From Proteiniphilum saccharofermentans (GTDB lineage: Bacteria; Bacteroidota; Bacteroidia; Bacteroidales; Dysgonomonadaceae): 64,000 nt of DNA. Below are positions 1 through 64,000 of the stretch, piece by piece. The stretch spans positions 248,001-312,000 of the forward strand of contig NZ_LT605205.1 in assembly GCF_900095135.1 (NCBI RefSeq), read 5' to 3'. The position numbers and the translations under genes are program-made. The notes below the pieces were generated by a model. That model saw only the letters and a list, made by a program, of their open reading frames with translations, was not told the DNA's origin and ran no database searches. The number at the start of each line of letters is the position of its first letter. Position 1 is the first letter of the stretch.

Positions 1-1
1 C

Positions 2-3000
2 AAAGGCTTAACGCATGAAACGATTTACTCTCTTATCCATTCGACGGACGATCGTATATACATCGGAACCTACGACGGATTATCCTGTTATCTGCCGGAA
101 AAGGATACTTTCGAATCCATTCCTCTTCCCGGTGCCGTCAATAAAAGTAATCTGTTCGTAAACTCATTGTTGGAAGATACCGTAAGGAGTTGTATCTGGA
201 TCGGTACGGAAGGGAATCTGTTCAGGTATGATCCTGCATCGAAGAAAGTGGAGCAATTAACGTTCTTCCATGAAAATTCGGTCAAAACATTGGCGTTGGA
301 TCAACAACAGAATTTATTGGCAGGAACGGATAACGGACTTTATATCTATCAGGAGGAAGGAGAGTTGCAGCATGTGGTCCACGATTCCCGTAACAGTTCT
401 TCGTTATCCAATAATATCGTATGGACCATTTTTACTGATAAGGAAAAAAATAGTTGGTTAGGGACAGATTACGGTATTTCGCTCTCCCGTTTCAATAATG
501 GTTTCCGGTATGTGCCGATTTCACAGATCACCGGTACGGGAGAGGGTAATCACTTTTATTCGCTTTTTAAAGATTCCCACGGATATTACTGGTTCGGAGG
601 TACTAACGGGTTGATCCGTTCCCGGTCTGTTTCCGGACAAGATACCCGGGCAATCTGGTATAAAATGGGAAACAGAAGCGCCCCGCTCTCCCATAATCGT
701 GTGCGGAATATTTATGAGGATAAAGACCGTAACCTCTGGATTGCCACAGACGGAAGTATCAATCGATACGATTATACGACGGAACAATTTATCCATTATA
801 ATATAGTAGACAGTACCGGAATGTATAATTGCAACTGGGCCTATTATTTGTTTGAGGATAATGACGGCTATCTGTGGATCGCCAGTTTTCTTGGCGGAGT
901 ATTTGTGGTCGATAAGCAACGGTTAATGAAAGCTTCCGGGGGAATCTATATCGCCGACTATCATTACTCTACAGACAATGGTTTGCCAGGCATGTTTGTC
1001 AACCAACTGATCCCAGATAACGAAGGAAATATCTGGATGTTACTTTACAATAAAGGAATGACAAAGATCAATATCCGGACCCGTGAAATTACGCGTATTC
1101 CGACCGACGATATCCCGGACAGTGAAAGCCTTAACTATATTCTATGTGATGGCTCGGGAGTTATCTGGGCCGGATTTCGTCGTGGAGTGATGCGTTTTAT
1201 GCCGGGAAGTGTGAAACCGGATATCGTTTTACTGGAAAGTTTCGGACAAAACGAAATATTATCAATGATCGAAGTGGAACAGGATATATGGGTGTCTACC
1301 ACTGACGGTTCGTGGATTATCCATAAAGAGACGATGGATGTGCGACGCTTCCATGTGATGGATAAAGCTTTTACAAGTTTGTATTATGATCCCGGGACCC
1401 GATTGGTCTATATGGGTGGTGTGGACGGATTGGTGATTACCTCCCCCGAAATTGCCAGAATGCACAGGGTGGAACGTCCGATAACGATTACAGCCCTGTA
1501 TGTCAATAACCGTCTGGTAACACCTGAAGACGGAATCAGCGAAAACGGCATCCGTTATGCACGAAAATTTATATTCGGTCATACACAGAATAACCTTTCA
1601 TTCGAAATATCCGACTTGTCCTATTCGCTGCAGGAGAAACCTAAATTTATGTATATATTAACGTCGGTAGACCAGGATTGGAATCTGCTGAAACAAAATA
1701 CCAACAGGATCACTTATCATAACCTGAAATATGGGAGCTATCAGCTTTTGATCAGTGAACCTGACCCGTATGGAAAACCGTCGGATCAACCTTATATAAT
1801 CGATATTCGTATCAATCCTCCCTGGTACTATACTGCATGGGCTAAAGCGGTTTATATACTTTTGACGCTGACCTTTATTTTCTGGATCATCAATTTTTTC
1901 AGGGTAAGAAACCGCCTGAAATTTGAGCGTCTTGAGAAAGAGAAGATACTGGAACAATCACAGTCGAAAATAGATTTCTTCACGCACATATCTCACGATT
2001 TTAAAACGCCTTTGAGCCTAATTGTCGCTCCGGTCAGCAAACTACTCCTTGAAGTGAAAAATCCGTCGGAGAAGAAACAATTGGAGATCGTGCAACGCAA
2101 TGCCCGGAAATTGAATTCGCTGATACACCAGATACTGGATTTTAACCGGGTAGACGATAACGCCGGATCTGTCCTGATCCTCTCGAAAGTAGAGTTTATC
2201 TCTTTTGCCAGGAGTCTTTTGGCCGTGTATGAAGAGGAGATAACCAAAGAGAAACAAATCGCTCTTCTTTTCGAAAGTAATCTGCCGGAACTTTATCTGG
2301 ATATTGATGTGCTTAAATTCGAGTCGATCCTCGGGAATTTGTTGTCAAACGCTTTCAAATATACTTCCGAAGGGGGTGAAATAAGCCTCTCGATACATGC
2401 TTCCGATACTACCGGAGAATTGGAGATTACAGTATCCGATAACGGAATAGGGATTCCCGAAAAAGATCTTCCATACATATTCCAACGCTTTTTCCAGTCA
2501 TCCGGTACATTGGGAAAGAGGGAAGGTACCGGTGTCGGACTTTATCTGGTAAAATCTTATACCGAGTTGCACGGAGGAAAGATACGCGTGGTTTCGGAAG
2601 AAGGCCGGGGTACGTCAATCACGTTAATCCTTCCGTTACCGTTCCGGCAAACATCGTCAGGAGTGCTTCATAAGGAGGATCAGATTGTTTCGGAAAATAA
2701 ACCATTGATCCTTGTAGTGGATGATAATGCCGATATCACCGGATTTATCTGTGAGACCTTACAACCCCGGTACCGTTGTAAAGTGGCCGAGAATGGTAAG
2801 GCAGGGGTAGAACTTTGTTTCGAATTCCAACCTGATCTCATTATTGCGGATGTGATGATGCCTGTAATGAACGGCCTGGAAATGTGTCAGCGGATTAAGA
2901 GACATATTCCCACATCGACCATTCCGATTATTCTGCTCACCGTCAAAAACGATAAAGAAACGGAACTCGAAAGTATTCATCTCCATATCGACGCTTTTAT

Positions 3001-3460
3001 AGGAAAGCCTTTCGAGCCGGAGATACTACTTTCGCGGGTGGAGCAACTACTTCTCCGTAAACAGCAGATGGAAGCCAAAGCACGTATGGAGATTATTTCG
3101 GAGCCCAGGGCCATCGAAGCGGTATCGTATGACGAGAAATTCCTGTCGAAACTCATACGGATTATCGAAGACCATGTTTCCAATTCAGAGCTGAATGTAA
3201 ACCGGCTCAGTGAACTATCAGGAATAAACAGTAAACAGATCTATCGTAAAACAAAGCAACTCACCGGTATGTCGCCTGTGGAATATATTAAATCCATCCG
3301 GATGAAAAAAGCGGCCATGCTGCTTCGTCAGAAAAAATTCACAGTGGCGGAAGTGATGTATATGGTGGGATATTCCAACCACTCTTATTTCTCGAAATGC
3401 TTCCAGGCGGAGTTTGGGAAGACACCGCGGCAGTTTATGGAAGAACACGCTGACAACTGA
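2..3460 (+). CDS. Hybrid two-component system regulator (HTCS), 5' end outside window
   Basis: The reading frame is open from the first bases of the window, so the start lies upstream; 1152 residues are visible. Order of domains: two-component-regulator propeller repeats (recurrent W-I/L-G-T-x-x-G-L motifs, nt 2-1500), a Y_Y_Y domain (about nt 1570-1820), one membrane helix (about nt 1836-1893), a HisKA domain with phospho-acceptor His in ISHDFKTP (codon at nt 1994), HATPase with N and G boxes (nt 2330-2640), a receiver with Asp in ADVMMP (codon at nt 2849), and a C-terminal AraC-type helix-turn-helix (nt 3150-3450). This is the standard Bacteroidota HTCS, which senses a periplasmic oligosaccharide and activates its own PUL. 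It lies just upstream of, and in the same direction as, the galactan-type PUL, so that locus is the likely target (inference). Confidence 0.95.
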   Translation, partial: KGLTHETIYSLIHSTDDRIYIGTYDGLSCYLPEKDTFESIPLPGAVNKSNLFVNSLLEDTVRSCIWIGTEGNLFRYDPASKKVEQLTFFHENSVKTLALDQQQNLLAGTDNGLYIYQEEGELQHVVHDSRNSSSLSNNIVWTIFTDKEKNSWLGTDYGISLSRFNNGFRYVPISQITGTGEGNHFYSLFKDSHGYYWFGGTNGLIRSRSVSGQDTRAIWYKMGNRSAPLSHNRVRNIYEDKDRNLWIATDGSINRYDYTTEQFIHYNIVDSTGMYNCNWAYYLFEDNDGYLWIASFLGGVFVVDKQRLMKASGGIYIADYHYSTDNGLPGMFVNQLIPDNEGNIWMLLYNKGMTKINIRTREITRIPTDDIPDSESLNYILCDGSGVIWAGFRRGVMRFMPGSVKPDIVLLESFGQNEILSMIEVEQDIWVSTTDGSWIIHKETMDVRRFHVMDKAFTSLYYDPGTRLVYMGGVDGLVITSPEIARMHRVERPITITALYVNNRLVTPEDGISENGIRYARKFIFGHTQNNLSFEISDLSYSLQEKPKFMYILTSVDQDWNLLKQNTNRITYHNLKYGSYQLLISEPDPYGKPSDQPYIIDIRINPPWYYTAWAKAVYILLTLTFIFWIINFFRVRNRLKFERLEKEKILEQSQSKIDFFTHISHDFKTPLSLIVAPVSKLLLEVKNPSEKKQLEIVQRNARKLNSLIHQILDFNRVDDNAGSVLILSKVEFISFARSLLAVYEEEITKEKQIALLFESNLPELYLDIDVLKFESILGNLLSNAFKYTSEGGEISLSIHASDTTGELEITVSDNGIGIPEKDLPYIFQRFFQSSGTLGKREGTGVGLYLVKSYTELHGGKIRVVSEEGRGTSITLILPLPFRQTSSGVLHKEDQIVSENKPLILVVDDNADITGFICETLQPRYRCKVAENGKAGVELCFEFQPDLIIADVMMPVMNGLEMCQRIKRHIPTSTIPIILLTVKNDKETELESIHLHIDAFIGKPFEPEILLSRVEQLLLRKQQMEAKARMEIISEPRAIEAVSYDEKFLSKLIRIIEDHVSNSELNVNRLSELSGINSKQIYRKTKQLTGMSPVEYIKSIRMKKAAMLLRQKKFTVAEVMYMVGYSNHSYFSKCFQAEFGKTPRQFMEEHADN

Positions 3461-3515
3461 CCGGACAGGATAAAGGGTCATGTCCGAAATCTATCCATTT
3501 ATGTCCGGGATGTGC

Positions 3516-3546
3516 TTTTAATCTCCTTTACACATGCCTATCTTTG
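3516..3546 (+). promoter_or_regulatory. Candidate promoter of the galactan locus
   Basis: TATCTTTG at 3539-3546 matches the Bacteroidota -7 consensus TAnnTTTG; a T-rich but imperfect -33 element lies at 3516-3519. An inverted repeat CGGACA/TGTCCG (3462-3467 and 3481-3486) sits just after the regulator stop codon. No strong T-run follows it, so its role is open. Confidence 0.45.
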
Positions 3547-3576
3547 CTGCATCATTGTTACTAAAAGGCAATACGT

Positions 3577-6132
3577 ATGCAAAGACGAATTTTGACCCTT
3601 ATTTTCTGTTTCCTGATTTTTTTTCCTGCAACGCAAGCAAAAGAAATACCGGCTATATACATCGACAAAAACGGTGTGATGCGCTGGGAAGATACCCGCG
3701 GGGAAGCCTCTTTTTTCGGAGTAAACTATACCCTTCCGTTTGCCCATGCCTACCGGGCAATGGGATACCTGGATATTGACCGTAAAGCGGCGATCGACAG
3801 GGATGTCTATCATTTCGCCCGCTTGGGGTTCAATGCTTACCGCATCCATATATGGGATGTGGAGATATCTGATATCGAAGGGAACCTGATAGAGAACGAT
3901 CATCTTGACCTGTTGGATTGGCTAATCTATAAACTTAAGGAACGGGATATCCATATTATACTCACGGCCATGACCAATTTCGGCAACGGATACCCGGAAA
4001 GGAACCAACCGACCGGAGGTTTTTCGTATGCGTATGATAAGTGCGAGATCCATACCAACCCTGAAGCCATCCGGGCACAGGAACGCTATATTACTTCGCT
4101 GGCCATGCATGTCAATCCGTACACCGGGAAAGCATACAAGGACGACCCGTCGGTGGTCGGATTTGAGATCAATAATGAGCCCTGCCATACAGGTACACAA
4201 CAACAAACCCGTGATTACATCAACCGTATACTTGCCGCACTGCGCAAAGCTGGGAACCGTAAACCTGTCTTTTACAATGTCAGCCACAACATGGAGCATG
4301 TGCCGGCTTATTACAACACGTCCGTTCAGGGAACAACGTATCAGTGGTATCCTATCGGGTTGGTATCGGGATATACCCGGAAAGGGAATTTTCTACCGTA
4401 TGTAGATGATTTTCATATCCCCTTCAGTCATGTAAAAGGATTTGAGAACAAAACCCGGTTGGTATACGAATATGATCCGGCCGATATCATGTATTCTTAT
4501 ATACATCCTGCTATGGCTCGGACATTCCGCACAGCCGGTTTCCAATGGATCACGCAGTTTGCCTATGACCCGATGGATATGGCATGGGCCAATACCGAGT
4601 ATCAAACGCATTTCCTTAATCTGGCGTATACCCCACAGAAAGCTATCAGTATGAAAATTGCCGCTGAAGTGGCTTATTCCGTTCCACGCGGACAATCCTA
4701 TGGCACGTACCCTGCCGATACACTCTTCGCAGATTTTGCTGTAAGCTATTCTCAGGATCTGAGTATGATGAATATGAAAGAGAAATACTTTTATTCCAAC
4801 CATACCTCCACCCCGCCTGTTGATGCCGTAGCATTGAAATCGATAGTCGGATACGGCAATTCGCCCATCGTACAGTACGAAGGAACAGGCGCTTATTTTA
4901 TCGACCGGTTGGAAGAGGGTGTGTGGCGGCTTGAAGTAATGCCCGATGCTGTACCGGTAAGCGATCCGTTTGCCAAACCGTCGCTTCACAAAGAAGTGGT
5001 GACCATTGCATGGAACAATTGGGATATGACGCTCCGCCTGCCTGCGTTGCAGGATGATTTTGAAGTAAGAGGAATCAACGAGGGGAACGGGTACAGCGTC
5101 CAGGCTGTGGATGGTGTTATTCCCGCTCTCGGCCCGGGTGTGTATATCCTGCAACGCAAAGGGTACGTCTCCCCTCAGCAGTGGGATGCCGATACCCGGT
5201 GGAACAATATCCGATTAGGTGAATATGTGGCGCCGCAACCCCGTGCGCGAACATACAGTGTATCCCATCAGTCCGCGGCGGTTACCGAAAGCGGTAAACC
5301 TCTGGTGATCGAAGCACAGATCGCCGGGCCGGCATTTCCCGACTCGGTATGGATCTACACCGACCGCATTTCATTCTGGAACGACAATAATCCCCACTAT
5401 CTCATGGAAAGGATACACGGTTACACTTACCGGGCTATCATACCCGGAGAAGTTGTCACACAAGGTAAATTCAGGTATAATATCATTGTTTCACGAAACG
5501 GGAATCCAACTACGTTCCCAGCCGGAATACAGGGAAACCCGCTCGATTGGGACTATGCCTCTCCAATGTATTGGGAAACCCGGGTTGTTGATCCGGGTAG
5601 CGTGATATCCCTTTTTACCGCAACGTGTGAGAACAGCCGGATAGAGACATATACCATGCCCGAATGGAGCCGTGTACAAAGGGAGCTGATCGATACCTGT
5701 TCGGAAACGAGACCAATGCAACGTTTTGTATTCGAATCGGATGATGAGAATCCCCGTTTCTTCCTCCGGAGCTATATAAAAGAGGAAATCAATTTACGGA
5801 CAAAGCGCCTGAGAGATAGTAACACCCTTTGCGTGTCGCTACATAATGCCCCAGACAGTCTTAGTATCGGTTTTGTAACGAATACCGGTTATACGTATGC
5901 CGCTAAAATAGCCGTAAATGAAAAATCCGTATACCGTATTCCCCTGTCGGAATTGCAGCAGACAGCCACGGCGTTGTTACCGCACCCTTATCCGGTGTTT
6001 CTGAAAAAATATTTTGACCCCGTCGTGCCTATCCCTTTCCGGCCTGAGGATATTGAACTACTGGAGATCTCATTCGATGGCCGGAAGAATGAGAAAGCTA
6101 TTATTGAGATCGGCGATGTATGGCTTGAATAG
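3577..6132 (+). CDS. Secreted clan GH-A-like glycoside hydrolase, first gene of the galactan PUL
   Basis: 851 residues starting with a signal peptide (about residues 1-21, ending TQA). Residues 45-360 look like a (beta/alpha)8 barrel of clan GH-A: FEINNEP carries the probable acid/base Glu201 and LVYEYDP the probable nucleophile Glu298. The C-terminal half (about 380-851) looks beta-rich and accessory. It stands first in a locus that also encodes GH53 and GH2 enzymes, so a role on beta-galactan or its oligosaccharides is likely. I cannot assign the CAZy family with confidence; GH147 (a GH-A family reported from Bacteroides pectic-galactan loci) or a GH5-like family are candidates. Start chosen at the ATG giving the signal peptide, 31 nt after a -7-like box. 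Confidence 0.75.
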   Translation: MQRRILTLIFCFLIFFPATQAKEIPAIYIDKNGVMRWEDTRGEASFFGVNYTLPFAHAYRAMGYLDIDRKAAIDRDVYHFARLGFNAYRIHIWDVEISDIEGNLIENDHLDLLDWLIYKLKERDIHIILTAMTNFGNGYPERNQPTGGFSYAYDKCEIHTNPEAIRAQERYITSLAMHVNPYTGKAYKDDPSVVGFEINNEPCHTGTQQQTRDYINRILAALRKAGNRKPVFYNVSHNMEHVPAYYNTSVQGTTYQWYPIGLVSGYTRKGNFLPYVDDFHIPFSHVKGFENKTRLVYEYDPADIMYSYIHPAMARTFRTAGFQWITQFAYDPMDMAWANTEYQTHFLNLAYTPQKAISMKIAAEVAYSVPRGQSYGTYPADTLFADFAVSYSQDLSMMNMKEKYFYSNHTSTPPVDAVALKSIVGYGNSPIVQYEGTGAYFIDRLEEGVWRLEVMPDAVPVSDPFAKPSLHKEVVTIAWNNWDMTLRLPALQDDFEVRGINEGNGYSVQAVDGVIPALGPGVYILQRKGYVSPQQWDADTRWNNIRLGEYVAPQPRARTYSVSHQSAAVTESGKPLVIEAQIAGPAFPDSVWIYTDRISFWNDNNPHYLMERIHGYTYRAIIPGEVVTQGKFRYNIIVSRNGNPTTFPAGIQGNPLDWDYASPMYWETRVVDPGSVISLFTATCENSRIETYTMPEWSRVQRELIDTCSETRPMQRFVFESDDENPRFFLRSYIKEEINLRTKRLRDSNTLCVSLHNAPDSLSIGFVTNTGYTYAAKIAVNEKSVYRIPLSELQQTATALLPHPYPVFLKKYFDPVVPIPFRPEDIELLEISFDGRKNEKAIIEIGDVWLE

Positions 6133-6198
6133 TTCAACATGCATATTATATTTTATACTATGAAGCATTCGATGAAAAATATGAATATGCCAATGATT

Positions 6199-6250
6199 AA
6201 AATGTCTTGTGTCTTGTGTCTTGGCTCTTGAGTCTAATTTTTAATCAAAT
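6199..6250 (+). repeat. Intergenic 'TCTTG' word repeat, copy before susC
   Basis: About 52 bp of quasi-periodic TCTTG words ending in a TAATTTTTAATCA segment before the susC start. A close copy (about nine matches in ten) lies at 10918-10970 before the SusE/F-like gene, a partial copy at 56903-56953 before trpE, and a degenerate one at 53480-53545. Confidence 0.85.
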
Positions 6251-6287
6251 GAAAGATATTACTATACCATATAATGTAAACTGAATT

Positions 6288-9269
6288 ATGAATGAGAGAA
6301 AATTATTTCACCCTATTATTACAGTATTCGCTATAGCCATACTGTACCTGATCCTTCCCGGAAGTACTTCCCCCCTGCTCGCACAGCAGGAAGGCGGACG
6401 ACGGATTACAGGGGTTATTACCGATGAGAATAATGAGCCTTTGACCGGGGCAACGATCCTGGTGACGGGTACGACCATCGGAACGACCGCCGGTATAAAC
6501 GGGGAATTTAGCCTGACACTTCCCGCCGGAAAAACCGAGATACAGGTCTCTTTTATCGGCTATGAAACGCAGGTTGTGCCTGTAGTTGACAGGGGAACGG
6601 TAAATATTCAATTGCAACCCGAGTCCTTTACACTGGATAACCTTATAGTTATCGGCTATGGTACGCAGCGTAAAAGCGACCTGACCGGATCGGTCAGCAA
6701 CGTAAGCAGCAAAGATTTTAACGTGGGATTGATCGGATCGCCCGAACAGTTGATCAACGGAAAGGTCTCCGGCGTGCAGATCATGTCGAACAGCGGATCG
6801 CCCACCTCCGGAAGCACCATCCGTATCCGTGGAGGTGCATCACTCAACGCCAGTAACGACCCGTTGATAGTCCTCGACGGAGTACCCCTGGAGAACGGGG
6901 GAATCAGCGGTAACTCCGGGAATTTCCTGAGCCTGATTAATCCTTCGGATATCGAAAGCATGACCATACTGAAAGATGCCTCTTCCACTGCAATCTACGG
7001 TTCACGTGCATCCAACGGGGTGATCATCATCACCACGAAAAGAGGGACGGATGACCGTCTGCGGGTAACGTTCAACACTACCAATTCGGTGCAGACACGT
7101 ACAAAGATGGCGGATATGCTGAGCCGTGATCAGTTCGCCGATATCATCAATGGGAGGGGAACAGTTGAACAGAAAGCGCTACTTGGCACAACCTCGACCG
7201 ATTGGAATGATCAGATCTTCCGTGCGGCATCCGGTACCGATAATAACCTGAGCATCGCCGGGCGTATCGCTTCGCAATGGCCGGTGAGAGTCGCGTTTGG
7301 GTATTACAACCAGAACGGATTGATGAAGAGTGACAATGCCGAGCGTTTTACCGGTAGCTTTTCATTCTCACCCTCTTTCTTCGCTGATCATCTCAGGGTT
7401 ACACTCAATGGAAAAGGTGCTGTGAACAATAACCGTTTTACGAATAACGAAGCCATCTGGGCTGCTTCCACATTTAATCCCACACTGCCGGTCTATTCAG
7501 GGAACAGTAATTTCGGCGGATATGATGAAGCGATCGATAACAGTGGTAACCCTGTGAATGGCGGTGTGCGTAACCCATTGGGACTGGTTGAACAGTACTA
7601 TTCCGCGAGTAGGGTGAGCCGCTTTATCGGTAATGCCGATATCGATTACAAGATGCACTTCCTGCCCGAGTTGAAACTCCATACCACCCTGGGATATGAC
7701 CATGCCGAAGGCAAGGGTGAGATCTATGTGCCGTCCGAAGCGGCGCAATATTATACCACAAAAGGGCGTGACTACGGGTATGGGCCTCAAAAAAATACAA
7801 ACCGATTGCTTACGGCTTACCTGAATTACAATAAGTACCTTACTTCCGTAAAGAGCAGTATCGATGCGACGATGGGTTATGATTACCAGTTCTGGAAGAG
7901 CATTACAGCACCATACAGCGAGTTGAATACGATAGGAGAGGTGCAGACTACGTCGGCAGCCGGCGATCAACGCCATGCACTTATTTCCTATTATGCCCGT
8001 CTGAACTATACGTTCGATAATCGCTATATGTTTACGGCAACGGTCCGCCGCGACGGAACCTCACGCTTCCACAGGGATCACCGCTGGGGTACTTTCCCTT
8101 CCGTAGCGCTGGCGTGGCGCATAAGCGAAGAGGCCTTCCTAAGGGACAATCCTCTGATCAGCACCCTGAAATTACGGGCAAGCTACGGAGTGACGGGACA
8201 ACAGGAAGGTATCGGGAACTACAATTACCTGCCGGTATATACCTATAGTCAGGAAGGAGCGGAAGTACAATTCGGCGACCAGTGGCTGCATACCTATCGT
8301 CCCGAAGCCTATGTGCAGAACCTGAAATGGGAAACGACTTCCTCCTGGAATATGGGGTTCGATTTCGGATTCCTGAAAGACCGTATTACCGGAAGTCTCG
8401 ATTATTATACCCGTCAGACCAAAGACCTGCTGGCAACCGTACCCTCGCCTGCAGGAAGCAATTTCGACAAGAATATCCTTACCAATGTGGGAAATGTCGA
8501 CAGCCGCGGAGTTGAATTCACATTGAACGCCACACTGGTAAATACCAGGGATCTTACATGGGATGTAAGTTACAATATGACCTGGCAGAAGATGAAGGTG
8601 AAAAATCTGTCGCTGGTGGAAGGGAGTGCCACGATGAATACGCTGGTAGGTCCGACGATCGACAGCTATCAGTTTCAGGTGCTTTCCGAAGGTTATGAAC
8701 CCTATATGTTTTATGTGTATCACCAATTATACGACGAAGAAACGGGAAAACCCATCGAAGGGGCGTATGCCGATCTCGACGGCAACGGAGTGATCAATTC
8801 CAATGACTTATACCGTTACAAATCGCCGGCTCCCGATTTTATTTTCGGGCTCAGTACATCGCTCCGCTATGACAAATGGACCCTCGGTATGAGCTTCCGC
8901 GCCAATGTGGGCAACTATGTGTACAACGGGATGGCAATGAATACCGGAGCATGGAGTACTGTAAGTTATAATTCTTTTCAGATCAATAACCTGTCGGCAA
9001 GTTACCTGGAAACCGGATTCAATAACCGCCAGTACCTGTCGGATTACTATGTGAGGAATGCTTCTTTTCTGAAAATGGATAACCTGACACTGGGGTATAA
9101 TTTCGGACGCATTACCAAATGGTGTGCCGTGAATGTGAGCGCTATGGTACAGAATGTTTTCTGTATAACCGGATATGATGGTGTAGACCCCGAAGTGCCG
9201 AACGGTATGGATTTGTCATTTTATCCGCGGCCGCGGACTTTCTCACTGAATGTCGGTCTTGAATTTTAA
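6288..9269 (+). CDS. SusC/RagA-type TonB-dependent outer-membrane transporter
   Basis: 993 residues. A signal peptide (about 1-32, ending LLAQQ) is followed by a CarboxypepD_reg-like domain (RRITGVITDENNEPLTGA, about 38-115), a plug domain (about 120-250, including IRIRGGASL and VLDGVP) and a C-terminal beta-barrel ending in aromatic Phe (LNVGLEF). There is no STN domain, which fits control by the hybrid regulator rather than an anti-sigma factor. With the SusD partner 17 nt downstream it would import galactan oligosaccharides through the outer membrane using TonB energy. Substrate is inferred from the neighbouring GH53 and GH2 genes. Confidence 0.95.
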   Translation: MNERKLFHPIITVFAIAILYLILPGSTSPLLAQQEGGRRITGVITDENNEPLTGATILVTGTTIGTTAGINGEFSLTLPAGKTEIQVSFIGYETQVVPVVDRGTVNIQLQPESFTLDNLIVIGYGTQRKSDLTGSVSNVSSKDFNVGLIGSPEQLINGKVSGVQIMSNSGSPTSGSTIRIRGGASLNASNDPLIVLDGVPLENGGISGNSGNFLSLINPSDIESMTILKDASSTAIYGSRASNGVIIITTKRGTDDRLRVTFNTTNSVQTRTKMADMLSRDQFADIINGRGTVEQKALLGTTSTDWNDQIFRAASGTDNNLSIAGRIASQWPVRVAFGYYNQNGLMKSDNAERFTGSFSFSPSFFADHLRVTLNGKGAVNNNRFTNNEAIWAASTFNPTLPVYSGNSNFGGYDEAIDNSGNPVNGGVRNPLGLVEQYYSASRVSRFIGNADIDYKMHFLPELKLHTTLGYDHAEGKGEIYVPSEAAQYYTTKGRDYGYGPQKNTNRLLTAYLNYNKYLTSVKSSIDATMGYDYQFWKSITAPYSELNTIGEVQTTSAAGDQRHALISYYARLNYTFDNRYMFTATVRRDGTSRFHRDHRWGTFPSVALAWRISEEAFLRDNPLISTLKLRASYGVTGQQEGIGNYNYLPVYTYSQEGAEVQFGDQWLHTYRPEAYVQNLKWETTSSWNMGFDFGFLKDRITGSLDYYTRQTKDLLATVPSPAGSNFDKNILTNVGNVDSRGVEFTLNATLVNTRDLTWDVSYNMTWQKMKVKNLSLVEGSATMNTLVGPTIDSYQFQVLSEGYEPYMFYVYHQLYDEETGKPIEGAYADLDGNGVINSNDLYRYKSPAPDFIFGLSTSLRYDKWTLGMSFRANVGNYVYNGMAMNTGAWSTVSYNSFQINNLSASYLETGFNNRQYLSDYYVRNASFLKMDNLTLGYNFGRITKWCAVNVSAMVQNVFCITGYDGVDPEVPNGMDLSFYPRPRTFSLNVGLEF

Positions 9270-9286
9270 CGTTAAAAAATATTACA

Positions 9287-10864
9287 ATGAAAAAGATCAT
9301 ATATATACTATTCTCTAGTTTATTTTTATTGACAGGCTGTCTGGACGATCTTGACCAATATCCGAACATTGAAACTACCAGTTCGGATGTATACAAGGAC
9401 GCGTCCAATTATAAGGCTGTATTGGGTAAACTCTATGTTGCTTTTGTGATCAACGGACAAGAAAAAGGGGGAGGAAACTCCGACCTGTCCAGCAATAACG
9501 GGCAGGATTATATGCGTAGCTTCTTCAATCTGCAGGAATGCGGAACCGACGAACTGGCATCTACCTGGTTGGAAGGCGATAAAGTGGGTGACCTGACTTT
9601 TTTGTCATGGGACGCTAACGATCCGTGGGTAGCTGATATGTACTATCGTATATTTTATAACATCGCCCTTTGCAATGAATTTCTTCGTAATGCAGGTGAC
9701 GAGCAAATAGCCCGTTTCACTGAAAGCGAACAAGCGGATATTCGCGGTTATCGTGCCGAGGCACGTTTTCTCCGTGCGCTGGCATATTATCATGCGCTCG
9801 ATCTTTTCCGCAATATCCCGTTTGTTACCGAGAATGACCCGGTAGGAACTTTTATTCCACCGCGCTATGAAGCGAAAGCAGTATTCGAATACATTGAATC
9901 GGAATTGCAGGCTATCGACGGAGATCTGCCCGACAAAGAGGAATGCGAATACGGACGGGCATCGAAAGGAGCGGCTTATGCCCTGTTGGCTAAAATGTAC
10001 CTGAATGCGAACATATATACGGGAACGGAACGATATATTGACTGTATTGACTACTGTAAGAGGGTTATACAACAGGGGTATGCTCTTGAACCCGAATACA
10101 AGAAACTGTTTAACGCCGACAATCATAAACGGACGAACGAAATTATATTTTCTTTTCCGGTAGATGCGACGCATACCGTCTCCTGGGGCGCTACCACCTA
10201 TATTATTTGTGGAGCGGTAAGCAACACGTCCGATTATCAGAAACCTGCGGATTACGGGGTGACCAGCGGATGGGGAATGTTCCGCGTACGCGGCGAAATA
10301 CCGGCATTGTTTAACGAGAAAGATGGCAGGGCCCTTTTCTTTACCGAAGGGCAAACCCAATATCTCGATATAATAGATAACCAAAGCAACGGTTATTTTG
10401 TGGACAAATGGACAAACCTGACTGATGAAGGTGAAATGGCGTCTAACACAGTGGACGGCGGAGTGAATACGGACTTTCCGGTATTTCGTCTGGCGGATGT
10501 CTATCTGATGCTCGCCGAAGCTGTCAGCCGCGGCGGTACGGGAGCCACTGTTACAGAAGCATTGGCTTATGTGAACGGGTTGCGGCAACGTGCTTTCGGC
10601 AATGATTATGAAACCTACGGGAAGCTGACCGCCAATGATCTGACGGTTGATTTCTTTCTTGATGAGCGTGCGCGTGAGCTCTATTGGGAATGTACACGCC
10701 GGACCGATCTGATACGCTATGGCAGGTTTACCACGGCCGATTACTTATGGCAGTGGAAAGGGGGAGTGAAAGAGGGGAGAGCGGTAGATGGAAAATACAA
10801 TATTTACCCCATCCCCACCACAGACCTGACTGCCAATCCGAACCTGCGTAACGAGAATTATTAA
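9287..10864 (+). CDS. SusD/RagB-type surface glycan-binding lipoprotein
   Basis: 525 residues with a lipoprotein signal (LFLLTGC, Cys about residue 18). The typical SusD fold is recognisable: the N-terminal SusD-like segment (LDDLDQYPN..., AEARFLRALAYYHALDLF about residue 160-175), TPR-like helices, and the C-terminal RagB/SusD region (LAEAVSRGG, ERARELYWECTRRTDLIRYGRF). It caps the SusC transporter encoded 17 nt upstream and delivers oligosaccharide to it. The ligand is inferred to be beta-1,4-galactan from the locus. Confidence 0.94.
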   Translation: MKKIIYILFSSLFLLTGCLDDLDQYPNIETTSSDVYKDASNYKAVLGKLYVAFVINGQEKGGGNSDLSSNNGQDYMRSFFNLQECGTDELASTWLEGDKVGDLTFLSWDANDPWVADMYYRIFYNIALCNEFLRNAGDEQIARFTESEQADIRGYRAEARFLRALAYYHALDLFRNIPFVTENDPVGTFIPPRYEAKAVFEYIESELQAIDGDLPDKEECEYGRASKGAAYALLAKMYLNANIYTGTERYIDCIDYCKRVIQQGYALEPEYKKLFNADNHKRTNEIIFSFPVDATHTVSWGATTYIICGAVSNTSDYQKPADYGVTSGWGMFRVRGEIPALFNEKDGRALFFTEGQTQYLDIIDNQSNGYFVDKWTNLTDEGEMASNTVDGGVNTDFPVFRLADVYLMLAEAVSRGGTGATVTEALAYVNGLRQRAFGNDYETYGKLTANDLTVDFFLDERARELYWECTRRTDLIRYGRFTTADYLWQWKGGVKEGRAVDGKYNIYPIPTTDLTANPNLRNENY

Positions 10865-10917
10865 AAAAACAATCAAATGAAACACTCATGAGAAATCAGT
10901 TTTCACACAAAGTCATG

Positions 10918-10970
10918 GTTAAAATGTCTTGTGTCTTGATTCCTGGCTCTTGAGTCTAATTTTTAATCAT
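10918..10970 (+). repeat. Intergenic 'TCTTG' word repeat, copy before the SusE/F-like gene
   Basis: Second copy of the 6199-6250 element, differing at only about five positions and also ending directly before a start codon. Because two copies precede two genes of the same PUL, it may act as a 5' untranslated element, or simply be a recent duplication. Confidence 0.85.
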
Positions 10971-12677
10971 ATGAATATATTACATGTACTGAAAAAATAT
11001 CCGGCCGTCGTTCTACTGCTTCTGCTTTTGATCGCCTGCGAAGAAGACGGAGATAAAATATATCTTTCGGGGCTGGAAGAGAGTCAATTTGTCCTTACCG
11101 AAACCGATATCACGTTAAGTAAGGAAAATTCTTCGAAGATCGTGCTCTCCGCCGCATGGAAAAACAGTACGCTGGTAGTGAGCAACCCGAATATGGGAGC
11201 TCCCGATCTGTTTACGGCATACCTGCAGCTATCTACGAAGGAAGATTTTTCGTCGGACGTGATTGAAACCGAAGGTACCGGGGAATCGAAAGCTTATACC
11301 GGTGCAGAGTTGAATGCCATCGCCAAGAATCTGGGACTTGTACCCGATGTGGCGACTCCTGTCTACTTCCGTCTGCGCGGAAGCATAGCCCCCAACATCG
11401 AATCGGTATACAGCGAAATAAAGAAAGTCAATATCACGCCCTATCTGATCGATATGACTATCGGGTTTATATTGGATAAGGACAAAAAACAAACAGGTCT
11501 TACACTGGCTTCTCCAGATGCGAATGGGGTATATGCTGGATTTATCGGCGCTACTTCGTGGTACAACTTCTTTATGGAAGAGGGTGACGGAAAGGTATGG
11601 GGAAATCTTGCGGCAGACGGGTCTACTTTCCTGGCTTCTTCCGAAGAAGGTAGCTGGAACTTCTGGTATCCCGAGCCGGGCGGCTGTTATTATACAGAGG
11701 TCAATACTGTGCGTAAACGCTGGTCGGCTATTTATCTGCCGGTATTGGAGGTGAGTGGGGATATCACCGGCGAGATGACGTTTGATCGCCCCAATACGAG
11801 ATGGTACTATGTTTTCAATGCCGCTTCTGCCGGTACGGCAACGATCCGGTTGAGCGGACAGGGAGATGAGTATAATTACGAGACAGGTGACAGCGCTCCC
11901 GCTGCCGATAAAGTGACCATCGCTTTTGCACAGGAAAACGGGAAACTTGTATTGGCCGGAGTGGCAGGTGCTGTTTCCGTACAGATCCCCGCAGCAGGGG
12001 AATGTACGTTGATCCTGGACCTGAGCGATCCGAAAAACTGGACGTGTGAAGTGACGAGCGGATCGGAAGAGCCAGATCACGTCAGCCAGGAGGTCTATAT
12101 GATCGGTATCGATGACGGTATCACAGGAGGAAGCTGGAATTTCGATAATAAGTTGTATCTTTATGATGAGGACAATCTGGCTTATGCCGGCGTGCTGAAT
12201 GTACATTCACTATGGGGATACCAGGTTGGAATAGAGAAAGACAATTGGGGTGACGTGTACACGCAAGCCGGAGGCGATGCCTATTCCGGAACGCTGGAAT
12301 TCCAGGGCCAGAACAATATTGCCGCTCCTGTACCGGGTGTTTATTTCTTCGACCTGTCGTTGAAAAACCTCGCCTATGCACTGACTGAGGCAGGCGACTA
12401 TGTATATGTGAACGGATTGGACGATAAATGGGAGTTCGATCAGACACTTGCGGCGACCTCCGTCCCGGGTGTCTATTCCGGAAGTATTACCGTGAGAGGC
12501 GCTTCGACCTACGGATTTAAAATTTACCTTATCCGGAATAACTGGGATATTCTCTTTGGCGGCAGCGACGGGAAATTACAGTATGGTGGTAACGATATTC
12601 CCGACAGTAACAGTTGGCCAGCAGGGACTTACGCTATTACGGTAGACCTTATCAACCGGACATATGCCATTGAATGA
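10971..12677 (+). CDS. SusE/SusF-like outer-membrane glycan-binding lipoprotein
   Basis: 568 residues from the ATG at 10971, chosen because it directly begins a lipoprotein signal (VVLLLLLLIACEED, Cys near residue 23); upstream in-frame TTG codons fall inside the repeat. An N-terminal SusE-type Ig-like region (about 25-155) is followed by repeated beta-sandwich modules with W-rich motifs typical of SusE/SusF C-terminal domains, e.g. WNFDNKLYLYDEDNLAYAGVL and VPGVYSGSITVRG. It probably binds galactan at the cell surface together with SusD. Same operon as susC/susD; the closest functional parallel is the binding protein found in Bacteroides galactan loci. Confidence 0.85.
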   Translation: MNILHVLKKYPAVVLLLLLLIACEEDGDKIYLSGLEESQFVLTETDITLSKENSSKIVLSAAWKNSTLVVSNPNMGAPDLFTAYLQLSTKEDFSSDVIETEGTGESKAYTGAELNAIAKNLGLVPDVATPVYFRLRGSIAPNIESVYSEIKKVNITPYLIDMTIGFILDKDKKQTGLTLASPDANGVYAGFIGATSWYNFFMEEGDGKVWGNLAADGSTFLASSEEGSWNFWYPEPGGCYYTEVNTVRKRWSAIYLPVLEVSGDITGEMTFDRPNTRWYYVFNAASAGTATIRLSGQGDEYNYETGDSAPAADKVTIAFAQENGKLVLAGVAGAVSVQIPAAGECTLILDLSDPKNWTCEVTSGSEEPDHVSQEVYMIGIDDGITGGSWNFDNKLYLYDEDNLAYAGVLNVHSLWGYQVGIEKDNWGDVYTQAGGDAYSGTLEFQGQNNIAAPVPGVYFFDLSLKNLAYALTEAGDYVYVNGLDDKWEFDQTLAATSVPGVYSGSITVRGASTYGFKIYLIRNNWDILFGGSDGKLQYGGNDIPDSNSWPAGTYAITVDLINRTYAIE

Positions 12678-12703
12678 TGTGATAATGTGAGGATAGTGTA
12701 AAC

Positions 12704-12723
12704 AAATAAAATAATCGTATGAA
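12704..12723 (+). promoter_or_regulatory. Repeated translation-initiation region before GH53
   Basis: The 20-nt stretch AAATAAAATAATCGTATGAA containing the GH53 start codon is identical to 13829-13848 around the GH2 start. It is A/T-rich without a Shine-Dalgarno, as usual for Bacteroidota. Confidence 0.7.
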
Positions 12724-13756
12724 CATAAAAAATATATTCCTGGATACGGTATGGGCGTTGATCGCCCTTACCGCCTGCAGCAGCGACGATAAGCCGGTAT
12801 ATCCGGAGCCTCCTCTATACGATATGAGTGGATTTGCCAAGGGGGCGGATGTCAGTTGGCTCACCGAAATGGAACGAAGCAGTATTAAATTTTATGACGG
12901 TAATGATCGTGAAAAAGAATGTATGGCTTTACTCCGTGAACTGGGTATGAATTCTATCCGGTTACGGGTATGGGTCGATCCCGTCGATGGATGGTGCAAC
13001 AAGAGCGACCTGCTGGTAAAAGCGTTCCGTGCGAATAACCTCGGCATGCGCCTGATGATAGATTTTCATTACAGCGATACGTGGGCGGATCCCGGACAGC
13101 AGACAAAACCTGCTGCCTGGACGGATATGGATATGGACGAGTTGCAGGAAGCTGTGGGCGACCATACAAGAGAGATACTCAACGAACTGAAAGCGCATGA
13201 TATCACTCCCGAATGGATTCAGGTAGGCAATGAGACAGGTAACGGGATGCTTTGGGAAGAGGGAAAAGCTTCCGTAAATATGGAAAATTATGCTGACTTG
13301 AATAATGCCGGATACGATGCCGTAAAAGAGGTGTTTCCCGATGCGAAAGTTATTGTACATTTGCATGGGGGGCATGATAACGACCTTTATCGCTGGCTAT
13401 TCGACGGACTGAAGAATAACGGCGGAAAATGGGATGTGATCGGCATGTCACTCTATCCTGCAGCGGACTCATGGCAACAAACGAACGCTGATTGTATTGC
13501 GAACATACGGGATATGATCAGCCGCTACGACTCGGAAGTGATGATTTGCGAAGTCGGTATGCCATGGGATGAGGCGGAGGCCTGCCATGATTTCCTGGCA
13601 GACCTGATCACCAAAGCGAAAGCCATAGAAGATGATCGCTGTTTAGGCGTCTTCTACTGGGAACCCCAGTCGTATGGAGGTTGGAAGGGATATACCCTCG
13701 GCGCTTTCGATGAAAACGGACGCCCTACCGTAGCATTGGACGCATTCAAGCTTTGA
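12719..13756 (+). CDS. GH53 endo-beta-1,4-galactanase, surface lipoprotein
   Basis: 345 residues with a lipoprotein signal (ALIALTACSSD, Cys near residue 20). The catalytic domain starts around residue 36 with FAKGADVSWLTEME, a hallmark of arabinogalactan endo-beta-1,4-galactanases, and continues with SIRLRVWVDP and DFHYSDTWADPGQQ. The acid/base is Glu172 in QVGNETGNGML and the nucleophile Glu278 in MICEVGMPW. The enzyme cuts internal beta-1,4 bonds of galactan side chains of pectin (rhamnogalacturonan I). It is the best substrate marker of the whole locus. A likely surface location (lipoprotein) means that it would generate oligosaccharides for SusCD. Confidence 0.95.
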   Translation: MNIKNIFLDTVWALIALTACSSDDKPVYPEPPLYDMSGFAKGADVSWLTEMERSSIKFYDGNDREKECMALLRELGMNSIRLRVWVDPVDGWCNKSDLLVKAFRANNLGMRLMIDFHYSDTWADPGQQTKPAAWTDMDMDELQEAVGDHTREILNELKAHDITPEWIQVGNETGNGMLWEEGKASVNMENYADLNNAGYDAVKEVFPDAKVIVHLHGGHDNDLYRWLFDGLKNNGGKWDVIGMSLYPAADSWQQTNADCIANIRDMISRYDSEVMICEVGMPWDEAEACHDFLADLITKAKAIEDDRCLGVFYWEPQSYGGWKGYTLGAFDENGRPTVALDAFKL

Positions 13757-13828
13757 ATTGAAATTATTATTGTATGAGACTGACATGATTATTTCAGTCA
13801 TCAAAGGTTCCATATACCGAAATATAGA

Positions 13829-13848
13829 AAATAAAATAATCGTATGAA
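13829..13848 (+). promoter_or_regulatory. Repeated translation-initiation region before GH2
   Basis: Identical 20-nt copy of 12704-12723, again spanning the start codon. A short hairpin-forming repeat GACTGA/TCAGTC (13778-13783 and 13794-13799) lies just upstream in the GH53-GH2 gap. Confidence 0.7.
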
Positions 13849-16297
13849 ACGAGCCGTATTGTCTGTATTTTTTATCATTTTCTTTTTTCTGACAGTTTCT
13901 CTTTATGCTCAACAACGTACCGAATTCCTGTTGGAAAAGAACTGGAGATTCAGTAAAGGAGATTTCCCCCAAGCGATAAGCGACGATTTTAATGACAAAA
14001 ACTGGGAGGAGGTAAGGATCCCTCACGATTGGGCAATCTACGGACCATTCGACCGGAAGCATGATCTTCAGGAAGTAGCTATTATACAGAACGGGGAGAG
14101 GGTGCCGACGGTAAAGACCGGCCGCACGGGTGGCCTTCCCTATATGGGAACTGGCTGGTACCGTACTTTTTTTGATGTGGAAAACTTCCAGTCCGAAAAA
14201 CAAATCGTTACCCTGAAGTTCGACGGTGCGATGAGCGAAGCAAGGGTATATGTAAACGGGAAAGAGGTCTGCTTCTGGCCTTACGGGTATAATGCTTTCC
14301 ATTGCGATGTCACTGAAGTGCTGCATGTCGACGGTAAGAATAACCTGCTTGCCGTACGGCTTGAGAATAAACCGGAGTCTTCTCGTTGGTATCCGGGGGC
14401 CGGACTTTACCGCAATGTGCATGTGATACAAACCAATAAGGCTCATATCCCTGTCTGGGGAACGTATATCACGACGCCTTTTGTGTCAGAAGAATATGCC
14501 TCTGTACGCCTGCGGACGGAAATAGCGGGCGATCATGCAAACATACGGATTGTTACGGAGATCAGGGATATGGATAACAAGGTGGTGGCAACGAAGGATA
14601 ATACACAGCAACTCGACCACGGACGCCCGTTTGAGCAGAACTTTATCGTGGAGAATCCCAGGTTATGGTCGCCCGAAACGCCTTACCTCTATACGGCTAC
14701 GTCCACCCTATTTGTTGACGGTACAAAGAGTGACGAATATACGACCCGTTTCGGTATCCGGGATATCCGGTTTATCGCCGACAAGGGTTTTTTCCTGAAC
14801 GGTGAGCAGCGGAAATTTCAGGGAGTTTGCAACCACCATGACCTCGGCCCTTTGGGCGCGGCTATCAATGAAGCTGCTCTACGTCGCCAGCTGACACTCC
14901 TCAAAGAGATGGGATGCGATGCTATACGTACTTCCCATAATATGCCTGCGCCGGAATTGGTCAAACTTTGCGATGAAATGGGTTTTATGATGATCGTGGA
15001 GAATTTTGACGAATGGGATGTTGCCAAATGCAAAAATGGTTACCACCGGTTCTTCGACGAATGGGCGGAAAAAGATATGGTGAATATGTTGCGCCATTTC
15101 CGGAATAACCCTTCCGTAGTCATGTGGAGTATCGGTAATGAAGTACCGACACAATGCAGCAGCGACGGTTATAAGGTGGCTCGTTTCCTCCAGGATATTT
15201 GCCACCGGGAAGATCCTACCCGTCCCGTCACTTCCGGAATGGACCAGGTCAGTTGTGTGCTGGACAACGGGTTTGCAGCGGTGGTTGAAATTCCCGGATT
15301 CAATTATCGAACCCACCGTTATGTGGAGGCATATGAAAGACTTCCGCAAAATCTGGTGTTGGGTTCTGAAACCGCTTCCACCGTCAGTTCCCGTGGCGTA
15401 TACAAGTTCCCCGTGGAGAAAAAAGCCGATGCGCTTTATGACGATCACCAGTCCTCTTCCTATGATCTCGAATATTGCTTTTGGTCGAATATCCCCGATG
15501 AAGATTTTGCTCTGGCTGACGATTATCACTGGACACTGGGGCAATTTGTCTGGACAGGTTTTGATTACCTGGGAGAGCCTTCGCCCTATGACACCGATGC
15601 ATGGCCTAATCACAGCTCCATGTTTGGAATTATAGACCTTGCAAGTATTCCTAAAGACCGCTATTACCTGTACAAAAGTATCTGGAACAGGGACGAAGCT
15701 ACGCTACATATTCTCCCGCACTGGAACTGGAAAGGACGCGAAGGAGAAGTAACCCCGGTGTTTGTGTATACGAGTTATCCCTCCGCCGAACTTTTTATTA
15801 ATGGGAAAAGCCAGGGAAAGCGTACAAAAAATAATAATTCCTTAACGGAAAGATATCGTCTGATGTGGATGGATGTGTGTTATGAACCAGGGGAAGTGAA
15901 GGTCGTTGCTTACGATGAAAACGGAAATAAAACAGAGGAGAAAGTGGTTCGTACGGCAGGTAAGCCCCATAGGATCGAGCTGATCCCCGACCGGAATATG
16001 CTATCGGCTGACGGGAAAGACCTGGCTTACGTAAATGTGCGTGTGGTGGACAAAGACGGCAACCTATGTCCATTAGATGACCGAATGATCCGTTTCACGG
16101 TGAGCGGTGCAGGGGAATACCGTGCTGCCGCCAATGGAGACCCCACATGCCTGGATATGTTCCACCTTCCGCAGATGCCGCTTTTCAACGGGCAACTCAC
16201 CACCATTGTGCAGGCCGGAGAAACTGGCGGAACGCTTACCCTTGAAGCAAAGGCAAAAGGAGTTCAATCGTCAAAAATCTCTATAAGGGTGGAATAA
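13844..16297 (+). CDS. GH2 beta-galactosidase
   Basis: 817 residues with a signal peptide (about 1-24, ending LYAQQ). Sugar-binding jelly roll (about 30-210), Ig-like domain (about 215-310), TIM barrel (about 315-610) and C-terminal DUF4982-like and Ig-like domains. Acid/base Glu433 in SIGNEVPTQ and nucleophile Glu509 in LGSETAST. In this context it should release galactose from galacto-oligosaccharides made by the GH53 enzyme after import to the periplasm. The last base of its TAA stop is the first base of the next gene's ATG. Confidence 0.93.
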   Translation: MKRAVLSVFFIIFFFLTVSLYAQQRTEFLLEKNWRFSKGDFPQAISDDFNDKNWEEVRIPHDWAIYGPFDRKHDLQEVAIIQNGERVPTVKTGRTGGLPYMGTGWYRTFFDVENFQSEKQIVTLKFDGAMSEARVYVNGKEVCFWPYGYNAFHCDVTEVLHVDGKNNLLAVRLENKPESSRWYPGAGLYRNVHVIQTNKAHIPVWGTYITTPFVSEEYASVRLRTEIAGDHANIRIVTEIRDMDNKVVATKDNTQQLDHGRPFEQNFIVENPRLWSPETPYLYTATSTLFVDGTKSDEYTTRFGIRDIRFIADKGFFLNGEQRKFQGVCNHHDLGPLGAAINEAALRRQLTLLKEMGCDAIRTSHNMPAPELVKLCDEMGFMMIVENFDEWDVAKCKNGYHRFFDEWAEKDMVNMLRHFRNNPSVVMWSIGNEVPTQCSSDGYKVARFLQDICHREDPTRPVTSGMDQVSCVLDNGFAAVVEIPGFNYRTHRYVEAYERLPQNLVLGSETASTVSSRGVYKFPVEKKADALYDDHQSSSYDLEYCFWSNIPDEDFALADDYHWTLGQFVWTGFDYLGEPSPYDTDAWPNHSSMFGIIDLASIPKDRYYLYKSIWNRDEATLHILPHWNWKGREGEVTPVFVYTSYPSAELFINGKSQGKRTKNNNSLTERYRLMWMDVCYEPGEVKVVAYDENGNKTEEKVVRTAGKPHRIELIPDRNMLSADGKDLAYVNVRVVDKDGNLCPLDDRMIRFTVSGAGEYRAAANGDPTCLDMFHLPQMPLFNGQLTTIVQAGETGGTLTLEAKAKGVQSSKISIRVE

Positions 16298-17064
16298 TGA
16301 TTGTTTTTACATACGATAATACTTTCGACGGATTACTTTCATGTGTTTTCTTTGCGTATGAGCAAAGAAAATTTCCCGATCTGATCCTTTCTGAATTCGA
16401 TCAAAAGCCTCTGTTTATAGATGAGCAGTACTATGTAGATACCGAAAAAGAGAAATCGAAGCGGGTCTGGAAAGGACTGGAGAAAAAAATATCGAAATTC
16501 GCACAAAATATGTTGCTGAGCGTTTGGTTATCGGAATTGCCGGAAACAACAATGTTGCTTTTCCGGTATATCCGTAAAAATATCGATCATCCTCAGGGGA
16601 TTGAAATGAATTTCGGAGATGATGACGTACTTCGTATCAAGGATATCGCACAGAAGGTGGGTACCGATGCCCGGAAACTGATCCAGTTCGTACGTTTTCA
16701 GGAGACGGCCGACGGCATCTGGTTTGCCCCTGTTTCTCCACGTTATAATGTGCTTTCATTGATCGTGCCGCATTTTAAATCGCGCTATGCCGGCCAACCC
16801 TGGATTATTTACGATACCGTGCGAAATACAGGCCTATACTATGATACGCATACAGTGCAGGAGATAACCTTCTCTCAAAAAGACCTTGTGGAACTAAAAT
16901 CAGGCAAACTCGACAATGAGAAGCTCTCTGACGAAGAGGCTTTTTTTCAAAAAATGTGGAAAGAATATTTTCAGAGTATCACAATTAAGGAGCGTATCAA
17001 TCTTAAACTGCAACGGCAGCACATGCCAAAACGTTACTGGAAATACCTTCCGGAGATCCAGTAA
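16297..17064 (+). CDS. TIGR03915/DUF4130-family putative DNA metabolism (repair) protein
   Basis: 255 residues. N-terminal FTYDNTFDGLLSCVFFAYE and C-terminal MPKRYWKYLPEIQ are characteristic of the TIGR03915/DUF4130 family, a predicted DNA modification or repair factor normally paired with a radical-SAM protein (TIGR03916). No radical-SAM gene is present next to it or elsewhere in this window. The start overlaps the GH2 stop (TAATG), implying translational coupling to a sugar-degradation operon, an unexpected context. The biochemical function of the family is not established. Confidence 0.85.
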   Translation: MIVFTYDNTFDGLLSCVFFAYEQRKFPDLILSEFDQKPLFIDEQYYVDTEKEKSKRVWKGLEKKISKFAQNMLLSVWLSELPETTMLLFRYIRKNIDHPQGIEMNFGDDDVLRIKDIAQKVGTDARKLIQFVRFQETADGIWFAPVSPRYNVLSLIVPHFKSRYAGQPWIIYDTVRNTGLYYDTHTVQEITFSQKDLVELKSGKLDNEKLSDEEAFFQKMWKEYFQSITIKERINLKLQRQHMPKRYWKYLPEIQ

Positions 17065-17169
17065 TTCTTTTGCGGATTATCAGCTACCCTGTCCCGGGGC
17101 GTTGCGGATTTTCAGTTTTGGTAAATTTATTGGCCCGCTTCGCTCCGGATAACATGGTATGCTTTTTAA

Positions 17170-17586
17170 CTACTTGTTCTTTAACAAGTCACGGATTTCC
17201 GTCAATAATGTCTCTTCCTTGGTCGGTTCGGGAGGAGGTGCAGGTGCTTCCTCTTTCTTGCGCTTCAGGGAGTTCATCGCTTTGATCACCATGAAAATGG
17301 CCGTGCCGATGATCACGAAGTCGACGATCGTCTGAATGAAAGCGCCGTAATTCCAGGTAACGGCAGGCTTAACTACTTCCGCCCCTTCCATTACCGCCTG
17401 TCTTAAAACAAGCTTCAGGTCTACGAATTGCCCTTGGTCTGAGACCAACGCGAGCGGAGGCATAAGAATGTCGTTCACAAAAGATGTGACGATCTTCCCG
17501 AAAGCCCCGCCGATCACGATACCCACGGCCATGTCTACTACGCTGCCGCGCATTAAGAATTCTTTTAGTTCTGATCTGAATGACAT
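17170..17586 (-). CDS. mscL: Large-conductance mechanosensitive channel MscL
   Basis: 138 residues, normal for MscL. The N-terminal [20 protein letters not shown], first transmembrane segment (about 16-45, [20 protein letters not shown]), periplasmic loop, second transmembrane segment (about 85-108) and C-terminal charged helix are all present. It is an inner-membrane pentamer that opens under membrane tension to release solutes on osmotic downshock. Last gene of a minus-strand cluster, 91 nt after ctlX, and convergent with the DUF4130 gene. Confidence 0.96.
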
Positions 17587-17677
17587 AGTTTTTTGATTAA
17601 ATAGGGTTGAAAATTATTTGTATCGTAAAAAAACGATATTGTGCAAAGTAAATAAAAAAAATGTAAAAGCTTCTGTT

Positions 17678-18580
17678 TTAATAAAAAATTTCGGCTATCA
17701 TACATCGCGCCGATCCTCCTCCGTTTGTCTCGATCGTCGATAACGGCACGGATAAAATGGTGTTGTAGGTAGATATGATGGTTTCCTGTGGCGCGGTAAG
17801 GGCATTACGGGCGGAAGCCGACATCACCATGATAGGATGACCGTTCCGGCTCTTTACCTCTAGCATGTTACCCGCGAACCGGGCTACCTGATCCAAAGAG
17901 ATATCGACAATGATCTTTCCGGCGGAAGTCAGTCTGGAAACCACTTTCTGTCGTTCATTATCGTCTTTGATCGACTCGAGGCAGACAATCGCTACCTGGT
18001 TACCCACCGCCATCATCACGTTGGTATGGTAGATGAGGTTCCCGTTTTTATCGGTTGCATCAAACACCACTGCATCGTAATTCATTCGGGCACAGAAATC
18101 CGCCAATACTTTCTCCGAGGTGCGTGGTGAACGGCAACAGTATGCGGTCTGTTTGTCCCGGTCGAATACCATGCTTCCCGTGCCTTCCAGGAATTCATCC
18201 TCCTTCTCCCAGTGTGTCAGGTCAATCACTTTGCGGTGATTCATCTTTCTGGTCAGTAAGCCCAACGCCTCCCGTTTTCTTTCCTGCCTGCGGTTCTCGG
18301 CGAACATAGGGTAGAGCACCAATTCGCCGGAGATATGAGACGAAAACCAGTTGTTTGGGAAAACCGAATCGGGAGTCCACGGTTCGGGAGTGTCCTGTAC
18401 AACCGTCACATCTACATCTTTACCGCGAAGTTGATTCACAAAGGCATCAAATTCTTCAAGCGCTTTGACTGCTACAGAATCGGATTTCCCCTCCTGCTGG
18501 AAAAAATTGTTCTGTGCCGTCTCTTCGTTAAAGGCAAACCTGAAAGGGCGCACCATCAATATTTTGGATGTTGTCTGCAT
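17678..18580 (-). CDS. ctlX: Citrulline utilisation hydrolase CtlX (amidinotransferase fold)
   Basis: 300 residues of the guanidino-group-modifying superfamily (arginine deiminase/DDAH fold). VRPFRFAFNEETAQNNFFQ at the N-terminus, the EFLEGTGSMVFDR segment, LIYHTNVMMAVG (catalytic His) and the C-terminal GGGSARCMIAEIF (nucleophile Cys293) are present. CtlX-type enzymes are thought to hydrolyse citrulline to ornithine. This fits the ornithine aminotransferase gene directly upstream on the same strand: the pair would take citrulline/ornithine to glutamate semialdehyde. Cytoplasmic, no signal peptide. Confidence 0.85.
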   Translation of the reverse strand: MQTTSKILMVRPFRFAFNEETAQNNFFQQEGKSDSVAVKALEEFDAFVNQLRGKDVDVTVVQDTPEPWTPDSVFPNNWFSSHISGELVLYPMFAENRRQERKREALGLLTRKMNHRKVIDLTHWEKEDEFLEGTGSMVFDRDKQTAYCCRSPRTSEKVLADFCARMNYDAVVFDATDKNGNLIYHTNVMMAVGNQVAIVCLESIKDDNERQKVVSRLTSAGKIIVDISLDQVARFAGNMLEVKSRNGHPIMVMSASARNALTAPQETIISTYNTILSVPLSTIETNGGGSARCMIAEIFY

Positions 18581-18595
18581 AAGATTTATATAGTT

Positions 18596-18646
18596 AAAAA
18601 CTAAAAACTAAAAGTTGAAAGTTGAAAGTTGAAAGTTGAAAATCCA
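18596..18646. repeat. AAAGTTG-type heptamer repeat between rocD and ctlX
   Basis: AAAAACT words pass into four successive GTTGAAA heptamers. It belongs to the same class of quasi-tandem junction repeats as 53380-53460 and 56826-56846 (GAAGTTAGAAGTT words). Confidence 0.85.
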
Positions 18647-18669
18647 CCTTCCCACTTTTTTACCTTACT

Positions 18670-19914
18670 TTAAGTAGTTTCCAGGGACTTGATTGACTCC
18701 TTGATAATACCAATCGCTTCCTTCAGCTCCTCTCCAGTGATCACTAACGGTGGTGCAAAACGGATGATGTGATTGTGGGTCGGTTTTGCCAGCAGCCCGT
18801 TTTCAGCCATCTTCAGGCAGACATCCCACGCCTGTTTGCCGTTATACGGTTCTATGACGACTGCATTGAGCAACCCTTTTCCTCTCACTTGCCTGATGAA
18901 CGGACTTCCTATCTTCTCCATCTCTTCACGGAAGATCTGGCCCAGGTATCCGGCTTTTTCAGCCAGTTTTTCCTCTTCCACTACTTCCAATGCTGCGGTT
19001 GCTACCTTGCAGGCGAGAGGGAACCCTCCAAAAGTGGATCCATGTTGACCGGGTTGGATGGTGAGCATGATCCCATCATCAGCCAGAACGGCAGAGACAG
19101 GCAGTACACCCCCTGAAATGGCTTTACCAAGGATTACAATGTCGGGGCGGATCCCTTCATGGTCGCAACAGAGTTTCCGGCCGGTACGGGCAATTCCGGT
19201 CTGCACTTCATCGGCAATGAAAAGCACGTTATGCCTTTTACAGAGTTCGTGACAACTCCTGAGATAACCTTCGTCAGGAACATTTACACCTGCTTCCCCC
19301 TGGATAGGTTCCACCAAAAAACCGGCAATGGAATCCGCTTTCCCTTCCAACACGGCAGCAAGTGCTTCCGGATCATTATAGGGTATCACCTCGAAACCGG
19401 GGGTATAGGGACCATAATCGGCACGGGCATCCGGATCGGTGGAGACAGAGACAATAGAGATAGTCCTGCCGTGAAAATTGCCTTCACAGGCTATAATGAT
19501 GGCTTCTGCTGCAGGAATGCCTTTTTTTAGATAACCCCATTTTCTGGCCAGTTTCAGAGCCGTCTCCACCGCCTCGGCGCCACTGTTCATCGGCAATACC
19601 TTGTCATAACCGAAATAATCATGAATAAACTTTTCGTATGGCCCCAGTGTATCGTTGTAAAAGGCGCGGGAAGTAAGGCAAAGTTTCTCTGCCTGCTCCT
19701 TCAGGGCCCTTACAATCTTAGGGTGACAGTGTCCCTGATTTACCGCGGAATAAGCCGATAGAAAATCGAAATATCTCTTTCCATCCACATCCCAGACATA
19801 ACACCCTTTCCCACGGGATAGTACTACCGGCAGAGGATGATAATTGTGTGCCCCGTACTTCTCTTCCAGGTCAATATACTGTCTTGTTGCAGCTGATAAA
19901 TTCATATTTCCCAC
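18670..19914 (-). CDS. rocD: Ornithine aminotransferase (ornithine-oxo-acid transaminase)
   Basis: 414 residues, class III PLP-dependent aminotransferase. N-terminal [20 protein letters not shown] is typical for [43 protein letters not shown] and the PLP-lysine motif [10 protein letters not shown] are all present. It converts ornithine and 2-oxoglutarate to glutamate-5-semialdehyde and glutamate. The gene begins 4 nt after the DUF1080 stop, so they are co-transcribed, and ctlX follows. Confidence 0.94.
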
Positions 19915-19918
19915 TTTC

Positions 19919-20554
19919 CTACGCTTCCCGCAGTACCAGATTACGGAACTGCACCTCTTTGCCTTCGCTCTGGAGGCCTATGTGTCCCTCTTTTACTGTG
20001 CTGGTCGCTTCGTTTTGCAATACATCGTTGATGTACACGGAGATGGCACCGTCTATCACTGTCACCTGTACTTTGTTCCACTCTCCCGTTGGCTTTTCGC
20101 TCGAAGGGTTTTGTTTCCCGATCACAGGAAATTTTGGTCGCTCCGTTACTCCTTCGGGCAGCGTGTACTCGTTCAGGTCGGAGCCGTTCAGTAATACGAA
20201 ATCACCGGCCTTTCCGGCCATTAACTGGCATTCTATCCCCCTGGGGAATGGATTTGCAGGATCTTCAATCAGAATGAAAACACCGCTGTTGCTTGCTTCT
20301 CCCGCCCAACGGTATTCCAGTTCGAGCGTGAAATTGCGGTACTTCTCTTTTGTATACATGTAACCGAGCGGCTCGCCTTTTATCGAGATCACTCCCTCCT
20401 TCACTGTGTATACCTGGTCTCCCGGTACCGCATTGTTTTCGACGACAAAATTCCAGTTCGACAAGTCCTTGCCATTGAAAATCTCACCGGACTGTTGTCC
20501 GCAACTTACTGCCAAAAAGGCTAATAGGATAATAATTGATAGTTTTGCTTGCAT
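19919..20554 (-). CDS. DUF1080 (3-keto-disaccharide hydrolase-like) lipoprotein
   Basis: 211 residues with a lipoprotein signal ([13 protein letters not shown], Cys near residue 19) and one concanavalin-like DUF1080 domain: [49 protein letters not shown]. Members are often annotated 3-keto-disaccharide hydrolase and occur with oxidoreductases in glycan metabolism; activity here is unproven. Its position as first gene of a DUF1080-rocD-ctlX operon is unexplained by that role. Confidence 0.88.
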
Positions 20555-20653
20555 CTGGATAAATTTAAATTATAAAGTTCATTAAAGTTGATCCTCATCT
20601 GTGTTCTGTAAACCAAAGCAACCCTTATTTCTGCTCTAAGAGTTCAATAGCTA

Positions 20654-20685
20654 CAAATATAAGCTTTTTCATACGATAAATAGAA
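20654..20685 (-). promoter_or_regulatory. Candidate promoter for DUF1080-rocD-ctlX
   Basis: On the minus strand TATATTTG (20654-20661) matches the -7 consensus, with an imperfect T-rich -33 region about 20 nt further. The predicted 5' untranslated region is about 95 nt. The rest of the 20555-20813 gap holds the divergent porX promoter. Confidence 0.5.
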
Positions 20686-20741
20686 TGATGGTCTATAAAA
20701 TTCCGTATACTCAGGATGGAGTCCCAAAAAAAGTAAAAAAA

Positions 20742-20772
20742 TTGTGAGATATCGCGGAAATAGATACATTTG
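20742..20772 (+). promoter_or_regulatory. Promoter of porX
   Basis: TTG (20742-20744), 20-nt spacer, TACATTTG (20765-20772), a good fit to the Bacteroidota -33/-7 pattern, about 40 nt before the porX start. Confidence 0.65.
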
Positions 20773-20813
20773 TTTAATTTCCGATAACAAGTAGATTAAG
20801 AGGACTCAAACGG

Positions 20814-22385
20814 ATGGTCAAAGCACGGTTGCTCTGGGTAGATGATGAGATAGATCTCCTGAAACCATATATCCTTTTTCTGGAAGAAAAAGGATATGGG
20901 ATGCAGTGTGTCAATAATGGGCGTGATGCGATTGAACTCTGCCGTTCACAACGCTTTGATATTATTTTTCTGGATGAACAAATGCCAGGCCTGTCCGGCC
21001 TGGAAACCCTGTCGGAACTGCATTCATCCTACCCTGAAATGCCTGTGGTGATGGTTACCAAAAGCGAGGATGAAGGTATAATGAATCGCGCTATAGGAAA
21101 AAAGATAACCGATTACCTTATCAAACCGGTCAAGCCCAGTCAGGTGTTGATGAGCATCAAGAAGATTCTCGAGCAGGATGAGCGCATGACGGAGGCAGTC
21201 ACACAAGAATACAGGGATCTTTTTAATCCTCTGATTGCTGAGATAGGAGATTGCCGGATCGCAGACGATTGGATATCAGTGTATAAAAAACTGGTATTTT
21301 GGGAACTCAGGTTGGATCAAACGCAGAATCCGATGAGTGGGACACTGGTAGCGCAGAAGGCAGAGGCGAATCGTCTGTTTGCAAAATTTATCCGCAGAAG
21401 CTACGAAAGCTGGATTATGGAGGGCCGTGACCATCCTGGCCGTCCTGTGATGAGCCCCGACCTCTTTCAGCGATTTGTATTCCCTTCTGTCGACAAAGGA
21501 GAGAAGCTCTTTTTTATTCTGATTGATAATTTTCGTTTCGATCAGTGGAAGATGGTAAAGGATGTTGTGAGTGATTTTTTTATCTGTAGTGAAGATCTCT
21601 ATTTCTCCATTCTGCCTACCGCTACTCCTTATGCCAGAAACGCCATCTTTTCGGGACTAATGCCGAAGCAATTGTCGGGAATGTTCCCCGATTTTTGGGT
21701 ATATGACTCAGAGGATGAAGGGAAGAATCTTTATGAAGAGTTATTTATTAGGGAGCATCTGACACGTCTTGGCAGGAATTGTAATTTCTCTTATCATAAG
21801 ATCAACAGGAATCAGGAGGGCGAAAAGTTGGTCACCCGGTTCATGGAGTTGGAAAAATATGATCTGAATATAATGGTATTCAATTTTATCGACCTGCTTT
21901 CGCATGCGCGTACTGAGTCGAGGATGATCAAAGAACTTGCGCCTGACGAATCGGCATACCGTTCACTTACCAAATCATGGTTCCTGCATTCCCCCTTGCC
22001 GGCGCTGCTGGAGAAGATTGCGAAAAGAGGGTATAAAGTGGTGCTCACCACCGACCATGGCTCTATAAGAGTGAAGAAAGGAATAAAAGTGGTGGGGGAC
22101 AGGGAGACCGCCGTAAATCTCCGTTATAAATTGGGTAAGAATCTCGGGTATGATCCCAGGAGGCTATTCGATATGATCCGACCCGAAAATGCCGGATTAC
22201 CGTCACCCAATATGAGTACCCGTTATATCTTTGCAGTGAATGATGACTTTTTTGTCTATCCCAACAACTACAATCACTATCAGTCCTATTATGAAAATAG
22301 CTTTCAGCATGGAGGTATTTCTATGGAGGAGATGGTGATTCCGGTTATAACATTGGATTCGAAATTACCAATTACTAATTATTAA
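20814..22385 (+). CDS. porX: PorX, type IX secretion response regulator with PglZ/alkaline-phosphatase-like domain
   Basis: 523 residues. Receiver domain 4-120 (VDDEID acidic pocket, phospho-acceptor Asp54 in FLDEQMP, Lys in LIKPVK) fused to a PglZ/alkaline phosphatase-superfamily domain (about 200-500; LFFILIDNFRFDQW, TPYARNAIFSGLMP, VLTTDHGS). This architecture is PorX, which with the kinase PorY and an ECF sigma factor controls type IX secretion. The last residues, KLPITNY, are encoded by an AATTACC-type junction repeat running into the stop codon, so the C-terminal tail probably differs from relatives. tsaE follows 43 nt downstream. Confidence 0.93.
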   Translation: MVKARLLWVDDEIDLLKPYILFLEEKGYGMQCVNNGRDAIELCRSQRFDIIFLDEQMPGLSGLETLSELHSSYPEMPVVMVTKSEDEGIMNRAIGKKITDYLIKPVKPSQVLMSIKKILEQDERMTEAVTQEYRDLFNPLIAEIGDCRIADDWISVYKKLVFWELRLDQTQNPMSGTLVAQKAEANRLFAKFIRRSYESWIMEGRDHPGRPVMSPDLFQRFVFPSVDKGEKLFFILIDNFRFDQWKMVKDVVSDFFICSEDLYFSILPTATPYARNAIFSGLMPKQLSGMFPDFWVYDSEDEGKNLYEELFIREHLTRLGRNCNFSYHKINRNQEGEKLVTRFMELEKYDLNIMVFNFIDLLSHARTESRMIKELAPDESAYRSLTKSWFLHSPLPALLEKIAKRGYKVVLTTDHGSIRVKKGIKVVGDRETAVNLRYKLGKNLGYDPRRLFDMIRPENAGLPSPNMSTRYIFAVNDDFFVYPNNYNHYQSYYENSFQHGGISMEEMVIPVITLDSKLPITNY

Positions 22386-22398
22386 TTACCAATTATAT
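22360..22398. repeat. AATTACC/AATTACT word repeat at the porX 3' end
   Basis: Quasi-tandem words (AATTACC, AATTACT, AATTATT, AATTACC) begin inside the final porX codons and continue into the gap to tsaE. Related copies at 56852-56880 and, inverted, 61120-61143. Confidence 0.85.
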
Positions 22399-22428
22399 TA
22401 TTCACATTGGCCCATTATTCAAATTACT

Positions 22429-22845
22429 ATGCGAATCGAAATAAAAAGTTTAGAGGCACTTCAACCGGCGGCACGGGAATTTATCGGTCAAATGGGTGAT
22501 CATACTGTTTTTGCCTTTTACGGGGGTATGGGAGCCGGAAAGACTACTTTTATCAAGGCGGTCTGTCAGGCGCTTGGCGTAAAAGAGACTGTTGCCAGCC
22601 CCACGTTCGCCATTATCAATGAGTACAGGGGAGGCGACGGGGAACCTATTTATCATTTTGACTTCTACCGGATCCATAAACTTGAAGAGGTATTCGATTT
22701 TGGTTACGAAGATTATCTCTACAGCGGTTATACTTGTTTTATCGAATGGCCGGAACTCGTGGAACAGGTATTACCGGAGAATGCCGTCAAGCTATCGGTA
22801 CGGGAAACCGATAGCGGAAGCCGGATAATAGAGAGTATTTCCTGA
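22429..22845 (+). CDS. tsaE: tRNA threonylcarbamoyladenosine biosynthesis ATPase TsaE
   Basis: 138 residues. Walker A GGMGAGKTTF (about 32-41), the conserved SPTFAIINEY and HFDFYR motifs and IEWPEL are diagnostic. TsaE is the ATPase of the TsaB-TsaD-TsaE complex that makes t6A37 in ANN-decoding tRNAs. The GGMGAGKTT P-loop and length are normal. It follows porX. Confidence 0.95.
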   Translation: MRIEIKSLEALQPAAREFIGQMGDHTVFAFYGGMGAGKTTFIKAVCQALGVKETVASPTFAIINEYRGGDGEPIYHFDFYRIHKLEEVFDFGYEDYLYSGYTCFIEWPELVEQVLPENAVKLSVRETDSGSRIIESIS

Positions 22846-22880
22846 AAAATCTATATATTCGCACATTGAAAGGATTAAAG

Positions 22881-24950
22881 ATGAAGAAAACGATCATTGC
22901 TGCCTTTATTTTGCTCGCATCGCTCACGACATCGGCACAGGTCAATACCGACCGTGTGATGATGATCGGGAAGAATGCGCTATATTTTGAAGATTACGTG
23001 CTGGCCATACAGTATTTTAACCAGGTAATCACAGCAAAGCCTTATCTGGCCGATCCCTATTATTTCAGGGCAGTAGCTAAGTTCATGCTCGATGATTTCC
23101 AGGGAGCGGAAGAAGATGCAAGTAACTGCCTGGTGCGTAATCCCTACTATACGGCTGCTTATCAGTTGCGGGGTGCTGCACGCCAGAATCAGGAAAAATA
23201 TGAGGAAGCTGCCACGGATTACCAGAGAAGCCTTGAATTTTATCCCGAAGACAGGCTTACACTGGTCAATATGGGTATCGTTAATATTGAACTGAAGCAA
23301 TATGATATTGCAGAGAAGTTTTTTGATGTGCTTTTACGACGTTTCCCGGATTATACCCCAGGATACCTTGCCCGTTCACACATGTATATCCAGATGGAGG
23401 ATACCACGAAGGCGATGGCCGACCTGAATACAGCGATAGAGAAGGATCCATATACTGCACAGACCTTTGCAGCCCGTGGATTGCTTCATTTTCAACAGGG
23501 AGACTATAATAGTTCTCTTGCCGATCTGGATGAAGCGATCAGGTTAGATCCCTATTTTGAAGGAAATTATATCAACCGGGGATTGGTGAAGTATCATCTG
23601 AATGATCTGCGTGGAGCGATGGCTGATTACGACAGGGTGATAGAAATGGATGAAAACAACCTTATTGCCCGTTTTAACAGAGGTCTTCTGCGTGCACAGG
23701 TTGCCGATAATAACAGGGCGATACGTGATTTCGACAAGGTGATCGAGCTGGATCCGGAAAATACTATCGCTTACCTGAACAGGGCGATGCTGCACAACGA
23801 GGTGGGTGATAAGGCCGGCGCCTTGAGCGACCTCAATGTCGTGCTGGAAGAGCATCCCGATTTCTTTACCGGTTATTATATGCGTTCGCAGTTGAAGCGT
23901 GAGCTGAATGACTTGCGGGGATCTGAGCAAGATTATATGATTGCGAGGGCCGAAGAGTCTAAAGCCCGTAAGGTGGCAACCGCGGATCCTGAACCTTTCA
24001 AACAGGCAAGGGAAAGGTCGGAAAGTAAAGATACCCGTGAGCAGGCCGACCGCGATATTGAGAAGTTCAATCTCTTGGTGGTAGCCGACAAGGGAGAATC
24101 GGAAAACACAAAATACCAGCGTCAGAGCAGGGGAAGAGTGCAAAATATCAGTGCTCCTATCGAGCCGGAACCGCGGTTCGTGCTGACTTACTATGAACGT
24201 GATTTTGAAGTACGCCGTCCCGTATATTACTCCGAAACAATGGATCAGGCAAATAGTGAGCTTGGATTAAGTTGGTTGCTGAAGATGACAAACAGGGATG
24301 CGCCGTTGAATGAACTTCAGGTACAGACGCACTTCCGTTCAATCGATAACTATTCCGCCAGGATCGACAGGGAGCCGGGCGATGCTTCGCTCTATTTCGG
24401 GCGGGGAATGGATTTTATGTTGGTGCAGGATTATGAGAATGCCTTGAAAGATATGAGGCGGGCTATTGAGATGAACCCAAAAATGTTGGTCGCCCATTTT
24501 GCGTGGGCTGTAATCCGTTCCAAGCAGGTGGAATATGACCGCCTGCAAAGCGATCCGATCATGATGGACAGAAGTACAGGGATTGATCTCCCCGGATCTG
24601 CCGGCAGCAGTGGTATATCCGGTAAACCCAGATTACCGGATATCTCTACCAAATCGATTGAATATGAGGAGATACTCAGGGAGTATGAGGCGATTATCCG
24701 CCTGAATCCCAATTTTATGTATGCTTATTACAACCGTGCCGAGATTTTCAGTCTTGAGAAAGACTACCGTGCAGCTATTGCTGACTACACCAAAGCGATT
24801 GAACTGGAACCTCAATTTGCTGAAGCCTACTTCAACCGGGGTATATCGCGTCTGTCCATTGGTGAAACACGTGACGGGCTTGATGATCTTCGTAAAGCCG
24901 GTGAACTGGGGATTGTGCAATCGTATAGTATCATCAAGCGGATGCAATAA
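22881..24950 (+). CDS. Exported tetratricopeptide-repeat protein
   Basis: 689 residues from the ATG at 22881; an in-frame TTG 15 nt earlier is a poorer start because the signal peptide (MKKTIIAAFILLASLTTSAQ) begins at 22881. At least ten TPR units fill residues 25-365 (A-x-x-D-x-x-x-A-I-x-x-D-P spacing, e.g. AMADYDRVIEMDENNLIARFN). A charged, possibly disordered linker follows (about 365-420), then a beta-rich stretch and further TPRs to the C-terminus (about 480-685). Probably a periplasmic or outer-membrane-associated scaffold. Function unknown. Confidence 0.85.
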   Translation: MKKTIIAAFILLASLTTSAQVNTDRVMMIGKNALYFEDYVLAIQYFNQVITAKPYLADPYYFRAVAKFMLDDFQGAEEDASNCLVRNPYYTAAYQLRGAARQNQEKYEEAATDYQRSLEFYPEDRLTLVNMGIVNIELKQYDIAEKFFDVLLRRFPDYTPGYLARSHMYIQMEDTTKAMADLNTAIEKDPYTAQTFAARGLLHFQQGDYNSSLADLDEAIRLDPYFEGNYINRGLVKYHLNDLRGAMADYDRVIEMDENNLIARFNRGLLRAQVADNNRAIRDFDKVIELDPENTIAYLNRAMLHNEVGDKAGALSDLNVVLEEHPDFFTGYYMRSQLKRELNDLRGSEQDYMIARAEESKARKVATADPEPFKQARERSESKDTREQADRDIEKFNLLVVADKGESENTKYQRQSRGRVQNISAPIEPEPRFVLTYYERDFEVRRPVYYSETMDQANSELGLSWLLKMTNRDAPLNELQVQTHFRSIDNYSARIDREPGDASLYFGRGMDFMLVQDYENALKDMRRAIEMNPKMLVAHFAWAVIRSKQVEYDRLQSDPIMMDRSTGIDLPGSAGSSGISGKPRLPDISTKSIEYEEILREYEAIIRLNPNFMYAYYNRAEIFSLEKDYRAAIADYTKAIELEPQFAEAYFNRGISRLSIGETRDGLDDLRKAGELGIVQSYSIIKRMQ

Positions 24951-25033
24951 CATGCCCGCTTTTCTTTGTGGGTTAACAGGCAAAATCATGCATTTGTAAA
25001 TTTGTAAATGTGGTTTACTACAACAAAAATCAC

Positions 25034-25070
25034 TATTTTTGTATTCTTAAACGTGAGAATACACGTTTTT
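25034..25070 (+). promoter_or_regulatory. thrS leader: promoter-like box and two mutually exclusive hairpins
   Basis: TATTTTTG (25034-25041) matches the -7 consensus. Two overlapping inverted repeats follow: GTATTCT/AGAATAC (25041-25047 with 25056-25062) and AAACGTG/CACGTTT (25049-25055 with 25062-25068), the latter ending in five Ts like a small terminator. They cannot form together. Whether this is an RNA switch or a protein-binding palindrome cannot be told from sequence. Confidence 0.45.
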
Positions 25071-25093
25071 ATTCAGCTAATAGGGCATAAATT

Positions 25094-27040
25094 ATGATAA
25101 AGATTACTTTTCCCGACGGATCGGTAAGGGAATATGAAAAAGGAGTGACAGGAATAGAGATTGCAAACAGTATCAGCCCGCGGCTGGCACAGGAAGTGCT
25201 TGCCGCGAGTGTGGATGGTGAGACATGGGATCTGACAAGACCGATTGGACACGACGCCTCTGTCCGGTTACTGAAATGGGAAGATGAAGAGGGTAAACAT
25301 GCCTATTGGCACTCGTCTGCCCACCTGATGGCGGAAGCACTGCAGATACTCTATCCCGGCATAAAATTCGGTATAGGCCCCGCCATAGAAAACGGGTTTT
25401 ACTACGATGTGGATCCGGGTGAAGGAGTGAGTATCAAAGAGTCCGACTTCCCGGCCATCGAGAAGAAGATGATGGAACTGATCGCCGCCAGGGAAGATAT
25501 CGTACGAAAGAGTATCTCCAAAACCGATGCTGTCAGTATGTTTTCCGACCGGGATGAAAATTACAAGGTAGAGCTGATCAACGAACTGGAAGACGGCACT
25601 ATCACCACATACACCCAGGGAAGTTTTACCGACTTGTGTCGTGGGCCTCACCTTCCCAATACCTCCTATATCAAGGCGGTAAAGATATTATCTGCTGCCG
25701 GCGCTTACTGGCGCGGCGATGAGAAACGTCCCCAGTTGACACGGCTCTATGGCATTACCTTCCCCAAGAAAAAAATGCTGGATGAATATCTGGTGATGCT
25801 GGAAGAAGCCAAGAAACGTGATCACCGTAAGATTGGCAAGGATCTCCAATTATTCCATTTCTCACAGACCGTGGGATCGGGACTTCCTTTGTGGTTACCC
25901 AAGGGTACCCAACTGCGTCTTCGCCTGGAAGACTTCCTGAAGAAAATACAACGCGAGTTCGATTACGAGCAGGTGATCACGCCCCATATCGGACATAAAC
26001 AGCTCTATGTGACATCAGGGCACTATGCCAAGTATGGCAAGGATTCGTTCCAGCCGATCAAAACTCCTGAAGAGGGGGAGGAATTCCTGTTGAAACCGAT
26101 GAACTGCCCGCATCACTGCGAGATCTATAAAGCTTTTCCCCGTTCCTATAAAGACCTGCCGTTGCGGTTGGCGGAATTCGGGACGGTGTATCGCTACGAG
26201 CAGAGCGGTGAATTGCACGGGCTGACCCGCGTGCGGGGCTTTACGCAGGATGATGCGCATATCTTCTGTACGCCCGATCAGGTGAAAGATGAATTCCTGA
26301 AAGTGATGGATATCATCTTCATCATCTTCAACGCATTGGACTTCGCTAACTTCGAAGCGCAGATATCGCTTCGTGACCCCGACGATAAGGAAAAATATAT
26401 CGGTTCGGATGAAAACTGGGAAAAAGCAGAACGGGCCATTATAGAAGCATGTGAAGAGAAAGGATTGAAAACAAAAGTGGAATTGGGTGAGGCTGCCTTC
26501 TACGGCCCCAAACTCGATTTTATGGTGAAAGACGCGTTGGGGCGCCGTTGGCAGTTAGGTACCATTCAGGTGGATTATAACCTGCCGGAGCGGTTCGAAC
26601 TGGAATACACCGGCGCCGACAACCAAAAGCATCGTCCCGTGATGATCCATCGTGCGCCATTTGGATCGATGGAACGCTTTGTGGCGGTATTGATCGAGCA
26701 TACTGCCGGTAAGTTCCCGCTGTGGCTCACTCCTACCCAGGTAGTAGTGCTCCCGGTCAGCGAGAAATTCAACGATTATGCCTTCGACGTGGTGAAGGAG
26801 TTGAAGAAATTCGATATCCGTGCCGAGGTAGACGACCGTAACGAAAAGGTGGGTCGTAAGATTCGTGACAATGAATTAAAGCGTATCCCTTATTTGCTGA
26901 TTGTAGGCGAGAAAGAGGTGGAAAATGAAGAAGTTTCGGTAAGAAAACAGGGTGGGGAAGACAAAGGTTCGGTAAAATTGAGTACATTTGCCGAAGAAAT
27001 TTCCCGTGAAGTGGAAGAAATGATGAATCGTGGAAATTAA
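25094..27040 (+). CDS. thrS: Threonyl-tRNA synthetase
   Basis: 648 residues, full length. N-terminal TGS domain (1-62, [17 protein letters not shown]), editing/second additional domain with [11 protein letters not shown] (zinc/His motif, about residue 72), class II catalytic core with [10 protein letters not shown] (about 335), [13 protein letters not shown] and motif 3 [11 protein letters not shown], then the anticodon-binding domain (about 540-640). Charges tRNA-Thr. Start ATG at 25094 is preceded by a 24-nt A/T-rich leader. It heads the conserved thrS-infC translation cluster; the usual partners rpmI-rplT are displaced about 11 kb downstream. Confidence 0.98.
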
Positions 27041-27119
27041 GAATTAAAAGTTAAGAATTAAAATTCCGACTCTTAACTATTCATTCTTAATTATTCATTT
27101 TTAATTTTTAAAATTTTTG
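27033..27119. repeat. AATTAA/GTTAAG word repeat between thrS and infC
   Basis: AAGAATTAAAAGTTAAGAAT-type words begin at the thrS stop codon and are followed by reverse-complementary words (TTCTTAATTATTC), giving an A/T-rich, self-complementary spacer of about 80 nt. Confidence 0.75.
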
Positions 27120-27120
27120 A

Positions 27121-27678
27121 ATGAGAAAAGACTCAAAAGAGCAACATCGGATCAATGAGCGTATCCGGGTACCGGAAGTCCGGTTAGTAGGAGACAATGT
27201 GCAGGAAGGCATCTATCCCACGAGGGAGGCTTTAAGAATTGCGGAACAGCAGGAGTTAGACCTTGTCGAAATAGCTCCTACGGCAAAGCCGCCTGTCTGC
27301 AGGGTAATCGATTACCAGAAATTTGTATACCAGCAAAAGAAAAAGTTAAAGGAACAGAAGGCTAAATCGGTAAAGGTGACGGTGAAAGAGATCCGTTTCG
27401 GCCCCCAGACCGATGATCACGACTACAACTTTAAACTGAAACACGCCATGAACTTTCTGAACGAAGGTTCAAAAGTGAAGGCATTTGTATTTTTTAAAGG
27501 GCGCTCTATCCTGTTCAAAGAGCAGGGAGAAGTATTGTTGTTACGTTTCGCCAACGATCTGGAAGAGTATGCCAAGGTAGAATATATGCCTATCATGGAA
27601 GGTAAGCGTATGTCAATCATGCTCTCCCCTAAAAAGGCGGCACCCGGTGCCAAAAAAGAAAACAAAGGGGAAGAATAA
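27121..27678 (+). CDS. infC: Translation initiation factor IF-3
   Basis: 185 residues. N-domain [29 protein letters not shown]-type sequence (about 9-40), linker helix with [10 protein letters not shown], and C-domain ([21 protein letters not shown], about 95-170) are present; a short charged tail follows. Binds the 30S subunit and checks start-codon pairing. Here the start is an ordinary ATG rather than the rare AUU used for autoregulation in enterobacteria. The next gene is on the opposite strand, so the usual infC-rpmI-rplT linkage is broken. Confidence 0.97.
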
Positions 27679-27732
27679 TGACTGTTCTTCCTCCTTGCTT
27701 TTACCGTTTTCCTGCCAATATTTTTCTCACGT

Positions 27733-29004
27733 TCACTTTCCTGTAAATTGTTTTAAGTCCAGATTCGGGTCAATTCTATGTGGGGTGTAAACCAGTTCAT
27801 CCCATGTCACTTTCTCTTGTTTCGAAGCAGCTTCTCTTCCCAGGATAGCCGTGAGGGTGGAGTTACAACCCGATTCCAACTGGTTGAGATATTTCCCGGT
27901 GATAATACTGTCGATAAATGCTTTTCCCTTATTGGGGTCAGCATCGTCGAGTGAAGAGGAGCTCGCTCCTTGGGCGATCGATTCCGGTGTGAGCTCTGCT
28001 GCAGAACGTACGATTCCCGAATCCCATTTGTGTGTGCCATTAATGAAAACGCCGCCACTGTAGTGGGCTTCTGCAATACCTTCCGTGCCAATGAACCGGG
28101 CGCATACATCCCCGAAGACTTTCCCGAATTTTGCAGAATGTACCGACACGTTTATGTCGCCCGGATATTTATAGATCACCTGGTAATTCGTCCATGCATT
28201 CCCGAAATCGGGGCTCCCTTTTTTGGTGCCGTCCCCTATGGCATATATTGGAGTAGTATCCAATATCCAGTTACAGGTGTCGATCATGTGGATGGCCTGG
28301 TCCAGATAGCAGCCGCCTGATATTTCATGGAAATGATAGTGGTTACGGATACGCATTTCGTCGTATGACATCCCTTCATGTGGAATGATGGGCGCACCCG
28401 ATGAGAAATAATATAACTGTACCGTGACGATCTCCCCGATATCCCCTCTTTTTATTCTTTTGCCCATCTCAGCATAGGGAGTGGCGAACTTGACCTGGAA
28501 GCCGTCGAATGCCGAAAGACGATTCCCTATATTTCGCGCTGTTTTTATAATCTGTTGGCAGCCGTCGGCATCTATGGCCATCGGTTTCTCACAATAGACA
28601 TGTTTCCCGGCGGCAACCGTATCTTCCAGCATCTGTGGATGTGAATAACCCGGGGAGGCGATAATGACTGCATCCACATCCTTGTTCTCCAATAATCTGA
28701 GGTACGCGTCATGGCCGGAGTAGGTGTTGTTTTTCCCGACTGGAGCATAATTCCTTTTCTGATTGAGCGTATTGGCAAAAGCAATACCTTGCTCTAATTT
28801 GTCTTCAAAAAGATCGGCCAACGCAACGACACGGATATTGGCATTTTCCGACATACTTCCAAGAATACCTGCAGCACGGTTGCCGCATCCCACTAATCCG
28901 ATCCTTACCGCGGAATTGTTGTTTGTGGCAAAAACTATTTCAGGCTTTAAAACAGTCAGCGTGGAGAGTATGGAGGCGCTCCTGATAAAATTTCTTCTGT
29001 TCAT
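27733..29004 (-). CDS. Exported Gfo/Idh/MocA-family oxidoreductase
   Basis: 423 residues from the ATG at 29004; a TTG five codons earlier is less likely. Starts with a Tat-like signal, NRRNFIRSASILSTLTVL. Rossmann motif VRIGLVGCGNRAAGILG (about 33-49), EKP motif in YCEKPMAID (about 130) and a C-terminal alpha/beta domain. The family uses NAD(P) to oxidise or reduce sugars and inositols; some Tat-exported members are GH109-type glycosidases that use NAD catalytically, which is a possible alternative. It lies 55 nt past infC, convergent with it, and marks the left edge of the segment that separates infC from rpmI. Confidence 0.85.
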   Translation of the reverse strand: MNRRNFIRSASILSTLTVLKPEIVFATNNNSAVRIGLVGCGNRAAGILGSMSENANIRVVALADLFEDKLEQGIAFANTLNQKRNYAPVGKNNTYSGHDAYLRLLENKDVDAVIIASPGYSHPQMLEDTVAAGKHVYCEKPMAIDADGCQQIIKTARNIGNRLSAFDGFQVKFATPYAEMGKRIKRGDIGEIVTVQLYYFSSGAPIIPHEGMSYDEMRIRNHYHFHEISGGCYLDQAIHMIDTCNWILDTTPIYAIGDGTKKGSPDFGNAWTNYQVIYKYPGDINVSVHSAKFGKVFGDVCARFIGTEGIAEAHYSGGVFINGTHKWDSGIVRSAAELTPESIAQGASSSSLDDADPNKGKAFIDSIITGKYLNQLESGCNSTLTAILGREAASKQEKVTWDELVYTPHRIDPNLDLKQFTGK

Positions 29005-29251
29005 AGTAAATATTTTCAATGAGTTAGATATATAAACATATTATTGTTATCAATGTCATTGGCCGGATAGGCAAATGTACTAACTATTTCGGTAAGCAAC
29101 ACAGTCGGAAAACAGATTTATCTGTATTTCTATTATGCCCTGTTGACATCTCTTTTGCCTCTTCGGACGAAAATACCCCTTTGTGACCTTTTGGAGAGAG
29201 ATTTTGTATGATTGTTGCATGTATATTTTTTGGATTAAAAAATATTGTACT

Positions 29252-30463
29252 ATGGCAACAATTCGTGTAAAATTAAGAATATCGACCGTACCGGGCAAAG
29301 CCGGGTCGATTTATTATCAGGTTATTCATCGCAGACAGCATGTCCAACTGACATCTTCCATAAAACTATATTCTCATGAATGGGATACACAGAATGCACG
29401 TGTCCGTATTAACGGAGAAAAAGTCTCTTTTCTGTTGGCCGCACAAAGGGCAATAAATGCCGATCTGGCCGTTCTTCATGACATCATTTCCCGGAAAGAG
29501 GCCTTCGGCGTTCCTTATGATGTAGCCGATATCGCTTTTGCGTTCCGCGCGCTTATACCTGCCGAAGAAGATTTTTTCTTATACATGGAAAAACGTATAG
29601 GCAGATTAGAAGAGGAAAATGCTCATGGAACGGCACTTAATTACCGGCGGGCATATCGTAGTTTTGCGGCATTCCTGGGCAAACAATATTTACCATTTCC
29701 CGCATGTACCGAAATACTCATCAGTGAATATGAACAATGGCTCCGTCAGCGTAAAATAAAACGGAACAGCAGCTCATTTTATATGCGTGTCCTGCGTGCG
29801 GTTTATAATTCGGCTGTGTCCGACGGATTGGTCCCGGCCGGGAATCCTTTCCGGAAAGTATACACGGGTATAGATACCACTCGTAAACGGGCAGTGGACA
29901 AACAAATCATCAAACAGTTAAAAAAACTGGACCTGACAGAAATCCCGGTTTTGGCTTATGCCCGCGATCTCTTTTTAGTCAGTCTCTATTTGCGGGGAAT
30001 GGCGTTCGTGGATATGGCCTATTTGCAAAAATCCGATATCCAGCATGGAGTTGCAACTTACATCCGGAGAAAAACCGGAATACGGCTAAGTATCAAGGTG
30101 GAACCTTGTCTACAGGAGATCATAGACCGCTACCAGGAAAAGACAATCCATACACCGTATGTTTTGCCCATTATTACGAGTACCGATGAAAAGCAGGCGT
30201 ACCGTGAATATCAAAACGCTTTGAGTTATTATAATAAACAATTGAAACGGTTGTCTGAAATGTTGGGATATGACATTCCTCTTTCGTCATATACACCGCG
30301 TCATACCTGGGCAACAACAGCACGTGACAGCAATATTCCTTTATCGGTTATCAGCGCGGGGATGGGACATTCTTCCGAAAATATAACACGAATTTATCTT
30401 TCATCCTTGGATAATTCGGTCATAGACAAAGCAAACCATAAAATAATCTCTGTGTTCAATTGA
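29252..30463 (+). CDS. Tyrosine recombinase/integrase
   Basis: 403 residues from the ATG at 29252 (MATIRVKLRIST), as in Bacteroidota integrases; an in-frame TTG 69 nt earlier is less likely. N-terminal arm-type and SAM-like domains (about 1-200) and a catalytic domain with Arg in LYLRGMAFVDM, the box-II segment SSYTPRHTWATTA, GMGHSSENITRIYL (His and nucleophile Tyr). Such recombinases often precede surface-polysaccharide loci or act on invertible promoters in Bacteroidales. A truncated gene and a WecG/TagA gene lie downstream beyond an IS, which supports that context (inference). No obvious att repeat was found. Confidence 0.9.
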   Translation: MATIRVKLRISTVPGKAGSIYYQVIHRRQHVQLTSSIKLYSHEWDTQNARVRINGEKVSFLLAAQRAINADLAVLHDIISRKEAFGVPYDVADIAFAFRALIPAEEDFFLYMEKRIGRLEEENAHGTALNYRRAYRSFAAFLGKQYLPFPACTEILISEYEQWLRQRKIKRNSSSFYMRVLRAVYNSAVSDGLVPAGNPFRKVYTGIDTTRKRAVDKQIIKQLKKLDLTEIPVLAYARDLFLVSLYLRGMAFVDMAYLQKSDIQHGVATYIRRKTGIRLSIKVEPCLQEIIDRYQEKTIHTPYVLPIITSTDEKQAYREYQNALSYYNKQLKRLSEMLGYDIPLSSYTPRHTWATTARDSNIPLSVISAGMGHSSENITRIYLSSLDNSVIDKANHKIISVFN

Positions 30464-30799
30464 CCTGTTCCGGGAAGAAATGGAAGAAATTGTGAATGGT
30501 TAAAATACCCTATTCTGCTCCAGAAACAGGACTTTATTTTTCACAAAGATATGAAAGAAACCTGAAATTACATTACAAAAACTTACATTTTTATATAGAA
30601 AAAAGATAAATAGACATCTATATCATTGAAGAATATAATATTAGATAATAAAAATCTATTAAGAAAATAAGCTAACTCGATAAGGATTTGTAAATTACTT
30701 CCTTTATAAGTGATATTTTCATATTGAATAATAAATTCTTAATATATAAATATTCATAAAATGACCCTATATGTTGTTGAAACAAAGTAATACTTATTT
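30464..30799. other. A/T-rich non-coding stretch between recombinase and IS
   Basis: 336 nt, very A/T-rich, without a plausible gene on either strand. It may be the old leader or promoter region of a polysaccharide locus whose body was removed at the IS. I see no clear inverted repeats of the size expected for an invertible promoter. Confidence 0.5.
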
Positions 30800-30828
30800 G
30801 GTTCTATAAGTTTTAGTATGACTTAACA
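30800..30828 (+). repeat. Left terminal inverted repeat of the IS
   Basis: Core GTTTTAGTATGACTTAACA at 30810-30828, with an outer GGTTCT at 30800-30805, pairs with the right end at 32053-32081. Confidence 0.85.
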
Positions 30829-30829
30829 T

Positions 30830-31696
30830 TTATGGATACATATCAAGATTTCCATGGAAAAACAAAATTGCTACTCTAAAATTATCATCATTTCTATATC
30901 CTCTGGCAATTGTTTTTATCTCTTGTATTGAACTGTTTAACCTTTCTGCTCTTGCATTTGAGGCACCTGTTTCTATTGCGTTTACAATGCCGTTTTGATG
31001 TCTGTCAAACATCTCGACTACCTCATTCATTTCTTTAATATTCGCCCTTTGGGCATCCAGCCGCCAAAAGGAATATATGGCAAGGGCATCCAGCCGGTTT
31101 TGGCGAAATGCGATGTCTCTAAAATTTTCCTTTACTCTCCAAGCTCTCGAAACCTCATAATTGGCATTTGATATAGCCTCGAAAGCAATATACTGTTTAT
31201 TGGTAAAGTTCATTTTATCCTTCAAAAACAGATACTTGCTCTTCTTTAAGGCATCGTTTGTTTTAACTTCTCTCTTGCGAACTTTATCTACCGCTTTATT
31301 CAAATAGCCCACCAAATGGAAGTTGTCATGACAGAGTTTAGCTTCCTTAAAATACTTATTTGCGCCATAGATATAAGCATCCCACATATCCGTGCATACG
31401 GTCTTGACGGATTTGCGCTGCTTTTGAGAAAGTTTTACGCATAAATCATCTACGCTTTTTTTGGTTCGTCCCGATACAACCTCAATAACTACTCCGGCGC
31501 GCTCATCGGATAAGATGCTTAAATAGTGATGTCCTTTTTTGGTTGCTTTCTCGTCAATGCTCAGGTGTGGATAAATGTCGCTTTTGTCTCGACGTTCCAG
31601 CCCTCGAGATACGCTGCGGTGCATTATCCGGCTTACTTGTGAGTGGCTCAATGACAAAAGTTTAGCTGTGCGGCTTTGACTTTTTGTCAGAGACAA
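30830..31696 (-). CDS. IS transposase, catalytic part (ISL3-type DDE)
   Basis: 288 residues when read from a TTG; probably expressed as a fusion with the upstream ORF by a -1 frameshift, since the helix-turn-helix (SQSRTAKLLSLSHSQVSRIM) begins right at the junction. DDE residues: Asp in HLSIDEKATKKG, Asp in VCTDMWDAY, Glu in NARAERLNSSIQEIK. The stop codon lies two bases inside the left inverted repeat, a compact layout typical of an intact IS. Confidence 0.88.
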   Translation of the reverse strand: MSLTKSQSRTAKLLSLSHSQVSRIMHRSVSRGLERRDKSDIYPHLSIDEKATKKGHHYLSILSDERAGVVIEVVSGRTKKSVDDLCVKLSQKQRKSVKTVCTDMWDAYIYGANKYFKEAKLCHDNFHLVGYLNKAVDKVRKREVKTNDALKKSKYLFLKDKMNFTNKQYIAFEAISNANYEVSRAWRVKENFRDIAFRQNRLDALAIYSFWRLDAQRANIKEMNEVVEMFDRHQNGIVNAIETGASNARAERLNSSIQEIKTIARGYRNDDNFRVAILFFHGNLDMYP

Positions 31697-31701
31697 AGTT
31701 T

Positions 31702-31715
31702 CTATCGTTTTTTTT
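31702..31715 (-). other. Probable -1 frameshift site of the transposase
   Basis: On the minus strand an A8 run followed by CGATAG (TAG is the stop of the first ORF). The first ORF and the catalytic ORF are related by exactly -1 and the protein continues naturally through the slip (LLEKK then TIETLSLTKSQ). Confidence 0.7.
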
Positions 31716-32037
31716 CAAGTAAAGTCGTCAGACGTTCACCTGTATCTGCCCAGCTAACGTCAACGGAACGGATTTCACCGCCTATTTTATAGCGCGGAAT
31801 ACGTGCAGTTAAATAGGTCTTGTATTGCCATAAATCCAAATGACGCCAATTACGCTCATGACGATAATCGTAAATGGGGTAATCTCTTCCGTCAATTTCT
31901 ACAAAATCAAACTTATATGATAGGTGAACATAAACAGATTTTTCTTCTTCATTTATTTGAACATTGTCTACACACCATAAATCATTGATAGGCAGTAAGA
32001 TTCTTTCTAATATATCGCTTGTTGTCATACGATACAA
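31702..32037 (-). CDS. IS transposase N-terminal-region ORF
   Basis: 111 residues resembling the separate 'ISAon1 family transposase N-terminal region' proteins of Bacteroidota: HERNWRHLDLWQYKT and VDVSWADTGERLT, a zinc-finger-less relative of the ISL3 N-terminal domain. It ends in an A8 run and stop TAG; a slip by -1 joins it to the catalytic ORF. Confidence 0.82.
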   Translation of the reverse strand: MYRMTTSDILERILLPINDLWCVDNVQINEEEKSVYVHLSYKFDFVEIDGRDYPIYDYRHERNWRHLDLWQYKTYLTARIPRYKIGGEIRSVDVSWADTGERLTTLLEKKR

Positions 32038-32052
32038 AGGTAAAATTTATTT

Positions 32053-32081
32053 TGTTAAGTCATATTAAAACGGGAAGAACC
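32053..32081 (-). repeat. Right terminal inverted repeat of the IS
   Basis: Reverse complement of the left end: core at 32053-32071 (18 of 19 matched), outer AGAACC at 32076-32081. Confidence 0.85.
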
Positions 32082-32952
32082 GGAAAAAATACACTCTCTG
32101 ACCAATCTTTTGCTGTCCCTTCAAAATAAAGGATATAGCGGAGCTTGTTGGGGTTATAATTTCGATTGGCAGGCCCGGCGTATATTCCTGTTTCCTAAAA
32201 ATACCCCGACTGTGGTCGCCACTTCTTTTGCCGTGGCTGCTTTGTGTGAAGCTTACGAAATTACCCGCAATAAAACCTATCTGAGCGAAGTTTTATCCGC
32301 AGCGGATTTTGTGATTAATGATCTGCATAGAACCGAGTGTGGTAACGGTTTCCTTTTTTCTTATAGCCCGTTATCCGGAAACAATACCGTCTTCAATGCT
32401 TCTTTATTGGGAAGTAAAATATTGAGTGTCTGTTATCATTATACAAAAAACGAAGAATATAAACGGTTGGCCCGGGCATCGGTAGAAGCCTGCTGTGAAG
32501 CTCAAAATAAAGATGGTTCGTGGATCTATGGCATGTTGCCCGTACAATCATGGATAGACAGTTTTCATACCGGATATAATTTAGAGGCTTTGCAAACTTT
32601 TCAGAATTTAACCGGGGATTACTCCTTTCAGAAAAATATCATCAAAGGATTCGATTTTTATATACGCAATTTTTTTCTGGCTGGTGGTACTCCAAAATAT
32701 TATCATGATCGAATTTACCCGATTGATATCCATTGTCCTGGACAACTGTTCGTTGTATTATCGAGACTGGATAAGTTTGGCGATTGGCAACAACTGGCTG
32801 AAAAGGTAATGGGTTGGACATTAAAAAATATGCAGGACAAGAAAGGATATTTCTATTATCAGATAAAACCGCACTTCAGTTCCAGAATTTCTTATATGCG
32901 TTGGAGCAATGCGTTTATGTTCAATGCAATGTCATACTATCTAAATAGTTGA
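32082..32952 (+). pseudogene. 5'-truncated alpha/alpha-barrel polysaccharide-locus protein
   Basis: The frame is open directly from the IS end (EKIHSLTNLLLSLQNKGYSG) but has no credible start codon; a TTG at 32110 is merely the first possible one. The remaining about 289 residues (GYSGACWGYNFDWQAR, FNASLLGSKIL, DGSWIYGM, SWIDSFHTGYNLEAL, YMRWSNAFMF) resemble the alpha/alpha-barrel proteins of capsule/EPS clusters often annotated as delta-aminolevulinic-acid-dehydratase- or epimerase-like. Its N-terminus was probably removed when the IS arrived or by an IS-mediated deletion. Function unknown. Confidence 0.75.
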
Positions 32953-32962
32953 TTTCTTCATC

Positions 32963-33667
32963 GTGACACACAAAAAAGTATCATTAAACGGAGTTGAGTT
33001 GCATCCTTTCAATTCCGAAGAAGCGTTGTTGGACTATGCGGATTTATATAAAGGTATCCTCGTAGCGATAAATGCCGAAAAGATCCTTCATGCGACGGAC
33101 GAAACAAGGGCGATCATTAACCGGAATGTCGGCTATTGCGATGGTGCCGGTGCCCAATTGGCCTTACGACAAAAAGGATACACGGATGCCTGTAAAATCC
33201 CGGGATGCGAATTATGGTTGAAGATCGTACAACGGTTTTATCTTGAGAAATCTTTCTACTTAGTGGGAACTACACAGCAAATAATCGAAGAAACGGTTAC
33301 AAAACTGAAGAAAGACTTTCCGGCGATTCAGATCAAAGGGTTCCGGAACGGATATATTAAGACGGAAGAGGAAAAAGTGATCCTGATAGAGGATATTATG
33401 GTAAAAAAGCCGGATGTGGTATTTGTTGCGATGGGATCTCCCAAACAGGAACTCTTGATGGAAGAGATGCAAAGATGTCATTCAGCCATTTATCAGGGGC
33501 TGGGAGGTAGTCTGGACGTCTATACGGGACATGTGGAACGTGCACCCCGCTGGTGGATTGACCACAATCTGGAATTTGCTTATCGCCTTATAAAACAACC
33601 GAAGCGTATAGGCCGTCAGATTCATCTGATCCGGTATGCGTATTGGTTGGCAACAAGAAAATTATAA
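32963..33667 (+). CDS. WecG/TagA/CpsF-family glycosyltransferase
   Basis: 234 residues with a GTG start at 32963, 10 nt after the preceding stop. GT26 signatures: GYCDGAGAQLALRQKG, FYLVGTTQQIIEE, DVVFVAMGSPKQELLMEEM, GLGGSLDVYTGHVERAPRWW and the basic C-terminal tail with YRLIKQPKRIGRQ. These enzymes transfer a sugar such as ManNAcA to a lipid-linked acceptor during synthesis of teichoic acid, enterobacterial common antigen or exopolysaccharide. It appears to be the tail of a larger polysaccharide locus that is otherwise missing here. Confidence 0.93.
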   Translation: MTHKKVSLNGVELHPFNSEEALLDYADLYKGILVAINAEKILHATDETRAIINRNVGYCDGAGAQLALRQKGYTDACKIPGCELWLKIVQRFYLEKSFYLVGTTQQIIEETVTKLKKDFPAIQIKGFRNGYIKTEEEKVILIEDIMVKKPDVVFVAMGSPKQELLMEEMQRCHSAIYQGLGGSLDVYTGHVERAPRWWIDHNLEFAYRLIKQPKRIGRQIHLIRYAYWLATRKL

Positions 33668-33708
33668 CTTATTTCTATTATGCAGATGGTTATGGAGCTA
33701 TCATGAAA

Positions 33709-33758
33709 ATTATGAATTGGTTATATCTGGAGCCAGATCGATGTCAACAAGGCACTCA
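33709..33758 (+). pseudogene. Relic fragment of the M23 peptidase gene
   Basis: 33721-33758 matches 34535-34572 of the intact M23 gene at 35 of 38 positions (codons of YIRSQIDVNKAL), and 33709-33720 matches 34410-34421 exactly. The 113 bp between these two blocks in the intact gene are absent. The gap 33668-33792 therefore contains a decayed partial copy with an internal deletion. Confidence 0.7.
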
Positions 33759-33792
33759 TTGGCCGCAGCCATTAAAAATATTCACCTAAGCA

Positions 33793-34287
33793 ATGGAAGA
33801 TTGTATGGACGGCATCAAATCAAAAAATAACAGAAAGAATGACGTACGCAAATATTTGCTGACGGATGTGGCATCATGCACGTTTACTTTCTCGGACGGA
33901 CTAAAAAGCAGGGTTACCTCGTCGCCCGATGATGAGATCGTCCTTGTGAAGTTCATCCCGCGTACATCTAAATTCAAATGGTTTGAAGAAAGGGTGTTGG
34001 GCAATTACTCATCGGCAAGGAACATGAATGAACTGGCAAGGCTTTGCGGCTACGATTGCTTAAAGACTTTCACGCGCCATTTCAAGAAAAGTTTCGGGCA
34101 AACACCTTACCAATGGATATTGGACAGGAAAATGGAAGAGATCCACTCATTGGTGGCCAATTCGGATATACCCATTACGGCAATAGCCAAAATGTACGGC
34201 TTCAAGAGCATATCACATTTGGTGAACATCTACACCAAGCGTTACGGAACCCCGCCCCGCAAAAGCAGATTGCAGGATACCCCCTGA
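33793..34287 (+). CDS. Small AraC-type helix-turn-helix regulator
   Basis: 164 residues. A short N-terminal region (1-70, TFTFSDGLKSRVT) without a recognisable sensor domain is followed by a complete AraC/XylS DNA-binding domain: first helix-turn-helix MNELARLCGYDCLKTFTRHF, the KSFGQTPYQWIL segment, second helix-turn-helix ITAIAKMYGFKSISHLVNIY and KRYGTPPRK. Likely a local transcription regulator of the M23/bactofilin pair 44 nt downstream or of the former polysaccharide locus (inference). A second start at 33808 is possible. Confidence 0.85.
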   Translation: MEDCMDGIKSKNNRKNDVRKYLLTDVASCTFTFSDGLKSRVTSSPDDEIVLVKFIPRTSKFKWFEERVLGNYSSARNMNELARLCGYDCLKTFTRHFKKSFGQTPYQWILDRKMEEIHSLVANSDIPITAIAKMYGFKSISHLVNIYTKRYGTPPRKSRLQDTP

Positions 34288-34331
34288 CCCCCGTTTTACC
34301 CTGACCCCTCAAAAATCATAAAGCCATCACA

Positions 34332-35168
34332 ATGAAACATAAAACCTCGATACTGATTGTCAACTCCAAGGAAAAGGAAAGCAAAGTCCGCCAGGTTCCC
34401 ACCCATATCATTATGAATTGGCGGAAGTATGCTGTGTTTTCATTATTACTCGTGGTCGCTTTTTTTGGGGTTTCCGGTTTCCTGGTCTACCAGAACACCA
34501 GCCGGCTTTACCGGGAAAGGCTCGACAGGGCCAACTATATCCGGAGCCAGATCGATGTCAACAAGGCGCTCACCGCTTTCGCTTCCATCGATTCGGGAAT
34601 ATACCGCCTCAACTCATTCCTTGAGGAGAGGGGACTGGAGAAGCTGAAGATAGAGAATATGGGAGGAGTGGGGCCCGACTTCGACATCATCCATATCAAC
34701 GAGTTCGCCAACTTCTACCAGGAACAGATTGAAGGCCTGGAGGAGATACTGAACATGCTGCCCGTGGGCAAGCCGTACGGGGGTGCCGTCACCTCGGAAT
34801 TCGGTTACCGCCGCAACCCGTTTACGGGAACCGGCAGGGAATTCCACTCGGGGATAGACTTCAGAGGGCGGGTGGGGGACAGCGTCCGGTCGACCGGCGA
34901 GGGGGTGGTCTCTTTTGCCGGCCATAAAGGCGGGCTCGGGCGATGCGTGATCATAAGGCACAATGAAACCCTGCAAACGCTCTACGCGCACCTTCAACAG
35001 ATACATGTGGAAGAGGGACAGCAGGTGGGCAGCGGGCAGATGATCGGGTTGCTGGGCAACACCGGCAGGAGCACCGGCCCCCACCTGCATTATGAGATCA
35101 TCGTTAACGGGGAAAAAATCAACCCAAAAAAATATTTAAATTTTGATACAGAGAAAAATTATGATTAA
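34332..35168 (+). CDS. Membrane-anchored M23 (LytM) peptidoglycan endopeptidase
   Basis: 278 residues: one membrane helix (about 34-56, YAVFSLLLVVAFFGVSGFLVY), a short coiled region, and a LytM domain (about 150-275) with zinc-ligand motifs HSGIDFRG and HLHYE plus YAHLQQIHV. Predicted to cut peptide crosslinks of peptidoglycan from the periplasmic face. The last eight bases overlap the start of the bactofilin gene (ATGATTAA), an arrangement seen for bactofilin/M23 pairs that shape cells. Confidence 0.93.
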   Translation: MKHKTSILIVNSKEKESKVRQVPTHIIMNWRKYAVFSLLLVVAFFGVSGFLVYQNTSRLYRERLDRANYIRSQIDVNKALTAFASIDSGIYRLNSFLEERGLEKLKIENMGGVGPDFDIIHINEFANFYQEQIEGLEEILNMLPVGKPYGGAVTSEFGYRRNPFTGTGREFHSGIDFRGRVGDSVRSTGEGVVSFAGHKGGLGRCVIIRHNETLQTLYAHLQQIHVEEGQQVGSGQMIGLLGNTGRSTGPHLHYEIIVNGEKINPKKYLNFDTEKNYD

Positions 35169-35613
35169 AGACGAAAGAAAGAGCAATGGCGGGGTTTCCA
35201 AGTTAGACTCCATGCCCATCAACACGATTATTGGCAATGATATTGTCTTTAAAGGTGACATCCACGGTGAAAGCGTTATTCGTATCGAGGGCAAAGTGGA
35301 AGGTAATATTTCATTGAAACAGGGCATCATACTGGGAGAGAAAGCCTTCGTGGAAGGCAACATGGAGAGTGACTACATCATCCTTTTCGGGCACATCAAG
35401 GGCAATATTAAAAGCAAGGAGATCATCTTAAAGTCCACCGGCACCGTCCATGGCGACATTGTGACGGATGCCCTGGAGATTGAGATGGGGAGCCGGTATA
35501 ACGGGAACCTGAAGATCAGCCAGATTGAAGCGGCCAAGAACAACGACCATGAGGTTAAAACCGTCGAAATACTCCCGCGTGTGGAGAATTTGCCGAAAGA
35601 GAAAAATGCCTGA
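35161..35613 (+). CDS. Bactofilin (polymer-forming cytoskeletal protein)
   Basis: 150 residues from the ATG at 35161. The bactofilin core (about 20-125) shows the repeated hydrophobic beta-helix rungs IVFKGDIHGESVIRIEGKVEG, KAFVEGNMESDYIILFGHIKG and GTVHGDIVTDALEIEMG, flanked by disordered tails. Bactofilins self-assemble without nucleotide and locate wall enzymes; the overlapping M23 gene is the probable client. Confidence 0.94.
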   Translation: MIKDERKSNGGVSKLDSMPINTIIGNDIVFKGDIHGESVIRIEGKVEGNISLKQGIILGEKAFVEGNMESDYIILFGHIKGNIKSKEIILKSTGTVHGDIVTDALEIEMGSRYNGNLKISQIEAAKNNDHEVKTVEILPRVENLPKEKNA

Positions 35614-35717
35614 CGGTTGAGCAGCGCTTTCGTCGGTGCGTTCGAACACGCATTAAGTTGGCATAAATAAATTTTAATGGTGCTCAAAGAAATCAGATAT
35701 TATCTAAAGGTTTTTAT

Positions 35718-35725
35718 TATTTTTG
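35718..35725 (+). promoter_or_regulatory. Possible -7 element of fkp
   Basis: TATTTTTG fits TAnnTTTG, 40 nt before the fkp start; no good -33 element at the right spacing, so low confidence. Confidence 0.35.
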
Positions 35726-35765
35726 CAGAGAACGACTTATACTGTATCTATCTGATTTTTTTGAA

Positions 35766-38618
35766 ATGAAGAAACTCCTTTCACTGCCACATAACGCCAC
35801 AAAGAATTATCACGCGCTTCATCAAAGGAGCGGGAAAGAGTGGTTCTGCACCTCCGACCCGAAAGGGAAACGATTAGGTTCGGGAAGCGGTACAACCTGG
35901 CTTCTGGAGGAATGTTACCGGAATGAAAACCCGGGTGCGGACTTCGAAACATGGCTTTCCAACGAAAAACGGATCCTGATCCACGCGGGTGGACAGAGCA
36001 GGCGTCTCCCTTCCTACGCGGTGACGGGCAAGACCGGATTGCCGATACCGGTATTTCGCTGGGCACGGGGACAACGGTTGCGCCAGGATCTTATTTCATT
36101 GCAGCTGCCTCTGTATGAACAGATACTGAAACAGGCACCGGACTCGCTGCGGACTTTTATTGCAAGCGGGGATGTGTTGATCCGTTCTGAAGAACCCTTG
36201 CAAGAGATACCGGAAGCGGATGTGGTGTGCTACGGCCTATGGGTGGATTCGTCACAGGCAACCCGTCACGGGGTATTTGCCGCACGCAGGGATATGCCCG
36301 AGGTGCTGGACAGGGTGATGCAGAAGCCTTCGTTGCAGGAATTGGAGGAACTGTCCCGATCCCATTTGATGCTGATGGATATCGGCATGTGGCTGCTGAG
36401 CGACAGGGCAGTACAACTACTGAGGGAGCGCTCATACGGGAAAGAGGGTTCTTTGGAGTTCTACGACCTGTATAGCGACTTTGGCCTGGCATTAGGGACT
36501 GATCCGAAGAAAATTGACAGAGAAATCAACCGGCTCTCCGTGAAAATACTTCCCTTGCAGAGAGGTGAGTTCTACCATTACGGTACCACACGTGAGATGA
36601 TCTCATCCACCCTCGCGCTGCAAAATAAGGTGTTCGACCAGCGGTTGATCATGCACCGGAAGATTAAACCTAATCCTGCCATCTTCACCCAGAATGCCAT
36701 CATCGATTTTCATTTCAACGAGAAAAACCGGAATATCTGGATCGAGAACTCCTGTCTCGGTAACAGGTGGACTGTCGAGGCGGATAGCGTGATTACCGGG
36801 GTGCCGGAAAACAATTGGCAATTAGATGTGCCGGAAGGTATATGTATTGATTTGGTACCTGTTGACGCCCGCTCATATGCCATACGTCCCTACGGAATGG
36901 ACGACCGGTCCGGAGGAAAGGTCGGTGACCGGCAAACATGCTGGATGGGACAACCGGTGGTTGAATGGCTACAGCAGAGGGGCCTGAACACCGATGTGTT
37001 GGGGGGTGATGCAGAGGATATCCAGCGCTGTAAATTGTTTCCATGCCTCGAACAATTGGATGAGATGGAGACAGTGCTGAAATGGATGATCGGCCACGAT
37101 CTTTCCGGAGAGGGAAAGAGGCTCTGGTTGGAGTCTGAACGCCTTTCGGCGGACGAGTTGATGGAGAGGGCTTCCATCGCCAGGTTATACGCCCAACGTG
37201 AGATTTTCCGGCGTAAGAATTACAAGATGTTGGAGAAGAACTACGAAAAGAGTGTCTTTTATCAATTAGACCTGAGTGATGTGGCCAATGAGTATCATCA
37301 TATGGGACTGGAGCTGCCCGATTTGTTGCCGCCGGAGGCTGATGAGATGCAGCATATCCATAACCGGATGTTCAGGTCGCGACTTTTGGCGTTCCTTGGA
37401 GAGACCGGGGCTGCGGACAAAGAGGAGAAGGAAGCTTTCTCCCTTTTGCGCAACGGGATGATTGAGGCTTTGTCTAACAAAAAACGTTCACCCGGATTGT
37501 CGGCATTTCCTGACCAGATCATATGGGGCAGAAGCCCGGTGAGGATCGACCTGGCGGGAGGATGGACGGATACTCCGCCCTTCTCTCTCTACTCAGGTGG
37601 GAATGTGGTCAATGTGGCGATAGAACTGAACGGGCAGCCTCCTTTGCAGGTTTATGTGAAGCCATCCAAGGAATACCGGATCGTATTGCGCTCCATTGAC
37701 CTGGGGGCAACGGAAGTGGTGGAGTCTTTTGATGGGCTGAGGGCATTCCATCAGTTGGGTTCTCCTTTCTCCATCCCCAAAGCGGCCCTGGCATTGTGCG
37801 GTTTCCTGCCGGAATTCTCAGCAGAGCGGTGGAATACGTTGACGGAACAACTGCAGGCATTCGGGGCGGGTATAGAATTGACGTTACTGGCTGCCATACC
37901 GGCGGGCTCGGGACTGGGGACCAGTTCTATCCTGGCGTCTACCGTGCTGGGTGCCCTGAATGATTTCTGCGGATTGCAATGGAACAAGCAGGATATCAGT
38001 ACGAACACGTTAATACTGGAGCAGCTGTTGACCAGTGGAGGCGGATGGCAGGATCAGTATGGAGGTATCTTCCATGGAGTAAAGTTATTGGAATCGGGCC
38101 GTGGTTTCCTGCAGACACCCCAGATCAGCTGGCTTCCCGATTTTCTCTTTACCGACCAGGCTTATAAACCGTTTCACCTGTTGTACTATACCGGAATTAC
38201 CCGTGTGGCAAAGAATATCCTGGGTGAGATTGTAAGGGGGATGTTCCTTAATTCGGCACGGCACCTGTCGATACTGCATGAAATGAAAGTGCATGCGTTG
38301 GATATGGCAAACTCTATTCAACGGGGAGATTTTGAACGGTACGGACAGTTGATCATGAAAACCTGGGAACAGAAGAAAACGATCGACAGAGGTACAAATC
38401 CGCCGGAAGTGGAGAGGATCATCGATATGGTGAAGGATTATACGCTGGGGTACAAGCTGCCGGGTGCCGGAGGTGGAGGATATCTCTATATGGTGGCGAA
38501 GGATGAGGAAGCGGTGCTGCGCATCAGAAAAGTGCTGAATAAAAACCCGCTGAATGAGAAATCCCGATTCGTAGATATGGAGTTGTCAAAAAAAGGATTT
38601 CAGGTATCGAGGTCATAA
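35766..38618 (+). CDS. fkp: Bifunctional L-fucokinase/GDP-L-fucose pyrophosphorylase Fkp
   Basis: 950 residues, full length. N-terminal nucleotidyltransferase half (about 60-430; HAGGQSRRLPSYAVTGK near residue 78) and a linker with left-handed helix-like elements, then a C-terminal GHMP kinase (about 580-950): WGRSPVRIDLAGGWTDTPP, the glycine-rich phosphate loop IPAGSGLGTSSILAS (about 710), and KLPGAGGGGYLYM. Converts L-fucose to fucose-1-phosphate and then to GDP-fucose, used to fucosylate capsular polysaccharide and glycoproteins in Bacteroidales. It stands alone just before rpmI. Confidence 0.96.
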   Translation: MKKLLSLPHNATKNYHALHQRSGKEWFCTSDPKGKRLGSGSGTTWLLEECYRNENPGADFETWLSNEKRILIHAGGQSRRLPSYAVTGKTGLPIPVFRWARGQRLRQDLISLQLPLYEQILKQAPDSLRTFIASGDVLIRSEEPLQEIPEADVVCYGLWVDSSQATRHGVFAARRDMPEVLDRVMQKPSLQELEELSRSHLMLMDIGMWLLSDRAVQLLRERSYGKEGSLEFYDLYSDFGLALGTDPKKIDREINRLSVKILPLQRGEFYHYGTTREMISSTLALQNKVFDQRLIMHRKIKPNPAIFTQNAIIDFHFNEKNRNIWIENSCLGNRWTVEADSVITGVPENNWQLDVPEGICIDLVPVDARSYAIRPYGMDDRSGGKVGDRQTCWMGQPVVEWLQQRGLNTDVLGGDAEDIQRCKLFPCLEQLDEMETVLKWMIGHDLSGEGKRLWLESERLSADELMERASIARLYAQREIFRRKNYKMLEKNYEKSVFYQLDLSDVANEYHHMGLELPDLLPPEADEMQHIHNRMFRSRLLAFLGETGAADKEEKEAFSLLRNGMIEALSNKKRSPGLSAFPDQIIWGRSPVRIDLAGGWTDTPPFSLYSGGNVVNVAIELNGQPPLQVYVKPSKEYRIVLRSIDLGATEVVESFDGLRAFHQLGSPFSIPKAALALCGFLPEFSAERWNTLTEQLQAFGAGIELTLLAAIPAGSGLGTSSILASTVLGALNDFCGLQWNKQDISTNTLILEQLLTSGGGWQDQYGGIFHGVKLLESGRGFLQTPQISWLPDFLFTDQAYKPFHLLYYTGITRVAKNILGEIVRGMFLNSARHLSILHEMKVHALDMANSIQRGDFERYGQLIMKTWEQKKTIDRGTNPPEVERIIDMVKDYTLGYKLPGAGGGGYLYMVAKDEEAVLRIRKVLNKNPLNEKSRFVDMELSKKGFQVSRS

Positions 38619-38641
38619 GAATAAAAAATCACCAAAATTAC

Positions 38642-38672
38642 TTGCGTAACGAGAATAAAATCATTACTTTTG
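38642..38672 (+). promoter_or_regulatory. Promoter of rpmI-rplT
   Basis: TTG (38642-38644), 20-nt spacer, TACTTTTG (38665-38672). A dedicated promoter is expected since the genes are separated from infC. Confidence 0.65.
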
Positions 38673-38679
38673 CAAACTT

Positions 38680-38701
38680 TTTTACCGGATAACAGGTAAA
38701 A
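38680..38701 (+). promoter_or_regulatory. Hairpin at the 5' end of the rpmI leader
   Basis: TTTTACC/GGTAAAA (38680-38686 with 38695-38701, loop GGATAACA) begins close to the predicted transcript start and precedes rpmI by 35 nt; a candidate autoregulatory site for L20, by analogy with other bacteria. Confidence 0.4.
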
Positions 38702-38736
38702 GGGACAATAATAATAACAAATTCAAAAAGAGCAAA

Positions 38737-38934
38737 ATGCCAAAAATGAAGACTAATTCCGGTGCCAAAAAGAGGTTCGCCCTTACCGGAACAGGAAAAA
38801 TCAAGCGGAAACATGCTTACAAAAGTCACATTTTGACCAAAAAGACTAAAAAGCAAAAGAGAAATCTTACGCAAACCGGTCTGGTTCACAAGTCTGACGT
38901 AAACAGCGTTAAAATTCTGTTGGGATTGAAATAA
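38737..38934 (+). CDS. rpmI: 50S ribosomal protein L35
   Basis: 65 residues, highly basic: [38 protein letters not shown] is the family signature. Structural protein of the large subunit. Normally follows infC, here about 11 kb away. rplT follows 100 nt downstream. Confidence 0.97.
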
Positions 38935-38992
38935 TCCGTACGGGTAAGTTTCCAAAAAAGAGATTTAGTAACAGGATGTATGCCGCCAAGAG

Positions 38993-39007
38993 CCCTGTAC
39001 GACAGGG
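38993..39007 (+). promoter_or_regulatory. Hairpin between rpmI and rplT
   Basis: CCCTGT-ACG-ACAGGG, a tight 6-bp stem 28 nt before the rplT start. It could bind L20 or affect rplT translation; no T-run, so not a terminator. Confidence 0.4.
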
Positions 39008-39034
39008 ACGCTATCATTCAAAACAAGTAACATT

Positions 39035-39379
39035 ATGCCAAGATCAGTCAATCATGTTGCATCACGCAACCGCAGAAAAAAAGTTCTGAAATTAACAAGA
39101 GGCTATATCGGCGCCCGCAAGAATGTGTGGACAGTAGCCAAGAACACGTGGGAAAAAGGTCTTACCTATGCCTACCGTGACCGTAAAAACAAAAAACGTA
39201 ACTTCCGCGCTTTGTGGATCCAACGTATCAACGCCGCCGCCCGTGAACACGGTATGTCTTATTCACGTCTGATGGGTGCGCTGCACAAGAATGAAATTGA
39301 AATCAACCGCAAGGTACTTGCCGATTTGGCAATGAATCATCCCGAAGCATTCAAGGCTATCGTGGATAAAGTGAAATAG
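39035..39379 (+). CDS. rplT: 50S ribosomal protein L20
   Basis: 114 residues. [19 protein letters not shown] at the N-terminus, [12 protein letters not shown] and [18 protein letters not shown] are typical. An early-assembly 23S rRNA-binding protein and, in several bacteria, the repressor of its own operon. Followed by a strong terminator. Confidence 0.98.
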
Positions 39380-39423
39380 TAACACACTCTTCATGCCGGG
39401 TTGATCCGGAATGGAATAGATAG

Positions 39424-39452
39424 GGAGAACCTGACCAGGTTCTCCTTTTTTT
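39424..39452 (+). terminator. Intrinsic terminator after rplT
   Basis: GGAGAACCT (39424-39432), loop GACC, AGGTTCTCC (39437-39445), then seven Ts. Confidence 0.92.
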
Positions 39453-39581
39453 ATTTTATCTTTGCTACGCAGATGGAGTATAAACCGGTTTGGCGAGAGA
39501 TTGGTGCAAGCGGAGAAGTAATCACCTGGAAGGCGGGACCGGGGTAAACAGGTCCCGAAAATATAAAAATGGAATAATGAT

Positions 39582-40706
39582 ATGAAACTGTGCAAAGGAA
39601 TAACTGCTGTTTTGCTGTTGACCGGTATATTTGCTGGCACGCTGGTAGGTTGCCGTAATACGGGTAAAACCTCTTCCGGTACCATCACCTATTCGAACCC
39701 GTTACCGGTGGCTTTTGGTGATCCGTTTATCCTCTCCGCTTCCGACGGGAAGTATTATATGTACGGGACGGGAGGTGTGGAGAAAGGGTTCGGTGCCTAT
39801 AGTTCGGATAACCTTGTCGATTGGCATTTCGAAGGACAGGTCTATTCGGGCGACCAGCCCGGTTCATGGACAGTAAAGAACTATTGGGCACCCGAAGTAT
39901 ATGAAATCGACGGACGTTATTATATGTTCTTCAGCGCCGACTGGAAAGTGAATCCTACCGATGAGCTGGAGAATTTCCGTATCGGGGTGGCGGTGGCCGA
40001 TCAACCTACAGGCCCGTTTGCCGAGATGTCCGACAATCCCCTGTTCGATCCGGGATATCCTATTATCGATGCCAATATCCTGCAACACGGTGGCAGGACT
40101 TATCTCTATTATTCGCGTTGCTGCTATAAAAATCCGGTTGAGAGTGAAGTAGCTGCATGGGCGCGTGGGCAGAACCTCTTTGACGAGATCGAGGAGAGTT
40201 GGGTCTACGGTGTGGAGATCTCTAACGATTTTACTGCTGTTCTCGGTGAGCCGGTGTTGCTACTGCAACCTCCTTCCATTATGGACGATCCGCAGACGGA
40301 GTGGGAGAGCCGTTCCGTGACTTCCGGGGAGGTCAACCGTCGCTGGACGGAAGGCTCGTTCGCTTTTGAGCATAACGGTCAAATCTATATGATGTACTCT
40401 GCCAACTTTTTCGGAGGAGAGAATTATGCGGTAGGATACGCTGTAGCTGACCATCCGTTGGGGCCGTTTACCAAGGCGGAAAATAATCCGGTACTTGAGA
40501 AGAATACCGCAACCGGCGGTGAAGTGACCGGTACCGGCCATAATATGGTGGTCTGGTCGAAAGATGGTGAGAAGATGTATTGCGTATACCACGGACGTAC
40601 CCAAAAGACGGGTAATGAAAGAGTTGTCTTCATCGATGAGATGAAAATCGATGAGAGCGGAGTGCTTACTGTAGATGGGCCGTCCACATCGAATAAAGAA
40701 TTATAA
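39582..40706 (+). CDS. GH43-family glycoside hydrolase, lipoprotein
   Basis: 374 residues with a lipoprotein signal (AGTLVGC, Cys24). Five-bladed propeller of GH43: catalytic base Asp47 in FGDPFILSAS, pKa-modulating Asp in IIDANIL, acid Glu257 in WTEGSFAFEHNGQIYMMYS, plus YYWAPEVYEIDGRYY-like blade motifs. The family includes arabinofuranosidases, xylosidases and exo-galactosidases; specificity cannot be read here. It is not next to a SusCD pair. Confidence 0.9.
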   Translation: MKLCKGITAVLLLTGIFAGTLVGCRNTGKTSSGTITYSNPLPVAFGDPFILSASDGKYYMYGTGGVEKGFGAYSSDNLVDWHFEGQVYSGDQPGSWTVKNYWAPEVYEIDGRYYMFFSADWKVNPTDELENFRIGVAVADQPTGPFAEMSDNPLFDPGYPIIDANILQHGGRTYLYYSRCCYKNPVESEVAAWARGQNLFDEIEESWVYGVEISNDFTAVLGEPVLLLQPPSIMDDPQTEWESRSVTSGEVNRRWTEGSFAFEHNGQIYMMYSANFFGGENYAVGYAVADHPLGPFTKAENNPVLEKNTATGGEVTGTGHNMVVWSKDGEKMYCVYHGRTQKTGNERVVFIDEMKIDESGVLTVDGPSTSNKEL

Positions 40707-40711
40707 GCTAT

Positions 40712-41215
40712 ATGAGAACTTATCCTTTAGAGAAAGAGGAACACATTGAAAAAGTGATCCGTGCATGCCGGCTCTGTTACGTGGGAATGGCGGATGAGAA
40801 CGGACAATCTTATGTGTTACCGATGAATTTCGGGTATGAGGAGGGGATGATATATCTGCATTCCGCACAGGAAGGGCGTTCCATCTCCATTTTAGAGAAG
40901 AATCCGCAGGTCTGCATTACTTTTTGTACCGACCCCGGTCTGGTGTGGCAGGACGAAGAAGTGGCCTGTAGCTACCGGATGCGTGCGGAGAGTGTGATCT
41001 GTTACGGGAAGGTGGTTTTTGAAGAGGATTATGATGAAAAGGTGAAGGCGTTGAATACCATTATGCGTCAGTACTCCGACAGGGAATTCAGCTATTCCGC
41101 CCCTGCCGTCAGGAATGTAAAGATATGGAAAGTAGCGTTGGATGAAGTTTCGGCCAAAGAATTCGGCGTACCGAGCAAAAACGCGGCCAGGTATAAAGAC
41201 CGGACACAGTTTTAA
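40712..41215 (+). CDS. Nim-like pyridoxamine-5'-phosphate-oxidase-fold flavoprotein
   Basis: 167 residues, starting 5 nt after the GH43 stop. Split-barrel FMN-binding fold: ACRLCYVGMADENGQSYVLPMNFGYEEGMIYLHSA and FCTDPGLVWQDEEVACSYRMRAESVICYGKVVF. Closest to the nitroimidazole-reductase-like NimA group, whose members reduce nitro compounds or carry flavin. Physiological substrate unknown; resistance cannot be inferred from sequence alone. Confidence 0.85.
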   Translation: MRTYPLEKEEHIEKVIRACRLCYVGMADENGQSYVLPMNFGYEEGMIYLHSAQEGRSISILEKNPQVCITFCTDPGLVWQDEEVACSYRMRAESVICYGKVVFEEDYDEKVKALNTIMRQYSDREFSYSAPAVRNVKIWKVALDEVSAKEFGVPSKNAARYKDRTQF

Positions 41216-41334
41216 ACGTTGTAGTAAAACTTTAGTCCATACGTTGTTGTTGATATGATAGGTGGAAAGGTGCGTAAGTGCCTGGGTGGTTAGTGGGTAT
41301 AAAATAAGATTAAATCATAAGGAATAGAACAAAA

Positions 41335-41787
41335 ATGAAGAAAATAACAATACTTTTTGCAGCGTTGATGGTGATAGTTTCTGTCTCCGCAAGTGAACCG
41401 AAAGAGAAGGAAACGGTCAAACCGATAGAGTTGACAAAAGCGACTTTCCTGGAGAAGGTGTTCGATTACGAAAGTAATCCGGAGGCGTGGAGTTATAAGG
41501 GTGATAAGCCGGCGATAGTCGATTTTTATGCCGACTGGTGTGGTCCCTGCAGAATAGTATCACCGATACTGACAGAACTGGCGGCGGAGTATGGTGATGA
41601 GATCTATGTCTATAAGATCAATGTCGACAAGGAGAGAGAACTGGCGGGTATGTTCGGTGCGAGAAGTATTCCAATGTTCCTGTTTATTCCAATGGATCAG
41701 GATCCGCAGATAGGCATGGGTGCTCTTCCCAAAAAATCGTTTCGAGAGGTGATTGATACTTTCCTGTTGAAAAAGGAGACTCTTTGA
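41335..41787 (+). CDS. Exported thioredoxin-family protein
   Basis: 150 residues. Signal peptide (about 1-20, MVIVSVSAS) then a thioredoxin fold with the canonical WCGPC site (Cys69, Cys72) in VDFYADWCGPCRIVSPIL and the cis-Pro segment ARSIPMFLFI. Probably a periplasmic disulfide reductase or exchange protein. The 41216-41334 gap before it shows no clear promoter. Confidence 0.93.
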   Translation: MKKITILFAALMVIVSVSASEPKEKETVKPIELTKATFLEKVFDYESNPEAWSYKGDKPAIVDFYADWCGPCRIVSPILTELAAEYGDEIYVYKINVDKERELAGMFGARSIPMFLFIPMDQDPQIGMGALPKKSFREVIDTFLLKKETL

Positions 41788-41833
41788 TGATGATGCGCTT
41801 CGCGCGATAAAATGACAGTGTGGGGGACAGGGG

Positions 41834-42619
41834 ATGATTACAAGCTTACAGAATCCGGCAATAAAGAATATTGTAAAGCTATCGAAAAGTAAGGAAAGGA
41901 AAGAACAGCAGCTTTTCATGATCGAAGGAGCACGGGAACTGTCGCTGGCATTGCAGAGCGGTTACCGGCCCGAAGCAGTGTATGTTTGCCGGGAGATGTT
42001 CGAAAAGACGAAATACCCCGACCTGCTCAATTCCCTTTCCGGAGAGATTGTGTTCGATATATCACTGCCGGTTTTTGCCAAGATTGCCTACCGTGAGAAT
42101 TCCGACGGCATAGTGGCGCTGGCCAAACTGAAACAGCATGGGCTGGGCGACCTGATACTTTCCCACAACCCTTTCCTTATACTCCTTGAATCGGTGGAGA
42201 AACCGGGTAACCTGGGTGCTATCCTCCGCACTGCCGACGCTGCCGCGGTGGATGCGGTGATCGTGTGCGACCCGCAGACCGACCTCTATAATCCCAATGT
42301 GGTGCGTTCGAGCGTGGGAGGGATTTTTACCGTACAGACGGCCATTTGCTCTTCCGAAGAGGCGTTTGCATGGCTGCAGGCTAACAAGATTCGTTCATTT
42401 GCAGCGGAACTGCAGGCCGCCGAGTTCTATCAGCAAACAGACTTTACACACCCTTCGGCCATCGTGATGGGCACTGAAGCCGAGGGTTTATCCGATTTCT
42501 GGCTCAAAAATGCAACAAAGCGAATCAAGATCCCCATGCGTGGGAAAATCGATTCGCTTAATGTCTCGGTATCGACTGCCGTGCTTACTTTCGAAGCTAT
42601 GCGGCAAAGAGGGTTTTAA
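41834..42619 (+). CDS. SpoU/TrmH-family RNA 2'-O-methyltransferase
   Basis: 261 residues. N-terminal substrate-binding domain (KNIVKLSKSKERKEQQLFMIEG) and SPOUT domain with the three motifs LESVEKPGNLGAILRTADA, AIVMGTEAEGLSD and IPMRGKIDSLNVSVSTAVLTFEA. Methylates a ribose in rRNA or tRNA using SAM; the exact target (RlmB- or TsnR-like) is not assigned. Convergent with the GH16 gene. Confidence 0.93.
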   Translation: MITSLQNPAIKNIVKLSKSKERKEQQLFMIEGARELSLALQSGYRPEAVYVCREMFEKTKYPDLLNSLSGEIVFDISLPVFAKIAYRENSDGIVALAKLKQHGLGDLILSHNPFLILLESVEKPGNLGAILRTADAAAVDAVIVCDPQTDLYNPNVVRSSVGGIFTVQTAICSSEEAFAWLQANKIRSFAAELQAAEFYQQTDFTHPSAIVMGTEAEGLSDFWLKNATKRIKIPMRGKIDSLNVSVSTAVLTFEAMRQRGF

Positions 42620-42631
42620 CTGCCTCCAATA

Positions 42632-43477
42632 TCATGGAATGACTTTTTGATATACTCTTACATAGTCAATCTGAAAATGGTGGGGGAAGAGAGAGTCGTC
42701 GACTCCCATCCGTCCGCCCCAATTACCTCCGATTGCAAGATTCAGCAGGAGATGAAACTGCCGGTCGAAAGGCCATTCGGCAAATCCGGTGCCTTCATTC
42801 CTGAAGGTGTAATGTTGCGGCTGGTCATCTACATAGACACGGTACTCGTCCTCTTCCCATTCAAGGATATAGGTGTGAAAAGCGGAATGACAGGTGGGAA
42901 CCTCTATGTATCCGCTTGTTTGAGTCCCCAGCACATGGTTGTAACTTTTGGTATGTGCCGTACTGACAATAGTATCGGGGTCATAGCCCACATTTTCCAT
43001 AATGTCTATTTCACCGCTGTCGGGCCATCCGCCATACACGTTGTCGGTGGGAAGCATCCAGATGGCAGGCCATGTACCCACTCCGGTGGGGAGTTTTGCC
43101 CTGATCTCGAAACGGCCGTAAAGCCAGTCTCCTTTCCCTTTGGTGATAAGACGTGCAGAGGTGTAGCGTTTACCGCCCATGCTGTCGATGCGGGCTGTGA
43201 TGGTCAGCAGGCCATCATGCACGTAGGCATTGAGGGAATCGTAGGCAGTATAGTGCTGCAACTCGTTGTTGCCCCAATCCCATTTGTTGCCTTCGGTGTC
43301 GTAGCTCCATTTCGCGGAGTCGGGTAGTCCCGTGTAATCGAATTCTTCATTCCAGACCAATTCCCATGTCCCGGTAGGGGTGGTGATGGTTTGGTAATCG
43401 GGCGTATCGGCTTTTTTATTGGCGCAGGCAATAAAAAGGGGAGCCAAAAGGATAAATGAAAGTAATTTGTTTGTCAT
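42632..43477 (-). CDS. GH16 endo-beta-glucanase (laminarinase-like), lipoprotein
   Basis: 281 residues with lipoprotein signal (APLFIACANKK, Cys18). GH16 jelly roll: WNEEFDYTGLPDSAKWSY at the start, catalytic motif EIDIME (nucleophile Glu156, Asp158, acid/base Glu161) in the GH16_3 form, then FHTYILEWEEDEYRVYVDD and LLLNLAIGGNWGG. Expected to cut beta-1,3 or mixed beta-1,3/1,4 glucans at the cell surface. Last gene of the SusCD locus and separated from susD by a terminator-like hairpin only about 30 nt before its start. Confidence 0.94.
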   Translation of the reverse strand: MTNKLLSFILLAPLFIACANKKADTPDYQTITTPTGTWELVWNEEFDYTGLPDSAKWSYDTEGNKWDWGNNELQHYTAYDSLNAYVHDGLLTITARIDSMGGKRYTSARLITKGKGDWLYGRFEIRAKLPTGVGTWPAIWMLPTDNVYGGWPDSGEIDIMENVGYDPDTIVSTAHTKSYNHVLGTQTSGYIEVPTCHSAFHTYILEWEEDEYRVYVDDQPQHYTFRNEGTGFAEWPFDRQFHLLLNLAIGGNWGGRMGVDDSLFPHHFQIDYVRVYQKVIP

Positions 43478-43509
43478 TAAAATCGTATAATGGTTATCAT
43501 ATAATGCTG

Positions 43510-43573
43510 AAAAAATCGCTTGTTTCGGAATTATTCCTGAACTTACTCCGGAACAATTCTAAAAACAAGCGAT
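43510..43573 (-). terminator. Long terminator-like hairpin between susD and GH16
   Basis: Read on the minus strand: ATCGCTTGTTT (43573-43563) pairs perfectly with AAACAAGCGAT (43525-43515), an inner 10-bp helix (43559-43550 with 43537-43528, one G-U) extends it, and six Ts follow (43515-43510). No promoter fits in the 33 nt left before GH16, so GH16 transcription probably needs read-through. Confidence 0.8.
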
Positions 43574-43586
43574 CAAAGTTAAATGT

Positions 43587-45122
43587 TTATTTCAAAATCC
43601 ACATAATTTTGTTTATTTCATCATATCCGTCGTATTGACGGTTCAATGCCTCTTCCAGATTTTCCCTGTTATGACTTGCTTCACTTGCCGGGTAGAGCCA
43701 ACGCATGGGAATGCCATTTTTGTTGTTCTCATTCAGGCTGGTCTCCGGATTGACGGGGAATTCCGGGTATTCATTGCGGCGGTATTCAAAATAGCTGCTC
43801 TTCGGATCTTGCATGAATTGCAGGATATAACGCTGCATCCATATCTGTTTCAGTTGATCATCGAGCGTGGTTTTGAACGCCGCTTCACCGGTGAAATAGG
43901 CGTCGATATATTCCTGCGTGATTGGCATGCCATGCGCAGCGTTGCCGTTGGCTTGTGTCATTACATCGGTTAATGCAGCTTTCACTCCCGATTCATAATA
44001 GGTTTTGGCATCTCCGGATATCCATCCTTTCAGCACGGCTTCTGCCAGGATCAACTCCTGTTCGGCAAAAGTGATAAGCCTCAATGGTTCGGAAGCTTCT
44101 TCTTGCAGGTATCTTTTATTGATCAGTGAGTAGAGGTTGGCGCTGTGCCCTGCATTCATTTGGGCATACGCGATCTCTACGTCAACACCCCTGTATGCTG
44201 CCGGATCGGATGCTCCATATCCATCTGCAATAAGTGCTCCTGCCGGCTCGGCGAAATAATACATCCTTCTGTCATTCAGTAGCTTCAGGTTGTCTATCAT
44301 CAGGGAGCTGAGGATAGTCCGGCTGGTAAAAAGATCGTTCGTACCGGAAAGAGGATGCCTGTTTTGGGAAGAGTAGGCAAGCCCGTAAAATCCGGTGGAA
44401 GCATCCATAAGATTTCCCGCTGAAACAATTTCTGCGAACCGGGAACTCACATTGATACCGCCTATGGACTCCTTGTCGCTTACAGACATCAATACTTTAA
44501 GTGCAAAAGAGTTGACCGCTTTCCTCCATTTGACCGGATTACCGTTGTAAGGAGTGGGATCTCCCTGAAAAGTGGTTCCATTCGCAAAATATTGATCTGC
44601 CGCCCGGAGTTCGTCCAACACGCCTTTCAATACCTGCTCCTGCGGATCATATTTTACTTTGTAAATACCTTGTGCCCCTTGTCCGGCGTCACTATAAGGG
44701 ATATCTCCCATTTTCATGGTAAGCCGGTAGAAGGTATATGCTTTGGCGAAAGCGCCGAGGCCCTTGTAGGAATCCTCCATGATACCTCCTTCTGCATATT
44801 CAATCATCTTTTCAATATTGGGCAGTATGGTCATCGGGCCAAAATCACCTCCTCCGATTTTGTTGTACTGCTGATCCATTTGCCCTTCATTGGCGTATCC
44901 CACGTATTTGGGAAGCGCGTTATCTCCAATCATTACTTTGGCGTCTCTTCCGGAAAACCTGGTATAACGCAATATCACGTTGGTGGCCAATAGCGAAGCA
45001 CTGACCGTGGTCGTGTCATCGGGATTAGTATTTATTTCGTCAAAATTGTTACAGCCCAAAAGCAGTAATAATGACAAAATAGAAACTCCCGTGCGGGTTA
45101 TATATTTATTAAATCGTTTCAT
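43587..45122 (-). CDS. SusD-like nutrient-binding lipoprotein (SusD-like_2 type)
   Basis: 511 residues, lipoprotein signal (LSLLLLLGCNNFDE, Cys near residue 24). Belongs to the shorter SusD/RagB 'nutrient-binding' type: INTNPDDTT near the start, GLGAFAKAYTFYRLTMKMGDIPYSDAGQ, WRKAVNSFALKVLM, ILAEAVLKGW, and the C-terminal EYRRNEYPEFPVNPETSLN. Partner of the SusC encoded 33 nt upstream. Ligand inferred as beta-glucan from the GH16. Confidence 0.92.
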   Translation of the reverse strand: MKRFNKYITRTGVSILSLLLLLGCNNFDEINTNPDDTTTVSASLLATNVILRYTRFSGRDAKVMIGDNALPKYVGYANEGQMDQQYNKIGGGDFGPMTILPNIEKMIEYAEGGIMEDSYKGLGAFAKAYTFYRLTMKMGDIPYSDAGQGAQGIYKVKYDPQEQVLKGVLDELRAADQYFANGTTFQGDPTPYNGNPVKWRKAVNSFALKVLMSVSDKESIGGINVSSRFAEIVSAGNLMDASTGFYGLAYSSQNRHPLSGTNDLFTSRTILSSLMIDNLKLLNDRRMYYFAEPAGALIADGYGASDPAAYRGVDVEIAYAQMNAGHSANLYSLINKRYLQEEASEPLRLITFAEQELILAEAVLKGWISGDAKTYYESGVKAALTDVMTQANGNAAHGMPITQEYIDAYFTGEAAFKTTLDDQLKQIWMQRYILQFMQDPKSSYFEYRRNEYPEFPVNPETSLNENNKNGIPMRWLYPASEASHNRENLEEALNRQYDGYDEINKIMWILK

Positions 45123-45155
45123 ATACTGTTTCTTTAAAATATGGTTTATTGCTTA

Positions 45156-48100
45156 TTAAAATACCACTTTTAAGTTGAATCCTAAGTAACGGATCGAGGG
45201 ATCGCTGAAGTTCTCATAACCGCCATCGGGATCGGAGTATTTGAACTGCTTGGCCCACAGAAATACATTTTGCCCGATAGCCGATATGGACGCACTTTTT
45301 GCCCTGAACTTACTGCTTACATTTCTTGGTAAGTCGTATGTCAAAGAGATTTCCCTTAACTTGAAGAAGGTGGTCGAATAGGCATCCACCGGAGAGGGGG
45401 AGCCGCCCCACGCCGTACCCTTATGGTAGGCGTTCAGGTAACTTTGATAAGTTACCGCCACATCATTGGGAGCATAGACCCTTGTATCGCTGGTGATATT
45501 TCCGTAGGTATCATAAGTCGCTTCCCCGGATACGACCTTTACTCCCTGTCCGGTATAATTACCGGTCCCGGGATTGTTTGCATCGAGGAACCTTTCCGGT
45601 ACCACAGAATTGGGATGTGAACCGGCCCTCCACATATACATTTCAGTGGTAGTCTGCGCGATTCCGCCCACACGTCCGTCAAGTGCGATTCCGAGGGTGA
45701 AATCCTTGTACCGGAGAGAGGTTCCTATGCCCCAAATCCAATCGGGATCGGCATAGCCATACAGTGATGTGAAGGAGTTATATAACGGTAAACCGTTGTT
45801 GTGGATGATGTTTCCTTGCGGATCTCTCTGGTAGTCGTTCAATATATAATGATCCGCCCTTTTTCCTACGGCCACCCACGGTTTGTCGGTGGAATGCACC
45901 GAGTCGATCTGTGTATAATATCGGGCATATTTAGACCAGTTCAGTGCTACATCCCATTGAAGGTCTTTTGTTTTTACGGGAGTCACATTGGCCGCGATCT
46001 CCACACCTTTCCGGGTAATCTCTTCGTCAATATTGATAAAATTGGATGTATAACCCGAAGCAGGACTGATGGCTGCCGACCGGAGGAAATCATACATTCT
46101 CTTCTGATAGTAAGAGATGTCGAGCGAAGCCCTGTTATGGAAGACGTTGATGGCGGTCCCCACTTCAAATGTAGACGCCGATTCGGGACGTACATCTGTT
46201 CCTTTTATCGATGTCGGGAAGGCGGCGGAACTTAAATCACCCCACGCATTGGATGTGATGGAGTAGACTGAATTGATGGCATATATTCCGGCCGGTGTTT
46301 TGGATGAAGTCCACGATCCCCTTAATTTCCATAATGAAAGCCAGTTGTAATCAGCCAGCAGTTCCGAAGCGATGAAGCTACCCGAAACCGAAGGATAGAG
46401 GTATGAACGGGTCGATTCGGAGAGTGTCGAACTCCAGTCGTTACGCAATGTTGCTTCTGCATACACCATACTCTTCCATGAGAAACCTACTCTTCCGTAT
46501 AAACTGTTTACCTGTTGCCTGTAAATGACAGATCTCACAGCCGCCGGATTGACGGATGCTTTCAACGAATAGAAAGCGGGGATGGTCAACCCTCCCTGGG
46601 TGCGGGCTTCAATACCGTCATCCTGTCTGTAATAGATGGTTCCCCCGATAAAACTTTCAAGGCGGAAATCACCGAACGATTTATCGGCCGATATCAACAG
46701 GTCGTTATTCATACTATATCCTCTTCCGAGACCGGTATTGAATGATCCTCTCTGGGACTCTCCCCAAATCTCGGTTCCACCGTTTAACACTGTCGCACTC
46801 CCCGCACCCTGAAATGACCCTTTTGAAACGGTTATTTCCTTTTTATCGCTGTATATATCGAACCCGGTCCGTGCTGTTGCTTTGAGCCAATCGTTAAAGT
46901 TGTAGTCGATGGAAACAGACCCGTTAAAGATGTCCCTGTTGCTGCTGCGCGTCCTTTCGTATCTGTCGAAATAGGGATTGTTATTGCCGGCCGTGTAACT
47001 GTTGTTTTGTACCTCATTGGGAATGAGCCAATAGTCTTTGTATTGCCTTAAGTCCCAATCGGGAGCAGACCAAATGAGGAGCGAGTACATGGGATCATAA
47101 CCCGTATATCCGCTGAATCCGGTGTTGGGTGTGGACTGCTTATTGTAGGTCATCGATGCTGCCAGGAGGAACTTGTCGATTTTCATGTCACCGCCCAAAC
47201 CGAATGTCAGTTTGTTATAGATTGAATTAGGATATTGTCCCTTATTGTTGATCCATGTGGCAGATGTGCGGAAACTTCCGTATTCACCCTGTTGCGCGAT
47301 GCTGACGTTGTTATTCAGGATATACCCTGTTTCAAGGAAATTCCTGAAGTTATCCTTTCCGATAGGAAGATAGGGCATCGGTCTCATTGTTTTCGATACG
47401 GGATCCCATTGGATGACCTCCCGTCCGTCTAAAGGTGCGCCCCACGAACCGTCGCCGGTACGGACATATTCCGCTTTTCCCTCTGCATTGGTCCGAACGA
47501 CACGGCCGAAACTGGATTGTAACTCGGGAATAGCCAAATGGCCTGCAGCGAACATTGTGCCTGAATTGACCTGGACAGAAAGGCCGGTGGCGGATAATCC
47601 TTTTTTAGTGGTTACCATGATAGCTCCGCTTGACCCTCTATAACCATATAGGGCAGAGGCGGTAGCTCCTTTTAATACGCTGAGGCTCTCTATGTCGTCC
47701 GAAGGCACGTCACGTAATGTCATATTGGCGTAGGGTACACCGTCAATAACGAGGAGTGGCTCTTCCCCACGGATCTGGATAGAGGGAGCTTCCGCAAATT
47801 CGGTGCTGTTGCGGACAAGCAGGCCGGCTACCTTACCGGTTAACGAAGTTCCCACATCGACACCCTTTACCGTCTGTAAACCGTCTCCGGCAACCGACTG
47901 GACAGAATATCCCAATGCTTTCTCCTCCCGTTTGATACCGAGTGCGGTGACCACCACTTCGCTGAGCATGGCTGTATTTTCCTGCATCACCACATCGAAA
48001 GTGGTTCTGTCGCTTGTGTTGAGGATAACATCGCTATATCCGAGATAGCTGATTTTCAGCTTGGCATTACGTGTGACATTCAACGAGAAACCTCCGTCAT

Positions 48101-48569
48101 AGTCACTGACAGTCCCGTTACCGGAGACACCCTCCTCAATGATATTGGCACCGATAATTGGCTCACCGATCTCATCCAGAATCTTTCCTCTTACAGTCAC
48201 CCTGTTTTGCTGTGTTGTGACGGATGGCAGGTCCTGGCTGCTTCCGTCACCCTTTTTTACCAATACAATGATATTGTTTTCATCTTGCCTGTATTCGATA
48301 TCGGTGTCCGATAGTAATTGTTGCATAGCGGCATCGATGCTTGAATTGGTGAGCTGAAGGTTGATCCGTTTTTCCAGCCCGGCAAGGGATTCATTGTAAA
48401 AAAATTTGTAACTACTTACTTTTTCAACCTCTTTTAATGCCTCGCGTAGTGGTCTATTTTGCACATTCACGGTAATTTGTGCGAATAGCTGACCTGCTAC
48501 TATCCATAAGAGCAAAAGCATGGAGAGCTTTGCAAAAGGATGTTTCTTCAAAAATCGTCTTTTCCCCAT
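45156..48569 (-). CDS. SusC-like TonB-dependent transporter with STN signalling domain
   Basis: 1137 residues. Signal peptide, then an STN domain (about 33-105, ITVNVQNRPLREALKEVEKVSSYKF), a CarboxypepD_reg-like domain (about 122-205, VTVRGKILDEIGEPIIGANI), a plug (about 210-330) and the beta-barrel ending in hydrophobic LKVVF. The STN domain is the part that contacts a FecR-type anti-sigma factor, and both FecR and an ECF sigma gene lie immediately upstream on the same strand, so this is a trans-envelope-signalling transporter. Confidence 0.95.
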   Translation of the reverse strand: MGKRRFLKKHPFAKLSMLLLLWIVAGQLFAQITVNVQNRPLREALKEVEKVSSYKFFYNESLAGLEKRINLQLTNSSIDAAMQQLLSDTDIEYRQDENNIIVLVKKGDGSSQDLPSVTTQQNRVTVRGKILDEIGEPIIGANIIEEGVSGNGTVSDYDGGFSLNVTRNAKLKISYLGYSDVILNTSDRTTFDVVMQENTAMLSEVVVTALGIKREEKALGYSVQSVAGDGLQTVKGVDVGTSLTGKVAGLLVRNSTEFAEAPSIQIRGEEPLLVIDGVPYANMTLRDVPSDDIESLSVLKGATASALYGYRGSSGAIMVTTKKGLSATGLSVQVNSGTMFAAGHLAIPELQSSFGRVVRTNAEGKAEYVRTGDGSWGAPLDGREVIQWDPVSKTMRPMPYLPIGKDNFRNFLETGYILNNNVSIAQQGEYGSFRTSATWINNKGQYPNSIYNKLTFGLGGDMKIDKFLLAASMTYNKQSTPNTGFSGYTGYDPMYSLLIWSAPDWDLRQYKDYWLIPNEVQNNSYTAGNNNPYFDRYERTRSSNRDIFNGSVSIDYNFNDWLKATARTGFDIYSDKKEITVSKGSFQGAGSATVLNGGTEIWGESQRGSFNTGLGRGYSMNNDLLISADKSFGDFRLESFIGGTIYYRQDDGIEARTQGGLTIPAFYSLKASVNPAAVRSVIYRQQVNSLYGRVGFSWKSMVYAEATLRNDWSSTLSESTRSYLYPSVSGSFIASELLADYNWLSLWKLRGSWTSSKTPAGIYAINSVYSITSNAWGDLSSAAFPTSIKGTDVRPESASTFEVGTAINVFHNRASLDISYYQKRMYDFLRSAAISPASGYTSNFINIDEEITRKGVEIAANVTPVKTKDLQWDVALNWSKYARYYTQIDSVHSTDKPWVAVGKRADHYILNDYQRDPQGNIIHNNGLPLYNSFTSLYGYADPDWIWGIGTSLRYKDFTLGIALDGRVGGIAQTTTEMYMWRAGSHPNSVVPERFLDANNPGTGNYTGQGVKVVSGEATYDTYGNITSDTRVYAPNDVAVTYQSYLNAYHKGTAWGGSPSPVDAYSTTFFKLREISLTYDLPRNVSSKFRAKSASISAIGQNVFLWAKQFKYSDPDGGYENFSDPSIRYLGFNLKVVF

Positions 48570-48668
48570 AAATAAATAGATTTAATAAATATTGTTTTAG
48601 GTAGCCGGATAAAAATGGATGACCAATTCTTTACCCTGCTACTTAGAATACAAAAGAGTGAAATAAAA

Positions 48669-48685
48669 CCGCTAACCGATTAGCG
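48669..48685 (-). promoter_or_regulatory. Hairpin in the fecR-susC gap
   Basis: On the minus strand CGCTAA-TCGG-TTAGCG followed by GTTTTATTT, about 100 nt before the susC start. Either a weak terminator/attenuator or a processing site between regulators and transporter. No other feature recognised in 48570-48807. Confidence 0.45.
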
Positions 48686-48807
48686 TTTGTTAGGTTTTTT
48701 TAACGATAAAAATTCTGGTAATTATATTCAACTTAAATTTTGAAAGTCGTGTTATTACAACTAAAGCAGAGAACTATAGATATTTTGCGGGGCACCCATG
48801 GGCATTA

Positions 48808-49785
48808 TTACTTCTCGTAATATAGTTCAATAACAGTTCCGTTCATCTCGTAACGCATGGGGGAGGTTAACGAGAGGATATCCAAAGTATTGCGGATACT
48901 GCTTCCTCCCAATGTGCCGGAGAATCGTATGGGACGTAATTCTTCTGATACGAAACCAATTTCTACGTTGAACACACGGGCAAGGGTATTGGCTATTTCT
49001 TCAAACGAGCGGTTCTGGAAATAGAGGTTGCCGTTTTTCCATTCCACGAAATCGGAAGCATAGACTTTGTCGGTCGTGAGAGTGTGATTAGTTTTATCGT
49101 ATATTGCCCGTTCATTCTCTTCCAATATATATTCTTGTCCGTAGGCTGATACTTTCACCTTTCCTTCAAGTAAGACTGATGAGAAGAACTGTTCGGTATC
49201 ATAGGCGCTTACATTAAAAGCCGTTCCCAATGCCTGAATGTCCATTTCATTCGTTTTGACGGTAAACGGGTGTTTTTTATCTTTTGTCACTTCAAAATAG
49301 GCTTCACCGGTGAGATATACATTACGTTCTTTGCGGCTGAACGTTTCATTATAGGTGAGTGAAGATCCGGAGTTGAGCCAAACCCGGCTGCCATCGGCGA
49401 GCGTTATTTCCGCTTTTTCGCCCTTGCCGGCAGTAACGGTTACAGGAGTTCCGTTTCCTGCGATATTGCCGTTCATCAGGAAATATACAGAGAACGCAGA
49501 GATAAGAGGTAGGACAAAAATAGCAGCCCACCGCAGCGATCTTCTCCATATTGGTTGGGCGAAGAGTGGTTTCTTTTTGACAGGGATAAAGGTGCGGATG
49601 TGCTCATACATACGGTTCGACGTTTCTTCGTCCATCCCGGGATCGGCATTTCTCAAACCATCTTCCAGAATAGAATGGATCTGCCGGTCATGCCGGAGCA
49701 TTTCGGCAAGTAGTTGCTCTTCCGCTTCCGAAGCCTCGTTATGCAGGTATCTTTCAAAAAGCTCTATATGTTGATTCTTTCTCAT
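48808..49785 (-). CDS. FecR-family anti-sigma factor
   Basis: 325 residues: cytoplasmic N-terminal anti-sigma region (1-80, ELFERYLHNEASEAEEQLLAEML), one membrane helix (about 90-108, WAAIFVLPLISAFSVYFLM), periplasmic FecR domain (about 125-220, LADGSRVWLNSGSSLTYNETF) and the C-terminal DUF4974 domain (about 250-325). It holds the ECF sigma factor inactive until the substrate-loaded SusC signals through its STN domain. Confidence 0.95.
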   Translation of the reverse strand: MRKNQHIELFERYLHNEASEAEEQLLAEMLRHDRQIHSILEDGLRNADPGMDEETSNRMYEHIRTFIPVKKKPLFAQPIWRRSLRWAAIFVLPLISAFSVYFLMNGNIAGNGTPVTVTAGKGEKAEITLADGSRVWLNSGSSLTYNETFSRKERNVYLTGEAYFEVTKDKKHPFTVKTNEMDIQALGTAFNVSAYDTEQFFSSVLLEGKVKVSAYGQEYILEENERAIYDKTNHTLTTDKVYASDFVEWKNGNLYFQNRSFEEIANTLARVFNVEIGFVSEELRPIRFSGTLGGSSIRNTLDILSLTSPMRYEMNGTVIELYYEK

Positions 49786-49854
49786 TATCTCTTTTGTCTG
49801 TCTGTTTATAAATACAGTTTATAGTCGGTTTTCCACTAATCCGTCAATCATTAA

Positions 49855-50439
49855 TTATGTTAAATTGATGAAGAGCATCGATAAGAGGAATAGTTTGTCG
49901 TAATTTTTTTCGAACTGTTTCCGGATGAATTTTGTCGCCAGCGAAAGTTGTGTTTCGACGGTACTTACGGATATCTGCATGATTTCCGCGATCTCTTTTG
50001 TCGATAACTCTTTTTTCCTGCTCAAAATAAAGATTTTTTTGCGTGACGGGGGCAATTGTTCGATTAGCTCATCCACATAATCCTCGAGCCATTTGCGGTC
50101 GGTTTCTTTTTCGGTAGCGGTATCATAGGCGGGCTGTTCTTTCAATAGCAGTTGCTGATAGAGAAATTCTACTGTTTGGCGCTGGTATTTATTCATCAGC
50201 ATATTTTTCGCGATGGTTGAGAGATATGAAAGGATTGATCTTTCCGGTTCGATCTGTTCCCGCACTTCCCATAATTTGATGAAGGTGGATTGTACGATCT
50301 CTTCCGCCATGTAAGTATCCCCGCGTGAAATAGTCATGATGAAGTTGTAAAGCTTTCCGGAATATCGTCTGTAGATAGTCTCGAAAGCTTTGTCGGATCC
50401 GCCTTTTAGCGCATGCAGTTCCTTTACTTCATCAAACAT
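49855..50439 (-). CDS. ECF RNA polymerase sigma factor (Bacteroidales PUL type)
   Basis: 194 residues. Region 2 (about 20-85, AFETIYRRYSGKLYNFI, AEEIVQSTFIKLWEVRE) and region 4 (about 125-180, LIEQLPPSRKKIFILSR, STKEIAEIMQISVSTVETQLSLATKFI). Together with the FecR gene 69 nt downstream it forms the regulatory pair for the SusC-SusD-GH16 operon. Confidence 0.95.
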   Translation of the reverse strand: MFDEVKELHALKGGSDKAFETIYRRYSGKLYNFIMTISRGDTYMAEEIVQSTFIKLWEVREQIEPERSILSYLSTIAKNMLMNKYQRQTVEFLYQQLLLKEQPAYDTATEKETDRKWLEDYVDELIEQLPPSRKKIFILSRKKELSTKEIAEIMQISVSTVETQLSLATKFIRKQFEKNYDKLFLLSMLFINLT

Positions 50440-50465
50440 CTTTTTCAGCAGTTATCAATATTTTT

Positions 50466-50600
50466 TAATTGACGCCTCTCCCAATTCTCCCAATCCCCCA
50501 ATCTCCCCAGTCTCTCAGTCTCCTCGTTCTCCTCGTCTCCCCATCCCTCAATCAACAAATCAACAAATCATCACATCAACTAATCAACTAATCAACCTCA
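50466..50600. repeat. Pyrimidine-rich CTCCCAAT and ATCAACTA word repeats
   Basis: A block of CTCCCAAT/CTCCCCAGTCTC words (50466-50545) passes into CAACAAAT and ATCAACTA words (50548-50597), the last of which encode the final codons of the S9 peptidase. Inverted related words occur at 60126-60175 (TTGGGAAGCTGGGAGA) and 61097-61120. Confidence 0.8.
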
Positions 50601-53371
50601 TACCCCCACGTTTTACCCTTCTCCGTGGCGGGAACACCTTTTGTCATCCAGACAGGGACCGGCTCTCCTTTCAAATAATGATCGAAGAACTGTTGCAGGC
50701 GGATGGAAAGGTCTTTCGCATTGCGCCGTTCCCTGAGGTTGTGGGCTTCGTTGTTGTATTGCAGCATCCAGACGGGTTTTCCCAACCGGCGTAGCGCCAT
50801 AAAATATTCGATTCCCTGATACCATGGAACCGCTCCGTCTTTATCGTTGTGCATAATCAACAAAGGGGTATTGACTTTATCAGCATAAAAAACGGGAGAA
50901 TTTTCGATATAGAGATGTAATGAATCGATCATGGGAACCCCGATGCGGGATTGCGTCTGTTCGTACTGGAATTGGCGGCTCCTTCCCGATTCCCAGCGTA
51001 TCCCTCCGTAAGCGCTGGTCATATTCGCTACCGGGGCGCCTGCACCGGCTGCTTTGAACATATCGGTCCTTGTCACCAGATAGGCGACCTGGTATCCTCC
51101 CCAACTCTGCCCCTGTATGGCCATATTCTCCCTGTCTACCCAGTTGTTTTCGGCAAGTGCCTCTGCTCCTGCCACTACAGAATTGTAGGCATCCATACCC
51201 GGTTGCCCTGTTGTGTAGTGGATATCGGGTGTAAAGACAATATAGCCGCGACTCACGAAGAAGGGGATATTGATCGTGGACCGACTGGGAGCCGGGGTAA
51301 AATAGTTGTACAAGTTATCGGAATGCTGTTCATAAAAATAGATCATCACCGGATATTGCTTCGTCGGATCGAAATTTTCAGGTTTGTAGAGAATACCCTG
51401 ATGAGGAACACCGGTAAATGAGGTCCATGAGAAGAGTTCGGCTGTACCCCAGTTGTAATCACGCATTTGTGGATTGATATCAGTCAGTTTTCCGGTTGAT
51501 TGCCACAGGTTTTCAGTCACATGCAAGTCGGGTGAAGTATGGAAATTGCTTTTCTGGAACGCGTACACATCCTTATCTTTCGCTTTGGTGACGGATGAGA
51601 AAGTGAATCTGTCCATTACCCTTTTCTTTAGCGGATTGGACCCTTTTTGCGCGAGGGTGTAATAACCGGACTGTTTGGTTACCCGGTCGAAAGCGGAGAG
51701 TAAGAGCAGGTCGCCGGGTTCGATGAAGCGTTTCTCAGGATCGGTGTTTATATACCGGAAAGTGATGGAATCGTTCCGGCCCGCATGGCGGGTGATATTC
51801 TCCGGTTTTTTCTTTCCTTTGGGATCGATTTTCCAGATATCGAAAGCATCGTTGACAAAGATATACCCGTCATTCTCTCCCCAGGCGGCAATCCCGTAAG
51901 AGCCGGGAGTAAAAGGGATATCGTTCTTCTCATCCCAGAAGTTGACAGGGATATTTCCGGTAATATTTCTGATGGCTCCATCGTGGTTATCATGGACAAA
52001 CCATTGCTGTTCGGCGGCGTCCCACCAGTAAATAAAATTGCCTTGCGGTGAGATCATCGGCCTGCCGGAAAGAGGTGTGGCGACAATTTTTCGTTGCCCT
52101 GTTTGGAAATTCCATACCCATGTGTCATTTTTGGAAGATATATCCCATTGGGTTTCGAGTTGATAAGGTTCATTTGACCAGAGCAGGGCAAACCGGCCGT
52201 TCCCTTCATCCGAAATATTACAGAAAGGCATCTCCTCATTGGCGATAGGTGTAAAGTGGTTCGGTTGTCCGGGAAGGATTATTCCTGTGTATGTCCGGCG
52301 CTGCCTGTTTTTCAATTCTGCTAATTGTTGGGGTTGTATCAGCGGTTCCCGCCAGTGCCAGATATCGAGCGTTGCCATTTCGAAATCGACGATGGTGGTG
52401 TCTTTGGGTACCTGTTGCAGGGCAGCACCGAGGATAATCCGTTCTCCATTTTTACTGAATTTTGGAGCGGAGAATTCATTAAAAATCCATTTCCCGGGAA
52501 GTCCTGAAGCGTTTTTATCGGCAAGGATGACAGCCGAGTCGTTTCCATTCCGGAAATAGCGGACATCGAATACTTTCTGTTCGGTTTTTGATGTATCCCT
52601 TGTAGCAAGGTAGAGGAGTTGTTCCCCGTTTTCATCAAAGGAGAGTGATTTATATTCCGCATTTTCATTCGAGATACGTGTTGAGATATTCTTTTTCAAA
52701 TCATAGAAGAATACGCCGGGTGTGTCGGTAGAATCTTTTTTGTCGGGTTCGATAATGGCTGCCAGTGAGTTTCCGAACTTACTGAAGAGATACTCTTTTG
52801 CATTCGGTACGGTATCTTCCTGCTGTGTGGCAATGTTCCGGACCACGAGCAACTCTTTCGGTTTGTCCGATTTATTCTTTTTGACTGTCGTGTCGGCTTT
52901 TTGGGTAATAATGTAAGCAATATGTGAAATTTCCTTTTCTGAGGTTTTGAACGATTTTACTCCGGTTATTTTTTCAATATCGAAAGAATTATTACGGATT
53001 ATAACCAGCGAGTCTTCCGGCATTTCGTCCGCTTTTTTCTTTTTTATGCGTGCATCCCGTCTTTCGGCAAAAGGTGCTTTTATCAATCCTACTGTATATC
53101 TTCCATCGGGTGAAAGTGTGAACCTGTTTACCCCTTTCACTGTCAGCGACCGGCTGCTGTTCAGGTCGTGAAGAAAAAGAACGCTGTCTCCTTCCTGCGG
53201 ACTGATAATGGTGGCGGCAAAACGTCCGTCGTCACTCAGGGATATATTCTGTAGACTTTTCCAGTCGTCATATACCGAATGGTCAAGAGGTTTCTTCTGG
53301 GCAAATACCACCGTACTTATAAAGATAAAAAAGAGAAGATAACAGGGTTTCCGGAAAGATGTAAAATGCAT
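50588..53371 (-). CDS. Secreted S9-family serine peptidase (prolyl oligopeptidase type)
   Basis: 927 residues. Signal peptide (about 1-24, FISTVVFAQ), a long beta-propeller region (about 40-640) and an alpha/beta-hydrolase catalytic domain (about 660-910): Ser756 in QGQSWGGYQ, Asp in MHNDKDGAVPW (about 845), His877 in NNEAHNLRERR. Likely a periplasmic or surface dipeptidyl/acyl-peptidase-like enzyme for peptide use. The last two codons and the stop fall in an ATCAACTA repeat, so the extreme C-terminus is repeat-derived. Confidence 0.92.
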   Translation of the reverse strand: MHFTSFRKPCYLLFFIFISTVVFAQKKPLDHSVYDDWKSLQNISLSDDGRFAATIISPQEGDSVLFLHDLNSSRSLTVKGVNRFTLSPDGRYTVGLIKAPFAERRDARIKKKKADEMPEDSLVIIRNNSFDIEKITGVKSFKTSEKEISHIAYIITQKADTTVKKNKSDKPKELLVVRNIATQQEDTVPNAKEYLFSKFGNSLAAIIEPDKKDSTDTPGVFFYDLKKNISTRISNENAEYKSLSFDENGEQLLYLATRDTSKTEQKVFDVRYFRNGNDSAVILADKNASGLPGKWIFNEFSAPKFSKNGERIILGAALQQVPKDTTIVDFEMATLDIWHWREPLIQPQQLAELKNRQRRTYTGIILPGQPNHFTPIANEEMPFCNISDEGNGRFALLWSNEPYQLETQWDISSKNDTWVWNFQTGQRKIVATPLSGRPMISPQGNFIYWWDAAEQQWFVHDNHDGAIRNITGNIPVNFWDEKNDIPFTPGSYGIAAWGENDGYIFVNDAFDIWKIDPKGKKKPENITRHAGRNDSITFRYINTDPEKRFIEPGDLLLLSAFDRVTKQSGYYTLAQKGSNPLKKRVMDRFTFSSVTKAKDKDVYAFQKSNFHTSPDLHVTENLWQSTGKLTDINPQMRDYNWGTAELFSWTSFTGVPHQGILYKPENFDPTKQYPVMIYFYEQHSDNLYNYFTPAPSRSTINIPFFVSRGYIVFTPDIHYTTGQPGMDAYNSVVAGAEALAENNWVDRENMAIQGQSWGGYQVAYLVTRTDMFKAAGAGAPVANMTSAYGGIRWESGRSRQFQYEQTQSRIGVPMIDSLHLYIENSPVFYADKVNTPLLIMHNDKDGAVPWYQGIEYFMALRRLGKPVWMLQYNNEAHNLRERRNAKDLSIRLQQFFDHYLKGEPVPVWMTKGVPATEKGKTWGYEVD

Positions 53372-53722
53372 AAATTGATAGAAGTTAGAAGTTAAAACTC
53401 AGAAATTAGAAGTTAGAATAAGAAGTCGGAAGTGGAGAAGTCCAAGAAGTGAAGAATAAGAAAATTCATTTTTCACTTACAAAGTCTTGGTTCTTGGTCC
53501 TGAAATCTTGAATCTTGAATTTGAAATCTTGAATTTGAAATATACAGCGAAATTACAAGAAATCTTTGTTTTCCGCAAACTTTGAAATTATTGTTGCTTA
53601 ATTGTGCTATATTTTCTGGATATAAGATGTGTTTTGGCTTTTCTCCCATCTTTCATTATATTTGTAAAATATAGAGTGTGCTCCCTATCAAATGTTTCAT
53701 TTAATTAATAAACTGAATAATC
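53372..53722. other. Divergent 351-bp gap with two repeat blocks
   Basis: Holds GAAGTTAGAAGTT-type words (53380-53460), degenerate TCTTGAATCTTG words (53480-53545), then a clear rightward promoter at 53633-53664. No leftward promoter for the S9 gene was recognised. Confidence 0.75.
53633..53664 (+). promoter_or_regulatory. Promoter of the metallophosphoesterase gene
   Basis: TTTG (53633-53636), 20-nt spacer, TATATTTG (53657-53664): an almost perfect Bacteroidota promoter, about 58 nt before the start codon. Confidence 0.75.
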
Positions 53723-54799
53723 ATGCGTAGAAAATCATTGTTACTCCTTTTAGTCGCCTCCGTATTATGTTATACACTTCCGGCTCAGCAAGACGATTAT
53801 GTAAAACCGTCGCTGAGCGATGAAGATTCATGGAGCCTTGTCCTTCTTCCCGATGTGCAGACCTATATGAAATTCGATTACAATCAGCCTATTTTAGATC
53901 TGATGCTGGCTTGGGTGACGAATAATATAGAGCCATTGAACATAGAAATGGTATTGTGTACCGGAGATCTGGTTGAACAGAACGATCTGTTCAACCCCGA
54001 CGGGAAAAAAGCCAACCAAGCCAGTGTATCCCAATGGGGAGCCGTATCTTCGGCTTTCGGTCGTTTGGACGGACAACTGCCTTATATCCTGACTATCGGG
54101 AATCATGATTACGGAATAGTAAATGCGGAAAATCGTTTTACTCATTTCGACGAGTATTTCCCGCCGAACAAGAACCGATTGAACCAGAAGATGCTCCGGG
54201 AGGTAGGTCTGAATGTAGAAGGAAGACCTACGCTGGCCAACGCAACTTATGAGTTTGCCGGTCCGCACGGAAGAAAATTTCTGGTACTCGTGCTGGAGTT
54301 TGCACCGCGTGATGAGGCATTGGAGTGGGCGAAGGGCGTGATTGAAAAGGAGCAATATGAAGATTATACCGTAATCCTCCTTACGCATTCCTATTTGGAT
54401 AGCAACAATAAGCATATTGTGCATGAGAATTATAAAATCCCGGACCCGAATTACGGGGAGGCAATCTGGCAGAAACTGGTACAGCCTTCAAAAAATATTC
54501 AGATGGTACTTGCCGGCCATATTGGAAAGCCTAACGATCCGGAAGGGCATATTGCTTTCAGGGTAGATGAAAATGCCGCGGGAAAGAAAGTCAGCCAGAT
54601 GGTATTTAATGCCCAGGCCCTTGGTGGAGGTTGGCATGGCAATGGTGGCGACGGATGGCTGCGTATCTTCGAATTTCTGCCGGATGGAAAAACCGTGAAG
54701 GTAAAAACATTCTCACCTTTGTTCGCGATCTCTCCTACTACCCAGAAATATGCGTGGAGAACCGAACCTCATGACGAATTCACTTTCGAACTGGATTAA
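53723..54799 (+). CDS. Exported metallophosphoesterase
   Basis: 358 residues with a signal peptide (about 1-21, CYTLPAQQ). Calcineurin-like motifs: LLPDVQTY (Asp with Gln in place of the usual His, a known variant), CTGDLVEQ, TIGNHDYG, LLTHSYLD and VLAGHIGKPND, which together bind two metal ions. Substrate unknown; related exported proteins hydrolyse phosphodiesters or phosphomonoesters. Monocistronic with its own promoter. Confidence 0.92.
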   Translation: MRRKSLLLLLVASVLCYTLPAQQDDYVKPSLSDEDSWSLVLLPDVQTYMKFDYNQPILDLMLAWVTNNIEPLNIEMVLCTGDLVEQNDLFNPDGKKANQASVSQWGAVSSAFGRLDGQLPYILTIGNHDYGIVNAENRFTHFDEYFPPNKNRLNQKMLREVGLNVEGRPTLANATYEFAGPHGRKFLVLVLEFAPRDEALEWAKGVIEKEQYEDYTVILLTHSYLDSNNKHIVHENYKIPDPNYGEAIWQKLVQPSKNIQMVLAGHIGKPNDPEGHIAFRVDENAAGKKVSQMVFNAQALGGGWHGNGGDGWLRIFEFLPDGKTVKVKTFSPLFAISPTTQKYAWRTEPHDEFTFELD

Positions 54800-54857
54800 A
54801 TTGGTTTTAGCTGAAATGAAATAGTCTTTAGTCCGCTCTCATTCCTCAAGTGGAAAA

Positions 54858-55186
54858 TTACAACATCACTTTTTGTAAGGCTTTTTTTATAAAACTATTC
54901 AGGGTTTCTCCTTTTTTCTTGCTTCAAGGGCAATGTTTTTATGTAATTCTGATCCTATACGGATATTCAGTGTCCCGCTGAACGGTTTCTGCGGTTTCAC
55001 TCTCTCCTGTTCGCAATCGAACAGATAATCATCTATATATTCCTTGAAGTCTTTTTCCAGTTCATCAAAAGTGTTGCCTTCGTAAGTAAACAAGTGAGTT
55101 ATACCCAATACACGTCCGTGAAAACATTTATCCGGTACGCTAAACTCTACCGTACCGGTGTATCCTTTATATTCCAAGTAGATTAT
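54858..55186 (-). pseudogene. Decayed HicB-family antitoxin gene
   Basis: The HicB core is clear (EYKGYTGTVEFSVPDKCFHGRVLG, then FSGTLNIRIGSELH). Two lesions are visible. The position where relatives have the start codon reads ATA (55186-55184), leaving only a TTG at 55177. An A6 run at 54912-54917 is one A short: in the present frame the protein stops at 54899 after EARKKEKP, whereas adding one A restores GETLNSFIKKALQKVML to a stop at 54858, the typical HicB C-terminus. No HicA toxin gene lies next to it. Confidence 0.75.
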
Positions 55187-55367
55187 ATGGTAAAATCATC
55201 ATAAAAAATAGTAACAATATTCCCGATTTTATTCCATATCTCTTTATTGGAATGATGTTATGTTTACACCATAGACTGCCGAGTCTAACAAAATGTAATT
55301 TGAGTTCATATAATGAAGAGGAGGGATACGTTTGAAAATATGAATTATGTTAAAAACAAAAAAAGAA
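55178..55367. other. Non-coding stretch before the trp promoter
   Basis: A/T-rich; no gene seen and no trace of hicA. Contains one compact inverted repeat TAGACT-GCCG-AGTCTA at about 55272-55287. Confidence 0.5.
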
Positions 55368-55398
55368 TTGCATTATAATCATAAAACACTTTTCTTTG
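55368..55398 (+). promoter_or_regulatory. trpL: Probable promoter of the trp operon
   Basis: TTG (55368-55370), 20-nt spacer, TTTCTTTG (55391-55398), one mismatch to TAnnTTTG. The transcript would start near 55405, leaving only about 14 nt before the leader peptide start. Confidence 0.6.
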
Positions 55399-55418
55399 CA
55401 AACAAAATTCATAGGAAA

Positions 55419-55478
55419 ATGAACAATTCATTACTAAACGGATATTGGTGGCGCTACTTACAACTCTCAAAGTCGTAA
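55419..55478 (+). CDS. trpL: trp operon leader peptide with tandem Trp codons
   Basis: A 19-codon frame, MNNSLLNGYWWRYLQLSKS, with two adjacent Trp codons (TGG at 55446-55451) and two Tyr codons, starting at ATG 55419 after AGGAAA and ending at TAA 55476-55478. It lies between the promoter and a strong terminator, 173 nt before trpB. In the attenuation model, low charged tRNA-Trp stalls the ribosome at the tandem codons and favours an alternative RNA fold. Too short to be called by ordinary gene finders. Confidence 0.85.
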   Translation: MNNSLLNGYWWRYLQLSKS

Positions 55479-55540
55479 GGAAGAGCATCATGCGTTTATA
55501 GTGAATCAGAAATATAAAAAGCCTGTCGCAATCCTGCGAC
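55472..55540 (+). promoter_or_regulatory. Possible antiterminator helix of the trp leader
   Basis: GTCGTAAGG (55472-55480, overlapping the leader stop codon) can pair with CCTGCGAC (55533-55540), the 3' side of the terminator, with one bulge and one G-U pair. A ribosome stalled on the Trp codons leaves this segment free; one that reaches the stop codon covers it. This is inference from base pairing. Confidence 0.5.
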
Positions 55541-55550
55541 AGGCTTTTTT
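55516..55550 (+). terminator. trp attenuator terminator
   Basis: GCCTGTCGCA (55521-55530), loop ATCC, TGCGACAGGC (55535-55544), extended by A5/T5 and followed by T6. A perfect 10-bp G/C-rich stem located 38 nt after the leader peptide stop and before trpB. Confidence 0.93.
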
Positions 55551-55560
55551 CATAATAGAG

Positions 55561-55616
55561 CCGGTTTTCATAGTGAAGCGAATGGAGTTAGGTGCTTCCA
55601 TTCTGAGAGCAACCGG
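55561..55616 (+). promoter_or_regulatory. Nested hairpin between attenuator and trpB
   Basis: Outer arms CCGGTT/AACCGG (55561-55566, 55611-55616) enclose GAATGGA/TCCATTC (55580-55586, 55597-55603); an alternative GAAGC/GCTTC (55575-55579, 55594-55598) competes with the inner stem. Function unknown; it would protect or modulate the trpB leader after read-through. Confidence 0.45.
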
Positions 55617-55651
55617 ACGGGTAACTTGAAAATTATTAAACAGTTTGATAT

Positions 55652-56827
55652 ATGCAAAATTATGCAATAGACGAAAAGGGGTATTACGGTGAGTTCGGTG
55701 GAGCGTATATCCCCGAGATCCTGCACAAATGTGTGACCGATTTGAAAGAGTCGTACCTCCGCATTATGGAAAGCGAACACTTCCGGCAGGATTATGCACA
55801 GTTGCTCCGCGATTATGTGGGACGTCCCTCTCCGCTATACCATTCGAAACAACTTTCCGGGCGGTATGGCTGCAAAATATATCTGAAGCGGGAAGATCTC
55901 AACCATACAGGAGCGCACAAGATCAACAATACCATAGGGCAGATACTGATTGCCCGTGAGATGGGCAAAACACGTATTATCGCCGAGACCGGCGCCGGAC
56001 AACATGGAGTGGCTACCGCCACTGTCTGCGCACTAATGCAGATGCCCTGCACTGTTTACATGGGAAAGACCGATGTAGGACGTCAACAAGTAAATGTAAA
56101 GAAGATGGAGATGCTGGGGGCGACAGTCGTACCGGTAACTTCGGGCAATATGACGCTTAAAGATGCGACCAATGAGGCGATACGCGACTGGTGTACCCAT
56201 CCGGGTGATACACATTACATCATCGGTTCTACCATAGGTCCGCATCCCTATCCCGATATGGTAGCCCGGTTACAGTCAGTCATCAGTCGCGAAATAAAAG
56301 AACAACTTGCCCGGGAAGAGGGGCGCGATTATCCCGATTATCTCTTTGCCTGTGTAGGAGGAGGAAGCAACGCGGCAGGGACTATCTATCATTATCTCAA
56401 TGATGAGAGGGTACGTATTGTGCTGACGGAAGCAGGGGGAAGGGGAGTTAACAGCGGCGAATCGGCAGCGACCATTCATCTGGGAAGTACCGGTATACTT
56501 CATGGTTGCAGGACACTACTGATGCAGACCGAAGACGGACAGATTACTGAACCTTATTCAATCTCTGCCGGACTGGATTATCCCGGTGTCGGGCCTATAC
56601 ATGCCCATCTTGCATCGACAGGGCGTGCACAGGTGTTGGCCATCAACGACGATGAAGCACTCCAGGCTGCTTTTGATCTTACCCGCAACGAAGGGATCAT
56701 CCCTGCGTTGGAATCAGCCCATGCCCTGGCGGCACTTGAAAAGGTTACATTCTCTTCCGGCGATATTGTGGTGTTGACACTTTCGGGAAGGGGAGAAAAG
56801 GATCTGGAGACTTATTTTAAGTACTGA
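55652..56827 (+). CDS. trpB: Tryptophan synthase beta chain
   Basis: 391 residues. GYYGEFGGAYIPEIL at the N-terminus, the PLP lysine Lys90 in HTGAHKINN, AETGAGQHGVATATV, and CVGGGSNAAG (phosphate-binding) are diagnostic of TrpB1. Joins indole and serine to tryptophan; works with TrpA, encoded at the other end of the operon. As first gene it directly follows the leader/attenuator. Order trpB-E-G-D-C-F-A is the usual one in Bacteroidales. Confidence 0.98.
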   Translation: MQNYAIDEKGYYGEFGGAYIPEILHKCVTDLKESYLRIMESEHFRQDYAQLLRDYVGRPSPLYHSKQLSGRYGCKIYLKREDLNHTGAHKINNTIGQILIAREMGKTRIIAETGAGQHGVATATVCALMQMPCTVYMGKTDVGRQQVNVKKMEMLGATVVPVTSGNMTLKDATNEAIRDWCTHPGDTHYIIGSTIGPHPYPDMVARLQSVISREIKEQLAREEGRDYPDYLFACVGGGSNAAGTIYHYLNDERVRIVLTEAGGRGVNSGESAATIHLGSTGILHGCRTLLMQTEDGQITEPYSISAGLDYPGVGPIHAHLASTGRAQVLAINDDEALQAAFDLTRNEGIIPALESAHALAALEKVTFSSGDIVVLTLSGRGEKDLETYFKY

Positions 56828-56953
56828 AGTTGGAAGTTAGAAGTGTTTTTAATTACCAATTACTAATTATTAATTACCAATGGATCGGTATGAGGCATAT
56901 CCTAAATCAAAAGTCTTGTGTCTTGATTCTTGGCTCTTATGTCTAAAAAATTT
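56826..56953. repeat. Three kinds of word repeat between trpB and trpE
   Basis: GAAGTTGGAAGTTAGAAG words (56826-56844), AATTACC/AATTACT words (56852-56880) and a partial TCTTG element (56903-56953, containing TCTTGTGTCTTGATTCTTGG) stand in a row. The last ends at the trpE start codon. Confidence 0.85.
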
Positions 56954-58360
56954 ATGAAATTAAAATTCAAAACTAATAGTAAGAAGATAATGGGTGACCT
57001 GCATACGCCGGTCAGTATTTACCTCAAAGTAAGAGATGCTTATCCCCAGTCGGCGCTTCTGGAGAGTTCCGATTTTCACGCCAATGAGAACAGCGTATCC
57101 TATATCGCATTGAAGCCAATCGCACGGGTAGAGGTGAACAGAGGGATATGCACATTCCTGTCTCCAGACGATAAAGAGGAGCAAAAGCCGCTGTCAGACG
57201 ATTTTACCATCTCTGATGCGCTAAGCAATTTTATTGATCGCTTTGAGGTGGCGGGCGACAACAAGGAGCAGTGCGGACTGTTCGGTTATACTACATTCAA
57301 TTGCGTGAAATATACCGAGAATATCCCTGTCCGTGAAAGTAAAGAGGCTAGGAATGATGCCCCTGATATGCTTTATATCCTCTATAAGTACCTGTTGGTA
57401 TTCAACCATTTTACCGATGAAATTACCCTGATAGAATTATTGGAAGAGGGGGAAATAAGCAACCTCTTCAAGGTGGAGTCGCTGATCAATCAGCGCAATT
57501 TTGCTACCTACAACTTCTTTACAGAAGGAGCGGAGCGGAGTACTATTACCGACGAGGAATACAAGCAGTATGTACGCAGCGGAGTAGAGCATTGCCTTCG
57601 CGGTGATATTTTCCAGATAGTACTTTCAAGGAGATTCATACAACCTTTTTCGGGTGACGACTTCAAGGTATACCGGGCATTGCGTTCCATCAATCCTTCG
57701 CCCTATCTTTTCTATTTTGATTTCGGCGGATTCCGTATCTTCGGATCATCGCCCGAGACACATTGCAAGATACACGGATCACGTATCAGTATCGATCCGA
57801 TTGCGGGAACTACAAAGCGGACCGGCAATTATCAGGAAGATATGAAATCGGTGGATTTTCTGTTGAATGACCCGAAAGAAAATGCCGAACATGTGATGCT
57901 CGTCGATCTGGCGCGTAACGATCTGAGTAGGAATGCCTACGATGTGCAGGTCGATTTTTTCAAGGAACCACAATTCTATTCGCATGTAATACACTTAGTA
58001 TCACGCGTGAGTGGTCAGCTTAACGAGGATGCTGATCCTATCAAAGCCTTTTTTGATACTTTTCCGGCCGGAACACTCTCGGGAGCGCCCAAGATACGTG
58101 CCATGCAGCTTATCTCCGAAATTGAATCACACAACCGTGGCGCTTATGGTGGATGTATCGGTTTCGTCGGACTGAATGGTGATCTGAACCAGGCTATCAC
58201 TATCCGTACTTTTGTAAGCAGAAACAACGAGTTATGGTATCAGGCCGGTGCGGGTATTGTTTCACAAAGTAGTGATGAATATGAGTTACGCGAAGTGAAT
58301 AGTAAGCTGGGAGCACTGAAAAAAGCCATCGATATGGCAGTCACATTATATAATGCCTAA
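56954..58360 (+). CDS. trpE: Anthranilate synthase component I
   Basis: 468 residues from the ATG at 56954 (MKLKFKTNSKKIMGDLHTP), chosen because earlier starts lie in the repeat and relatives begin the same way. The LLESS motif (35-39) of the tryptophan feedback site is intact. The chorismate-binding core shows FQIVLSRRF, LYFDFGGFRIFGSSPE-like sequence, PIAGTTKRTG, LVDLARNDLSRN, FPAGTLSGAPK and GAYGGCIGF. Makes anthranilate from chorismate with ammonia supplied by TrpG, encoded 11 nt downstream. Confidence 0.97.
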   Translation: MKLKFKTNSKKIMGDLHTPVSIYLKVRDAYPQSALLESSDFHANENSVSYIALKPIARVEVNRGICTFLSPDDKEEQKPLSDDFTISDALSNFIDRFEVAGDNKEQCGLFGYTTFNCVKYTENIPVRESKEARNDAPDMLYILYKYLLVFNHFTDEITLIELLEEGEISNLFKVESLINQRNFATYNFFTEGAERSTITDEEYKQYVRSGVEHCLRGDIFQIVLSRRFIQPFSGDDFKVYRALRSINPSPYLFYFDFGGFRIFGSSPETHCKIHGSRISIDPIAGTTKRTGNYQEDMKSVDFLLNDPKENAEHVMLVDLARNDLSRNAYDVQVDFFKEPQFYSHVIHLVSRVSGQLNEDADPIKAFFDTFPAGTLSGAPKIRAMQLISEIESHNRGAYGGCIGFVGLNGDLNQAITIRTFVSRNNELWYQAGAGIVSQSSDEYELREVNSKLGALKKAIDMAVTLYNA

Positions 58361-58371
58361 ACTTTTTTGCA

Positions 58372-58941
58372 ATGAGTAAGATACTTATTATAGATAACTA
58401 CGATTCGTTTACCTACAACCTGCTACATGCAGTAAAGTCGTTAGGATATAACGAGGTGGATGTAGTTCGTAATGACAAGATCGATCTTTCATCGGTAGTG
58501 CAGTATGACAAGATTATCCTTTCCCCCGGCCCAGGTATCCCTGAAGAGGCAGGTTTGTTACTGCCATTGATTGAACAATATGCCGAAACGAAGAGCATAT
58601 TAGGTGTATGTCTTGGCCATCAGGCTATCGGAGTAGTTTTCGGTGCTACATTGGAAAATATTCCATTTGTCTTTCATGGTGTACAGACAAGGGCAAAGAT
58701 CACCGGAAGTGATTATCTCTTTCACGGCTTGCCGGAGGAGATTCTTGTGGGACGCTATCACTCATGGATCGTATCGGGAGAGAATTTTCCTTCAGAATTA
58801 GAGATCACGGCATTGGATGAGGCGGGCAGTATTATGGCGATGAAGCATAAGCAGCTTGATCTGCATGGTGTGCAGTTCCATCCCGAATCGATACTCACCC
58901 CGGAAGGGATCCATATTATCAGGAATTTTATTGGAAGCTGA
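58372..58941 (+). CDS. trpG: Anthranilate synthase component II (glutamine amidotransferase)
   Basis: 189 residues. Class I amidotransferase triad: nucleophile Cys80 in GVCLGHQAIG, and His/Glu in VQFHPESILTP near the C-terminus; ILSPGPGIPEEAG is the oxyanion region. Starts 11 nt after trpE. May also serve PabA function, as in other bacteria with a single such gene (not testable here). Confidence 0.97.
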   Translation: MSKILIIDNYDSFTYNLLHAVKSLGYNEVDVVRNDKIDLSSVVQYDKIILSPGPGIPEEAGLLLPLIEQYAETKSILGVCLGHQAIGVVFGATLENIPFVFHGVQTRAKITGSDYLFHGLPEEILVGRYHSWIVSGENFPSELEITALDEAGSIMAMKHKQLDLHGVQFHPESILTPEGIHIIRNFIGS

Positions 58942-58952
58942 GATGTTTTTTT

Positions 58953-59043
58953 AAATTACAAATTACAAATTACAAATTACAAATTACAAATTACAAATTA
59001 CAAATTACAAATTACAAATTACAAATTACAAATTACAAATTAC
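58953..59043. repeat. Perfect tandem heptamer (AAATTAC)13
   Basis: Thirteen uninterrupted copies of AAATTAC, 91 bp, inside the trp operon between trpG and trpD. As 7 is not a multiple of 3, every forward frame reads the same heptapeptide KLQITNY without a stop. Confidence 0.97.
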
Positions 59044-59065
59044 AAATAAATCGATATTAGACCGT

Positions 59066-59117
59066 TGAATTGTTGAATTCTCAAATCCCAAATCCGATAT
59101 CCCAAATCTCAAACAGT
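59066..59117. repeat. TTGAATTG and CAAATCCC word repeat before trpD
   Basis: Words such as CAAATCCCAAATC and CCCAAATCTCAAAC end 15 nt before the trpD ATG. An in-frame TTG at 59070 would translate them, but that region is repeat and not part of TrpD. Confidence 0.75.
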
Positions 59118-59132
59118 CTTTATTCTAAAGAA

Positions 59133-60128
59133 ATGAAAGAAATATTATATAAACTATTCGATTACCACTACCTCTCGCGCGAAGAGGCCAAAGAGGTGTT
59201 GTTCTCAATTGTAAAAGGTGATGTACCCGACACGCAGATCGCTTCGCTTATCACCTCTTTCCTGATGCGGAATATCTCGGTGGATGAAATACTGGGTTTC
59301 CGTGATGCACTGCTCGATATGCGGGTAGGAGTAGATTTGTCTGATTACGGGGCACTCGACATCGTCGGAACGGGAGGGGATGGGAAGAACACTTTCAATA
59401 TCTCTACAGCCGCCTGTTTTGTGGTTGCCGGTGCAGGGTACAACGTAGTGAAACATGGTAATTACGGTGCGACTTCTATCAGTGGCGCCAGTAATGTGAT
59501 CGAACAACAAGGTGTGAAATTCACTACTGATAGTGAAAAGTTGCGTGAAAGCCTCGATAATTGCCATATAGCTTATCTGCATGCTCCGCTGTTCAGTCCC
59601 GCTCTAAAAGCGGTCGCCCCTGTAAGGAAAAGCCTGGGAGTACGTACCTTCTTCAATGTATTGGGCCCATTGGTAAATCCCGTGCAACCCGAATTCCAGA
59701 TGCTGGGGGTCTATAACCTGGGTATGTCACGGTTATACGGCTATATCTATCAGGAGGAAAAGAAAAAATTCTGTATCGTACATAGTATGGACGGTTATGA
59801 TGAGATATCTCTTACAAGTCAGTTTAAGGTGATTACCAATAAAGGTGAACAACTTTATATTCCCGAGGAACTCGGTTATCGGCGGGTTGCCCAGGAAGAA
59901 TTATATGGTGGTAATACGCTTGAGGAGGCTTCGCAGATATTCCGGAATGTGTTGCATGCCACTGCTACGGATGCACAAATGAATGCGGTGCTGATTAACG
60001 CCGCCTTTGGTATCCAGACAATCGAGCAAGAGAAACCGATTGACGAATGCCTTGGAATCGCCCGGGATTCGTTGTACGGGAAAAAGGCGTTGAAAGCGTT
60101 GGAGAAGTTTATTGAGATCAATGGATGA
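59133..60128 (+). CDS. trpD: Anthranilate phosphoribosyltransferase
   Basis: 331 residues from ATG 59133, the normal family length; the upstream in-frame extension is repeat DNA. Motifs: DIVGTGGDGKNTFNIST (PRPP binding), KHGNYGATSISGASNVIEQQG, LGVRTFFNVLGPLVNP and the VHSMDGYDEISLT segment. Transfers phosphoribose from PRPP to anthranilate. Not fused to trpG, unlike in enterobacteria. Confidence 0.97.
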   Translation: MKEILYKLFDYHYLSREEAKEVLFSIVKGDVPDTQIASLITSFLMRNISVDEILGFRDALLDMRVGVDLSDYGALDIVGTGGDGKNTFNISTAACFVVAGAGYNVVKHGNYGATSISGASNVIEQQGVKFTTDSEKLRESLDNCHIAYLHAPLFSPALKAVAPVRKSLGVRTFFNVLGPLVNPVQPEFQMLGVYNLGMSRLYGYIYQEEKKKFCIVHSMDGYDEISLTSQFKVITNKGEQLYIPEELGYRRVAQEELYGGNTLEEASQIFRNVLHATATDAQMNAVLINAAFGIQTIEQEKPIDECLGIARDSLYGKKALKALEKFIEING

Positions 60129-60180
60129 CCAGGAAGATTGGGAAGCTGGGAGACCGGGGAGATTAGAGAAGGTTAGGATA
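60126..60180. repeat. Purine-rich GGGAAGCTGGGAGA word repeat between trpD and trpC
   Basis: AGATTGGGAAGCTGGGAGAC-type words begin right at the trpD stop codon. They are reverse-complement relatives of the 50466-50545 block. Confidence 0.7.
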
Positions 60181-60224
60181 AAAAAGAGTTGGACATTTTA
60201 ATTGGTACATTGGCATATTAAATT

Positions 60225-61022
60225 ATGAAAGATATATTAAGTGAAATTATTGCTCACAAAAAAGAAGAAGTTGCGGAGCAAAAAGAAAGACTGCCCCTTT
60301 CTGAATTGGAAAAAGAGTTGGCGAGGAGTAGTATCCCATTTTACTCGTTAAAAGCAGCTTTGGAAAATTCAAAGTCAGGGATTATTGCTGAGTTCAAACG
60401 ACGTTCACCAAGTAAAGGATGGCTGTTTCAAACAGCTGATGTGAACGAAGTGGCAAAGGCATATGCATCGGCAGGCGCTTCAGCGCTGTCGGTACTGACG
60501 GATGAGAAATATTTTGGCGGAACAATGGACGACCTGCGACAAGCCACCGGGGGTGTGGAGATACCGGTGATGCGGAAAGAGTTTATTGTGGATGAATACC
60601 AGTTGTTCGAGGCTAAACTTTCCGGAGCGAGTGCAGTACTGCTGATTGCTGCGGCTATTACACGGGAAGAATGTAGACGATTTACGGAACTGGCGAATCA
60701 ACTGCAACTGGAAGTGCTTTTGGAACTGCATGATGAGGGGGAAGTCGACCATATCGGGCCGCTCAACAGACTTGTCGGTATCAACAACCGTAACCTGGGA
60801 AGTTTTGTGACCGATTTGCAGAAGTCGTTCAGGATGGCTGATCTTTTGCCCAGGGAGGCAGTATGGATTTCGGAAAGCGGTATATCGGATACGCGGATTG
60901 TGAGGGAATTACGGGAGACAGGTTATCGGGGATTCCTGATCGGGGAGTATTTTATGAAAAGCGGTAATCCCGGGCAAAGTCTGAAGGAGTTTATCGAACA
61001 AGTTATTCGGCAGGACCAATGA
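60225..61022 (+). CDS. trpC: Indole-3-glycerol phosphate synthase
   Basis: 265 residues, monofunctional (not fused to TrpF). KKEEVAEQKERLPLSELE at the start, catalytic IIAEFKRRSPSKG (Glu/Lys), VLTDEKYFGG, VMRKEFIVDEYQ, LLELHDEGE, GINNRNLGSF and SESGISD are present. Ring-closes CdRP to indole-3-glycerol phosphate. Confidence 0.97.
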   Translation: MKDILSEIIAHKKEEVAEQKERLPLSELEKELARSSIPFYSLKAALENSKSGIIAEFKRRSPSKGWLFQTADVNEVAKAYASAGASALSVLTDEKYFGGTMDDLRQATGGVEIPVMRKEFIVDEYQLFEAKLSGASAVLLIAAAITREECRRFTELANQLQLEVLLELHDEGEVDHIGPLNRLVGINNRNLGSFVTDLQKSFRMADLLPREAVWISESGISDTRIVRELRETGYRGFLIGEYFMKSGNPGQSLKEFIEQVIRQDQ

Positions 61023-61075
61023 GGCGAATATGACAAACAACGTTCAACGGAGTGAAACGTAGTTAAATATGCTAA

Positions 61076-61146
61076 TCCCGATAAATCGGGAAGTAATGAC
61101 TAATGTGATGATTTGGCTAGTTAGTAATTGGTAATTAGTAATTGAA
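61076..61146. repeat. Hairpin and inverted AATTACC-type words before trpF
   Basis: TCCCGA-TAAA-TCGGGA (61076-61091) is followed by GTGATGATTTGGCTAGTTAG and TAATTGGTAATTAGTAATTG words, reverse complements of the words at 50550-50597 and 22366-22396. Confidence 0.7.
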
Positions 61147-61153
61147 TAACAAT

Positions 61154-61765
61154 ATGATAATCAAAGTATGCGGCATGCGAGAGGAAGCGAACGTGCGTGA
61201 GGTGGAACAGTTGGGTGCGGATTGGATGGGATTTATTTTCTATCCGAAATCGCCGCGCTATGTGGGGAAGACGTTGGCCTACCTGCCGGAGAGCGTAAAA
61301 AAGGTCGGTATCTTTGTGAATGAAGATACTGATCGGCTCCTTACGTTGGCTGAAAAAAACAGATTGGATATCCTTCAATTACATGGGGACGAGTCTCCCG
61401 AGCTTTGCAAAGCGCTCCAAGAAAAAGATTTTCTCGTTATCAAGGCATTCGGTATCACCACGGAGAAACCTTTCCCTTCTGAATTGACGGAACGGTATGA
61501 AGACTGTTGTGACTATTTCCTTTTTGATACGCATACGGATCTTTATGGCGGTTCAGGAAGAAAATTTGGATGGGAGATACTTTCGGATTACCAGGGAGGT
61601 ACGCCTTTTCTGTTAAGCGGAGGTATTTCGCCGGAAGATGTGGAGGAAGTAAAACGATTCTCACATCCGAAATGTGTTGGTATTGATCTGAACAGCGGAT
61701 TTGAAACCTCGCCTGCCGTCAAAAATACACAGTTATTACAGAAATTTATAAGTGCATTTCGTTAG
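61154..61765 (+). CDS. trpF: Phosphoribosylanthranilate isomerase
   Basis: 203 residues from ATG 61154, since the protein should begin just before IIKVCGMRE (catalytic Cys in KVCGM). DWMGFIFYPKSPRYV, VGIFVNED, LQLHGDESPE, LLSGGISPEDVEE and GIDLNSGFETSP complete the (beta/alpha)8 barrel, with catalytic Asp in LFDTHT. Isomerises PRA to CdRP. Confidence 0.96.
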   Translation: MIIKVCGMREEANVREVEQLGADWMGFIFYPKSPRYVGKTLAYLPESVKKVGIFVNEDTDRLLTLAEKNRLDILQLHGDESPELCKALQEKDFLVIKAFGITTEKPFPSELTERYEDCCDYFLFDTHTDLYGGSGRKFGWEILSDYQGGTPFLLSGGISPEDVEEVKRFSHPKCVGIDLNSGFETSPAVKNTQLLQKFISAFR

Positions 61766-61905
61766 TTGATAGGATAATAATTCACTGAGTAATAAAGCCG
61801 GAAACATACTTCTTTTAAGTTTGGTGGGCTGTAAAGGGATAAAGCGAAGTCAATGCTTTTTAGGAGTTGCAAAGAAAAAGATAAAATCAAATAGAAAATC
61901 AGATA

Positions 61906-62676
61906 ATGAACAGAATAGATCGATTGTTTGAAGAAAAAAAGAGCGGTATCCTGTCGGTTTACTTTACGGCCGGATATCCTCAATTCGATGATACCGTAAA
62001 GGTGATCAAAGCGCTGGAAAAACAAGGTGTGGATTTGATAGAGATCGGTGTGCCGTTCAGTGATCCCATGGCCGACGGGCCGGTGATCCAGGCATCCGGA
62101 GCCCGGGCATTGGAAAACGGCATGAGTGTGAAACGTCTTTTCGGACAGCTGGCCGGGATTCGTGAAAAGATGTCGATCCCGCTGGTACTGATGGGATATC
62201 TGAACCCGATCATCCAGTTCGGATTCGATAATTATTGTGCGGAAGCGGTGAAGTGCGGCATTGACGGACTCATCATTCCCGATCTGCCGTTTGCCGAATA
62301 TATGGATGCCTATAAGCCGATAGCTGAAAAATACGGGTTGCATATTATTATGCTGATCACTCCCGAAACATCGGAAGAACGGATCAGGTTGATAGATGAG
62401 CATACTTCCGGCTTTATCTATATGGTCTCGACTGCTTCGGTGACAGGCGCCAAAAATAGTTTCGGGGATGAGAGCCTGGCCTATTTCCGTCGTGTGAACG
62501 CGATGCAACTCAAAAATCCCCGCCTGATAGGATTTGGTATCTCCAACAAGGATACATTCAATGCCGCCTGTCGTGAAGCCTCGGGAGCGATCATCGGAAG
62601 CAAATTCATTTCACTGTTGGGCAGTGACAAAACAATCGACGAAGCCGTAGCAAGATTAGTGGAAACAATCCGTTAA
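61906..62676 (+). CDS. trpA: Tryptophan synthase alpha chain
   Basis: 256 residues. LSVYFTAGYPQFDD, catalytic Glu in LIEIGVPFSDPMADGPVIQ, MGYLNPIIQFG, LIIPDLPFAEY (catalytic Asp) and GFGISNKDT are present. Cleaves indole-3-glycerol phosphate to indole and G3P. Last trp gene; 140 nt separate it from trpF, in which I see no clear signal. Confidence 0.98.
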   Translation: MNRIDRLFEEKKSGILSVYFTAGYPQFDDTVKVIKALEKQGVDLIEIGVPFSDPMADGPVIQASGARALENGMSVKRLFGQLAGIREKMSIPLVLMGYLNPIIQFGFDNYCAEAVKCGIDGLIIPDLPFAEYMDAYKPIAEKYGLHIIMLITPETSEERIRLIDEHTSGFIYMVSTASVTGAKNSFGDESLAYFRRVNAMQLKNPRLIGFGISNKDTFNAACREASGAIIGSKFISLLGSDKTIDEAVARLVETIR

Positions 62677-62681
62677 GTGAT

Positions 62682-62712
62682 TTTGCAGTTATTTCCGTTT
62701 CATTTACCTTTG
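62682..62712 (+). promoter_or_regulatory. Promoter of the EamA transporter gene
   Basis: TTTG (62682-62685), 19-nt spacer, TACCTTTG (62705-62712): full match to the Bacteroidota pattern. Confidence 0.75.
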
Positions 62713-62754
62713 TGAGCCGTTTATCCCGAAAAGAGGAGATCGGCCAATCTCTCT

Positions 62755-63642
62755 ATGCTTTTCCAATCGCACATTGGTGAAATGGCCTCATTGTTGACGG
62801 CTGTATGCTGGACGCTGAGTGCTATCTTTTTCGAAAAGGCGGGCCGACGGGTAGGTTCTTTGTCGGTGAACATCCTTCGTCTTTTCCTTGGGATACTCTT
62901 CCTTGGGATTACTACTCTTTTTACCCGCGGCATGTTTTTTCCAAAGGATGCTACGCTCTACAATTGGGTATGGCTCGGCATTTCCGGCATTATCGGTTTT
63001 TTCCTGGGTGACCTCTTCCTCTTCAAATCCTATACTATTATCGGTTCCCGTACATCCCAGCTTGTGATGAGCCTTGCCCCCATGATCACGGCCGTGGTCG
63101 GATGGTTCTTTCTGGATGAGATCCTTTCGGCGAAAAGCATTCTGGGTATCGTAGTAAGTGTCTCGGGGATCATGATCGCTGTAGCAGGGAAAGGGTTGAA
63201 ACTGAATGTACCCTTGCGCGGTTTTCTTTATGCACTGGGAGGGGCAGCAGGGCAAGCCTTAGGATTGATCCTCAGTAAAAAAGGGATGGGCGATTACGAC
63301 GCCGTGGCTGCTACCCAAATCCGTGCGATATTCGGTTTTTTCTCTTTTGTCCTTTTGGTTACTTTCCTGAATCGGTGGAGAAGGGTCTTCCGTACGGTGA
63401 ATGATGGGACATCCATGAGGTCAATCACTGTGGGAACTATTTTCGGCCCTTTTATCGGTGTGGCTTTGTCGCTCTACGCCGTACAGCATACCGAAACGGG
63501 GATTGCCTCCACGTTGATGGCACTAGTACCTATTTTCATCATTATACCCACTGCCTTTATGTTTAAAGAGAAGATCACCGCCCGTCAGGTAATCGGCGCA
63601 GTGATCAGTATCGCGGGAGCAAGTATCTTTTTTTATAAGTAA
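62755..63642 (+). CDS. EamA/DMT-family membrane transporter
   Basis: 295 residues with about ten hydrophobic segments in two EamA repeats (about 8-138 and 155-293); GWFFLDEILSAKSILGIVVSVSGI and FMFKEKITARQVIGAVISIAGA are the paired signatures. A drug/metabolite exporter of the inner membrane. Next to the trp operon but with its own promoter; amino-acid export is possible, not shown. An alternative start exists at 62782. Confidence 0.92.
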   Translation: MLFQSHIGEMASLLTAVCWTLSAIFFEKAGRRVGSLSVNILRLFLGILFLGITTLFTRGMFFPKDATLYNWVWLGISGIIGFFLGDLFLFKSYTIIGSRTSQLVMSLAPMITAVVGWFFLDEILSAKSILGIVVSVSGIMIAVAGKGLKLNVPLRGFLYALGGAAGQALGLILSKKGMGDYDAVAATQIRAIFGFFSFVLLVTFLNRWRRVFRTVNDGTSMRSITVGTIFGPFIGVALSLYAVQHTETGIASTLMALVPIFIIIPTAFMFKEKITARQVIGAVISIAGASIFFYK

Positions 63643-63650
63643 AACTCAAC

Positions 63651-63692
63651 GGAGATTATATTCCGGAATCACAATCTCCCTTTCGGTGAAAG
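63651..63692. terminator. Candidate bidirectional terminator/hairpins
   Basis: GGAGATT/AATCTCC (63651-63657, 63673-63679) with an inner TTCCGGAA, then CTTTC-GGT-GAAAG (63680-63692), between two convergent genes. T-runs are poor, so confidence is moderate. Confidence 0.45.
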
Positions 63693-63740
63693 ATTGGGAG
63701 CGGATAATACCTACTCTTCCACGCATATATAATATCCGGG

Positions 63741-64000
63741 TCAATACCCCGGATCCGCATTCTTTCCTCCGGGGAGCGGGGGTATATTGATTTGCGCTTT
63801 CGCGGCCGATACCGCGCCGACAACTCCGATGCCGTTGTGCACGTTGCTGAACGTGATCTCCGGTTCGGAAATCAGTTTGAACGACTCTTCATCGCTGGTG
63901 GGATCGTAATCTCCTGTCAGGTAATAGTGATACAATTCCGGCGATATGGCCGTAAACAACACTTCAATAGGGGGATTGAATACCTCTGTTTTGATAGGCA
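63741..64000 (-). CDS. C-terminal part of a DUF4249-like lipoprotein, cut by window end
   Basis: The frame is open to the right edge, so the start lies beyond it; 85 codons remain. The tail (FTAISPELYHYYLTGDYDP, then FSNVHNGIGVVGAVSAAKAQI) resembles the end of DUF4249 proteins, Bacteroidota envelope lipoproteins often encoded next to TonB-dependent receptors. Family assignment is tentative because only the tail is visible. Confidence 0.6.
   Translation of the reverse strand, partial: PIKTEVFNPPIEVLFTAISPELYHYYLTGDYDPTSDEESFKLISEPEITFSNVHNGIGVVGAVSAAKAQINIPPLPGGKNADPGY

Follow-up and report, generated by a model that had tools for sequence, protein, structure and literature searches.

Introduction

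The trpL leader of Escherichia coli combines a leader ORF containing adjacent Trp codons with a protector, an antiterminator and a terminator, and its segment 2 pairs with the 5' arm of the terminator. Bacteroidota are major gut bacteria. Their closest described element is the Rfam family RF01692, Bacteroid-trp, labelled 'Bacteroidete tryptophan peptide leader RNA', a leader hairpin with Trp codons. It is a computational family of Weinberg et al. (2010), whose main text names the motif once, in Table 1 (PMC2864571). In Flavobacterium psychrophilum, the same Bacteroid-Trp RNA lies upstream of the trp operon and is named as a trp leader in a passage of a 2019 discussion (PMC6414381). The transcriptome map of Bacteroides thetaiotaomicron refers to short ORFs that call leader peptides to mind, but words starting with 'trp' or 'tryptophan' are absent from its main text (PMC7366714). 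Ribosome-mediated leader-peptide attenuators outside the Proteobacteria were also proposed computationally for a different phylum, the Actinobacteria (PMC1262725). An open-literature search returned, among the matches listed, no bench study of a Bacteroidota trp leader or attenuator.

The trp attenuator of the Bacteroidota is thus already catalogued, as RF01692, and the element family is not new. An earlier note on the present DNA knew of no characterised example in this phylum; its suggestion of novelty is superseded by the in silico family of 2010 and the mention of 2019. The apparent novelty lies in the half of the terminator hairpin that the switch takes.

Results

The trp leader of Proteiniphilum saccharofermentans

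The window, which is the whole stretch of 64,000 nucleotides analysed here, belongs to a genome consisting of one 4.41 Mb contig. The features of the leader region are as follows.

55368–55398, + strand: Bacteroidota-type promoter by sequence reading (TTG at 55368–55370, a 20-nt spacer, TTTCTTTG at 55391–55398)
55419–55478, + strand: leader ORF of 19 codons, MNNSLLNGYWWRYLQLSKS, with ATG at 55419 and stop codon TAA at 55476–55478 (sequence reading)
55446–55451, + strand: tandem Trp codons TGGTGG, the putative sensor (sequence reading)
55457–55461, + strand: segment 1, CUUAC, 3' of the Trp codons, predicted to pair with GUAAG (55475–55479) in the protector hairpin P1 (MFE and centroid fold)
55472–55481, + strand: segment 2, GUCGUAAGGA, across the stop codon, with segment 1 or the terminator loop plus 3' arm as predicted partner
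55485–55500, + strand: leader stretch 3' of segment 2 that, in the fold with a stalled ribosome, pairs with interruptions to 55513–55529, which takes in the greater part of the terminator 5' arm
55516–55530, + strand: terminator 5' arm (terminator scan and fold)
55531–55534, + strand: terminator loop AUCC, of which UCC (55532–55534) pairs with GGA (55479–55481) in the predicted antiterminator
55535–55549, + strand: terminator 3' arm, of which UGCGAC (55535–55540) pairs with GUCGUA (55472–55477) in the predicted antiterminator; the T run extends to 55550
55652–62676, + strand: trpB, trpE, trpG, trpD, trpC, trpF and trpA, the presumed target operon (NCBIfam)

The 19-codon frame with adjacent Trp codons and the perfect 10-bp terminator with a T run ahead of trpB, both described in the earlier note, were confirmed. 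The terminator (55516–55549) reads GCCTGTCGCA/ATCC/TGCGACAGGC, and an AAAAA/TTTTT extension brings its 10 bp to 15 bp; with the T run, an intrinsic terminator is predicted at 55516–55550, between the leader ORF and the first gene. The sequence GTCGTAAGG is found at 55472–55480. The start of trpB is 102 nt past the T run, and the RNA in between (55551–55651) has an ordinary fold (z = −0.3).

The promoter-like boxes noted earlier are present but are better read as Bacteroidota type. The consensus TAnnTTTG, which we take to be that of Bacteroidota promoters, differs from TTTCTTTG by one base. In the comparative set described below, 160 of 191 leaders have this consensus no more than 45 nt ahead of the leader ATG, versus 3.8% of shuffled upstream stretches. 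The transcription start is expected at about position 55405. A sigma-70 promoter for the leader was considered and rejected, as a scan gave 18 sites versus 17.5 expected from shuffles, and the Bacteroidota-type box fits better.

Five of the operon genes (trpB, trpG, trpD, trpC and trpA) match their NCBIfam models above the curated cut-off; trpE and trpF are the best NCBIfam matches, each below it. As the seven genes form one cluster on one strand, control of all of them by the leader is plausible. Between the trp genes (56828–61905), the terminator scan revealed just short stems, located inside genes. By ORF ends, five of the six gaps in this region measure 96–140 nt, and given this length the cluster may contain internal promoters.

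Membership in the Bacteroid-trp family

Positions 55399–55527 of the + strand match RF01692 over the full model (1–131) with 58.8 bits, compared with a gathering threshold of 49. The match lies upstream of the tryptophan genes, and the model ends inside the terminator 5' arm. The RNA from 55405 to 55554 folds with −49 kcal/mol versus −25.3 ± 3.3 kcal/mol for 200 dinucleotide shuffles (z = −7.1). Rfam family RF04312 (trpB) scored 23.6 bits, below its gathering threshold of 59. A second RF01692 match in the same genome was rejected as a further copy: it is the terminator palindrome on the opposite strand.

Of 150 related genomes, 52 gave an RF01692 match at E ≤ 0.001, 37 of them above the cut-off. 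Of 395 genomes from the phylum, 47 did so at E ≤ 0.01, 38 of them above the cut-off; the own genome is counted in both cases. The element is also present on a scaffold of Proteiniphilum acetatigenes.

The comparative set consists of 193 parsed leaders: 50 from the relatives, 46 from the phylum and 97 from a DNA pattern scan. Two of the 52 matches in the relatives, located at contig ends, were left out, and the own-genome match among the 47 of the phylum was not entered again. The pattern scan yielded at least 118 stretches, which were selected for AGTCGTRAG and CTRTCG and are hence biased, and it overlaps the genomes of the relatives. The parser failed on 17 of 214 sequences, all of them pattern matches and some from Bacteroides or Alistipes, and true members may have been lost in this way; four more (L088, L163, L180 and L186) were excluded as misparsed.

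An in-frame TGGTGG leader ORF is present in all 96 fetched loci with an Rfam match, a count to be read with the fact that the parser demands TGGTGG and that the Rfam consensus contains it. Three adjacent Trp codons occur in 136 of 195 rows and two in 59 (two misparsed rows are still included in these numbers). Five leaders (L158, L175, L179, L091 and L204) have a Phe codon in place of the first Trp codon (FFWW), which leaves two Trp codons. In an alignment of 43 representative rows TGGTGG is invariant, and the terminator has 11 consensus pairs, eight of which vary in both partners. The comparison of relatives thus revealed conservation of the tandem Trp codons, the terminator and, as described below, the alternative helix.

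A conserved segment over the leader stop codon

Across the 193 leaders, a conserved GUCGURAG lies over the leader stop codon (55472–55479 in the window) and is complementary to the terminator loop and the top of the 3' arm. The corresponding motif NTCGTRRN is present in 184 of the 193, including 87 of the 96 leaders that were not pattern-selected. Its start precedes the stop codon by 4 nt in 163 leaders of these 184 and lies elsewhere in 21. In L005, L037 and L043 the frame is shifted at the end of the leader, and L045 has an earlier stop; in all four the RNA letters are kept. Because the stop codon sits elsewhere in 21 leaders, it appears to be the RNA rather than the peptide that is conserved in segment 2.

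In the predicted folds of free leaders, segment 2 has at least four of its eight nucleotides paired with the region that separates it from the Trp codons; this applies to 183 of 184 leaders, compared with 45% when the upstream part is shuffled. The RF01692 consensus pairs the strands of P1 partly in another register, and RNAalifold on the 43-row alignment recovered the terminator alone, with P1 missing. The proposed P1 rests on the single-sequence fold, the family count and, in part, the Rfam model.

Predicted pairing of segment 2 with the terminator loop and 3' arm

The predicted antiterminator of the window joins GUCGUA and GGA to UCCUGCGAC by 9 bp, leaving A55478 bulged, and six of the nine pairs lie in the 3' arm. 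Other leaders use different letters for the same pairing: GUCGUGAG with CUCACGAC, GUCGUAAG with CUUACGAC or CUUGCGGC, GUCGUGA with UCACGAC, UCGUGAA with UUCACGA, and GUCGUGAGUU with AACUCACGAC.

Among the 43 representative rows, 95.4% of 326 cells are standard pairs, versus 92.9 ± 0.5% after reshuffling and 16–53% when the strands are slid, kinship being ignored. Column pair 76–155 is A-U in 20 rows, G-C in 17, G-U in five and another combination in one. The number of further pair types on these rows, five, was no larger than in reshuffles. When terminators were swapped between 97 distinct combinations, the mean duplex weakened from −11.5 (native) to −10.0 ± 0.18 kcal/mol, and the native strength was reached in none of 5000 permutations (kinship again ignored).

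The loop offers the cleanest test of the pairing because it is unpaired in the terminator. For 42 distinct combinations of segment and loop, with kinship ignored, the fraction of random loops pairing as well as the native one was 5.7% on average (largest 0.30), and that of permuted loops 15.5%. As so few loops pair as well, the loops match segment 2 beyond what the hairpin needs.

Not all data point in this direction. On a TrpB tree with 105 rows, the A/G key position agrees with its partner in 87 rows and disagrees in 18, with four changes and three independent pairs (median p = 1); this underpowered test lends weight to neither side. In 16 distinct combinations, leaders ending in UGA show G-U alone at the key position, which speaks against the pairing. 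Compared with shuffled 45-nt leaders, the duplex with loop and 3' arm taken alone is significant in 71 of the 193.

A conserved antiterminator core of the E. coli trpL type, with segment 2 on the 5' arm, was obtained neither for the window nor for the 193 leaders taken together. The earlier note had suggested that the competing helix takes the 3' arm rather than the 5' arm. In silico, this is supported for the conserved core, whose partner however is the loop together with the upper end of the 3' arm. The stalled-state fold of the window also predicts a secondary contact, in which the leader just downstream of segment 2 ties up some of the 5' arm.

Order of folds and ribosome position

Competition between the folds was modelled by nested thermodynamic folding with a ribosome that masks 12 nt beyond the first base of the A site; a ribosome reach of up to 12 nt past a stop codon is given in a passage of PMC4833913. 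In the free leader of the window, P1 forms and the terminator leads once the RNA up to 55538 is exposed. A ribosome at the stop codon leaves this point, 55538, unchanged. When the ribosome sits on one or the other Trp codon, the computed probability of the antiterminator is at least 0.99 at the examined ends from 55536 to 55541, and the terminator is ahead from 55543. Mutually exclusive protector, antiterminator and terminator folds were thus obtained in silico and, together with the leader ORF and the terminator, they support the architecture of a trp attenuator put forward in the earlier note.

The same order was found over the family. Averaged over the 193 leaders, the terminator needs 9.0 exposed nucleotides of its 3' arm in the stalled state, 3.8 with the ribosome at the stop codon and 4.5 in the free state, compared with 5.1 for shuffled leaders. 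The stalled ribosome delays the terminator by at least 3 nt in 180 of 193 leaders, versus 23% of shuffles. The trp leader of E. coli, which served as positive control, went from 3 nt (stop codon) to 6 nt (stalled), a delay of 3, with shuffles at 3.7.

The delay, present in 174 of 184 leaders, was kept in 38 after an in silico change of segment 2, in 109 after a change of the downstream leader and in 81 after a change of the loop. In the model, most of the delay is carried by segment 2 and some by the downstream leader. Since changes in the downstream leader lower the delay, pairing with the 3' arm would not be the whole antiterminator. Once the full RNA is exposed, the terminator, at about −23.5 kcal/mol, is favoured over the antiterminator duplex, at −12.2 kcal/mol, in every ribosome state, so that any switch must be kinetic.

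A delay below 3 nt was obtained for 13 of the 193 leaders: L027, L206 and L208, together with ten whose titles name Bacteroides, including two from B. fragilis. Because these leaders are concentrated in Bacteroides, our confidence in the attenuator explanation is slightly lowered. The ten Bacteroides leaders are L083, L085, L087, L093, L103, L106, L109, L119, L147 and L154; nine of them have a 3-nt terminator loop.

A predicted second layout in families f62 and f64

For two further families, 30 of 41 matches (f62) and all 23 matches (f64) were fetched, and 45 leaders were kept. Five of the 53 were unparsed: L226 by the chosen cut, L261 and L273 because they lack an ATG, and L276 and L278, which look unrelated. 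Three more (L242, L244 and L246) were removed because of a wrong terminator. Some genomes are repeated from the phylum set, for example those of L232 and L209.

In f62, pairing with the 5' arm is significant in 18 of 26 leaders and pairing with the 3' arm in three, an example of the former being GGCAACC with GGUUGCC. The f62 leaders L226–L255, in which these 18 of the 26 tested have predicted 5'-arm pairing as in E. coli, form a natural comparison set. In f64, each mode is significant in seven of 19 leaders. The delay is kept in both families, in 21 of 26 f62 leaders versus 27% of shuffles and in 17 of 19 f64 leaders versus 25% of shuffles. Six f64 leaders, picked by eye, have a segment 2 of the form GUUGRUUC, which matches GAAYCGAC in the loop and 3' arm; the letters are GUUGGUUC with GAACCGAC in four, GUUGAUUC with GAAUCGAC in one, and GUUGGUUC with GAAUCGAC, including one G-U pair, in one.

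Judged from these models, the topology of the antiterminator seems to have changed within one attenuator family. We consider a more specific idea evenly balanced between right and wrong: that segment 2 lands on the loop, which leaves the RNA polymerase earlier than the 3' arm does, and keeps the hairpin from nucleating without exceeding its stability, and that the antiterminator has moved between the loop plus 3' arm (Bacteroidales, f65) and the 5' arm (f62, with both modes in f64) while the logic of the leader stayed constant.

Discussion

The element belongs to Bacteroid-trp and probably controls the trp operon by ribosome-mediated transcription attenuation, its antiterminator beginning at the terminator loop. 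The computation bears out the parts and their conservation, the complementarity and a predicted order of folds; that the cell translates the leader, that ribosomes stall on it and that transcription terminates or reads through is an inference. When no ribosome is present, segment 1 (55457–55461) and the Trp-codon strand would hold segment 2 (55472–55481) in P1, and the terminator (55516–55549) would form. With ample tryptophan, the ribosome would reach the stop codon inside segment 2 and cover this segment, again allowing the terminator. When charged Trp-tRNA is short, the ribosome would stall on UGG UGG, disrupt P1 and set segment 2 free. The freed segment could then pair with the emerging terminator loop and extend along the upper 3' arm (9 bp with one bulge), while the leader further down would tie up part of the 5' arm. 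The hairpin would presumably be unable to zip from its top while the polymerase passes the U tract, and a terminator delay of several nucleotides would let the RNA polymerase leave this tract and transcribe trpBEGDCFA.

A classical attenuator of the E. coli type is a rather unlikely alternative, though it deserves the most weight among those considered. Here the functional antiterminator would join the leader to the 5' arm, and the match to the 3' arm would be a by-product, owed to a likeness between segment 2 and the 5' arm. The stalled fold of the window, in which 55485–55500 contacts 55513–55529 (mostly 5' arm), is in keeping with this, as are the lowered family delay when this part of the leader is changed and the predominance of the 5'-arm mode in f62 (18 versus 3 of 26). 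The energies tell a different story: in the window, the 5'-arm duplex has −7.6 kcal/mol versus −12.2 kcal/mol for the duplex with loop and 3' arm, and over the family the 5'-arm mode is significant in 14 of 193 leaders versus 71. A by-product would also leave the match of the loop letters, which are unpaired in the hairpin, to be accounted for.

The centring of the pairing on the loop, and f65 leaders such as L061, where four of seven pairs are in the loop and three base pairs of the hairpin are displaced, would suit a pseudoknot of segment 2 with the loop. Such a pseudoknot would leave the lower terminator stem in place and influence termination or pausing by a route other than competition with the hairpin. 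We regard this as improbable, since six of the nine pairs in the window lie in the 3' arm and require an open upper hairpin, and nested folding already separates the states. Intrinsic terminators 3' of short ORFs can end sRNAs, and from this general point of view the leader might be constitutive, Rho-linked or an sRNA source instead of a Trp-regulated attenuator. The in-frame tandem Trp codons in all 96 Rfam-match loci (required by the parser and part of the Rfam consensus) and the conserved mutually exclusive folds make this very improbable.

The favoured reading, an attenuator with a loop-first antiterminator, shares with E. coli trpL the leader ORF with Trp-Trp, the protector, the antiterminator and the terminator, and a delay by the stalled ribosome is predicted in both. 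It differs in that the antiterminator core of the window pairs with the loop and the top of the 3' arm and that segment 2 contains the stop codon. If true, the textbook antiterminator on the 5' arm would be one of at least two workable layouts, which could be compared inside one RNA family; changes in the loop alone would be expected to break antitermination and leave termination unharmed. In comparison with RF01692, whose model is without terminator and antiterminator, the analysis of the window adds a description of both, and the model could be extended with the terminator and segment 2.

Minor observations concern the rest of the genome and the neighbourhood of the operon. A search of the own genome for runs of four His codons (CAY) gave 42 scattered matches versus 14 with the pattern reversed. 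A HicB-family gene lies on the opposite strand, upstream of the trp leader (54899–55177, − strand; PF05534, E = 1e-11). An EamA-family transporter gene (62755–63642, + strand) follows trpA in the same orientation after 78 nt and may share a transcript with the trp operon.
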